DNA from: Candidatus Methylarchaceae archaeon HK02M2
Lineage (GTDB): Archaea > Thermoproteota > Nitrososphaeria > Nitrososphaerales > JACAEJ01
Direction: 5' to 3'
DNA length: 37,780 nucleotides
Assembly: GCA_024256165.1 (NCBI GenBank)
Contig: JAKLZG010000019.1
Span: forward strand, 1-37,780
The notes beneath the pieces are model-generated. The model did not search any database, was not told where the DNA came from, and worked only from the letters and a program-made list of their open reading frames with translations. Position numbers and translations under genes: made by a program. Below are positions 1 through 37,780 of this stretch, piece by piece (within the stretch, counting starts at the first letter, position 1; every line of letters begins with the position of its first letter).

Positions 1-2792
1 CCTATTTGAGCCGGAAGAAATTCTTTAGAGAAGTTTAAAAGAACATCCATCAAAAGCATTAAAGAGTCGCTATCACCATCACAATCTCTTCTTTTAGCAA
101 CATGCCAATATGGATGGGCAAAACAAACTTGTGAATTTGTGAACCCTATTACGCGCCCTATTATGCCTACAGATGTATGAGGAGCTAATCCAATGATAAG
201 GCAACCGATAAGGTCGTTTATAGAATTATTATTATAATACGGTTCACAATTGTATAAGTTTACTAACAAATCATCAATAAATCTCGATGTTCTCAATAAA
301 TACTCACCAGCATCTATAGGTAATATTACATCTTGAACAAAAAGCTCTAAAAGCTGATTGTTTAAATTAAAGGGATTGTTATTAATGTCCTTTGTATAAC
401 CTAGTTCTCTTAGTTTCTCAACAGAAGTGCCTATTTGTGATGGTTTAAAATGAGTTAATATAGCATTGGTAGCATCAAACCTTATCGTTCCATCTTTATA
501 TACAAATAAATCATATTTCTTCCGTAAGATTCCTTTTTCTAATGGTTCTGGAATACGCGCAGTACTTATAAGACCTTTAACACCTTTGAGAGGGGTTTTT
601 GGACGATACTTAACTTTCGTTATAGCGTTTTCCAATACTTGTTTGATGGGAAACTCAATCTTAGAGTAAGATAACGCTTTAATTTTACATGTTGGGCATA
701 TATCATTATTCACAATTCTTTCACAGCGTGGACATTTTTCCACAATAATAGTTTTATTAAAACATTTACTACATATTGTGTGAATAGAAGTACAACCACA
801 ACTATTGCAGACTAAATTTGCAAGTTCTATCTTGATAGTAGTATCTTTTGCTGCATGAAGTATATCCCTTTTTAAACCGCCTTTGTTTCCTACTGGAAAA
901 AGTGTGTGAACTGGGGGCTTCATTTTCCTTGGCATAGCCTTCTCAGGACGGCCTATGCGTAAACCTACAAAAATAGATGATTTTCTTTTAATGGTTATTT
1001 CCGCTATTGATGAAAGTAATTCACTAATATTTCTCCACTTTGTAACTAAATTAATTTTAGATTGTAAACCTAAAGTCTTTTTTATAGAATAAGCGAAATC
1101 GCCTTCGATAATTAACTCTTCATCAACCACCATGTGTGGAATTCCTATCTTTTCTAGGATTGTTTTAATTTCTGGCTTCTTCGGTGCAATAATAGAAAAT
1201 GGTTCTTTAATCGAGGATAAGACCAAATTTTCTCTCAATGTAATTATTTCAGAAAATGAAGCTGCATCCCAATAGAACAGATGATGAGGGTGTAAAGGAA
1301 TATCTAGCTTGTAGCTAAGTTCAAAAGCTTCGTAAGCATTTGGAAAATTGCGTATTGGATCTCTTATTATCTCTTTGAGACGTTTATTATCCATCTTAAT
1401 ATATTCCGCGCATTCGTCAATAGAGGGATATCCTTCTTTAATAATATTCATTAAATCTTGTAGCCACCATTCTTCAACATAACCAGATGGAACAAGTTTT
1501 ACATTATTTTCAAGAAAGTCCCCAAAGCTTACTAAAATGTCTCCTACATAGAGTATTTTATCAATTTTATCGTGAATTTTTATTGAATGGTTAATATTCT
1601 CAATTTTAACTACAGACTCATCTAATAATTTAACAATAGGTGGTTCTATTGTAGTAACAAAGGCTACGGTAGCAGCTTTACTTGGTATATCTAATTTGAC
1701 CTGTGTGCCAACAACAAAGGGATAGTCCAAAATTACTGCAGTAGCAGGATGAATTCCTATTGTAGATAAACCTGTATTGTAACATCGTCCATATCTTAAT
1801 CGAAAACCGCCTAATCTTCTTGGAAATGATAATACTGGACGACCCGAAATGACTTCTCCAAAATGTGTACTTGATGTATCATACTCTTCTGAACTTTGCT
1901 GTTGTCCACCTTTAAGTTCAGAGAGCCAATTCCAATCGGATATTGATAAATCATTTACTAATTTCAATAACTTTCTAGATCTACCTATTACGCCATCATT
2001 CAATACCCTTAAAGCTCCACCCCTAACACAATCTGTTAAAATTCTCTTTAAACCTCTATGAATCACAACTTCAACAGGGTTTGTTTCGACACCATCTATC
2101 TCTATAGGTAGATGTAAAAGCGCATATCTAACGTCATCATCAGTTACTCTATATTGAAAATTGCCTACTTCTCGTTCATAAATTCTGAGTTCTTCTAAAA
2201 ATCGACCAATTTCATCAGAGCCCCAAGCATTTGGTCGATATTTATCAAGACCCAAAACTTTTCGAATGTGATCTGCTATTGCAAGTGTAAAAGCTGCTTC
2301 AGTACCACCTGCTGCACGAATTGGACCAGCAAAACATATGGCAACATAACTTGTCTCGTCTTCGTTTTTTTTGATTTTTACAGATGAAATGCCTTGTATT
2401 GGAGCTACAGTAATACCGTCTGTCACCACAGCTAAACCAATGCGAACAGCTAGTTCTAATGCTTTACCTTTTTCAAAGAATTCAAATTTTCCAAGGGCAA
2501 CCTCTTCTGCAAGACGTAAAGCTACATTTTCTTTGTTATAAGTCAAGAAAAGTTCTCTTATCCTTTTTCCAAGTCCAGGTATTTTTATTAGGTTTTCAAT
2601 ACGGTCTGCTAAATCAAAAGCTAGATTAGGTTCTATATTTGGTTGGGGGTCTATGTTTTTTACACGAGCTTTTAATGAAATATTATATTGTTCATCGAAT
2701 TTCTGAAAAATGTCTCCATAGTAATTAATATATTCCTCTGGAAAAGGTGCAAATGTTTTTATTTTTTTAAGATATTCGTTAATCAAAAGCAC
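1..2792 (-). CDS. polC: DNA polymerase D large subunit DP2, 5' part (cut by left window edge)
   Basis: This is the catalytic subunit of the archaeal replicative polymerase PolD, which pairs with DP1 (encoded at 7489-8958). I translated the minus strand by hand; about 930 codons are present and the C-terminus lies outside the window. Visible signatures are the DP2 motif GPIRAAGGTEAAF near residue 160, a cysteine-rich Zn region (CNSCGC, CSKC, CPRC and CPTC) near residues 700-740, and AKRRDCDGDSDSLMLLMD near the window edge. That last segment carries the D-G-D pair of the double-psi beta-barrel active site. The start is either GTG at 2792 or TTG at 2786; neither has a clear Shine-Dalgarno. No intein was seen in the part present. 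The reading frame is intact throughout. Confidence 0.97.
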   Translation of the reverse strand, partial: MLLINEYLKKIKTFAPFPEEYINYYGDIFQKFDEQYNISLKARVKNIDPQPNIEPNLAFDLADRIENLIKIPGLGKRIRELFLTYNKENVALRLAEEVALGKFEFFEKGKALELAVRIGLAVVTDGITVAPIQGISSVKIKKNEDETSYVAICFAGPIRAAGGTEAAFTLAIADHIRKVLGLDKYRPNAWGSDEIGRFLEELRIYEREVGNFQYRVTDDDVRYALLHLPIEIDGVETNPVEVVIHRGLKRILTDCVRGGALRVLNDGVIGRSRKLLKLVNDLSISDWNWLSELKGGQQQSSEEYDTSSTHFGEVISGRPVLSFPRRLGGFRLRYGRCYNTGLSTIGIHPATAVILDYPFVVGTQVKLDIPSKAATVAFVTTIEPPIVKLLDESVVKIENINHSIKIHDKIDKILYVGDILVSFGDFLENNVKLVPSGYVEEWWLQDLMNIIKEGYPSIDECAEYIKMDNKRLKEIIRDPIRNFPNAYEAFELSYKLDIPLHPHHLFYWDAASFSEIITLRENLVLSSIKEPFSIIAPKKPEIKTILEKIGIPHMVVDEELIIEGDFAYSIKKTLGLQSKINLVTKWRNISELLSSIAEITIKRKSSIFVGLRIGRPEKAMPRKMKPPVHTLFPVGNKGGLKRDILHAAKDTTIKIELANLVCNSCGCTSIHTICSKCFNKTIIVEKCPRCERIVNNDICPTCKIKALSYSKIEFPIKQVLENAITKVKYRPKTPLKGVKGLISTARIPEPLEKGILRKKYDLFVYKDGTIRFDATNAILTHFKPSQIGTSVEKLRELGYTKDINNNPFNLNNQLLELFVQDVILPIDAGEYLLRTSRFIDDLLVNLYNCEPYYNNNSINDLIGCLIIGLAPHTSVGIIGRVIGFTNSQVCFAHPYWHVAKRRDCDGDSDSLMLLMDVLLNFSKEFLPAQI

Positions 2793-2843
2793 AGATATAT
2801 TTTTAATTGAAGAATAAAAGTTTTAATTATTAAATAAGTGATG

Positions 2844-2912
2844 ATCACAAAATATTATTAGATTTAATTGTGATTTTATCTTAACTTAATAATATCACAA
2901 AAAAAATCACAA
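2844..2912. promoter_or_regulatory. Cluster of ATCACAA/TTGTGAT repeats between the DP2 and Cys4-protein genes
   Basis: ATCACAA occurs at 2844-2850, 2894-2900 and 2906-2912, and its complement TTGTGAT at 2868-2874. The first pair forms an inverted repeat with a 17-nt spacer. The copies sit in the short gap upstream of DP2 and downstream of the 104-aa gene. The same GTGAT half-site occurs in a tighter palindrome before the winged-helix gene at 4807. A regulator site is an inference; AT-rich DNA yields such matches by chance fairly easily. Confidence 0.35.
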
Positions 2913-3221
2913 ATCAATATTATCAGTTTTAGTATATATTCGGGCAAGAATAAGATGGTTCCATATATTCGATTCTGAATTTGTTTCACGTTCTGCTAAC
3001 TTAGTTCTAAAATCAATACACTTCTTACATATAGGATGTAATACATCAGATGGACCATCACAGTCTCCACAATTTAATAAAAGCACTTTTTCACCTTTCA
3101 TCTCAATAAATAAATACTCTTTTTGATCGAAAAATGATTCAAATTTAGGCCATCTATCGTAGGCTTTTGGAATATCTAACCAATACTTCAAACTTGCAAA
3201 AAAACGTTCAAAAGAAGTCAT
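2907..3221 (-). CDS. Unrecognised 104-aa protein with a Cys4 zinc-type motif
   Basis: I do not recognise this family. The protein is acidic to neutral and contains C51-x2-C54-x10-C65-x2-C68, the spacing expected of a small treble-clef or zinc-ribbon site. An aromatic, charged N-terminal half (FERFFASLKYWLDI) precedes it. There is no signal peptide or membrane segment. The ATG start lies 5 nt after the GGGP synthase stop, so it is probably cotranscribed with Elf1 and GGGPS; DP2 follows about 115 nt further on. Its position beside the polymerase gene suggests a replication or nucleic-acid role, but that is only context. Confidence 0.75.
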   Translation of the reverse strand: MTSFERFFASLKYWLDIPKAYDRWPKFESFFDQKEYLFIEMKGEKVLLLNCGDCDGPSDVLHPICKKCIDFRTKLAERETNSESNIWNHLILARIYTKTDNIDL

Positions 3222-3226
3222 TTAAG

Positions 3227-3976
3227 TCACCTTAAATTTTTTATACCTTCAACAATCTCAATAAGTTTAGGTATAAAATCATCAGTTTCTAATAAAGTTC
3301 CTATTACAAGTATATCAGCTCCGGCTTTTGCCAATTTTTTAGCTTCGTCAATTTTTCTGATTCCTCCACCGACAATTAAAATATCATCAAATACATCACG
3401 AACTTTTTTTACTATTAAGGAAGAAACATGTGATATCACACCGGATCCAGCCTCTAAGTATACAAACCTCATCCCCATATATTTTGCTGCAAGAGCATAC
3501 ATTGCTACTAAATTTGGCTTGTTAGGTGGAATTCCTCTTGCCCTACCTACAAAACCTATAGCCCCACCTTCACCTATTACAATATAACCCATTGGAATTA
3601 CTTCTATTCCATATTTTTTAATTGAAAATGCGCTTAAAGCTTGTGCTTGAGTTATAAAATATGGGTTATCAGAATTCAATAAAGAGCTAAAAAGTATTGC
3701 ATCAGCATTTGGAGAAATGCCTGTAACATTTCCTGGAAATAATATCACAGGAATTTTAATTTTCTTTTTTATTGTCCTAACTATATGATCTAATTCAAAT
3801 GGATTTATCGCTGTAGATCCACCTATAAGAATACTTTTTACATTACATTTTTCAACATTATAAACTATATTAACAATTTTTTCAATAGATGCATTTTCTG
3901 AATCGATAAGAGCAAAAGCTATAGTTCCATTTTTAGAGATTTCTTTCCTAATGTACTTTTCAATTTTTCCTATCAC
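3227..3976 (-). CDS. Geranylgeranylglyceryl phosphate synthase (GGGPS)
   Basis: This TIM-barrel prenyltransferase forms the first ether bond of archaeal lipids, joining geranylgeranyl diphosphate to sn-glycerol-1-phosphate. Family signatures are SILIGGSTAI near residue 50, PVILFPGNVTGISPNADAI near residues 75-93, YLEAGSGV near residue 173 and the phosphate-binding ILIVGGGIRK and ADILVIGT near the C-terminus. The 249-aa length is normal. The GTG start overlaps the Elf1 stop codon by four bases (GTGA), indicating translational coupling. Its G1P substrate would come from the dehydrogenase at 12889-13947. Confidence 0.95.
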   Translation of the reverse strand: MIGKIEKYIRKEISKNGTIAFALIDSENASIEKIVNIVYNVEKCNVKSILIGGSTAINPFELDHIVRTIKKKIKIPVILFPGNVTGISPNADAILFSSLLNSDNPYFITQAQALSAFSIKKYGIEVIPMGYIVIGEGGAIGFVGRARGIPPNKPNLVAMYALAAKYMGMRFVYLEAGSGVISHVSSLIVKKVRDVFDDILIVGGGIRKIDEAKKLAKAGADILVIGTLLETDDFIPKLIEIVEGIKNLR

Positions 3977-4212
3977 TTAGAATCCAACCTTCCAGATATA
4001 TATTTGTCAATAAACTCATTATATATATCGATATTTGGTTTTTTGGTATTTAATTCATATTTATGAATCAAACCACAACTTCCACAAACTATCTTCGCTA
4101 AATTTTCTTCTTTCATAACTTTTACTGATATTGTTCCACATTGAGGGCACCCAAATACTTTAGGTAGAGTTCTTTTTACGGTTTTTATTATACGACGTTT
4201 TCTTCTTCCCAT
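3973..4212 (-). CDS. Elf1-like transcription elongation factor (zinc ribbon)
   Basis: This 79-aa protein has a very basic N-terminus (MGRRKRRIIKTVKR) followed by a zinc ribbon with C22-x2-C25 and C43-x2-C46. This is the architecture of the eukaryotic/archaeal Elf1 elongation factor, which associates with RNA polymerase. The ATG start opens a minus-strand operon Elf1-GGGPS-Cys4 protein, perhaps extending into DP2. The call rests on the basic tail plus ribbon; other small archaeal Zn-ribbon proteins are possible but fit less well. Confidence 0.8.
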   Translation of the reverse strand: MGRRKRRIIKTVKRTLPKVFGCPQCGTISVKVMKEENLAKIVCGSCGLIHKYELNTKKPNIDIYNEFIDKYISGRLDSK

Positions 4213-4294
4213 AATAACACCTAATTATATTCTTTATATAATCAAATAAAGATTTAGTTAAAACTTTTCCGATAAGATTATACGAATCTGTATA

Positions 4295-4714
4295 ATGATT
4301 ATAAATAATATGTTAGAATTAAAATTAAAGAATGATTCAATGGTTATGTATCTTTTAAAAAATTCAGCTTTCACCAAAGTACAATTAGATACTTATTTAA
4401 TCGATAATGTGACAGTTGGTAAACAAATAAGTTTAAATGTAAAAATAGCAATGAGGGATAAGAATAAAATAAGTAAAAGTTCATTTCTACGTACATTGAA
4501 TCAAGCTCAAAAGAATTTACAAAGATCAGTTTATTCTTTAATCTTAGCAGAATACCTAGGTTTAATTGAAGAAGGTTCAATTATTAAATTAATACAAATT
4601 GGAAATCTTTTAAAAAATGTTAATGGACAAATTTCTGATAAAAATAAATTTAAAATATATAAGATCATAGAAAGCATGGTAGAAATAATATCTAGAAAAA
4701 GAAATATAGAATAA
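4295..4714 (+). CDS. Unrecognised 139-aa, predominantly helical protein
   Basis: No family was recognised with confidence. The protein is rich in Lys, Ile and Asn. The middle (ISKSSFLRTLNQAQKNLQRS) looks like an amphipathic helix of the sort found in helix-turn-helix proteins, and the C-terminus is a long Ile/Lys helix. There is no membrane segment or cysteine cluster. ATG at 4295 is taken as the start, but ATG at 4310 in the same frame gives a more natural N-terminus (MLELKLKNDSM). It is divergent from Elf1 and sits between the PolD large subunit cluster and the origin. It may be a conserved protein of origin-proximal regions in related archaea, which I cannot verify here. Confidence 0.65.
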   Translation: MIINNMLELKLKNDSMVMYLLKNSAFTKVQLDTYLIDNVTVGKQISLNVKIAMRDKNKISKSSFLRTLNQAQKNLQRSVYSLILAEYLGLIEEGSIIKLIQIGNLLKNVNGQISDKNKFKIYKIIESMVEIISRKRNIE

Positions 4715-4745
4715 CTAAATCTTTTAATTAATTATAGATTATGTA

Positions 4746-4806
4746 TCAATGTGATATTGATTAGAAAATATTTATGTATGATTATATCACGATATTATTG
4801 TGATAT
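4746..4806. promoter_or_regulatory. Two inverted repeats abutting the start codon of the 4807 gene
   Basis: ATCAAT-GTGAT-ATTGAT at 4746-4762 and ATATCAC-N9-GTGATAT at 4784-4806 are both perfect inverted repeats and share the GTGAT element. The second ends at the base before the ATG. Because the gene encodes a winged-helix protein, autoregulation is a natural inference. The region is very AT-rich, which weakens the argument. Confidence 0.45.
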
Positions 4807-5358
4807 ATGCTCATAGAAAATATTGTGATAATCTCATTAACTACTATTACATCATTAGCTTTAATTATAATGATAATTATTTATCTACCAAAAATCAAAA
4901 AAGCAATTAAACAACAAAAAGATGCTAATGAAATAATAAAAGATATAATTACAGATCTTCATAGTAGACTTACCCAACAAGATAATAAAATATTAGATCA
5001 ACAAGTGAGATTAGATATTTTAGAACTTAAAATAAATCAAAGTAAAGTACCAACGATTCAAAAGACCTATAATTCTGATAATGAAATTAAAAGGTCTATA
5101 ATTCTAAATGAGAATAAAATCTCGGTTGAAAAAGAAATTGGAGGATATTTAAATCCCACTGATATTCGTATACTTGAATTGTTAATGAAAGAAGATCAAA
5201 CTTCGATACAAATACAACAAAAAATAAAGAAATCCAGAGAACATATAGCTAGGTTGTTGAAAAAATTATTTGAATTAAATTATATTACTAGAAATGAAAA
5301 AAAGAAACCGTATCTTTATACTATAACTAATAAAGGAATTCATATATTAGAAAAATAA
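4807..5358 (+). CDS. Membrane-anchored protein with coiled coil and C-terminal winged helix
   Basis: The 183-aa protein has one N-terminal transmembrane segment (about residues 5-27, Ile/Leu/Thr-rich). A charged linker and probable coiled coil follow (about 30-80, with LHSRLTQQDNK and LDILELKINQ heptads). A winged helix closes the protein (about 117-183, LNPTDIRILELLMKEDQTS, then a recognition helix SREHIARLLKKL and a wing ending in ITNKGIHIL). That last part resembles MarR/ArsR-like domains. A DNA-binding domain held at the membrane next to an origin could tether DNA or act as a regulator. The specific function is unknown. Two palindromes directly precede the ATG. Confidence 0.8.
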   Translation: MLIENIVIISLTTITSLALIIMIIIYLPKIKKAIKQQKDANEIIKDIITDLHSRLTQQDNKILDQQVRLDILELKINQSKVPTIQKTYNSDNEIKRSIILNENKISVEKEIGGYLNPTDIRILELLMKEDQTSIQIQQKIKKSREHIARLLKKLFELNYITRNEKKKPYLYTITNKGIHILEK

Positions 5359-5460
5359 TATTTGTGAAGTATATGTGAAAAATAATAATATTTGTTTATT
5401 TTATTATAATTGTCATTATTTGAGGATAATTTAGTTTTATTTTAATGTTAACTTAAAGTG

Positions 5461-5486
5461 CAGACACCCCTTTATTTCCAATGGAG
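5461..5486 (-). promoter_or_regulatory. Origin recognition box-like element (ORB-1)
   Basis: Read on the minus strand, this gives TCCATTGGAAATAAAGGGGT followed by GTCTG. It matches the archaeal ORB layout of a TGGAAA core followed by a G-string. It shares CATTGGAAAT, a three-base spacer and AGGGGTG with ORB-2 at 6247. It lies in the 287-nt gap before the 5646 gene. Apart from this box I see nothing gene-like in that gap; a partial TTTCCAAT at about 5514 is too weak to count. Confidence 0.6.
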
Positions 5487-5645
5487 TATAATTAAGGTTA
5501 ATTCAAATAAGATGTTTCCAATCCATTGTGAATGCTTGTTAAATTATGAATATATCTCATTATTATGTCATAAGTATTTCACTACAAGTTCACTTCTTCA
5601 CACATATTTCTTTATTATTCAAAGAATATTATGATTAGGTAAATA

Positions 5646-6038
5646 ATGAACAGAAAAAAGATAAAAATTGAGTTTGATGATGCAGAAGGTGGAAAATATA
5701 AAATATTCATAGAAGGAAAACTATCTCAAGATAAAATATTAAAAATATTAAATATAGTTGATTTTATTGGAGAAAAAGATTTAGTTGATCAAAAATTTAT
5801 TTTTTCTCTTAATACACAATTTGGACGTCTTTATAATCTTATTGAAAAAAAGTTTTCTTTTGGATCTTTTACATCTTCGGATATTTTAGAAGCTTATGAA
5901 GATGAATATAATACTCCTATAAAATTAAGTACAATATCAACATATTTACAAAGATTTATGGATAAAGGTGTATTAATTCGAAATAAAATTAATATGGGTT
6001 GGGCCTACCGTAAAGTCAAATCCAATTTGTCTTGTTAA
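5646..6038 (+). CDS. Unrecognised 130-aa protein with C-terminal winged-helix region, located inside the origin
   Basis: The first about 70 residues look like a small alpha/beta domain (KIKIEFDDAEGGKYKIFIEG). The last 55 (FTSSDILEAYEDEYNTPIKL, then STISTYLQRFMDKGVLIRN) look like a winged helix with a recognition helix and an aromatic wing. No catalytic motif is visible and no family was recognised. It is flanked by ORB-like boxes on both sides (5461 and 6059) and followed by orc1/cdc6. A role in origin binding or in control of orc1/cdc6 is possible but is inference from position. Confidence 0.7.
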   Translation: MNRKKIKIEFDDAEGGKYKIFIEGKLSQDKILKILNIVDFIGEKDLVDQKFIFSLNTQFGRLYNLIEKKFSFGSFTSSDILEAYEDEYNTPIKLSTISTYLQRFMDKGVLIRNKINMGWAYRKVKSNLSC

Positions 6039-6058
6039 GACAATCCACAATAATCATA

Positions 6059-6085
6059 CCCACCCACCCCTTTTTTTCAAATGGA
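6059..6085 (-). promoter_or_regulatory. Origin recognition box-like element (ORB-3), left flank of AT-rich stretch
   Basis: On the minus strand this reads TCCATTTGAAAAAAAGGGG followed by TGGGTGGG. It is the inverted partner of ORB-2 at 6247-6271, identical over AAGGGGTGGGTGGG. The G-string points away from the AT-rich centre, while the TGGAAA-like end faces it. Confidence 0.7.
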
Positions 6086-6246
6086 ATTAAGTAAAACTTA
6101 TATTAAAAATTCAAATTGGAAGTAAGTTAAATTTCACTTCTTAATAAAGTAATTTTAATTTATTTGAATTTAATATTTTTTGATAAACCTAGAACGGTCT
6201 AATAATAATATATATAATAACAATTTTATCTTTAAGAATCGGTCTA

Positions 6247-6271
6247 CATTGGAAATTAAGGGGTGGGTGGG
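6247..6271 (+). promoter_or_regulatory. Origin recognition box-like element (ORB-2), right flank
   Basis: The plus strand reads CATTGGAAATTAAGGGGTGG followed by GTGGG. This contains the ORB core (TGGAAA) and the long G-string to which the Orc1/Cdc6 winged helix and AAA+ domain bind in characterised archaea. It begins 51 nt before the orc1/cdc6 ATG, so Orc1/Cdc6 binding here could also repress its own gene. Confidence 0.75.
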
Positions 6272-6297
6272 ATTATTTTTCTGGAGATTAATGAACA

Positions 6298-7494
6298 ATG
6301 AAGAAATCTGAAGATCTTTTAGATGAAATATTTACTAAAGCTTTGTCTGGTCAATCTTTATTTAAAGATCGCAATGTTTTAAAATCAGATTATATTCCAT
6401 CAAAATTACCTTTTCGTGAAAAGCAAATCGTTTCTATAGGTGAGGTTTTAGCACCTCTTTTACATAAATCAAAATGTTCAAATTTATTTATATATGGTAA
6501 ACCAGGAACAGGTAAAACAGCTGTCACTAAATATGTGTTACAAAAACTTCAGGAAAAATCCTTATCTCCAAATCTAAATATTAAATTCGCTTATTCAAAT
6601 ATGAGAGTAGCAGGTACTGAATATAGGGTTCTTTTTGATATAGCAAATTCTATAGGATTATCAGTTCCTTTTACTGGATTATCTATTAATGAAGTCTTTA
6701 GACGAATTAGTACAACAATAGAATCATTTACATTAACAGTGATAATAATAATGGATGAGATTGACTTTTTAGTTAAAAATTATGGTGATGATTTACTTTA
6801 TGAACTTACTCGTGCAAACGAACAACTACCAAAAGGTTATCTAGCTTTAATAGGAATATCTAATGATTTAAACTTTAAAGAATTTCTTAATCCAAGAGTA
6901 TTAAGTAGTTTAAGTGAAGAAGAGATAATATTTTCACCATATTCAACTGAGGAATTAAGAGCTATACTTTCTGATAGAGCCAAGTTAGCTTTCTTAGATA
7001 ATATAATGACAGATGTGGCTATAAACTTGTGTGCTGCCTTAGCAGGCTCTGAACATGGCGATGCTAGACGAGCTTTAGATTTATTAAGAGTATCTGGTGA
7101 AGTAGCTGAACGTGAAAATGCAAATAATGTTGAAGAGAAACATGTTAGAATGGCCATACAGAAAATAGAGCAAGACCGTTTGGTCGAAGTTCTTAAATCT
7201 TTACCTCTACATGCCAAACTTTTATTATGGATTATCACATCATCTAGTGGAGTAAATTCTACTGGTGAAGTTTACGAATACTATTCTAAATTATGCCAGA
7301 AACTTAATATTGAGAAATTAACATCAAGACGTGTAGGTATGCTTATAAGTGAACTTGATCTTTTAGGTCTAATAGTTGCTAAAGTAGTTAGTAAGGGTCG
7401 TTATGGTAGAACGAAGCAAATTCATTCTTTAATCCAATTACAAATTATAAGAGAAATATTTTTAGAAGACCCTTTAATGAATTCAATCTTATAA
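6298..7494 (+). CDS. cdc6: Orc1/Cdc6-type replication initiator
   Basis: This AAA+ ATPase binds origin boxes and helps load the MCM helicase. Walker A is GKPGTGKT (residues 67-74) and Walker B is IIIMDEID (149-156). Sensor 1 is near LIGISNDLNF, sensor 2 is in HGDARRALDLL, and a C-terminal winged helix spans roughly residues 300-390 (SRRVGMLISELDLLGLI). The 398-aa length is typical. The ATG start is preceded by a purine-rich TGGAGATT. Its 3' end overlaps the convergent DP1 gene by about 6 nt. This is the only orc1/cdc6 in the window and it lies beside the ORB-like repeats. Confidence 0.96.
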   Translation: MKKSEDLLDEIFTKALSGQSLFKDRNVLKSDYIPSKLPFREKQIVSIGEVLAPLLHKSKCSNLFIYGKPGTGKTAVTKYVLQKLQEKSLSPNLNIKFAYSNMRVAGTEYRVLFDIANSIGLSVPFTGLSINEVFRRISTTIESFTLTVIIIMDEIDFLVKNYGDDLLYELTRANEQLPKGYLALIGISNDLNFKEFLNPRVLSSLSEEEIIFSPYSTEELRAILSDRAKLAFLDNIMTDVAINLCAALAGSEHGDARRALDLLRVSGEVAERENANNVEEKHVRMAIQKIEQDRLVEVLKSLPLHAKLLLWIITSSSGVNSTGEVYEYYSKLCQKLNIEKLTSRRVGMLISELDLLGLIVAKVVSKGRYGRTKQIHSLIQLQIIREIFLEDPLMNSIL

Positions 7495-8958
7495 ATCAAT
7501 AAAATTTTTTAATTTAACTTCTAAGGTCTTTAAATTTACAATAGGGACTATACCTGGTGTAGGTGTAAGACCCATATTTAATTGATAAGATGTTTGCCCT
7601 TGCCATGTTCCTGAATTAATTAATAATGTGCCACGATAATTATCAATATCTACGGTATGGACATGTCCTAAATGTAAAATATCTGGTACTTGTTCTATTA
7701 CCAAATGATCTTCTTGTTCTTGTGCTATTGGAGTCCTTTCACCATATATTGGAGCTAAATGTCTTGCTTTGAGTAAAATTTTCATAGCTGATGCAGGATT
7801 TGAAAATGTAAGTCCAGGTATTTTGGCATGTATATCGTCTAAACTTCTACCGTGACAAACAAGTATATTTATTCCATGTAAACATAAATAAACCGGATTT
7901 CCTAACATGCTTACATTTTCCATATTATATAGATCAATAACATATTTATCAGGGATAGCAGGTTGTGGTAAAGCTTGTCTAACTGGGTCATGATTCCCTG
8001 GTATTATGAATATTTTAATATGTTTTGGAATTTGTTTAATAAATTCAATAAACTTCTTATATTGTTCATAAATATTAACTTCTGAAAGTTCCTTATCTTG
8101 ATTTGGATATATACCGATACCATCAACAATATCACCTGCAATTATTAAATATCTTACTTTGTTAACAATAGCATTATCACCATTTTTACCATTTAGCCAT
8201 AGAATGAATTTATTGAAAGCATCAAAAAGAAAAGTATTACTCCCTACATGAGTATCTGATGTAAATATTGCATATACTTCATTTTCTGACCTATTAGGTA
8301 AGTGTTCTGGTATATCGGGAGAATATATATCTCTTATAATCGCTAATCCTTTTTTACTAAACTTCAAATCAACTATAACCAACTGATCGAGACAGATTTC
8401 AATCGCATTTTTTTTGGAATTTCTATCTAAAGCTATAATTTTTATTTTACCACTCATATCATCTAGTGTAAGAACAACATATGACCGTTTAATTTTTTTA
8501 TCCATAACAAGCCCTGCAATTTTTTGAAATTTTTTATAATCATCCTTTTTTAAATTAGATATCTGTTTAATTTGATACGAATCAGGTCTCTCCTTAACTA
8601 TCTTCAGTAATTTTTCAAATCGACTTCTGAAAAGGTTTTTAAAACCTCTTATTCCTGTAATAGGAAAAATATTATTTGTTGGATCTTTTATAATTTTATA
8701 TTCAAATTTAATCGGTTTTGGTAATATTTTTTGTGCTTGTAACTGGGTTGATCCGACATCTTTTAAATTAGAAGGAAATGCTCTAATAAGATCCTGTTTA
8801 GTGATTATATTCTGTTTATTGTTTTGATTTAATTTTATAAGTAATTCTTTAATACTAATTTTTTCATCATACTTTGAAAGAAAGTTAAAAGCTTCAGGAT
8901 CTAACTGATATCCATTAGCAAGTGCTTCAATAATTAATTTAACTTTCTTTTGATGCAA
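7489..8958 (-). CDS. polB: DNA polymerase D small subunit DP1 (3'-5' proofreading exonuclease)
   Basis: This is the partner of DP2. The 489-aa protein has an N-terminal region of about 100 residues, an OB-fold (around 110-220, VVLTLDDMSGKIKIIALDRN) and a calcineurin-like phosphoesterase domain. All metal-site motifs are visible: FTSDTHVGS, IIAGDIVDGIG, IIPGNHDPVR, LVCHGRSLDD and HLGHVHTVD, so proofreading activity should be intact. The ATG start at 8958 begins MHQKKVKLII. The gene converges on orc1/cdc6 with a few bases of overlap. LSm is just upstream on the same strand (about 47 nt). Confidence 0.97.
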   Translation of the reverse strand: MHQKKVKLIIEALANGYQLDPEAFNFLSKYDEKISIKELLIKLNQNNKQNIITKQDLIRAFPSNLKDVGSTQLQAQKILPKPIKFEYKIIKDPTNNIFPITGIRGFKNLFRSRFEKLLKIVKERPDSYQIKQISNLKKDDYKKFQKIAGLVMDKKIKRSYVVLTLDDMSGKIKIIALDRNSKKNAIEICLDQLVIVDLKFSKKGLAIIRDIYSPDIPEHLPNRSENEVYAIFTSDTHVGSNTFLFDAFNKFILWLNGKNGDNAIVNKVRYLIIAGDIVDGIGIYPNQDKELSEVNIYEQYKKFIEFIKQIPKHIKIFIIPGNHDPVRQALPQPAIPDKYVIDLYNMENVSMLGNPVYLCLHGINILVCHGRSLDDIHAKIPGLTFSNPASAMKILLKARHLAPIYGERTPIAQEQEDHLVIEQVPDILHLGHVHTVDIDNYRGTLLINSGTWQGQTSYQLNMGLTPTPGIVPIVNLKTLEVKLKNFIDL

Positions 8959-9005
8959 TTTTAATATTAAATAAACTTTGAGATGAATTAAATCTTTATA
9001 ATAAT

Positions 9006-9236
9006 TTACTTAGGTGGAGGCGAAATTATCACAACATTGTCTCCTCTAACAATTATAGTACCCAAATTACGTATCTCTCCTTCTCCACGAACCTCTTCAG
9101 AATTCTCTAATAACAAATTCATATGTTGGTCGAATCCCTGCAAATTTCCACGAATAACTTTACCGCCTCTTAATTTTATTAATACCACTTTACCAACACT
9201 CTCATCAAGTACTTTAACTGCCATATCTACTGCCAT
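9006..9236 (-). CDS. LSm (Sm-like archaeal) RNA-binding protein
   Basis: This 76-aa Sm-fold protein forms ring oligomers that bind U-rich RNA. Sm1 is visible as VVLIKLRGGKVIRGNLQGFD followed by HMNLLLEN, and Sm2 as IIVRGDNVVIISP. ATG at 9236 is the start; Met-5 (MAVKVLDES) is a possible alternative. In many archaea LSm is followed by ribosomal protein L37e, but here L37e lies alone 12 kb away (21095-21262) and DP1 follows instead. A TTTAAATAATGG element about 40 nt upstream on the minus strand is a plausible TATA region. Confidence 0.95.
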   Translation of the reverse strand: MAVDMAVKVLDESVGKVVLIKLRGGKVIRGNLQGFDQHMNLLLENSEEVRGEGEIRNLGTIIVRGDNVVIISPPPK

Positions 9237-9327
9237 AATTCTCGCCTATCGGTAAACTTGTTTAAGTAGCCATTATTTAAATTAATTTATTGAAAAATTC
9301 ATAACTAACCTTTTTAAAATTAGTTTA

Positions 9328-9804
9328 ATGAGAATCTACACCCTCTCTAAGAAAGATACACGGGCTATTTTGAATAATATAATTAGAACATGGCCTATAA
9401 TTCTAAATATCAATAAATTTACACAAGTAAAAACAATTGAGATAAACAAACATCAAAATCTTTTTCTCTTCTCGAAATTTAATATTATCAAATTTTACGA
9501 TATATTTCTCCCTTTCTTAAGTAATACTGAAATTCTCGTCAGATTTCCTTCTATAGAAGTAAACCTAGGCGCAGTACCTCATATTTGTAAAGGAGCGGAT
9601 GTGATGCGTCCTGGTATTGTTAAATCAGAATGTTTTTATGAAGGTGATATTGTTGTCATTCAAGAAAATAAATATAAAAAATTCATTGCCGTTGGTAAAG
9701 CTCTTGTTAACGAATCAGATATGAAAAAAATGAATAAAGGAGTTATAATAAAAAACTATCATTATATAGGTGATAATTTTTGGGAGATTTATAAACAAGT
9801 ATAA
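9328..9804 (+). CDS. PUA-domain RNA-binding protein (MCT-1/Tma20-like)
   Basis: The 158-aa protein has an N-terminal pre-PUA-like region (about 1-72, MRIYTLSKKDTRAILNNI). A PUA domain follows (about 75-155) with GAVPHICKGADVMRPGI, GDIVVIQE and FIAVGKALVNES. The layout matches the archaeal relatives of MCT-1/Tma20, proteins linked to translation initiation and ribosome recycling. It is divergent from LSm with a shared 91-nt promoter gap. The exact role in archaea is not settled; the domain call is firm. Confidence 0.88.
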   Translation: MRIYTLSKKDTRAILNNIIRTWPIILNINKFTQVKTIEINKHQNLFLFSKFNIIKFYDIFLPFLSNTEILVRFPSIEVNLGAVPHICKGADVMRPGIVKSECFYEGDIVVIQENKYKKFIAVGKALVNESDMKKMNKGVIIKNYHYIGDNFWEIYKQV

Positions 9805-9904
9805 AATGATATATTATTTAAAGAATATTAATATTATAATAAAATAATACTAAATTAAAGCCAAACTAATAAATAACACAATTATATATAAAGCATTATA
9901 TAAA

Positions 9905-10204
9905 TTGGCTCGAAACATAACAGAAACAGACGATGGAAAGGAACATGAAGATCTAGTATATTTAAAAGCCTTTTCATTAAAATCATTCGATGAATTATCA
10001 AAAATAAAGAATGATGTAAATAAAAAAATGATAATTATATTAAAGATTACTCCTCTTGCACAAAAGGATGTGGAAGAGCTTAAGCGAGCCGTCGAGGAAC
10101 TATATGAATTTTCAGTATCAATTGGAGGAGATATTGCAAGATTGGGTGAAGAGAGGATTGTAATTACTCCTCCTAATGTAAAAATTTGGAGAGGTTCGAT
10201 CTAA
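9905..10204 (+). CDS. sepF: SepF-family cell division protein
   Basis: SepF anchors FtsZ to the membrane in archaea that divide with FtsZ. This 99-aa protein has the family core VYLKAFSLKSFDELSKIK, a strand IIILKITPL, then KDVEELKRAVEELYEF and the C-terminal SIGGDIARLGEERIVITPP. The first 15 residues are the expected flexible N-terminal segment, but the amphipathic membrane-targeting helix is not obvious here. The start is TTG at 9905, preceded by an AT-rich TTATATATAA element (about 9881-9890) that could be the TATA box. FtsZ is not in the window. Confidence 0.9.
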   Translation: MARNITETDDGKEHEDLVYLKAFSLKSFDELSKIKNDVNKKMIIILKITPLAQKDVEELKRAVEELYEFSVSIGGDIARLGEERIVITPPNVKIWRGSI

Positions 10205-10230
10205 GATCATCAAAAATATTGTAAAAGATA

Positions 10231-12153
10231 TCAATATACTTTGATGGCTTCCTGATTAGATGGTTGAAATGCTGGAATCTTAAATATTTTATTAATTATG
10301 TTTGCCATGTTTTCTGTTTTTCTTTTTTCACCATGATTAACTATGACTCTCTTTAATTTTGACCTTAATTTACTCACAAATTTTATAATTTGATTGTAAT
10401 CACTATGACCGCTAAATCCCTCTATTCGATCAACTTGGCTTTTGATATCTACTATCTTAATTTTGCCGTTATCTTTTATAACGGGCACCTGCTTTGCCCC
10501 ATCTAATATTCTCCTTCCTAAAGTACCATTAATCTGATAAGAAACGAATAAAATTTTATTCTTCTCTGTAGGCGCGAGCGCTTCAAAATATTCAAGTATT
10601 GGTCCACCTTCTAGCATACCCGACGTAGCCATGATTATAGCCGCTCCCTCTTGTAATGCTTCTTCTCTATTATTATGGTGTTCTACATTTGTAAAATATT
10701 CTGTAAAGAAAGGATCTTCATCTGTCTCATGAATCTTTGTTCTCAGCTCACGAGATAAATATTCGGAAAAAGTTACATGTATGGCTGTAGCCTCTGAAAT
10801 CATACCTTCTACAAATACAGGCGCTTCAACCAGTTTCCCATGTCTCATATATTCATCTATAACTAACATTATCTCTTGAGCCCTTCCAACTGCAGGTACT
10901 GGTATCAGAACCTTTCCTCCTTTTAACAAAGTTTCATTGATAGAATTCACAAAACTTAATTCGACTTCCCTTCTATCTGGCACTATGTCTTCCTTGGCAC
11001 CGTATGTGCTCTCTATGATCAAAGTCTCAACTCTCGGATAATCTCTTACAGCACTTTCCAATAATTTAGTCTTGGCGAACTTAAAATCTCCACTATAAAC
11101 TATGTTATGAGCTCCTTCTCCTATATGTAGATGTATCATGGATGATCCTAAAATATGACCTGCATTGTTAAGAACAAGTTTGATATCTGGTGAGACATCT
11201 GTAACCAATCCATAAGGTAACGTAATGGAATGTCTTATAACTTCACGAATATCTCTTATATCAAATAATCTTTTGGTTCCTTCCATTGATGCAACCTTAA
11301 CATAATCCATGTGTAATAAATTCATCAAAGGTAAAGTAGGTTCAGAGCAGTAGATGGGTCCATTATATCCATATTTGTATAGAACCGGGAGAAAACCAAT
11401 ATGGTCCAGATGAGCATGACTTATAATAACACAATCCAGATCATCTAGATATATGTCAGCCCAATCAAAACGTGGATAAGCATCCCACGAATTCCTTGCT
11501 CCAGGATTTATACCACAATCAAGTAATATCTTGCTCTCTTTTGTTTCTATAAGAATTGCAGACCTACCTACTTCTCTGAAAGCTCCTAATGTTAAAATGC
11601 TAACTTCTACATCAGAACTTAATCTTGACCGGAAGATTCTTTCTCCCGTTTCTTTGAAAAATTTTTCACGAGATTCTTCAGCAGTTATTATTGCATGAAA
11701 AATATTTTGGAGGCTTGATGAAGCTATAGGAGGCTTCCTAAACATTTTAACCTTCCAACCAGTCTTACAAGTTAAATCTATTAGACTCGCTCCATTTTTT
11801 GAACCCAAGAATTTAGGTTTTTTAACCTCAAGGATTATCTCACCTAGTGTATCATCAAATACAATATTGGTAACCTCACTCTCTTTAGGAAGGATATTCA
11901 TAATTATTTCTTTGGCTTCAGTTTCAGTTTTACGGATAGATTTATCAATTCTCACAACAACACGCTTTTTTATCATGTTGACTAAATCTGAAATTATGTA
12001 GCTGTTTAGAAGCAAGAATTCTGGCTTTTTTGTATAAAGAGCCAATTTTGGTCCTTCATACTCTATTCTAGTTACTTCGGCTTCAGCAGGAATGTTCTGC
12101 AAAATTGTATTCATTACTTCAGTAGCTGAAGTCATATTCTGCTTTTGCGACAA
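10231..12153 (-). CDS. aCPSF1: KH-domain beta-CASP ribonuclease
   Basis: This archaeal homologue of eukaryotic CPSF73 is a metallo-beta-lactamase/beta-CASP endoribonuclease and 5'-3' exonuclease. In archaea it acts in 3'-end formation and transcription termination at U-rich sites. At 640 aa it has tandem N-terminal KH-type domains (about 1-150), the MBL motif SHAHLDHIGFLP (about 245-256), NNAGHILGSSMIHLH, YSGDFKFA, the beta-CASP region with ESTYG, and the late motifs MATSGMLEGGP and VDRIEGFSGHSD. The TTG start at 12153 lies 7 nt beyond the stop of the proteasome beta gene, so the two are an operon. It converges with SepF, leaving a 26-nt gap. Confidence 0.97.
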   Translation of the reverse strand: MSQKQNMTSATEVMNTILQNIPAEAEVTRIEYEGPKLALYTKKPEFLLLNSYIISDLVNMIKKRVVVRIDKSIRKTETEAKEIIMNILPKESEVTNIVFDDTLGEIILEVKKPKFLGSKNGASLIDLTCKTGWKVKMFRKPPIASSSLQNIFHAIITAEESREKFFKETGERIFRSRLSSDVEVSILTLGAFREVGRSAILIETKESKILLDCGINPGARNSWDAYPRFDWADIYLDDLDCVIISHAHLDHIGFLPVLYKYGYNGPIYCSEPTLPLMNLLHMDYVKVASMEGTKRLFDIRDIREVIRHSITLPYGLVTDVSPDIKLVLNNAGHILGSSMIHLHIGEGAHNIVYSGDFKFAKTKLLESAVRDYPRVETLIIESTYGAKEDIVPDRREVELSFVNSINETLLKGGKVLIPVPAVGRAQEIMLVIDEYMRHGKLVEAPVFVEGMISEATAIHVTFSEYLSRELRTKIHETDEDPFFTEYFTNVEHHNNREEALQEGAAIIMATSGMLEGGPILEYFEALAPTEKNKILFVSYQINGTLGRRILDGAKQVPVIKDNGKIKIVDIKSQVDRIEGFSGHSDYNQIIKFVSKLRSKLKRVIVNHGEKRKTENMANIINKIFKIPAFQPSNQEAIKVY

Positions 12154-12160
12154 AATTAGT

Positions 12161-12805
12161 TCAACCGTAGACTTTGGTTAGAATTTTTTTCTTTTCTTCA
12201 TTAGAAATTTCTTTGTAACCATCTTTATTAACAATTACTAAATCGAAACTATCTCCACTCATTGCATCTCTTCTCATTGCTGAAGTAACCGCCTTGATCG
12301 ATATTTTCATCCCTTCTTCCATTGTTATATCATTATGGTACTCGCTTTCTAATATTCCATAAGCAATTGGAGAACCGCTTCCTGTTGATACAAACTTTTC
12401 TTTTGTAAGAGCACCAAATAAGTTAACATTGAAGATACTTGCACCAATATTATCGTAACCCCCTATTAATACGTTGGTTATGTAAGGGAATAGTCTAGAT
12501 GAAAAGAAAACATTAGAAGCCAACCTGGCAGTTGCCTTTACTGGAATCGCCATCTTTCTTTCTAATTTATATATATTTGCGTAGTATCTTAAAATATCTA
12601 CTACATTTTGAGCATCTGCAACAGTTCCCGCGACAGTCATTCCTAAATGATCATCAATCTTGTAGACTTTCTTCCCTTTTTTATGGGCTACGAACCTTGC
12701 CATTGTAACCCTTGTGTCAGTGGAGAATACCACACCATCTGTATAGACTAAACCTACAGTCGTGGTTCCATAATATGTTAGTGAATCAGTTAGTTTAGAA
12801 TCCAA
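12161..12805 (-). CDS. psmB: 20S proteasome beta subunit, catalytic
   Basis: This is an N-terminal nucleophile hydrolase that forms the inner rings of the 20S proteasome. A 13-residue propeptide ends at Gly-13, giving mature TTTVGLVYTDG with Thr-14 as the nucleophile (Thr1). Asp17 (in STDTR) and Lys33 (in KKGKKVYKI) are present, as is the distal RRDAMSGDSFDLVIV with the structural Asp/Ser pair. The start is TTG, with GGTGG about 7 nt upstream. It is the active partner of the noncatalytic paralogue at 18521-19120. Cotranscribed with aCPSF1. Confidence 0.97.
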   Translation of the reverse strand: MDSKLTDSLTYYGTTTVGLVYTDGVVFSTDTRVTMARFVAHKKGKKVYKIDDHLGMTVAGTVADAQNVVDILRYYANIYKLERKMAIPVKATARLASNVFFSSRLFPYITNVLIGGYDNIGASIFNVNLFGALTKEKFVSTGSGSPIAYGILESEYHNDITMEEGMKISIKAVTSAMRRDAMSGDSFDLVIVNKDGYKEISNEEKKKILTKVYG

Positions 12806-12856
12806 TATGAGCCACCAAATCTAATCGTTAGAATACGCGTACATAAATAATAAAAG

Positions 12857-12889
12857 GTCCTTTTTAAATATGTTTTCCTATAAAAACCT
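12857..12889 (+). promoter_or_regulatory. TATA-type promoter for G1P dehydrogenase, probably leaderless
   Basis: TCCTTTTTAAATATG at 12855-12869 fits a BRE/TATA element. Its centre lies about 25 nt before the TTG at 12889, so the expected transcription start coincides with the start codon. No Shine-Dalgarno precedes it. A leaderless transcript is an inference. Confidence 0.5.
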
Positions 12890-13947
12890 TGAACCGAATC
12901 TTAAAAAATCATTTAATGGAATTGCCTAGAAAAATTTTGGTTGGTTATGGTGCAATAGATAATTTAGGGCATTTCATAAAAAATCTGGACCTTGAGCAAA
13001 AAATCTTAATAATCTCAGGAGTTCATGTACAAGAACTTATCGGAGAAAAAATAGATGAGTTGCTCTCATCAACTGAATCTTGCTTTTGGTATCTGGTCGA
13101 TTCTGCTACAATCAAGCATGTAAAACGAGTAGTTGATATGGCTAAAAATGAACATGTTTGTGCGATGATTGGTCTAGGCGGCGGTAAATCGGTGGACGTG
13201 ACAAAGCTCAGTGCTTATCATACAGGCATACCATTTATTAGTGTCCCCACAAGTGCATCACATGATGGTATATCAAGCCCCTTTGCCTCTATGAAAGGGC
13301 TTAATACGCCTTATTCTTTAGTTGCTAAACCCCCCATAGGAATTCTAGCTGATATAACTCTTATTTCTAATGCACCAAAGAGACTCCTTGCAAGTGGCTG
13401 CGGTGATTTAATAGCTAAGACAACCGCTGTTAAGGATTGGGAGCTTGCTAAAGATGATATAGGGGAATATTTTGGGAAGTATGCAGCAAATTTGGCTCGT
13501 TTAAGCGCCGATCTAATAATCAATGAATCTAAGAATATAGGTGAGGGTGAAATAGATAGCGTAAGAGATGTGGTTGAAGCTTTGATAAGCGCAGGAGTTG
13601 CAGCTGGTATAGCAGGTAGTAGCCGTCCTTGTAGCGGATCTGAGCATCTGTTCAGTCATGCATTAGATATCTTAGCTCCAGGGGTTGGTCTTCATGGTGA
13701 AAAATGTGGGATAGGAACTATAATCATGGCAAAGCTTCATGATCTAAGATGGGAGCAAATCGCCACCTCTTTAAGAAATGTCCATGCCCCAACTAATGCT
13801 TATGAGCTAGGAATTGATCCAAATATAATCGTCGATGCAATTCTATTGGCACCAAGTATCCGACCTGAGAGATATACTATTCTTCACAAGTTGAAATTAG
13901 ACCGCGAATCCGCAATCAAACTAGCAACTTCTGTTAAAGTTATCTGA
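12889..13947 (+). CDS. egsA: sn-Glycerol-1-phosphate dehydrogenase
   Basis: This enzyme reduces dihydroxyacetone phosphate to sn-glycerol-1-phosphate with NAD(P)H, setting the archaeal lipid stereochemistry. The nucleotide-binding motif is GLGGGKSVDVTK (about 95-106), followed by SVPTSASHDGISSPFAS. The metal ligands are probably D173 (CGDLIAKTTAV), H253 (SGSEHLFSHALD) and H269 (GLHGEKCGIG). The 352-aa length is typical of the iron/zinc alcohol-dehydrogenase-like family. The start is TTG. Divergent from the psmB-aCPSF1 operon. The product feeds GGGPS at 3227-3976. Confidence 0.96.
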   Translation: MNRILKNHLMELPRKILVGYGAIDNLGHFIKNLDLEQKILIISGVHVQELIGEKIDELLSSTESCFWYLVDSATIKHVKRVVDMAKNEHVCAMIGLGGGKSVDVTKLSAYHTGIPFISVPTSASHDGISSPFASMKGLNTPYSLVAKPPIGILADITLISNAPKRLLASGCGDLIAKTTAVKDWELAKDDIGEYFGKYAANLARLSADLIINESKNIGEGEIDSVRDVVEALISAGVAAGIAGSSRPCSGSEHLFSHALDILAPGVGLHGEKCGIGTIIMAKLHDLRWEQIATSLRNVHAPTNAYELGIDPNIIVDAILLAPSIRPERYTILHKLKLDRESAIKLATSVKVI

Positions 13948-13962
13948 TAAATCCTGAATTAA

Positions 13963-14697
13963 TTATGTCTTTTCTAAAGTTTTTTCTTCTTTAATTTTAG
14001 TTGTTTCACTGGGCTTCTTTGATTCATAAAGCTCGATAAAATAAACTTTGTTTACAACCTTGATAAACTTGAATAGATCATTCGAGATTGCTTTTTTGAT
14101 TATTTGAATCCCTTCTATAAGATAAAGCTCACTGGGAAGCTGAATTTTAATACTATCCTCTTCTATAGTAAACTCAATCTTTTCTTCTTCTAGAGGTATT
14201 CTACGTCTTATCAATGCAACAATTTTATCATTTTCTGTCTCAAGTTTCTTTATAACTTCAACATCATAAAGCAAAGTCTTTCCGGCAAATTTATGGTTAA
14301 AGTCTATCTGAGCTCTTCCTGAACCAATAAATCTTACAATTCCTATTTTATTATCAATTTCCACCTCATCTCCAACACTAAGTTCGGAAGCTTTTTCTCC
14401 AAACTTCCTTAGAGGAATCATCTTTACCTTGCTAGGGTCTCTTTGACCAAAACCCTTCTCAGGAGGCACTTCTACACTAATTTTTTTCCCAATATCTGTT
14501 GCCAACAATGCCTCATCTAAACCCTTAAGAACCCACCCTTCTCCTATAGCAATTAACTTTGGCTCATACCTTTGGGCCGGATCATATACGCCAAGTTTTT
14601 TAGCCTTATCTTCAACAGTTACTTCAATTACTTCTCCAACATCTTTGATGCTGGCTGTGTAATTAATATACACTAACGTACCTACATCTAATGGCAT
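13963..14697 (-). CDS. FKBP-type peptidyl-prolyl isomerase, long archaeal (SlyD-like) form
   Basis: This prolyl isomerase and chaperone has FKBP strands LDVGTLVYINYTASIKDVG and ALLATDIGKKISVEVPPEKG, then FGQRDPSKVKMIPL. An inserted IF (flap) chaperone domain follows (about 85-130, SVGDEVEID, then FAGKTLLYDVEVIKKLE closing the FKBP fold). An extra alpha/beta C-terminal domain of about 90 residues ends in a charged Lys/Glu tail; this matches the long archaeal FKBP class. No signal peptide, so it is cytosolic. ATG start. Convergent with egsA, about 15 nt apart. Confidence 0.92.
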   Translation of the reverse strand: MPLDVGTLVYINYTASIKDVGEVIEVTVEDKAKKLGVYDPAQRYEPKLIAIGEGWVLKGLDEALLATDIGKKISVEVPPEKGFGQRDPSKVKMIPLRKFGEKASELSVGDEVEIDNKIGIVRFIGSGRAQIDFNHKFAGKTLLYDVEVIKKLETENDKIVALIRRRIPLEEEKIEFTIEEDSIKIQLPSELYLIEGIQIIKKAISNDLFKFIKVVNKVYFIELYESKKPSETTKIKEEKTLEKT

Positions 14698-14919
14698 GAC
14701 TATGACCTAGACAAGAAAAAAGTAAGATAAATATACTTTTATTCTTTAAAAAATACAATATAAAATTATGTGAATATTAACGAGTGCAAGTCTCCCACCC
14801 TAACAGCTCAACCAAACTTAACTATGGTATGCGCATCTTTCTTTTCCTTAGTCGGTTGTAAATTCTGTGCTTTTAGCAATTCTTTTTCATACTCTTATGC
14901 TTAAATCAAAAAATACTGA
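14698..14919. other. 222-nt gap with a D-arm-like, possibly tRNA-derived fragment
   Basis: The minus strand at about 14782-14826 reads AGTT, an 11-nt loop with the D-loop-like GG pair, and AGCT. Then comes GGGAGACTTGCACTC, in which CTTGCAC resembles an Ala(TGC) anticodon loop. No T-arm or acceptor partner is found nearby, so this is not a complete tRNA. The remainder is AT-rich upstream sequence of the FKBP gene. Confidence 0.25.
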
Positions 14920-16074
14920 TCATATTATCTTTTTTTGGAGTATTTCTCTAGCTACTGATAAGCTATCATCAAACTTTAAATCAAGACCAAGTTCACTTAA
15001 TGCCATATTAAGAGAACTTATTGTTTGCAAGACCTCGGGGGGACCTATCTTGCCCATCATACCTATCCTAAATATACTACCTTTGAGCTTACCTTGCCCC
15101 CCAGCAATGACTATATTGTATTTTTTTCTTAATAATTCCCTAAGAGTAGTATCATTGACCTTGGGAGGATTATTTATCGCTAGTACTGTATTAGACCTGA
15201 ACTCCTTTTCTGGAAAAGGTATAAGACCCATTTTTTCTATAGCACTATAGGATGCTTTGGCACACACTTTGTGCCTAGAGATCACATTTTCGAGTCTTTC
15301 CTCTATAATTATCTTTAATGCTTCATCAAGAGCATAATACAATGGAATTGCTGGAGTAAAAGGTGTTTGGCATTTCTCTTTATACTTGCGGCATGATTTG
15401 AGGTTAAAGTAAAAACTATTTTCTGCCTTTTCTATGATGGACCATGCGTTATCACTAATCGAAAGCAAAGATAGCCCTGGTGGAGTCATAAGACATTTCT
15501 GGCTACCAGCAATGCAGATATCAATATACCAATCATCAACAGGTAAGTGATCCCCTCCAAGAATCGAGATTGCATCGACTATAAATAGCAGACCACGCTC
15601 ATTACATAATTCGCCAATCTCTTTCATACATTGTATTTTAGCACCAGTAGATGTCTCATTATATATAACAGCAACTGCTTTTGCATCTTTCTCTTTCTTT
15701 ATAGCATCCTCTATCATATCTATTGTAACTGCTCTTTTCCAATCAACAGGTATATCGATAGGTTTTCCTCCTATTACTGAAATTGTTTTACTCAATCTCT
15801 GGCCAAAGATGCCGCCAACTGGTACAATTATTTTTTTTACGCCTTGGATTATGTTACTTACAGCACATTCTATACCCCCAGTCCCTGAAGCAGAAATAAC
15901 TACTACATCATACTTAGTTTGAAAAAGATACTTGGCATTATCTAAAATACTCTTATATAACTCTTGAAACTCAGGCCCTCTATGATGGATCATAGGCTTG
16001 ATCATTGCTCTCATGATTCTTGGCGGAACATTAGTCGGGCCAGGGGTCATTAGGAGTTGTCTAGATTCTATCAA
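14920..16074 (-). CDS. Class V PLP aminotransferase (serine-pyruvate / alanine-glyoxylate type)
   Basis: This fold-type I PLP enzyme belongs to the SPT/AGT group. The N-terminus LLMTPGPTNVPPRIMRAM is the family hallmark. The PLP-binding region includes SASGTGGIECAVSN, NETSTGAKIQ and FIVDAISILGGDHL. The Schiff-base lysine is K193 in AGSQKCLMTPPG. The C-terminal FRIGMMGKIGP is also typical. Length is 384 aa and the start is TTG at 16074. Substrate cannot be read from sequence: glyoxylate transamination, serine metabolism and related reactions are all possible. It is divergent from NMNAT with a 101-nt gap. Confidence 0.92.
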   Translation of the reverse strand: MIESRQLLMTPGPTNVPPRIMRAMIKPMIHHRGPEFQELYKSILDNAKYLFQTKYDVVVISASGTGGIECAVSNIIQGVKKIIVPVGGIFGQRLSKTISVIGGKPIDIPVDWKRAVTIDMIEDAIKKEKDAKAVAVIYNETSTGAKIQCMKEIGELCNERGLLFIVDAISILGGDHLPVDDWYIDICIAGSQKCLMTPPGLSLLSISDNAWSIIEKAENSFYFNLKSCRKYKEKCQTPFTPAIPLYYALDEALKIIIEERLENVISRHKVCAKASYSAIEKMGLIPFPEKEFRSNTVLAINNPPKVNDTTLRELLRKKYNIVIAGGQGKLKGSIFRIGMMGKIGPPEVLQTISSLNMALSELGLDLKFDDSLSVAREILQKKII

Positions 16075-16175
16075 TATAGAACCATCTCATTAACGAGAGG
16101 GAATATCAATATTTATTTAAGTTTTGATAATCGTAAAGAATTATACTACCTATTATCTGTTATAATGGGGGAGAA

Positions 16176-16703
16176 TTGATCGAGCGGGGGCTTTTTATTG
16201 GGCGTTTTCAGCCATTTCATAAGGGCCATTTAAAAGTAGTGGCGAATTTGTTAAATAAGGTTGAAGAACTTATAATCTTGGTCGGGAGCTCCCAGTATAG
16301 TCATACTATGGACAACCCCTTTACTACGGGAGAAAGGATTACTATGATCAGACTTGCCTTGAATGAGGTAAGTATAGAACCAAGTCGCTACATCATTGTA
16401 CCCGCACCAGATGTTGAAATGCACTCGATTTGGGTGTCTCACATCATATCATATTCTCCAAATTTTCAGGTAATTTTTTCAAACGAACCTTTAACACGCC
16501 ACCTTTTTACAGAAGCAGGTTTTGAAGTCAAATCTATATCATTCTATAAAAGAGCAATATTGTCGGCAACAGAAATCAGAAAGAGGATGTTGTCAGGAGG
16601 AGATTGGGAAGAATTAGTGCCAAAGAGTATAGTTCAATTTATTAGGCATATAGATGGGATAAAAAGGATAATTAATCTATCAAAAAAAGATAATCCATAT
16701 TGA
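16176..16703 (+). CDS. Nicotinamide-nucleotide adenylyltransferase (archaeal NMNAT)
   Basis: This enzyme forms NAD+ from NMN and ATP. The nucleotidyltransferase signature GRFQPFHKGH is at residues 9-18, DNPFTTGERITMIR follows, and the second motif is LSATEIRKRM near residue 129. Length is 175 aa, normal for the archaeal enzyme. TTG at 16176 is the start: an upstream ATG at 16164 runs into an immediate stop, and GGGGGAG precedes the TTG. First gene of a plus-strand run with the DUF429 gene and rtcA. Confidence 0.95.
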   Translation: MIERGLFIGRFQPFHKGHLKVVANLLNKVEELIILVGSSQYSHTMDNPFTTGERITMIRLALNEVSIEPSRYIIVPAPDVEMHSIWVSHIISYSPNFQVIFSNEPLTRHLFTEAGFEVKSISFYKRAILSATEIRKRMLSGGDWEELVPKSIVQFIRHIDGIKRIINLSKKDNPY

Positions 16704-16746
16704 AATATGCTAAAGTTATTAATGCGTCTAATATTCTACAAATCCT

Positions 16747-17346
16747 ATGAACGTTATTGGAATCGACCTAGCTGGTGTTGAAAAAAGAGATAGTGGCATC
16801 TGTATCCTTAATGAAAAATTAATGGCTAATACCTATATTTTGAGACGTGATATTGAGATAATTGAAGGTATGATTAAAGAAGGACCAGAGCTAATAGCTA
16901 TCGATGCACCGCTGAGCCTTCCTTTTGGTAGATGTTGTTTAAAAGATAACTGTTCATGTAGAAAAAAAGGGCATTTGAGGCAGTGTGATAAAGAACTTCT
17001 AAATATGAAAATTAAGTTCTTCCCACTAACATTAGGTCCTATGAGGAAATTAACTATGAGAGGGATGAAACTTAAAGAGAAGCTTGAAGCAAAAGGCCTT
17101 AAAGTTATAGAGGTCTATCCTGGAGGCGCTCAAGATATTCTTAACATACCCAGAAAGCAAAAGGGCATTTCTGAGTTAAAGAAAGGCCTTATGGCTATTG
17201 GGATAAAAAGCATCTCACAAGTTACAAGTGATCATGAGTTAGATGCAGCCACATCAGCACTTGTGGGTAAGATGTATGTTGAAGGCAATTATCTAGCTTT
17301 GGGCAATCCTGAAGAAGGGTTGATGATAATGCCAAGGAGAATATAA
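16747..17346 (+). CDS. DUF429 family protein (predicted RNase H-like fold)
   Basis: The DUF429 features seen are the N-terminal VIGIDLAGV with Asp-7 and the strand LIAIDAPLSLPFG with Asp-53. These two acidic residues sit where RNase H-like enzymes hold metal. The C-terminal SDHELDAATSALVGKMY supplies further acidic residues. An insertion with CCLKDNCSCRKKGHLRQC is cysteine-rich and may bind zinc. The biochemical role of the family is not established. It lies 43 nt after NMNAT. Confidence 0.8.
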   Translation: MNVIGIDLAGVEKRDSGICILNEKLMANTYILRRDIEIIEGMIKEGPELIAIDAPLSLPFGRCCLKDNCSCRKKGHLRQCDKELLNMKIKFFPLTLGPMRKLTMRGMKLKEKLEAKGLKVIEVYPGGAQDILNIPRKQKGISELKKGLMAIGIKSISQVTSDHELDAATSALVGKMYVEGNYLALGNPEEGLMIMPRRI

Positions 17347-17416
17347 ATTTTAATTAGACAACATTGAAAACATCATTGTCTATCTTTAATGTCAAAGTTT
17401 TGAAAATAATATTTTT

Positions 17417-17423
17417 GAGGTGG
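17417..17423 (+). promoter_or_regulatory. Shine-Dalgarno-like GAGGTGG that points to a non-standard rtcA start
   Basis: GAGGTGG is the only good ribosome-binding site before rtcA. It lies 4 nt before ATA at 17428, and an in-frame TGA overlaps it. No ATG, GTG or TTG in the frame occurs between it and GTG 17488, which is too far downstream. Confidence 0.5.
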
Positions 17424-17427
17424 TAAG

Positions 17428-18474
17428 ATACCTTCAAAACAAATTATTACCATTGATGGCTCTCTTGGAGAAGGAGGGGGACAGATAGTGAGAACGAGCA
17501 TAGCACTATCTGCAATTATGGATATACCTGTTAAAATTATAAACATAAGGGCGAATAGGGCGAATCCGGGATTAAGACTTCAGCATATAGGTGCAATAAA
17601 AGCGATAGCCTCTTTATGCAAAGCTTCTGTAGATAATTTGAAAATCGGGGCCGATAAAGTAAGCTTCATTCCTAGTAAAATGCACTCTACTTCTATAAAA
17701 CTTGATATCGGTTCTGCTGGAAGTATTACTTTACTACTTCAAGCTGTTATTCCGTCCGTCAGTCTTAGTAATATAAACGCGGAATTGGAAATAGTCGGCG
17801 GGACAGATGTGAGATGGAGTCCTACCATGAACTACTTTACTCGAGTCGTATTACCTATATATGAGCTCTTGGGCATAGATGTTGAGCTTCAAGTCAAGAG
17901 GAGAGGATATTATCCTAAAGGTGGTGGAATAGTTGGTGTGAAGATCAAACCATCAAAGGAGCCGAAAGCCTTGAACCTTATATCATCAAAAAATCCATTA
18001 CCTTCGATCATTAGTATCTGCTCTAAATTGCCTAGAAGCGTAGCAGAAAGACAAATGAAAGCTGCAAAAAAATACCTCGCCAATCAAGGAATTGAGGTAA
18101 AAACATTCGAAACAGGTATAGAAGATTCTATCTCCCCCGGATCATCTATTCTCATTTATTCTATGGGAAAACAAGGACCGTTTCTAGGTTCAGATGCAAT
18201 AGGTGTAAAGGGCAAACCTTCAGAGAAAGTTGGAAGGGATGCAGCTAAGCTCTTCTTAAGTGAATACTTATCCAATGCACCAATAGATGGACATTTAGGT
18301 GATATGATAGTACCATTCTTGCCCTTTATAAAAGGTCAGTCGAGATTTAAGGTTTCAAGAGTTACTTCACATCTTACTTCAAATCTATACGTAGCAAGCA
18401 TTTTTACAAAATGCCAATATAGTATTGATGAGATGCCAGATAATACGGCTATAGTATGCATTAAGAGCATTTAA
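17428..18474 (+). CDS. rtcA: RNA 3'-terminal phosphate cyclase
   Basis: This enzyme converts RNA 3'-phosphate ends to 2',3'-cyclic phosphates through an AMP-enzyme intermediate. The N-terminal family motif ITIDGSLGEGGGQIVRTS is encoded, but only upstream of the first conventional start (GTG 17488), which would cut it off. I therefore place the start at ATA 17428, giving about 348 aa, the usual length. Other signatures are RANPGLRLQH, GSAGSITLLLQ, RGYYPKGGG and the C-terminal DGHLGDMIVPFLPF, whose His is the likely adenylated residue. A sequencing error in the start codon (ATA for ATG) is a simple alternative. Confidence 0.9.
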   Translation: MPSKQIITIDGSLGEGGGQIVRTSIALSAIMDIPVKIINIRANRANPGLRLQHIGAIKAIASLCKASVDNLKIGADKVSFIPSKMHSTSIKLDIGSAGSITLLLQAVIPSVSLSNINAELEIVGGTDVRWSPTMNYFTRVVLPIYELLGIDVELQVKRRGYYPKGGGIVGVKIKPSKEPKALNLISSKNPLPSIISICSKLPRSVAERQMKAAKKYLANQGIEVKTFETGIEDSISPGSSILIYSMGKQGPFLGSDAIGVKGKPSEKVGRDAAKLFLSEYLSNAPIDGHLGDMIVPFLPFIKGQSRFKVSRVTSHLTSNLYVASIFTKCQYSIDEMPDNTAIVCIKSI

Positions 18475-18520
18475 AACTTATAAGTAAATACAAACAAATA
18501 TTAGTAAAAAGTGAAGCGCT

Positions 18521-19120
18521 TTGATACCCTCACAATTTATACCAGGTGCTACAGCTGTAGGAATAACCTTCAAGGATGGTATAATCTTGGGAGCAGAGAA
18601 GAGAATCTCTTACGGTACTTATGTAGTAAGCAGAGCGGGTAAAAAGGTCTTTAAGATAAGTGATCTGGTAGGGGCTGCTTGCGCAGGGATGGTAGTAGAT
18701 ATGCAAGTTTTAGTAAGGGAAATCTCGGCTCTTGTGAAAATAAGAGAGTTAGAACTAAGAAGGCCCATTCCTCCAAATTCTGTAGCTAAGCTCATGTCAG
18801 CTATTCTTTTTGCTAGAAGGTACTACCCCCTGATTACTCAAGTGATAATAGGTGGGGTCGATGAGAAACCATCTATTTATGTACTCGATCCATTGGGTTC
18901 AGTAATACCAGACGAATATTCATGTGTGGGGTCAGGCGCAGAAATTGCTATTGGAGTCATTGAAGCAAATTATTCAAGTGATTTGAGCGAAGAATCGGCA
19001 AAAGAACTCGTAGTAAAATCTATAAAATCTGCAATACAAAGGGATTCGGCTAGCGGGGACGGTACTGACCTTTTGGTAATAACAAAAACTGGTTCAAAGG
19101 AAGAATCTATAAAATTTTAA
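18521..19120 (+). CDS. 20S proteasome beta subunit, probably noncatalytic (crenarchaeal PsmB1-like)
   Basis: This is a second beta-type Ntn-fold subunit. Aligning IILGAEKR and GKKVFKI with the active paralogue puts Ala-10, not Thr, at mature position 1 (FIPGATAVGITFKDG). Glu17 and Lys33 are kept, and the distal RDSASGDGTDLLVI is intact. The ATAVG N-terminus and ISYGTYVVSRAGKKVFKI resemble the beta subunit of Sulfolobales that is not autoprocessed. It probably assembles with the catalytic subunit at 12161-12805 in mixed rings. TTG start at 18521. The possibility that Thr-11 could act instead is not excluded by sequence. Confidence 0.93.
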   Translation: MIPSQFIPGATAVGITFKDGIILGAEKRISYGTYVVSRAGKKVFKISDLVGAACAGMVVDMQVLVREISALVKIRELELRRPIPPNSVAKLMSAILFARRYYPLITQVIIGGVDEKPSIYVLDPLGSVIPDEYSCVGSGAEIAIGVIEANYSSDLSEESAKELVVKSIKSAIQRDSASGDGTDLLVITKTGSKEESIKF

Positions 19121-19220
19121 GTTAACTGGTAAATAAGCCCGTTTATACACAATAGTAAACCATACTTGAATAGAGCTCCTCATGATCTTTAGAGAAATCA
19201 TTGTCTAAATGAATAAAAGC

Positions 19221-19649
19221 TCACTTGGAATGCTCCCATACGATGGCAAGTATTCCTCCAGCCAAACCGAGAAGGGCCCCCAAGACGAAACCACCCATTC
19301 CAAAAAGGCTCAGAGCTGAAAAGATTATTATGACGATCCCCCATGCTATGTGATCTTTCGGTTTCGAATAAAGCAAGACCGAACTTAACAAGATGAGAAT
19401 TCCAGAAATCAATCCTATGATGGAAAAGATTCCAAAAGTTTCATCAGTAAAGCCTATCCCGTGCATCATATCCTCCCATCCATGCATCCATTCGTCCATC
19501 ATCCCAAAGGGCATGTTCCCCCAGTGTACTGTTTCACCAGACATCCAAACCCATCCCCACACACCACCAAGAAGTATCAATATTCCCGCTGTAAATGACA
19601 ATGCAAAGGGGACCATGGGCTTTACCTTGTCCTTATCCTTACCACTCAA
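19221..19649 (-). CDS. Small multi-pass membrane protein with a Met/His/Trp-rich loop
   Basis: I do not recognise the family by name. The 142-aa protein has hydrophobic segments at about residues 12-36, 71-93, 98-118 and 119-137, suggesting three or four helices. The loop after the first helix is rich in Met, His, Trp and acidic residues (NMPFGMMDEWMHGWEDMMHG). That composition could bind a soft metal such as copper, but it is only suggestive. The GC content of its DNA is visibly above that of its neighbours. It is divergent from the methyltransferase at 19735. Confidence 0.75.
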   Translation of the reverse strand: MSGKDKDKVKPMVPFALSFTAGILILLGGVWGWVWMSGETVHWGNMPFGMMDEWMHGWEDMMHGIGFTDETFGIFSIIGLISGILILLSSVLLYSKPKDHIAWGIVIIIFSALSLFGMGGFVLGALLGLAGGILAIVWEHSK

Positions 19650-19734
19650 TTCAATTCAAATCCTTGTTTTGAAATACGAGTATTTATGATTAACATCCTA
19701 TATATTCATGTGACTCATAGGATGGGGTGTCGTC

Positions 19735-20364
19735 TTGAAAGGGGGAGTTGATAAGAAGAGGTATGACAGGATAGCGGCTCTTTACGATTCGCTAGAGAGT
19801 CCTATGGAGCTTCTTACGTACTCCCGCTGGAGAGAGGAGGTCTTCGAAAGACTTCTGAAGGAAGGCAGAGTCCTGGAGGTTGGTGTTGGGACTGGCAAGA
19901 ACCTGCCCTACTATTATAAGGGCCACGAAGTTGTCGCTCTTGATATAAGTGAGAAGATGCTGAGAAGGGCCAAAAAGAGGACTAAAAGAGTAAACGCATT
20001 GGTTCACCTTGTTCAGATGGATGTAGAAATGCTAGGTTTTCCTGATGAGATCTTCGAAGCAGTTATTTCTACCTACGTGTTTTGCTCTGTAGAAAACCCC
20101 ACAAGAGGACTAAGAGAGATCAGGAGGGTTTTGAAGCGAAGTGGGATAGTAATCTTCCTCGAGCACATGAGGAGCGAAAACGAATCAATGGGAAAGGTCA
20201 TGGATTTCATGAACCCAATGGTCGTGAACGCATTTGGTCCTAACATCAACAGAAGAACCGTTGACAACATAAGAAAAGCCGGTTTTGAAGTGATTGAGGA
20301 AAAGGATCTACTGGCTTCAATATTCAGGATCATAATAGCAAAACCTGTTCATTCATTATATTAG
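19735..20364 (+). CDS. Class I SAM-dependent methyltransferase (UbiE-like)
   Basis: The 209-aa protein has the Rossmann motif I VLEVGVGTGKNLPYY (about 47-61), the acidic motif II VVALDISEKML, motif III LVQMDVEMLGFPDEIFEAV and post-motif VLKRSGIVIFLEHMRSE. The closest general class is the UbiE/COQ5 or phospholipid/quinone methyltransferase group; the substrate cannot be deduced. Start TTG at 19735 follows a GATGGGG run. Base composition is around 50 percent GC in lines I counted, against 25-40 percent nearby, so recent acquisition together with the 19221 gene is possible. Confidence 0.9.
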   Translation: MKGGVDKKRYDRIAALYDSLESPMELLTYSRWREEVFERLLKEGRVLEVGVGTGKNLPYYYKGHEVVALDISEKMLRRAKKRTKRVNALVHLVQMDVEMLGFPDEIFEAVISTYVFCSVENPTRGLREIRRVLKRSGIVIFLEHMRSENESMGKVMDFMNPMVVNAFGPNINRRTVDNIRKAGFEVIEEKDLLASIFRIIIAKPVHSLY

Positions 20365-20423
20365 TTACACCTAACCTATCCTCTTTATTCCCAAAGCCTT
20401 CACACTATAAATTAAAGGAGCGA

Positions 20424-20438
20424 TTCTTTTAAATAAAG
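20424..20438 (+). promoter_or_regulatory. TATA-like element for the UPF0016 gene
   Basis: CTTTTAAATAAAG lies about 40 nt before ATG 20473, fitting an archaeal TATA box with a short leader. No experimental support. Confidence 0.4.
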
Positions 20439-20472
20439 AGTTAATAAATGCATACAAAATGAATAGCAGAGC

Positions 20473-21024
20473 ATGATAGAGGATATATTGATTCCATTGA
20501 TCACGACGGGTTTAGCGGAATTAGGAGATAAGAGCCAAATATCCATCTTTCTTTTATCATCAAAAACAAAAAAGCACCTTTATCTCTTGGTTGGCGTTAT
20601 CCTTGCCTTCTTGATAGTAGATGGAGTTGCGATCTTATTGGGTTCTTGGATCACAGATATCATGTCTATAAGTTTGTTAAAGATATTTTCAGGGATCGTT
20701 TTCATAATTTTAGGAGTGTTGACATTAAGATATAATGAAGAAAAGAATGGAAATAAATTATATTCCAAAAATTCGTTTCTTTCGGGGTTTGTTTTGATTT
20801 TTATTACAGAATGGGGCGACAAGACACAGATAGCTTCAGGATTGTTCGCAACTAAATACAACGCTCTCATGGTTCTGATCGGGACTGTGGTAGCGTTGAC
20901 TCTGGTATCTGTCATGGCGATCTACTTGGGTATATTCATTTCAAATAAAGTCGATAGAAATGTGATGACAAAAATTGCTGGGACGATCTTCATCTTGATA
21001 GGTATATCGTTCTTTATATTTTAG
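20473..21024 (+). CDS. GDT1/TMEM165 (UPF0016) family cation transporter
   Basis: This integral membrane protein has two copies of the family motif E-x-G-D-K-[ST]-Q: AELGDKSQIS (about 15-24) and TEWGDKTQIAS (about 112-122), each in a three-helix repeat. Six hydrophobic segments are visible in 183 aa, the normal size for prokaryotic single-gene forms. Family members move Mn2+ or Ca2+, often in exchange for protons. The repeat acidic residues that line the path are all present. Monocistronic as far as seen. Confidence 0.94.
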   Translation: MIEDILIPLITTGLAELGDKSQISIFLLSSKTKKHLYLLVGVILAFLIVDGVAILLGSWITDIMSISLLKIFSGIVFIILGVLTLRYNEEKNGNKLYSKNSFLSGFVLIFITEWGDKTQIASGLFATKYNALMVLIGTVVALTLVSVMAIYLGIFISNKVDRNVMTKIAGTIFILIGISFFIF

Positions 21025-21094
21025 AAAACGTTTAAACTTGTCCTATTAACTTGCCCAGTTCTTTACGTCTTTAAATTATAATAGAATTTTTAAG

Positions 21095-21262
21095 TTATCT
21101 GTACGGCATCCAACTAAACTTTCTTATTTTTGGGCTTTCACCATAACCACAATAAGCACATCTTTGTTTTCTTATATGATAGGAATGCCTTCCACACCTT
21201 CTACATCTTATGTGAGTCTTACCCTTACTACGCCCTCCACGAGAAGTAGTTCCTTTAACCAT
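21095..21262 (-). CDS. rpl37e: 50S ribosomal protein L37e (55 aa)
   Basis: I found this short gene by translating the gap. It starts [20 protein letters not shown] and ends with [13 protein letters not shown]. The four zinc-ribbon cysteines are C20, C23, C35 and C38 (CRRCG and CAYCGYG), exactly as in L37e. The 55-aa length is normal. The ATG start is followed by a minus-strand reading frame with no break. It usually sits next to LSm in archaea; here it stands alone between the UPF0016 gene and the ADP-dependent kinase. Confidence 0.95.
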
Positions 21263-21384
21263 CTTTAGCCCTTTGTTCGATCCTTCACTAAGGATTTATA
21301 CATATCGATAAGTTAAATAATTTACATGAATGAGAATCTGAAATGAAAAGAAAGAAATGACAGCTGAGCTGACGTGCAAATTAT

Positions 21385-22539
21385 TTAACTTAAAACTATT
21401 GCCGCCTGTATTCCAGCAAAAGTATCTCCTAGCCCAGTCAAGCTTTCAGGCTTATTATTTACAAAAGTAGGAATTAGACATAAGTTATAACCATCTATTT
21501 GTGTCTTGATTGCTTCAACATTCGATCTTGGAAGCGATTTTACTTTATCTAAATTCTCTTTAATGCTTCCAAAGGTCAATGCTGTCGCAACTCCGCACCC
21601 TATCTCTAGAGCTTCAAGCTCCTTTTTGATATCGTATTTTGAGACTGAAAGGGCAAATTCTGCAGAGTGTACGCAAATCCTTTTTAATCCATAAATTCTA
21701 ATACCTTCTAAAGAAGCTTCTATCAGATCTCTTAAATTGGTAGACTCAGCATTTAAAAAAGCTCTACATTCATCTTCATTCATCCCCCATGACTCGGTGC
21801 AACCTCGATCTGAAAATTTTTTCATTGCATATCTAACAGACTCCTCACTACCCATGCCTAACTCAAAATGGACTTTTGGTCTTTTTGGATTGTCAAGGCA
21901 TTCTATGATCTCATCACTCTTCTTCTTATAATTTGGTAGTAATAGGTGAGCGTAACCTATTATCAATATATCTATGAACCTCGAATCTGAAGCTTTTTCT
22001 AAGAAATGATAATCGAATATTCCATTCGATGATACCATATCCCAAGAGAATATATGTCTGCCAGTTGTAAGAACTCCTTCCTTTAGATCTCTCTTGAACT
22101 CGAAGATTATATGGTCGTACTCAGGGTCATTATCTATAACTGCTTCTTTTGGCGGTTTAAACCCTTCTTCACAAGCTATTTTGAATTCAGGAGAAGCTAT
22201 CATAATATTATTGGGTCTACTAGGGTATGATACTAGAGGTTCAAAACCTAACTCGTACAAGGCTCTACCCATGTGAAAACCATTTCCCCCTAACGCTCTT
22301 CTTCTATTCTTAAACAAAGAATTTAAAACTGAATAAATTTCCTCTGAAATTAAGAACTCTTTACCTCCTTTGATAAGCGCTTTGTCCAGAGTATACGAAG
22401 CTTCTTCTATCGATCTTAAAACAATCTCCTTCGGTTCTGTCTTGAGAGATTTCTTAATCCAGTCCAAAACTTTATAATCGACATTAACAAATGAATCCCA
22501 GTTCGAATACAGTCCAGTTGCAACGTTTTTGGGGAACAT
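21385..22539 (-). CDS. ADP-dependent sugar kinase (glucokinase/phosphofructokinase family)
   Basis: This is a ribokinase-fold kinase that uses ADP as phosphoryl donor. Seen are LGGNGFHMGRALYELG (substrate region), VHFELGMGS (HxE-type motif), SWGMNEDECRAF (the NEDE Mg2+ motif) and the C-terminal TGLGDTFAG, whose Asp is the catalytic base. The 384-aa length is shorter than the 450-500 aa of euryarchaeal enzymes. Whether it phosphorylates glucose, fructose-6-phosphate or both cannot be told from sequence. ATG start. Presence implies a modified Embden-Meyerhof route or glycogen/sugar use. It has no obvious operon partner. Confidence 0.88.
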   Translation of the reverse strand: MFPKNVATGLYSNWDSFVNVDYKVLDWIKKSLKTEPKEIVLRSIEEASYTLDKALIKGGKEFLISEEIYSVLNSLFKNRRRALGGNGFHMGRALYELGFEPLVSYPSRPNNIMIASPEFKIACEEGFKPPKEAVIDNDPEYDHIIFEFKRDLKEGVLTTGRHIFSWDMVSSNGIFDYHFLEKASDSRFIDILIIGYAHLLLPNYKKKSDEIIECLDNPKRPKVHFELGMGSEESVRYAMKKFSDRGCTESWGMNEDECRAFLNAESTNLRDLIEASLEGIRIYGLKRICVHSAEFALSVSKYDIKKELEALEIGCGVATALTFGSIKENLDKVKSLPRSNVEAIKTQIDGYNLCLIPTFVNNKPESLTGLGDTFAGIQAAIVLS

Positions 22540-22990
22540 CCTTTAACTCTATTTATTCCTATTCTTTTAAATTGAACTTTATAGATCTTAGCTATTTATC
22601 AAGCTGTGTTTAGAATTGCTAATTTGACTGGCCAATTCGTCAACGAATGCAGAACCAACAATAATTGTGCGAAATATGAGCATAGTTTTATTTGGGACTT
22701 TGAATATTTTTTAGAAAAAAAAGTCCTCTCTTTTAATTTAAATTAATATGTGCATTACAAACTAACCATTCAGTGTTCGCTTGACGATGGGTCGTAGAAC
22801 TCCAAGAAGACAAAGGTTATGAAAATTAAGGCATAGTTAAGAAGGGTCGCAGTTTTATGATAACGATCCGGCTATAGCAGTCAAAGAACCAAGTACCGAA
22901 GATAGACTTAAGGTAATAATTAATATTGAAAAGAAGCGAGTGATATACCAACTATAAAGTGAAAACGTTCTTACATTCCTGATAAATTCT
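22540..22990. other. 451-nt stretch with no recognisable gene
   Basis: I see no convincing gene, RNA or repeat here. The stretch lies between the tautomerase and kinase genes. A plus-strand frame of about 33 codons ending at TAA near 22959 encodes DRLKVIINIEKKRVIYQL at its end but lacks a start codon; it could be a gene remnant. Poly-A/T tracts near 22709-22725 may mark a terminator or a promoter. Confidence 0.3.
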
Positions 22991-23188
22991 TTATGTAAGC
23001 TCTTTGAATTTTTCTGAGGCTGGTTCTCCGCCAATTCCCCAGTGCGATTTTGGGATTTCATGCACGATTACTTCCACAGCATGTACAGGGATACCCAAAT
23101 CTACAAAGACTTTAGTTATACCTTGAATTACGGTTTTGACTTTTTCCTGTCCAAAACCTTCCCAGACGTTTACATGAACAACAGGCAT
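22991..23188 (-). CDS. 4-Oxalocrotonate tautomerase family protein
   Basis: The 65-aa protein begins MPVVHVNVWEGFGQEKVKTV; removal of Met exposes the catalytic Pro-1 of the tautomerase superfamily. The conserved IPVHAVEVIVHEIPKSHWGIGG and ASEKFKEL follow. I start at 23188, not the longer upstream frame, because GGAGGTAG precedes this ATG and Pro-1 must be N-terminal. Small hexameric enzymes of this type isomerise unsaturated keto acids; substrate unknown. Confidence 0.9.
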   Translation of the reverse strand: MPVVHVNVWEGFGQEKVKTVIQGITKVFVDLGIPVHAVEVIVHEIPKSHWGIGGEPASEKFKELT

Positions 23189-23507
23189 TTTTCTACCTCC
23201 TAATTGTAAATTGATCACCTTTTTGCTAGATTATAAAATTTAATTCTTCCAAGGTTGCTTGGGCCTCTATCGTTAATCTCGTTAAGCAGGAAAGTTTGAA
23301 TTAAGCGGTCTTGGAATCCACATCGGAATACTTCATAGTCAGATACCATTTTACGGCTACTGAGATCAATGCATGTTTACTCTGTGAACAATTAGGTCTT
23401 TGCGCAATCTTTTTTCCCTATAATACAAAAGGCGCGGACTGGACTTTTCAGATGGTGCGGGGGGTGGGATTTGAACCCACGAAGGCCTTAGCCAGCAGAT
23501 CTTGAGT

Positions 23508-23520
23508 CTAGGCTGTGAAA
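23508..23520 (-). other. Probable 13-nt intron in tRNA-Leu anticodon stem
   Basis: TTTCACAGCCTAG separates GCAG from ACTCAAGATCTGC, which together make a perfect anticodon arm. Position 30/31 is noncanonical; archaeal tRNA introns of this kind are removed by the splicing endonuclease from a bulge-helix-bulge fold. Confidence 0.6.
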
Positions 23521-23527
23521 CTGCCCC

Positions 23528-23551
23528 CTTTTGTCGTTTCTTTAATCTTGA
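23528..23551 (-). other. Probable 24-nt intron in tRNA-Leu D-arm
   Basis: The insert lies between GTCAAAG and GGGGCAG. Its ends contain AAAGTC and GACAAA, which could form a short bulge-helix-bulge (GUC/GAC flanked by AAA bulges). Exact boundaries are ambiguous by one or two bases because AAAG is repeated. Confidence 0.55.
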
Positions 23552-23616
23552 CTTTGACCTGGCTCGGGGACCCCCGCAGATGTTTAAAAGATTCCTGTAT
23601 GATTAATCTTTTACCA

Positions 23617-23835
23617 TTAGATAGGTAGCATAGGAAATAATACCAAAATTATTAAGACTATCATGGCACCCATGAATATCATGTTCATTCTTTTATTTCG
23701 TTTTTGAATTTTTAGTTCTTTTTCTTTACATTCATTAGAGCAATAATCTTTATTCAATGGTATGGATTTACCACAAATCCTACAGTGTGTATGGGGTGAA
23801 ATTCGCATACTTTTCTGTTTTTGAGACGTTGACAA
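23617..23835 (-). CDS. DUF2116-type small Zn-ribbon protein with C-terminal membrane anchor
   Basis: The 72-aa protein begins with a short polar stretch, then HCRICGKSIPLNKDYCSNEC, a Cys-x2-Cys ... Cys-x3-Cys zinc site typical of DUF2116. A basic linker (KIQKRNKRMN) and one hydrophobic helix (about 50-70, FMGAMIVLIILVLFPML) complete it. Function unknown; likely tail-anchored with the ribbon in the cytoplasm. ATG start. Confidence 0.85.
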   Translation of the reverse strand: MSTSQKQKSMRISPHTHCRICGKSIPLNKDYCSNECKEKELKIQKRNKRMNMIFMGAMIVLIILVLFPMLPI

Positions 23836-23962
23836 TGTAATTATACTTTAAAGCAAATTTTGCTAAATAATAATCTTTTGGTAATAGTAAATTATTTGAA
23901 GGAAGCTAAAGAGGATCGTATAATTTGAGAGCTCACCCGTTTGATTAGCCGTTCTTACTTCA

Positions 23963-24643
23963 CTAAACCTCAATTCTTGTACCAATTTTCTTGCCTAGAA
24001 CAGCAAGTTTAACATTTTCAGGTTTTAAACCATTTAATATTATAGTCTTTATTCCAGAATTTTTAAGAATTTTTATCGCTTTTAAATCCAATATGCTATG
24101 TATACCCGGTTTATACTCTATATCTGAAATTTTACATAATTCTGTAAATGTGATTGAGTCTAGCTTTTTAGCTTGAGGGTAGATTCTCGGATCTTTTATG
24201 TATACTCCTTCTTGATCGGTTGCCTTTACAAAAAGGTCTGCTTTTATGGCTTTAGCAACCAAGGCTGCAACAGAATCTGTTGTAATGCCTGGCTTTAGTC
24301 CACCCATTATAGCTATATTTGACATTTTTAATAAGTGGGTAATCTGATCTATCGTGGATGGGATTGTGTCTGAAAGAATTCCTTTAAGTTTCTTAACGAA
24401 AAGTTTAGCATTTAACCTAGATATGGAGATAGCTAATTCGTCTTGATCCTCTTCGTTCAGGCCTAGAGACTCAGCTGTCTTTATGAATTGCCTTGAGAGG
24501 GGGCCCCCACCAATTACAATCGCTAAGATATGCCCGTCTTCCCTTAACTCTAAAAAATGTTTTATATAGGCATTTAAAATAGAAGGGTCTGGTGGCGAGC
24601 CTATTATTGAGCCACCAATTTTAAGAACTATCTTCATTTTCAA
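23963..24643 (-). CDS. pyrH: UMP kinase (archaeal PyrH)
   Basis: This is an amino acid kinase-fold enzyme that phosphorylates UMP to UDP with ATP. Signatures are LKIGGSIIGSPP at the N-terminus, VIGGGPLSRQFI, the UMPK-diagnostic ISRLNAKL, IMGGLKPGITTDSVAALVA and ATDQEGVYIKDPR. Length is 226 aa. Isopentenyl phosphate kinase was considered, but the SRLNA and TTDSVA motifs favour UMP kinase. Divergent from aRF1 with an 89-nt gap. Confidence 0.93.
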   Translation of the reverse strand: MKMKIVLKIGGSIIGSPPDPSILNAYIKHFLELREDGHILAIVIGGGPLSRQFIKTAESLGLNEEDQDELAISISRLNAKLFVKKLKGILSDTIPSTIDQITHLLKMSNIAIMGGLKPGITTDSVAALVAKAIKADLFVKATDQEGVYIKDPRIYPQAKKLDSITFTELCKISDIEYKPGIHSILDLKAIKILKNSGIKTIILNGLKPENVKLAVLGKKIGTRIEV

Positions 24644-24732
24644 AGCTCCACAAGTTTTAAAAATAGGCTTAACTTATTTATGTCTGTTCGCCTTAATGTG
24701 ACAACTAATTGTTTATCGATAAAGGCTAAAAG

Positions 24733-25992
24733 TTGGTACATATGACTTCTAAAGCTGACTCAGTAACTCTATACAGGATGAGGAAAATATTAGTGGAACT
24801 CTCTACTAAAAAAGGTAGTGGAACTGAGCTAGTATCGTTATACATCCCGCCAAAGAAACCATTCCACGACGTCTCAAGTTATTTGAAAGATGAATTTGGG
24901 AAGGCTTCTTACATAAAATCTGATAGCACTAGAAAGCATGTCCAAGATGCTTTAGTGAAGATTATGCAAAGATTGAAACTCTATAAGGAGACACCTGAAA
25001 CTGGACTTGCTATATTTTGTGGTGCACTTCCCCCAAATCCCGGTGCTCCACCAGGAAGCGAATCTATGGAGTTGTATGAAGTAATACCTCATAAACCTAT
25101 ACCTAGTTATCTATACAGATGTGATGATCACTTCCATCTCGAGATACTTCGAGAAATGATAAAAGAAGAGAAGATAATAGGTATAATCTCTATAGACAAT
25201 AATGAAGCAGGGTTAGGCATCGTTTCAGGTAGTAGAATTGATGTCATAGATGTAGTTACTTCAGGTGTTTCTGGAAAGCATAGAGCAGGAGGGCAGTCGG
25301 CTAGAAGGTTCGAACGTCTAAGGGAAACAGAGATCAATAATTATTTTAAAAGGGTGGCTAGACACTCAAAAAAGGTCTTTTTAGGCCAATATGAGATAGA
25401 AGGACTTATCGTTGGAGGGTCAGGACCCACAAAAGATTATTTTTTAAAGGGAGAATACTTAGATTATAGATTACAAGATAACGTATTAACCGTCGTGGAC
25501 ACCTCTTACGCTGGGAGAGAAGGGATAAGGGAGACTGTCGAGAAGTCAGAAGATATTTTACAAGACCTACGAATTATCGAAGAGAAGGAACTCGTCAAGA
25601 ACTTCTTGAGTGAGATCTCTTCTGATAAGGGGTTGGTAGTTTATGGAATAGATGAAGTGATAAATTCTTTAGATATGGGAAACGTACACACAGTGCTAGT
25701 TTCTGAGGATATAAACCGAATATACTTACATGTAACATGCAAGAGGTGTGGTGTAGTCAAAGAATCAATCGTTACTCAGGATAGCTTAATCCCTGAAAAG
25801 CAAAAACTCATCTCAGAAGCTTGTTCTGAATGTAACAGTAACGAAACTGAATTAATTGAAAAGGATTTAATCGATTTTCTAGTCGACAAAGCAATGGAGA
25901 TAGGAGCAAAAGTAGAGGTAATTTCTTCTAAAAGTGAAGATGGAGTAATGTTTAAAAGTTTTGGGGGTATTGGGGCTTTTCTAAGGTATTAA
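24733..25992 (+). CDS. prf1: Peptide chain release factor aRF1
   Basis: This factor recognises all three stop codons and releases the peptide. The GGQ motif (residues 186-188, GKHRAGGQSARR) is intact. The YxCxxxF element appears as YRCDDHF. The decoding NIKS motif is YIKS here (residues 60-63, ASYIKSDSTRKHV). The C-terminal domain has a four-cysteine site (CKRCG and CSEC). Start is TTG 24733 or the in-frame ATG 24742; the latter is at least as likely. Length 419 aa is normal. First gene of the plus-strand run. Confidence 0.96.
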   Translation: MVHMTSKADSVTLYRMRKILVELSTKKGSGTELVSLYIPPKKPFHDVSSYLKDEFGKASYIKSDSTRKHVQDALVKIMQRLKLYKETPETGLAIFCGALPPNPGAPPGSESMELYEVIPHKPIPSYLYRCDDHFHLEILREMIKEEKIIGIISIDNNEAGLGIVSGSRIDVIDVVTSGVSGKHRAGGQSARRFERLRETEINNYFKRVARHSKKVFLGQYEIEGLIVGGSGPTKDYFLKGEYLDYRLQDNVLTVVDTSYAGREGIRETVEKSEDILQDLRIIEEKELVKNFLSEISSDKGLVVYGIDEVINSLDMGNVHTVLVSEDINRIYLHVTCKRCGVVKESIVTQDSLIPEKQKLISEACSECNSNETELIEKDLIDFLVDKAMEIGAKVEVISSKSEDGVMFKSFGGIGAFLRY

Positions 25993-26094
25993 TAATTGCT
26001 TTGTCTACCCGATAAAAGAAATATTTGACTGGTTACAGTTTGACCTTTTGCTTAAATATCTCGGTCTGCCTAACGTTTAAGATTCGGTGTCATT

Positions 26095-28443
26095 ATGAGA
26101 TTCATCCCAAAAATTAAAGAAAAGAGATGGAGCCCAAATGTAGAATCAGAAATTTTCAACGGATGGCAAAGGGAGAGCATATTTCACTTTGAAAAGGATA
26201 GTAAGAAAGCTTTATTCAGTATAGATACGCCCCCACCCTATGTTAACACTCCTGTTCATATCGGTCATGCATACACTTACATCTGGATGGATGTGATGGC
26301 AAGATATAGGAGGATGTTAGGATATAACGTCCTATTTCCTATGGGGTTAGACAAGAACGGACTGCCGATAGAGGTTCAGACGGAGAAAGAGTATAACATT
26401 AAGATGAATGAAGTACCACGCCAGGAGTTCATAATAAAATGCAAAAATTTGCTCAAGAAATATGGAGACATATCATTAGATACTTTCAAGAGGCTTGGTT
26501 TAAGCTGCAACTCATGGGAGATAAAGCATGTATTGGGAGGGAGATATGATACAGACGATCCAGAATATAGAAGACTCACTCAAGAGACATTTATCTATCT
26601 TTGGAAGAAAGGTCTGGTATATGAGGGCATAAAGACGACGAATTACTGCCCAGTTTGCAAGACAGCAATCTCGGATGCTGAGGTAGATTATAAAGAAGAT
26701 TACACAAATTTAAACTATATTAAATTTAAAGTAAAAGAAAGCCAAGAAAATATAGTCATAGCTACCACGAGACCTGAGTTACTCTGTACATGTAAAGTAG
26801 TACTATTTAACCCTGAAGATGATAGGTATAAACGATTAAAAGGGAATCATGTCATAGTACCGATATATAATCATGAAGTCAAGATAATTGCCCATCCTTA
26901 TGCTAAGATGGAGTTTGGTACTGGTTTCGTAATGATGTGCAGTTATGGAGATTATAATGATATAAGGCTTCTTAGGGAGCTTGATATGAAGCCGACATAC
27001 GCTATAGACAAAGATGGCAAGATGAACAACATTGCAGGGAAGTATAAAGGTTTGAGCGTTTTGGAAGCAAGAGATAGAATAGTCAAAGACTTGGATAGCA
27101 TGGGATTATTGGTAAAAAATGAAAGGATAATGCATAGAGAACCTATATGTGAGCGATCTAAAGATCCAATTGAATTTATACCTACAAAAGAGTTGTATTT
27201 GAAACAAGTGGACTATAAAGACGAAATCTTAAAGATCTCCGATGAAATGAATTTTTATTCTCGAGAAAATAAGCAAATCTTAGTCGATTGGATCAACTCT
27301 ATAAATATAGATTGGGTATTATCCCGCAGAAGGTATTATGGGACAGAGATACCAATTTGGTATTGTAAGAAATGTGGTAAAGAGATATTGCCAGAACCAG
27401 GAAGATATTATCAACCTTGGAAGGAAAAGTGTCCAGTAAATCAATGTCCAAAATGTGGTAATGAGGATTTCGTAGGTGAAGAGAGGATCTTCGATACTTG
27501 GTTCGACTCAAGCACTTCTGAAGTTTATATTTTAGGCTACCTCTGGGGAAGAGATTATTTTAATAAAGAATTTCCATGTAGCATGAGACCTCAAGGAAAG
27601 GAGATAGTAAGGAACTGGCTCTACTTCACCATCTTAAAGTCGTATCATCTATTTCGAAAGAAGCCATTCGAAAATGTATGGATCCACATGCATGTAGTCG
27701 ATGAGAAAGGAGAGAAGATGAGTAAAAGTAAGGGTAACGTAATAGATCCACAAGACGTCATCAAAAAATTCGGTGCAGAAGGCTTTAGAATCTGGACTTG
27801 TTTAGAGGGAAATATAACAAGGGGAGACATAAAATGCTCATTCCAGAGGATAGAGGGGCATTCGAAGTTCTTAACAAAACTCTGGAATATAGCAAGATTT
27901 ATCTCGATGTTTCCAAGAGAGAATGCAGAGCCAGAAGATACAGATAGATGGATACTTGGAGAATTATCGAAACTGATAGAGGATGTAAAGAAGAGCTATG
28001 ATGAGTATGCATTTAATGATGTTGCAACATCGATCAGAGACTTCACTTGGAATGTATTTGCATCCAATTATGTAGAGATGGTGAAAGGTAGGGCTTATGG
28101 TCAATTTTTTTCTAAGAAAGAGCAAAGGGCGGTCTGGTTCACTCTACATGAATGCCTCGAGAATATACTTTTATTGTTGGCTCCAATTATTCCATTCTTT
28201 ACAGAGCATGTATGGTCCATGCTGTATGGTGGAGCGAGCATACATCTTAAGCGATTTCCAAAAGTTAAATGGAGCAAGAACCTAAATAAATTAACTCAAA
28301 AAATTCTTGATTTCAACTCTTTCGTCTGGAACAAAAAGAAAGAGGAAAAGTTATCACTAAAGAATCCAATCGAAGTAAAAGTTCCTGAAGAACTAATGAT
28401 CTTCTTCAAGGACTTAAAGGTTATGCACAACATCATTAAATAA
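26095..28443 (+). CDS. valS: Valyl-tRNA synthetase
   Basis: This class I synthetase charges tRNA-Val. The HIGH motif is HIGH itself at residues 55-58 (VNTPVHIGHAYTYIWMD) and the KMSKS motif is at 541-545 (EKMSKSKGNVIDP). Between them lies the editing domain (ATTRPELLCTCKVVL) and a zinc-type insertion (CKKCGKEILPEPG and CPKCGNED). The sequences DWVLSRRRYYGTEIP and RPQGKEIVRNW identify ValRS among the IleRS/LeuRS/ValRS group. The 782-aa length is on the short side and no coiled-coil tail is present. A TTAAATATC element about 40 nt upstream may be its TATA box. Confidence 0.93.
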   Translation: MRFIPKIKEKRWSPNVESEIFNGWQRESIFHFEKDSKKALFSIDTPPPYVNTPVHIGHAYTYIWMDVMARYRRMLGYNVLFPMGLDKNGLPIEVQTEKEYNIKMNEVPRQEFIIKCKNLLKKYGDISLDTFKRLGLSCNSWEIKHVLGGRYDTDDPEYRRLTQETFIYLWKKGLVYEGIKTTNYCPVCKTAISDAEVDYKEDYTNLNYIKFKVKESQENIVIATTRPELLCTCKVVLFNPEDDRYKRLKGNHVIVPIYNHEVKIIAHPYAKMEFGTGFVMMCSYGDYNDIRLLRELDMKPTYAIDKDGKMNNIAGKYKGLSVLEARDRIVKDLDSMGLLVKNERIMHREPICERSKDPIEFIPTKELYLKQVDYKDEILKISDEMNFYSRENKQILVDWINSINIDWVLSRRRYYGTEIPIWYCKKCGKEILPEPGRYYQPWKEKCPVNQCPKCGNEDFVGEERIFDTWFDSSTSEVYILGYLWGRDYFNKEFPCSMRPQGKEIVRNWLYFTILKSYHLFRKKPFENVWIHMHVVDEKGEKMSKSKGNVIDPQDVIKKFGAEGFRIWTCLEGNITRGDIKCSFQRIEGHSKFLTKLWNIARFISMFPRENAEPEDTDRWILGELSKLIEDVKKSYDEYAFNDVATSIRDFTWNVFASNYVEMVKGRAYGQFFSKKEQRAVWFTLHECLENILLLLAPIIPFFTEHVWSMLYGGASIHLKRFPKVKWSKNLNKLTQKILDFNSFVWNKKKEEKLSLKNPIEVKVPEELMIFFKDLKVMHNIIK

Positions 28444-28477
28444 GTTTGAAGAATGTTTAAGTAATGCTTTTTGGAGT

Positions 28478-29098
28478 TTGGAAATAGTAATGTCATCCCA
28501 GATGGACACCGGACTCAAAGATAATAGTAGAACTGTAGATAAAGGTAAAAAGAAATCGAAGATTAAAGAGAGGATTATGCTGGAGAACGAGCTTCCTGAA
28601 AGTGTTACAGCAAGATTAGATGCAGATTTACTTATCATTAAAGGACCTTTAGGCGAATGTAAGAAGGATTTCTCTAAGATAAAGACTCAAGTTTTACATA
28701 ACGGAAATAAAATAATTATACAATCCTTGGGTAAAAAGAAGTTCGACATTAGCGTTGCCAATACTGTAAGATCGATTATAAGGAATATGATCAAAGGTGT
28801 AACTGAGGGCTTTACCTATAAACTCAAGATAGTGTTCGCACACTTCCCGATTTCTGTGAAGGCGAAGGATAACAACGTGATCATTGAGAACTTTTACGGA
28901 GAGAGGTCTCCACGTATAGCGAAAATAGTAGGTGATTGTAAAGTGATGTTTGAGGGGGATGATGTCATCGTCAAAGGTGTCTCATTAGAGGATGTTGGTC
29001 AGACAGCGGCAAATATAGAACAAGCAACAAAAGTGAAAAAGAAAGATCAAAGAGTCTTCCTCGACGGGATTTATGTATATGAAAAACAGAAGGGATGA
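28478..29098 (+). CDS. rpl6: 50S ribosomal protein L6
   Basis: The two-domain L6 fold is seen: ARLDADLLIIKGPLGECKKD, then FAHFPISVKAKDNNVIIEN and the C-terminal IEQATKVKKKDQRVFLDGIY. The longest frame (TTG 28478, 206 aa) adds a 33-residue Lys-rich tail. ATG 28577 (173 aa), with GAGAGG just upstream, starts closer to the usual N-terminus (MLENELPES) and is an equally good choice. It follows ValRS after a short gap and opens the ribosomal run. Confidence 0.95.
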   Translation: MEIVMSSQMDTGLKDNSRTVDKGKKKSKIKERIMLENELPESVTARLDADLLIIKGPLGECKKDFSKIKTQVLHNGNKIIIQSLGKKKFDISVANTVRSIIRNMIKGVTEGFTYKLKIVFAHFPISVKAKDNNVIIENFYGERSPRIAKIVGDCKVMFEGDDVIVKGVSLEDVGQTAANIEQATKVKKKDQRVFLDGIYVYEKQKG

Positions 29099-29105
29099 TA
29101 ATAAA

Positions 29106-29564
29106 TTGGCAAAAGTTAAAACAAAAACCTCTAAGACTAGAAAAAAGAAAGAAAAGAGTATTAAAGAACTCTTAAAGATTAGAGATAGCATAGATGATAA
29201 ACGCCCTAAGTTTATTAGGCAAGAATCTTGGAGGTACAAACGACTAGATAAGGCTTGGAGGAAGCCGAAAGGCATAGACAATAAGATGCGTCGCAGAGTT
29301 AAAGGCTGGCCTCAAATAGTGAAAGTTGGTTATCGGGGACCGAAGATAACTAGAGGAATCCACCCTTCAGGTTACAGAGATGTATTAGTTCATAATATGG
29401 GAGAACTTGAAGGCCTAGATCCTGAAAAAGATGCAGCAAGGTTAGCTTCAACTTTAGGGGCAAAAAAGCGTACTGAATTGATAGGGAGGGCTAAAGAACT
29501 AGGCATAAAAGTATTAAATCCAAGAGTTATTAGAAAGATTAAGTCGAAAGAAATTCAAGAATAA
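29106..29564 (+). CDS. rpl32e: 50S ribosomal protein L32e
   Basis: The 152-aa protein has the L32e core FIRQESWRYKRLDKAWRKPK, followed by IDNKMRRRVKGWPQIVKVGY and IHPSGYRDVLVHN. TTG at 29106 is preferred over ATG 29073, because it falls just after the L6 stop and gives MAKVKTKTSKTRKKK; the longer start would overlap L6 by 26 nt. N-terminal 40 residues are highly basic. L19e follows only after an unusually long gap. Confidence 0.93.
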   Translation: MAKVKTKTSKTRKKKEKSIKELLKIRDSIDDKRPKFIRQESWRYKRLDKAWRKPKGIDNKMRRRVKGWPQIVKVGYRGPKITRGIHPSGYRDVLVHNMGELEGLDPEKDAARLASTLGAKKRTELIGRAKELGIKVLNPRVIRKIKSKEIQE

Positions 29565-29797
29565 AAAGTAATAGTGGATTAATTCTATCGTCTTATATGT
29601 TGTGTATAATTCTTATTAGTTTGCCAGTAAAATTGTGTGAATATGATGTAAAACTAATAAAAATGTACAGTTAAATTTTTTAAAAAGACATTATGAAGAA
29701 ATTCTAAATCAGACTGTTATCAAGAAAGATTTAAGGGAGAGCAACAATTGGGAATGTAGAGCGGGCCTCAACTTAATTACTAATAGAGAATTGATGA
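29565..29797. other. 233-nt gap inside the ribosomal operon, with an S5-like fragment
   Basis: The other gaps within this run are mostly short. The plus strand contains TTGGGAATGTAGAGC then GGGCCTC, matching S5 sequence at about 31213-31236 (TTGGGAATGTAGATGC then GGGCCTC). One frame is open for about 45 codons through NWECRAGLN to TAA at about 29816, with no initiating codon at its head. I found no RNA gene. An internal promoter for L19e onward is plausible. Confidence 0.35.
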
Positions 29798-30241
29798 ATG
29801 ATGAACTTGAGTAACAAGAAAGTAATGGCAGCAAAAGTCCTCAAGGTAGGGGTGAACAGGGTTAGGATCGACCCTGAAAATCTTGATCGTGTAGTTGATG
29901 CCATTACTAAGGATGATATTCGTGCCCTCATAAGAGAAGGTACGATCTGGACTGAACCTATCAAAGGCATTTCTCGTGGTCGTACTAGAAAGAGAAGAGC
30001 TTCAAGGAAAAAGCGTGGAAGAGGTAGCGGCTCAAAGAAAGGCACTTCTGGTGCAAGATCTCCCAAGAAAAGATTATGGATTAATAAAGTTCGGGCTACA
30101 AGAAATCATTTGAAGAAAGCTAGAGAGAGAGGAGATATTACGGGTGAAGTATTTAAAAAGCTTTATTCACAAATAAAAGGTGGTCAGATCAAATCGGTCA
30201 GACATCTTAAGGATGAGATAAGTCTAAGTCGGAGGAGATGA
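29798..30241 (+). CDS. rpl19e: 50S ribosomal protein L19e
   Basis: This archaeal/eukaryotic protein shows the L19e hallmarks NLSNKKVMAAKVLKVGVNRV at the N-terminus, GTIWTEPIKGISRGRTRKRR and the long basic helix at the C-terminus (VRATRNHLKKARERGDI). ATG at 29798 is the start; the second Met follows directly. 147 aa. The stop is 4 nt before L18, so they are coupled. Confidence 0.96.
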   Translation: MMNLSNKKVMAAKVLKVGVNRVRIDPENLDRVVDAITKDDIRALIREGTIWTEPIKGISRGRTRKRRASRKKRGRGSGSKKGTSGARSPKKRLWINKVRATRNHLKKARERGDITGEVFKKLYSQIKGGQIKSVRHLKDEISLSRRR

Positions 30242-30245
30242 GATC

Positions 30246-30839
30246 GTGCGTAGTCGATATATTTCTATTCTGCGCAGAAGGCGAGAAGGAAAAACCAATT
30301 ATAGAAAAAGGAAAGCTATAATCATGAGCAAACTACCTTTCGTTTCAATTTTTATAGGTAAAAAGAATATCTTAGTTCAGATATCATTACCTCAAAAAGA
30401 AGGTGATTTGACTTTAACATCTGCCCACTCAAGAGAGCTAATGAAGTATGGATGGTTGGCCTCAAGAAAGAATATTCCTACAGCATATCTTGTAGGTTTA
30501 TTGACTGGACTCAAAGCGAGGGGTAAGATAGATAAAGCAGTTTTATACTTAGGTTTGAAACACTTCATGTACAACTCTCGTATCACAGCAATAATGAAAG
30601 GACTATTAGATGCAGGTATATCGATACCTGTAGAAGAAGAAATATTACCATCAGAAGAGAGGCTTAAAGGGGGACATATCGCAGATTATGCCAAGTATCT
30701 ATTGGAAAGTGATAAAGATCTTTATAAAAAAAGGTTTTCAGAATTAATTGGTAAAGGCCTTAATCCAGAGTCTCTTCCAGAGCATTTTGAAGAGATTCGA
30801 AAAAAAATAATTGATGTTTTTGAGGTGAAAAAGAAGTGA
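30246..30839 (+). CDS. rpl18: 50S ribosomal protein L18
   Basis: L18p of archaeal length (197 aa), binding 5S rRNA. Core motifs are RRRREGKTNYRKRKAII, TSAHSRELMKYGW, IPTAYLVGLLTGLKA and LYLGLKHFMYNSRI, followed by the archaeal C-terminal extension. GTG start at 30246, with GGAGGAG about 8 nt upstream. Its stop overlaps the S5 GTG start by four bases. Confidence 0.96.
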   Translation: MRSRYISILRRRREGKTNYRKRKAIIMSKLPFVSIFIGKKNILVQISLPQKEGDLTLTSAHSRELMKYGWLASRKNIPTAYLVGLLTGLKARGKIDKAVLYLGLKHFMYNSRITAIMKGLLDAGISIPVEEEILPSEERLKGGHIADYAKYLLESDKDLYKKRFSELIGKGLNPESLPEHFEEIRKKIIDVFEVKKK

Positions 30840-31468
30840 GAAAACGACGTAGAGAAAGCAGACAAATAATCCAAGAACCTTGGACGCCCAGAACAAGATT
30901 GGGGTCTCTTGTAGCAACAGGAAAGATCACTACATTAGAAGAGATATTTGAAAATGGTATGAAGATAAAGGAACCAAGCATAGTAAAAACACTCTTACCA
31001 GACCTAAAAACGAATGTTATTGGTGCGGGGATAGTTCAAAAGCAGACAGATGCAGGTGAGCAGACTAGGTTTGTCGCTATAGTAGCCGTTGGGAATGAAG
31101 AAGGTTGGTTTGGCGTGGGGAGAGGGAAAGCCCACCAAATGAGAATAGCAATCGAGAAGGCGACCAACGACTCTTTATTGAGTATAATACCAGTAAAATT
31201 AGGTTGCGGTAGTTGGGAATGTAGATGCATGGGCCTCCACTCAATTCCATTCAAGACTACAGGTAAGTGTGGAAGTGTCAGAATAGTGATGATTCCAGGC
31301 CCAAAGGGACTCGGACTTGTAGCTGGAGAAAAGATCAGAATTTTACTATCTCTCGCTGGAATAAAGGATGCTTGGACAAGAACTTATGGCTCTACAAGTA
31401 CCATATCATCTGTAGCTTATGCGGTATATGATGCCTTAAAGAATATTCATAGTTTGAATATAAGATAA
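30836..31468 (+). CDS. rps5: 30S ribosomal protein S5
   Basis: S5p (210 aa) has the dsRNA-binding fold VAVGNEEGWFGVGRGKAHQM followed by RIAIEKAT, and the S5 C-terminal domain ending LSLAGIKDAWTRTYGSTSTI. The archaeal variant CGSWECRCMGLHSIPF is present. GTG start overlaps the L18 stop (GTGA), showing translational coupling. Confidence 0.97.
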   Translation: MRKRRRESRQIIQEPWTPRTRLGSLVATGKITTLEEIFENGMKIKEPSIVKTLLPDLKTNVIGAGIVQKQTDAGEQTRFVAIVAVGNEEGWFGVGRGKAHQMRIAIEKATNDSLLSIIPVKLGCGSWECRCMGLHSIPFKTTGKCGSVRIVMIPGPKGLGLVAGEKIRILLSLAGIKDAWTRTYGSTSTISSVAYAVYDALKNIHSLNIR

Positions 31469-31480
31469 AGTTGAAAAGCT

Positions 31481-31948
31481 TTGAACAAGAACCTTTTGGT
31501 TGTCAGGCTTCGGGGAACTGTTAATGTTCGAGAGCCTGTAAGAAGAACTCTTGAACAACTTCATCTAACAAAAAGGTTTAGAGCAACAATTATTCCAGAC
31601 ACGCCAGAGTATAGAGGAATGTTATTGGCCTCTAAGGAACTTGTTGGGTGGTGCCCTGTGGATTCGTCTCTTATCTCGAAATTGATAAAAAATAGAGGGC
31701 GAAAGGGAGGATGGAAGCCTTTAACTTATAACGATATCAAGAAATTGGGGTTTAAAGGCTTTCGGGGCATAGCAAAATCAATAGATGAAGGAAAGACTGC
31801 TTTGAAGGAAATCGAGGGTATGAATCCTTATTTTGCCTTATCGCCACCAAAAGGGGGTTTTAAACGATCAACAAGGCGTCTATACACTCAAGGAGGAATT
31901 TTGGGTGAAAATCCTGAACTTGTTTCTATTGTTGCGAATATGATCTAA
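31481..31948 (+). CDS. rpl30: 50S ribosomal protein L30
   Basis: The 155-aa protein has the L30 N-terminal core LLVVRLRGTVNVREPVRRTL, then TPEYRGMLLASKELVGW, and the archaeal/L7-like C-terminal extension with YFALSPPKGGFKRSTRRLYT. TTG at 31481 is the start. It lies 12 nt after S5. Confidence 0.95.
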   Translation: MNKNLLVVRLRGTVNVREPVRRTLEQLHLTKRFRATIIPDTPEYRGMLLASKELVGWCPVDSSLISKLIKNRGRKGGWKPLTYNDIKKLGFKGFRGIAKSIDEGKTALKEIEGMNPYFALSPPKGGFKRSTRRLYTQGGILGENPELVSIVANMI

Positions 31949-32003
31949 GTTAGTTATAATCATTAACTTTTTTAATTTGGTGAATTACCAAGTTTAACAA
32001 GAG

Positions 32004-32447
32004 GTGTTGAACATACCTACTCGATTGAAAAAGACAAGAAAATTGAGAGGGTCAAGGACTTGCGGTTATGGCCGAGTAGGTCAGCATAGGAAAAGCGGCG
32101 GCAGAGGAGGAAAAGGAAAAGCTGGCCTCAAGAAGCATAAATGGACTTGGGTTGTGAAGTACGCACCAGATTACTTTGGCAAGCATGGTTTCAAACCGCC
32201 TACTAGTGTACTTATCAAGAAATGGATCAATGTCGGTCAACTAAATGAGATATATAATAAACTCTTGAAGGAGAATAAGATAGAACAAAAGGACGATAAG
32301 GTTTTGATCGATCTCATCAAGTTGGGCTATGATCGACTCCTCGGAAATGGCGAAGTTAAAAGTAGTTATCATATAATTACTAAATCATTCACAAAGATTG
32401 CAAAGGCTAAAATAGAAAAAGCTGGAGGATTAATAACTACAAGGTAA
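32004..32447 (+). CDS. rpl15: 50S ribosomal protein L15
   Basis: L15p (147 aa) has the N-terminal TRLKKTRKLRGSRTCGYGRV, followed by GQHRKSGGRGGKGKAGLKKH and the C-terminal KAKIEKAGG. Start is GTG 32004 or TTG 32007, both next to an AAGAGG ribosome site. SecY begins within 3 nt of its stop. Confidence 0.96.
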   Translation: MLNIPTRLKKTRKLRGSRTCGYGRVGQHRKSGGRGGKGKAGLKKHKWTWVVKYAPDYFGKHGFKPPTSVLIKKWINVGQLNEIYNKLLKENKIEQKDDKVLIDLIKLGYDRLLGNGEVKSSYHIITKSFTKIAKAKIEKAGGLITTR

Positions 32448-32449
32448 AT

Positions 32450-33892
32450 GTGATGAGTAGTCTTTATGGATTCCTAAAAGGCATATCTACTATCCTGCCT
32501 GAGGTCCCTCCACCTCAAAGGAAACTTTCCTTAACAATGAAGTTAGTCTGGACAGCGCTCGCTTTAGCTATCTACCTAATTATGGCAGAAACTCCATTAT
32601 ATGGAATCACAACGGGTGGGACAGATCCGTTGGCTTACTCTAGAATTATCTTTGCGTCTAATCAAGGTACTCTTATGGAGTTTGGCATAGGTCCTATAGT
32701 TACAGCAGGATTGGTCATGCAACTACTAAAGGGTGCAGACATAATTAGGCTAGATTTTAAAAAGCCTGAAGATAGGGCCCTATTCACATCTGCAACGAAA
32801 CTCCTAACTATGATCGTTATACTTGTACAGTCCTTAGGCTATATGGTAGCGGGTATTTATGGTACTCTGTCTCTCATGACCACGATCATTATAGTTATGC
32901 AACTATTCTTTGCTAGCGTGCTTGTGATGCTATTGGACGAACTCGTTCAGAAAGGATGGGGCATTGGTAGCGGTATAAGCTTATTCATTATGGCTGGTGT
33001 AGCTCAGAAGATAATGTGGGATATCTTCAATCCTCTAACCGTAAACGTAGGAAGCCAAGAAGCTCCACAAATTGTTCCTTATGGTTTCATACCTTACCTT
33101 ATCGATACCTTGATTAGAGGTGCCCCTTTTGAAACTATTGTGAGAGAAGGCGCTCTTCCAAGTCTAATAGGGTTCCTCATGACTGTGGCGGTTATTCTCT
33201 TCCTAATTTATATTGAAGGGGTCAGGGTAGAGGTACCCATCTCATCCTCGAAATACAAAGGCTTCTCAGGCGTCTATCCCATTAAGTTGCTCTATGTATC
33301 AGTCGTTCCAGTAATCTTTGCTTCAGTAGTACTAACAGATTTTGTATTCATCTCTCAATTCATTTGGAGCAGTTACAATCCAGCGAACACCAACATATGG
33401 CTCAACTGGCTAGGTACAGGGACACTTGATGCGACAGGTAACATATTATTTCCAACAGGAGGTTTAGTTTATTACATGTCACCAATATATGGATTGAGCA
33501 CTGCTTTGGAAGATCCTTTAAGAGCTCTCTCTTACATCTTTTTTATGGTCTTGATTGTAACGATCTTCTCCAAACTCTGGGTAGAGATAGGTGGTTTAGC
33601 ACCTAAAGACGTTGCTAAAAGCCTGATCGATGCAGACGTTCATGTCCCAGGCTTTAGAAGAGCAGAAGCTTCGGTAGGAACTATTTTAACAAGGTACATC
33701 CCACCAATTACTATTTTAGGCGGTATTATAATCGGTCTCCTAGCTTCTGTGTCCGATGTCTTGGGTGTCTTTGGCTCAGGCACGGGAATATTGTTGATGA
33801 TAGGTATAATCATGCAGTATTACCAGATATTGATGAAGGAGCAACTCGAGACGATGATGCCTAGGCTTGCGGGAATATTTGAGAGAAAGTAA
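32450..33892 (+). CDS. secY: SecY translocon subunit
   Basis: This is the central pore of the Sec protein translocase (480 aa). About ten hydrophobic segments are visible, beginning near residue 28. Recognisable parts include TPLYGITTGGTDPLAYSRII (plug region), GIGPIVTAGLVMQLLKG, GWGIGSGISLFI and the cytosolic loop YIEGVRVEVPISSSKYKGF. GTG start at 32450, or ATG 32453. Directly follows L15, as in other archaea. Confidence 0.97.
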   Translation: MMSSLYGFLKGISTILPEVPPPQRKLSLTMKLVWTALALAIYLIMAETPLYGITTGGTDPLAYSRIIFASNQGTLMEFGIGPIVTAGLVMQLLKGADIIRLDFKKPEDRALFTSATKLLTMIVILVQSLGYMVAGIYGTLSLMTTIIIVMQLFFASVLVMLLDELVQKGWGIGSGISLFIMAGVAQKIMWDIFNPLTVNVGSQEAPQIVPYGFIPYLIDTLIRGAPFETIVREGALPSLIGFLMTVAVILFLIYIEGVRVEVPISSSKYKGFSGVYPIKLLYVSVVPVIFASVVLTDFVFISQFIWSSYNPANTNIWLNWLGTGTLDATGNILFPTGGLVYYMSPIYGLSTALEDPLRALSYIFFMVLIVTIFSKLWVEIGGLAPKDVAKSLIDADVHVPGFRRAEASVGTILTRYIPPITILGGIIIGLLASVSDVLGVFGSGTGILLMIGIIMQYYQILMKEQLETMMPRLAGIFERK

Positions 33893-33950
33893 GCGATAAA
33901 GAAAAAGATTTTTAACTTGAGTAGAGATTCATTTTCAAGCTTACTTCTAT

Positions 33951-34541
33951 ATGGTGTTGACTTTGGTTACTAAACGAGTTGTAATTGTGGGCATTCCTGG
34001 GGTCGGTAAGACAACAGTGGTCAACATGGTAGTGGAACAGATAAAAAAACATAAGTTAACTTTAGAATCTGTTGTATTTGGTACTTTGATGTTTGAGGAA
34101 GCAAAAAATCTAGGCATTAAGCATAGAGATGAAATGAGAAAGTTGCCAGTAGATGACCAGCGTAAACTCCAAATAAAAGCGGCTGAGAAGATAGTAATGA
34201 TGAAACCTGATTTTTTATTTGTAGACACTCACCTCATGATAAACACCAAGGAAGGATATTGGCCCGGTCTTCCATTTGAAGTCTTAAGATCTTTATCTCC
34301 GAGTAATCTGATATTGATAGAAGCTCTACCTCATGAAATAATTTCAAGGCGAACAAGAGATTCCGGAAGGCTTAGAGATTCTGCTGAAGAAGATGCGATT
34401 GACAAAGAGATGGAGATAGCAAGAGGTATGTTGAATACTGCAGCGATAATAAGTGGCGCTCCACTACTTATTGTAATGAATAAAGAAAATCATATAGACG
34501 AGGCTGCCAAACGGATTCTAAAAGCTCTTGATGTGATATGA
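33951..34541 (+). CDS. adkA: Adenylate kinase, archaeal AdkA type
   Basis: This protein reversibly forms two ADP from ATP and AMP. P-loop GIPGVGKTT is at residues 14-22. DTHLMINTKEGYWPGLP and RRTRDSGRLRD are typical of the archaeal form, which lacks the bacterial LID zinc site. 196 aa. The stop is at 34541 and the DUF106 ATG at 34542, so the two genes abut. Confidence 0.95.
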   Translation: MVLTLVTKRVVIVGIPGVGKTTVVNMVVEQIKKHKLTLESVVFGTLMFEEAKNLGIKHRDEMRKLPVDDQRKLQIKAAEKIVMMKPDFLFVDTHLMINTKEGYWPGLPFEVLRSLSPSNLILIEALPHEIISRRTRDSGRLRDSAEEDAIDKEMEIARGMLNTAAIISGAPLLIVMNKENHIDEAAKRILKALDVI

Positions 34542-35051
34542 ATGGTAGACCCAACTATGATGCCCGTAGCTACTTTGTTAGTAACAGCTGTCGCTTTACT
34601 GTTGAGCCTTACTTCAAACACGATAACCCGTCTATTTACAGATGTGGATCGAGCAAGAAGAATAAATACAGAAGTTAAGGCTTTCAGAGATGAACTGAAG
34701 CAAGCTATACAAACAAAAGATAAGGCTAAAGAGAAAAAACTCAAGAAAAGGGAGAAGCAGATGATGGAGTTACAGATGAAAGTAACAAAAGAAAGAATGA
34801 AACCCATGCTTCTCTTTTGGGTCCCGTTCATAGCAGTTTACTATCTTCTTGCTACTTTCCTTGGCGGCTATGATGCTATTGTGGCCGTGTCTCCTATACC
34901 TATTAACCTCTTCATAATAAACATTGGAGTACCGATCGAAGTTAGCGGATCACTAGTAGGTTATGGTTTCAGCCTTTTCTGGTGGTACTTGATTTCATCT
35001 TTCGCTTTCAGTGCAATTATAATGAAGCTTCTTAGAACTAGTCCGAGCTAG
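34542..35051 (+). CDS. DUF106 / EMC3-like membrane insertase (YidC/Oxa1 superfamily)
   Basis: The 169-aa protein has an N-terminal hydrophobic helix (about 6-28). A long charged coiled coil follows (about 40-88, AKEKKLKKREKQMMELQMKV). Two further hydrophobic segments lie at about 92-110 and 137-163. This topology is that of archaeal DUF106 proteins, related to EMC3/TMCO1 and bacterial YidC, which insert membrane proteins. Its place after secY-adk supports the same role. Confidence 0.93.
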   Translation: MVDPTMMPVATLLVTAVALLLSLTSNTITRLFTDVDRARRINTEVKAFRDELKQAIQTKDKAKEKKLKKREKQMMELQMKVTKERMKPMLLFWVPFIAVYYLLATFLGGYDAIVAVSPIPINLFIINIGVPIEVSGSLVGYGFSLFWWYLISSFAFSAIIMKLLRTSPS

Positions 35052-35087
35052 AATGCTTAATAAATTCGTTGAAAACAAATATGATAG

Positions 35088-35678
35088 ATGCCTCTAAAAA
35101 AGAGTAATCTTGTAATTTGTATCTCAGGTATGGCTGGTTCTGGAAAGAGCACTTTAGCTAAAAGAATTGCCAAAAGATACGGTTTGAGATACTTTTCAGG
35201 TGGAGATGCCTTAAAACAAATAGCGATGGAAAAGGGATATCAGCCGAAAATTTATGGATGGTGGGAGAGTAAAGAAGGACTAAGGTTCTTAGAAGAAAGA
35301 ATGAAGTATAAAAAATTCGATAAAAAAGTAGATGATAAATTACTCAAAATGGCAGATAGAGGGAATGTTGTGCTTGATAGCTGGACAATGCCTTGGCTCT
35401 TGGAAAGAGAGGCCTTCAAGATCTGGTTAAAAGTATCTTTAGAGAAGAGAGCAGAAAGGGCATCTAAAAGGGATCGAATGACGCTTCAAAGTACCCTTCG
35501 GATAATACAGGAGAAGGACGAGATGACCAGATCTATCTATAAGAACCTTTATGGGTTTGATTTTGGAAGAGACGTTTCCCCTTTCGATCTCATACTAAAT
35601 ACAGATAGATTCGACCCCCTTGAAGTCTACGATGTAGTCTCCAAAGTTATCGATCTTTATATCAAAAGATTACCATAA
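35088..35678 (+). CDS. cmk: Cytidylate kinase, archaeal
   Basis: This P-loop kinase phosphorylates CMP/dCMP. Walker A is GMAGSGKST (residues 14-22); YFSGGDALKQIAMEKGY is the archaeal Cmk signature, and RASKRDRMTLQST follows near residue 126. Length is 196 aa. The ATG is at 35088. L14e and L34e, which sit beside cmk in some archaea, are absent here. Confidence 0.94.
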   Translation: MPLKKSNLVICISGMAGSGKSTLAKRIAKRYGLRYFSGGDALKQIAMEKGYQPKIYGWWESKEGLRFLEERMKYKKFDKKVDDKLLKMADRGNVVLDSWTMPWLLEREAFKIWLKVSLEKRAERASKRDRMTLQSTLRIIQEKDEMTRSIYKNLYGFDFGRDVSPFDLILNTDRFDPLEVYDVVSKVIDLYIKRLP

Positions 35679-35749
35679 TAAAGCCCTTTAAAAGTTACGT
35701 GCTACAAAGGTTTTTAGTTTAGTATAAATAAAGTAAGAGGAGACCATTT

Positions 35750-36733
35750 TTGCAGGCTTCGATTACTATAGATGAAGATATAACAGATTTAAGTTATGGT
35801 TACGATCCATACAAGCGTCCTATAAAAACTCTCTTGGATTATGGGGTCGTACTCCTAGACAAGCCTCCAGGGCCGACTAGCCATGAAGTTGTATCTTGGG
35901 TGCGAAAGATGCTGGGAGTGGAAAAGGCAGGACATAGTGGAACTCTGGACCCCCTTGTAACGGGAATGCTACCAATAGGGTTAGGTGAAGGAACAAAAGC
36001 TCTATCACTCCTCTTATTAGGACCTAAGGAGTATTATGCTGTTGCGAGAATTCACAATCCAATGAATCTGACAAGGCTAAAACAAGTTATCTCTGAATTT
36101 ACAGGAGAAATTTATCAACGCCCCCCTCAAAGATCGTCTGTGAAGAGAGCCACAAGGACTCGTACTATCTACAATCTAGATTTGATCGAGCAGAGTGGCA
36201 ATCTAATCCTCTTAAGAGTTCTCTGCCAAGCTGGAACTTATGTGAGAAAGCTCATTTACGATATCGGGGAAATCTTGGGCTCGGGCGCTACCATGGTAGA
36301 GTTAAGAAGAACGAAGGTCAGCGATCTGAATGAAGAAGATGGATTGGTTAGGCTTCATGATCTATTGGATGGAGTTTATGAATGGAAAGAGGGGAATGAA
36401 GATAAGATAAGGAAGTTCATAAGACCTATAGAGTTTGCTACATCTTCTATAAAGGCGGTTGTAATGCGAGATTCAGCCGTGGATGCTATCTGTCATGGAG
36501 CGCAATTGGCTGTACCTGGGATATTGCAGATATCGCCTAATATCTTGAAAGGGGATATAATATGTATGTATACTTTGAAGGATGAGTTGGTAGCAATAGG
36601 AGAGGCTTTGATGTCTACAAATGAGATAGTAAATGCGAGTAAAGGGCTGGCCTTTATGACAAAGCGTGTAATAATGAAGGTCAGTACATATCCTGAACTA
36701 TGGCGATCATCAAAAATTGACTTAAAAGAGTAA
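35750..36733 (+). CDS. truB: Cbf5/TruB-type tRNA and rRNA pseudouridine synthase
   Basis: This is the archaeal Cbf5 protein, which works with H/ACA guide RNAs and also modifies U55 in tRNA. The catalytic Asp is D67 in GHSGTLDPLVTGML, followed by PIGLGEGTK. RPPQRSSVKRATRTR and CQAGTYVRKLIYDIG follow. A C-terminal PUA domain (about 230-310) contains DAICHGAQLAVPGIL. TTG start at 35750, with AGAGGAG about 8 nt before. Length is 327 aa. Confidence 0.96.
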   Translation: MQASITIDEDITDLSYGYDPYKRPIKTLLDYGVVLLDKPPGPTSHEVVSWVRKMLGVEKAGHSGTLDPLVTGMLPIGLGEGTKALSLLLLGPKEYYAVARIHNPMNLTRLKQVISEFTGEIYQRPPQRSSVKRATRTRTIYNLDLIEQSGNLILLRVLCQAGTYVRKLIYDIGEILGSGATMVELRRTKVSDLNEEDGLVRLHDLLDGVYEWKEGNEDKIRKFIRPIEFATSSIKAVVMRDSAVDAICHGAQLAVPGILQISPNILKGDIICMYTLKDELVAIGEALMSTNEIVNASKGLAFMTKRVIMKVSTYPELWRSSKIDLKE

Positions 36734-36739
36734 ATATAA

Positions 36740-37684
36740 ATGAAGATCAGACTTCTTTCTCCAACATTTGGTGGTACATCAGGTGTTGGAAGACATGTCG
36801 AATCTCTCTCAAAAAAATTGATGAATAAAGGATACGAAGTTACGGTCGTCTCAACAAATAACACACCTTACATCCCTGTTAAAAATCTTAAGAATCTTAG
36901 CTGGGCGTTTTTTTCTTGCTTGAAGCGAGAGAGAGCAGATATAATTCATGCCCATAACTTGCCAAGCATGATCCCAGCAAAGACCGTGGAAGGTAAAAGA
37001 ATATTATCAATTCATGGATATTATTCATCACAAATAGAGTTATTGCATGGAAAGATCTTAGGAAAGGTGTTAAGTCTTTATGAAAAGAAGGTTCTTAATT
37101 GGGCAGATTCCATCACATGCATCAGTAAAGATACTACACACATCTACCGCAATATAGGATTCAATGTCGAATATGTACCGAATGCTGTAGATGTCAGTAA
37201 AATCGAAGAAATTTGTAGAGATGTTGAGCGTAGACCGAGAAGAATCGTCTACGTTGGGAGAATGACGAAAGAAAAGGGTTACGGTGTTTTAATTAAAGCT
37301 TTAAAATTGTTATCAGATTATGAATTCATAACTGTTCATGGAAGACCTTGGATTGAAGCTATTAAATTGATAGCATCTTCAAAAGTATTGATTGTGCCAA
37401 GTTTTATGGAGGGATTGCCTACAGTAATATTAGAAGCCTTTGCTTCTGGAACGGCTGTGATAGCATCTGAAATAGGGGGGATTTTTGAGTTGATCAAAGA
37501 CAAAGTAAACGGGTATTTATTCAAGCCTGGAGATTATTATAAACTTGCAAATCTAATAGATTTAGTTTTAAAAGATGAGAGAATTCATAAAAATATTACT
37601 AATAAAGCTAAAGATAAAGTTAAGAGAGAATACGATTGGGAGCAAGTTATCCGTAAATACATACGAATATATGAAGAGAGTTGA
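36740..37684 (+). CDS. GT-B fold glycosyltransferase (GT1/GT4 type)
   Basis: The N-terminal SPTFGGTSGVGRHVESLSKK is the glycine-rich acceptor-side loop, followed by ADIIHAHNLPSM. The donor domain starts with RRIVYVGRMTKEKGYGVLIK (about 168-187) and includes PSFMEGLPTVILEAFASGTA, the E-x7-E-type motif of GT4 enzymes. 314 aa, no signal or membrane segment. Substrate unknown; possibly a surface or S-layer glycan enzyme. It is unrelated in function to the ribosomal run it follows. Confidence 0.9.
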   Translation: MKIRLLSPTFGGTSGVGRHVESLSKKLMNKGYEVTVVSTNNTPYIPVKNLKNLSWAFFSCLKRERADIIHAHNLPSMIPAKTVEGKRILSIHGYYSSQIELLHGKILGKVLSLYEKKVLNWADSITCISKDTTHIYRNIGFNVEYVPNAVDVSKIEEICRDVERRPRRIVYVGRMTKEKGYGVLIKALKLLSDYEFITVHGRPWIEAIKLIASSKVLIVPSFMEGLPTVILEAFASGTAVIASEIGGIFELIKDKVNGYLFKPGDYYKLANLIDLVLKDERIHKNITNKAKDKVKREYDWEQVIRKYIRIYEES

Positions 37685-37780
37685 TTTTTTTAATGAAGAT
37701 CGGTATAATAACAAATTATAATGTCAAACTAGAGTTGATAGATAAAAGTTAAGAAGATTTCTTGGCTAGTATTACGATTT

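Follow-up and report, generated by a model that had tools for sequence, protein, structure and literature searches.

The window, i.e., the whole stretch of 37,780 nt that we analyzed, is contig C19 in its full length and belongs to a genome of 1.34 Mb in 91 contigs that is 96% complete. The MAG H03B2 and Ca. Methylarchaceae archaeon HK01M are members of the same genus within Ca. Methylarchaeales, class Nitrososphaeria (PMC9478090). Below, f1 denotes the family of the window genome, and other f-numbers denote the families of its relatives. Genes for both subunits of DNA polymerase D flank the putative origin region, in which we delineated the following features (basis of each assignment in brackets).

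3-2792, minus strand: large subunit of DNA polymerase D (DP2), truncated by the contig end (TIGR00354 above cut-off)
4295-4714, plus strand: orfA, conserved hypothetical neighbor (locus comparison)
4807-5358, plus strand: orfB, conserved neighbor encoding a winged helix, PF13463, preceded by a hydrophobic N-terminal segment (profile and locus comparison)
5446-5452, unstranded: TGTTAAC, a site of the GTTMAC repeat type that is overrepresented in these origins (sequence and enrichment)
5463-5485, minus strand: ORB1, distal box TCCATTGGAAATAAAGGGGTGTC, without a long G-tail (consensus fit and family conservation)
5512-5526, minus strand: degenerate or mini-ORB without a G-string, about 40 bp from ORB1 (sequence; region conserved in f1)
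5526-5542, plus strand: TTGTGAATGCTTGTTAA, degenerate GTTMAC-type pair conserved in f1 (sequence and alignment)
5588-5602, plus strand: candidate orfC operator GTTCACTTCTTCACA (pattern GTTCACNNNTTCACA), located 58 bp upstream of the first codon of orfC (fixed position in families)
5646-6038, plus strand: orfC, encoding a basic 130-aa protein (pI 9.2) with a C-terminal winged helix, in the flipped segment (profile, model, and locus comparison)
6059-6085, minus strand: ORB2, inner box in inverted orientation, with the extended G-tail GGGGTGGGTGGG (consensus fit and conservation)
6086-6244, unstranded: AT-rich spacer between ORB2 and ORB3, a putative duplex unwinding element or DUE (159 bp, 83% AT)
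6189-6200, plus strand: DUE-embedded motif CTAGAACGGTCT (pattern CWAGWRCGGKCT), 56 bp before ORB3 (position-fixed in several families)
6237-6246, plus strand: second copy of this motif, AATCGGTCTA, abutting ORB3 (alignment of seven family members)
6245-6271, plus strand: ORB3, orc1-proximal ORB with extended G-tail (consensus fit and conservation)
6298-7494, plus strand: orc1/cdc6, the cognate initiator, 398 aa (TIGR02928, Cdc6_lid, Cdc6_C)
7489-8958, minus strand: small subunit of DNA polymerase D (DP1), its gene convergent with orc1 (NF003118 above cut-off)

The orfA product is small and basic, and the position of its gene is kept across many families; orfB stays adjacent to orfC in most of the order. 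A SepF-like cell division gene (9905-10204) also lies near the origin, and this proximity is retained in f1 relatives.

The orc1/cdc6 product scores 393 bits against TIGR02928 (cut-off 181) and 72 bits against Cdc6_C, and its ORF begins 27 bp past the end of ORB3, which provides the adjacent initiator gene typical of ORB-type origins. The same genome encodes a second, distant Orc1/Cdc6 paralogue of 388 aa (locus L002 on contig C26, 593-1759, minus strand), for which several relatives have no match. No main-type ORB was found near this second gene, where the best site (16/20) lies within the adjacent ORF. The presence of a second distant cdc6 leaves room for further, non-ORB origins in the genome.

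The first-pass annotation of this DNA had proposed a replication origin with at least three ORB-like boxes upstream of orc1/cdc6, and all three were recovered, at 5463-5485 (minus), 6059-6085 (minus), and 6245-6271 (plus). When scored against the published 'Common' archaeal ORB consensus, TCCA[CG]T[TG]GAAA[TC][GA]AAGGGGT (PMC4164010), over 20 positions with the fifth position free, ORB1 fits at 20/20, ORB2 at 19/20, and ORB3 at 18/20 positions, and nowhere in the rest of the window is a fit of at least 16/20 reached. A 19-mer search of the 1.34 Mb genome with up to three mismatches returned exactly three matches, all of them the origin boxes, vs none for the reversed control pattern; under a base-composition model, about 0.0002 sites are expected by chance in the 837-bp interval and 0.3 in the entire genome. 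The locus thus contains several consensus-matching ORBs with the G-string, as is characteristic of archaeal ORB-type origins, and the identification of the boxes as ORBs is upheld by their consensus match, their uniqueness in the genome, and their conservation upstream of orc1 in relatives. The formula by which they had been described was right about the AGGGGTG tail and wrong about a three-nucleotide spacer: the actual sequence is CATTGGAAAT-N2-AGGGGTG, with the middle box deviating at two positions.

The two inner boxes had been described as inverted around about 160 nt of AT-rich DNA and as sharing AAGGGGTGGGTGGG, and this description holds. ORB2 and ORB3 form a 25-nt inverted repeat that is 88% complementary, with 163 nt separating the arms, so that an inverted ORB pair encloses an AT-rich element as in other ORB-type origins. 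In a stability scan of the window, the least stable 100-mers were found elsewhere, and the ORB2-ORB3 spacer ranked approximately fifth. A TATA-like sequence of the presumed orc1 promoter lies inside this spacer.

The layout of the locus is shared with many relatives. Within f1, the inner boxes together with the CGGTCT elements of the spacer align position by position in seven genomes, and ORB1 is aligned in all five genomes with sufficient contig reach (the window and four others). The order-wide pattern consists of two direct ORBs about 61 bp apart, an inverted ORB, an AT-rich stretch, and an orc1-adjacent ORB; in wider-phylum relatives the order of ORB orientations is mostly plus, minus, plus. 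Altogether, the ORB pattern has 51 matches in 45 relatives, compared with seven for the reversed control, and 47 of the 51 fall within about 2.5 kb of orc1 (with G057 taken across its circular start). The remaining four matches are G002:C71, G003:C15, G039:C6, and G057:652180; that at G003:C15 may be the distal ORB of the G003 origin severed by a contig break, since the orc1 contig of G003 starts 251 bp upstream of orc1. In 24 of 25 loci, 138-184 bp separate the start of ORB2 from that of ORB3, and the distal ORB pair is mostly spaced by 59-68 bp. In f2 origins there is a third ORB at 40-41 bp from the distal pair, the same spacing as that of the mini-ORB to ORB1. G-rich tails are a property of the DUE-flanking ORBs, with a mean of 3.8 G among 9 nt, and not of the distal ones, with a mean of 1.8 (p 2e-12). 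The first-pass annotation had named the scattering of equal numbers of boxes over the genome as evidence against an origin. Genome-wide they occur at this locus only, and because they are also conserved in sequence, orientation, and spacing among relatives, this objection falls.

The distal part of the locus is more mobile. In most relatives orfC is divergent from orc1, with the distal ORBs between both genes. In f1, orfC is oriented toward orc1, and beyond it, on the far side, the distal ORB is found in reversed orientation. As judged from the sequence, this is the arrangement expected from inversion of a segment consisting of orfC and the distal ORB; the arm was inverted in f1 along with the neighboring gene, so that orfC is now found between ORB1 and ORB2. 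The first-pass annotation mentioned neither the winged-helix gene at this place nor the inversion. The flipped state recurs in f28 (L176) and in f21 (L163-L165, L175j), a family that is related at the level of the class but does not belong to the order. The core ORB2-DUE-ORB3-orc1, about 250 bp in length, is intact in f1, f21, and f28. On an Orc1 tree obtained by a quick method, the co-directional state of orfC requires four changes, three of which are forced by well-supported branches; a single ancestral inversion is accordingly not favored. Other rearrangements also occur. In L071 (G047, f11), orfC became co-directional in a different way, with the ORBs, orfC, and the GGGP synthase gene relocated to a distance of about 2 kb from orc1 and changed in orientation, and in L183 (G218, f53) the distal ORB was apparently inverted alone, with orfC still divergent.

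The orfC gene itself is conserved. The gene occurs in cultured ammonia oxidizers. One full-length copy is present in each of the 75 good-quality genomes of the class that were sampled, and by coordinates it lies less than 2 kb from orc1 in all 23 class-level genomes with a full-length orc1; the distance is about 3 kb in f2. In the wider phylum, orfC is beside orc1 in 21 of 47 genomes. A structural model (AlphaFold2, medium confidence with pLDDT 72.5, and about 84-90 in the winged helix) predicts a beta-beta-alpha part followed by the winged helix, and a structure search with this model returned only generic winged-helix matches, none with an E-value below 0.001. The nearest profiles are those of the BlaI/MecI/CopY repressors. 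The window copy stays below the gathering cut-off of PF03965 (Penicillinase_R; 20.0 vs 22.6 bits) and has no NCBIfam match, and 18 of 22 OrfC homologues match PF03965 at E-values up to 0.01, the best being 1.1e-7. No published work on orfC was found in a literature search, the coverage of which left out most subscription journals.

Upstream of orfC, the pattern GTTCACNNNTTCACA occurs 55-64 bp before the start codon in f1, f6, f11, f13, and f14, and variants with one mismatch (14/15) are found at orfC in f4 and f7. In 18 whole genomes, the exact pattern has 14 matches, of which 13 are at orfC; as the operator is nearly missing elsewhere, no regulon is visible. The sole match away from orfC (130-144, minus strand) is inside the DP2 gene of the window and looks like a chance occurrence. 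Counted on both strands, the related GTTMAC hexamer reaches 10.2 per kb in the intergenic DNA between orfC and orc1 and 0.46 per kb in the remainder of these loci, a 22-fold difference in density. For loci L053-L081, 151 GTTAAC/GTTCAC sites were counted in these intergenic regions, as compared with 19 expected in shuffles; the sites are often 8-12 bp apart and constitute a second repeat class of these origins. Phased triple TTMAC repeats were rejected as an origin-specific signature, with scattered matches and equal numbers in controls.

What OrfC does at this position allows for two readings. We suggest that GTTCACNNNTTCACA and the related GTTMAC sites may be bound by OrfC, which would be a DNA-binding regulator dedicated to the origin, controlling its own promoter via GTTCACNNNTTCACA and acting at the origin; judging by linkage, a dedicated origin factor has close to an even chance. 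The alternative, for which the chances are also a little short of even, is that orfC encodes an unrelated transcription factor, perhaps an ordinary autoregulated one, that neighbors the origin by chance and plays no part in replication. Such a factor would agree with the repressor profiles, with the promoter position of the operator, and with the 24 of 47 wider-phylum genomes in which orfC is away from orc1, but it agrees less well with a single-copy gene that occurs in every good genome of the class and is kept beside orc1 despite repeated inversions, with an operator almost absent away from orfC, or with the enrichment of half-site-like GTTMAC in origin intergenic regions. In its full form, our proposal for a dedicated factor is tentative and should be read as somewhat doubtful: OrfC would be an ancestral origin-dedicated winged-helix protein of Thermoproteota outside Sulfolobales/Desulfurococcales, its sites would be the GTTCAC/GTTAAC sequences of oriC and of the orfC promoter, it would govern the action of Orc1 or MCM there as an unrelated counterpart of Sulfolobus UBP, and the distal ORB arm with orfC would be a module tolerated in either orientation.

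A similar choice arises for the motif inside the spacer. The GGTCTA repeats reported by the first-pass annotation are present at 6189-6201 and 6237-6246, and its suggestion that GAACGGTCTA represents an additional factor site gains support from conservation at a fixed distance from ORB3. Matches to the DUE motif are located 52-61 bp from ORB3 in f1, f4, f11, f12, f13, and f16, those in f11 being weak by their own shuffle nulls; CWAGWRCGGKCT was not found in f2, f8, f10, or the class-level relatives tested. As a genome-unique motif CWAGWRCGGKCT was rejected, its background being equal to the control, and since the sequence is not rare, the evidence is that of its fixed position. OrfC is unlikely to be the sole cognate factor of CGGTCT, because families lacking the motif still have OrfC. 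The element CTAGAACGGTCT would act either as a DUE-embedded factor site or as an operator of the orc1 promoter. The latter reading, by which the CGGTCT elements serve orc1 as operators or as parts of its core promoter and are not origin factor sites, is given a probability just under one half: the elements bracket the TATA-like stretch upstream of orc1, and the sequence by itself is not origin-unique, whereas the distance that is fixed is that to ORB3 (with a variable distance to the start codon), and the second copy directly abuts ORB3.

With its layout conserved across the order and beyond, the locus is very likely an ORB-type oriC, and we consider it highly probable that chromosome replication in this member of Ca. 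Methylarchaeales starts here, at an origin of the Sulfolobus oriC1 kind. The product of the adjacent gene, Orc1/Cdc6, would bind ORB2 and ORB3, which face each other with 159 bp of AT-rich DNA between them; in its ATP-bound form Orc1 would recruit MCM there, and the AT-rich DNA would melt. The distal ORB1 and the mini-ORB would form an accessory Orc1-binding arm. GC skew, whose switch near 6 kb the first-pass annotation had named as the other test, decides neither way: within the window it is noisy and tracks gene strand, with no clean switch near 6 kb, and in the complete genome of relative G007 (40 blocks of 20 kb) the cumulative skew is noisy and compatible with an origin at orc1 without supporting one. 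That the boxes serve solely as operators through which Orc1 regulates its own promoter, with replication starting elsewhere or via recombination, is very improbable: ORB3 and the CGGTCT pair do lie in the presumed orc1 promoter or 5' leader, and recombination-driven, origin-free replication is reported for some archaea (PMC11005403), but ORB1 is conserved though it lies about 830 bp upstream, the ORB2-DUE-ORB3 geometry and the distal ORB spacing are kept over many families, the genome has no other ORB cluster, N. maritimus has a single mapped origin, and the Nitrosocaldus origin was annotated by analogy at ORB-cdc.

The analysis provides a well-supported oriC for Ca. Methylarchaeales, which are putative methanogens within Nitrososphaeria, and distinguishes a core that stays constant (ORB2-DUE-ORB3-orc1) from an arm that is movable and was flipped about four times in evolution, a distinction that predicts which part of the origin is essential. 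This type of origin is already known; the gene-linked flipped module, the phylum-wide origin-linked winged-helix gene with a private operator, and the DUE motif appear to be new, as no earlier description was found in the literature covered. The question left by Dhanaraju et al. 2025 (PMC12141716), whether other origin proteins exist outside Sulfolobales/Desulfurococcales, thereby receives concrete candidates in orfC and its operator, which are testable in the cultured ammonia oxidizers.

In comparison with known systems, the box sequence resembles the ORB motif with the GGGGT string in its 'Common' and Methanomicrobia forms (Ori-Finder 2 / DoriC, PMC4164010), from which the proximal boxes differ by the longer G-tail GGGGTGGGTGGG. 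OrfC resembles the BlaI/MecI/CopY repressors (PF03965, TIGR02698) in its C-terminal winged-helix region by profile and fold, and differs from them by the additional N-terminal beta-beta-alpha part and by its location at oriC. The origins of Nitrosopumilus and Nitrosocaldus, from the same class, likewise have ORB repeats beside cdc6 and contain orfC. There, however, orfC is divergent from orc1 with the distal ORBs between them; in the f2 group, roughly 3 kb separate orc1 from the orfC gene upstream of it, and f2, f8, and f10 have no CWAGWRCGGKCT. The closest parallel is Sulfolobus oriC1 with its Orc1-1 and ucm/UBP, in which ORB2, ORB3, and a motif inside the DUE are individually necessary in vivo (PMC12141716). 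Both origins have three ORBs, the inner two inverted around an AT-rich DUE beside orc1, and a short conserved motif within the DUE. This motif is CWAGWRCGGKCT here and ucm ATTATACAAAC in Sulfolobus; ucm was not found in the ORB2-ORB3 DUE, where the best match has 3 mismatches of 11 and lies in an AT-rich stretch. OrfC is predicted to be a winged-helix protein, whereas UBP is by published description a beta-rich, saddle-shaped dimer. Unlike in Sulfolobus oriC1, the distal ORB is here flipped together with a gene.
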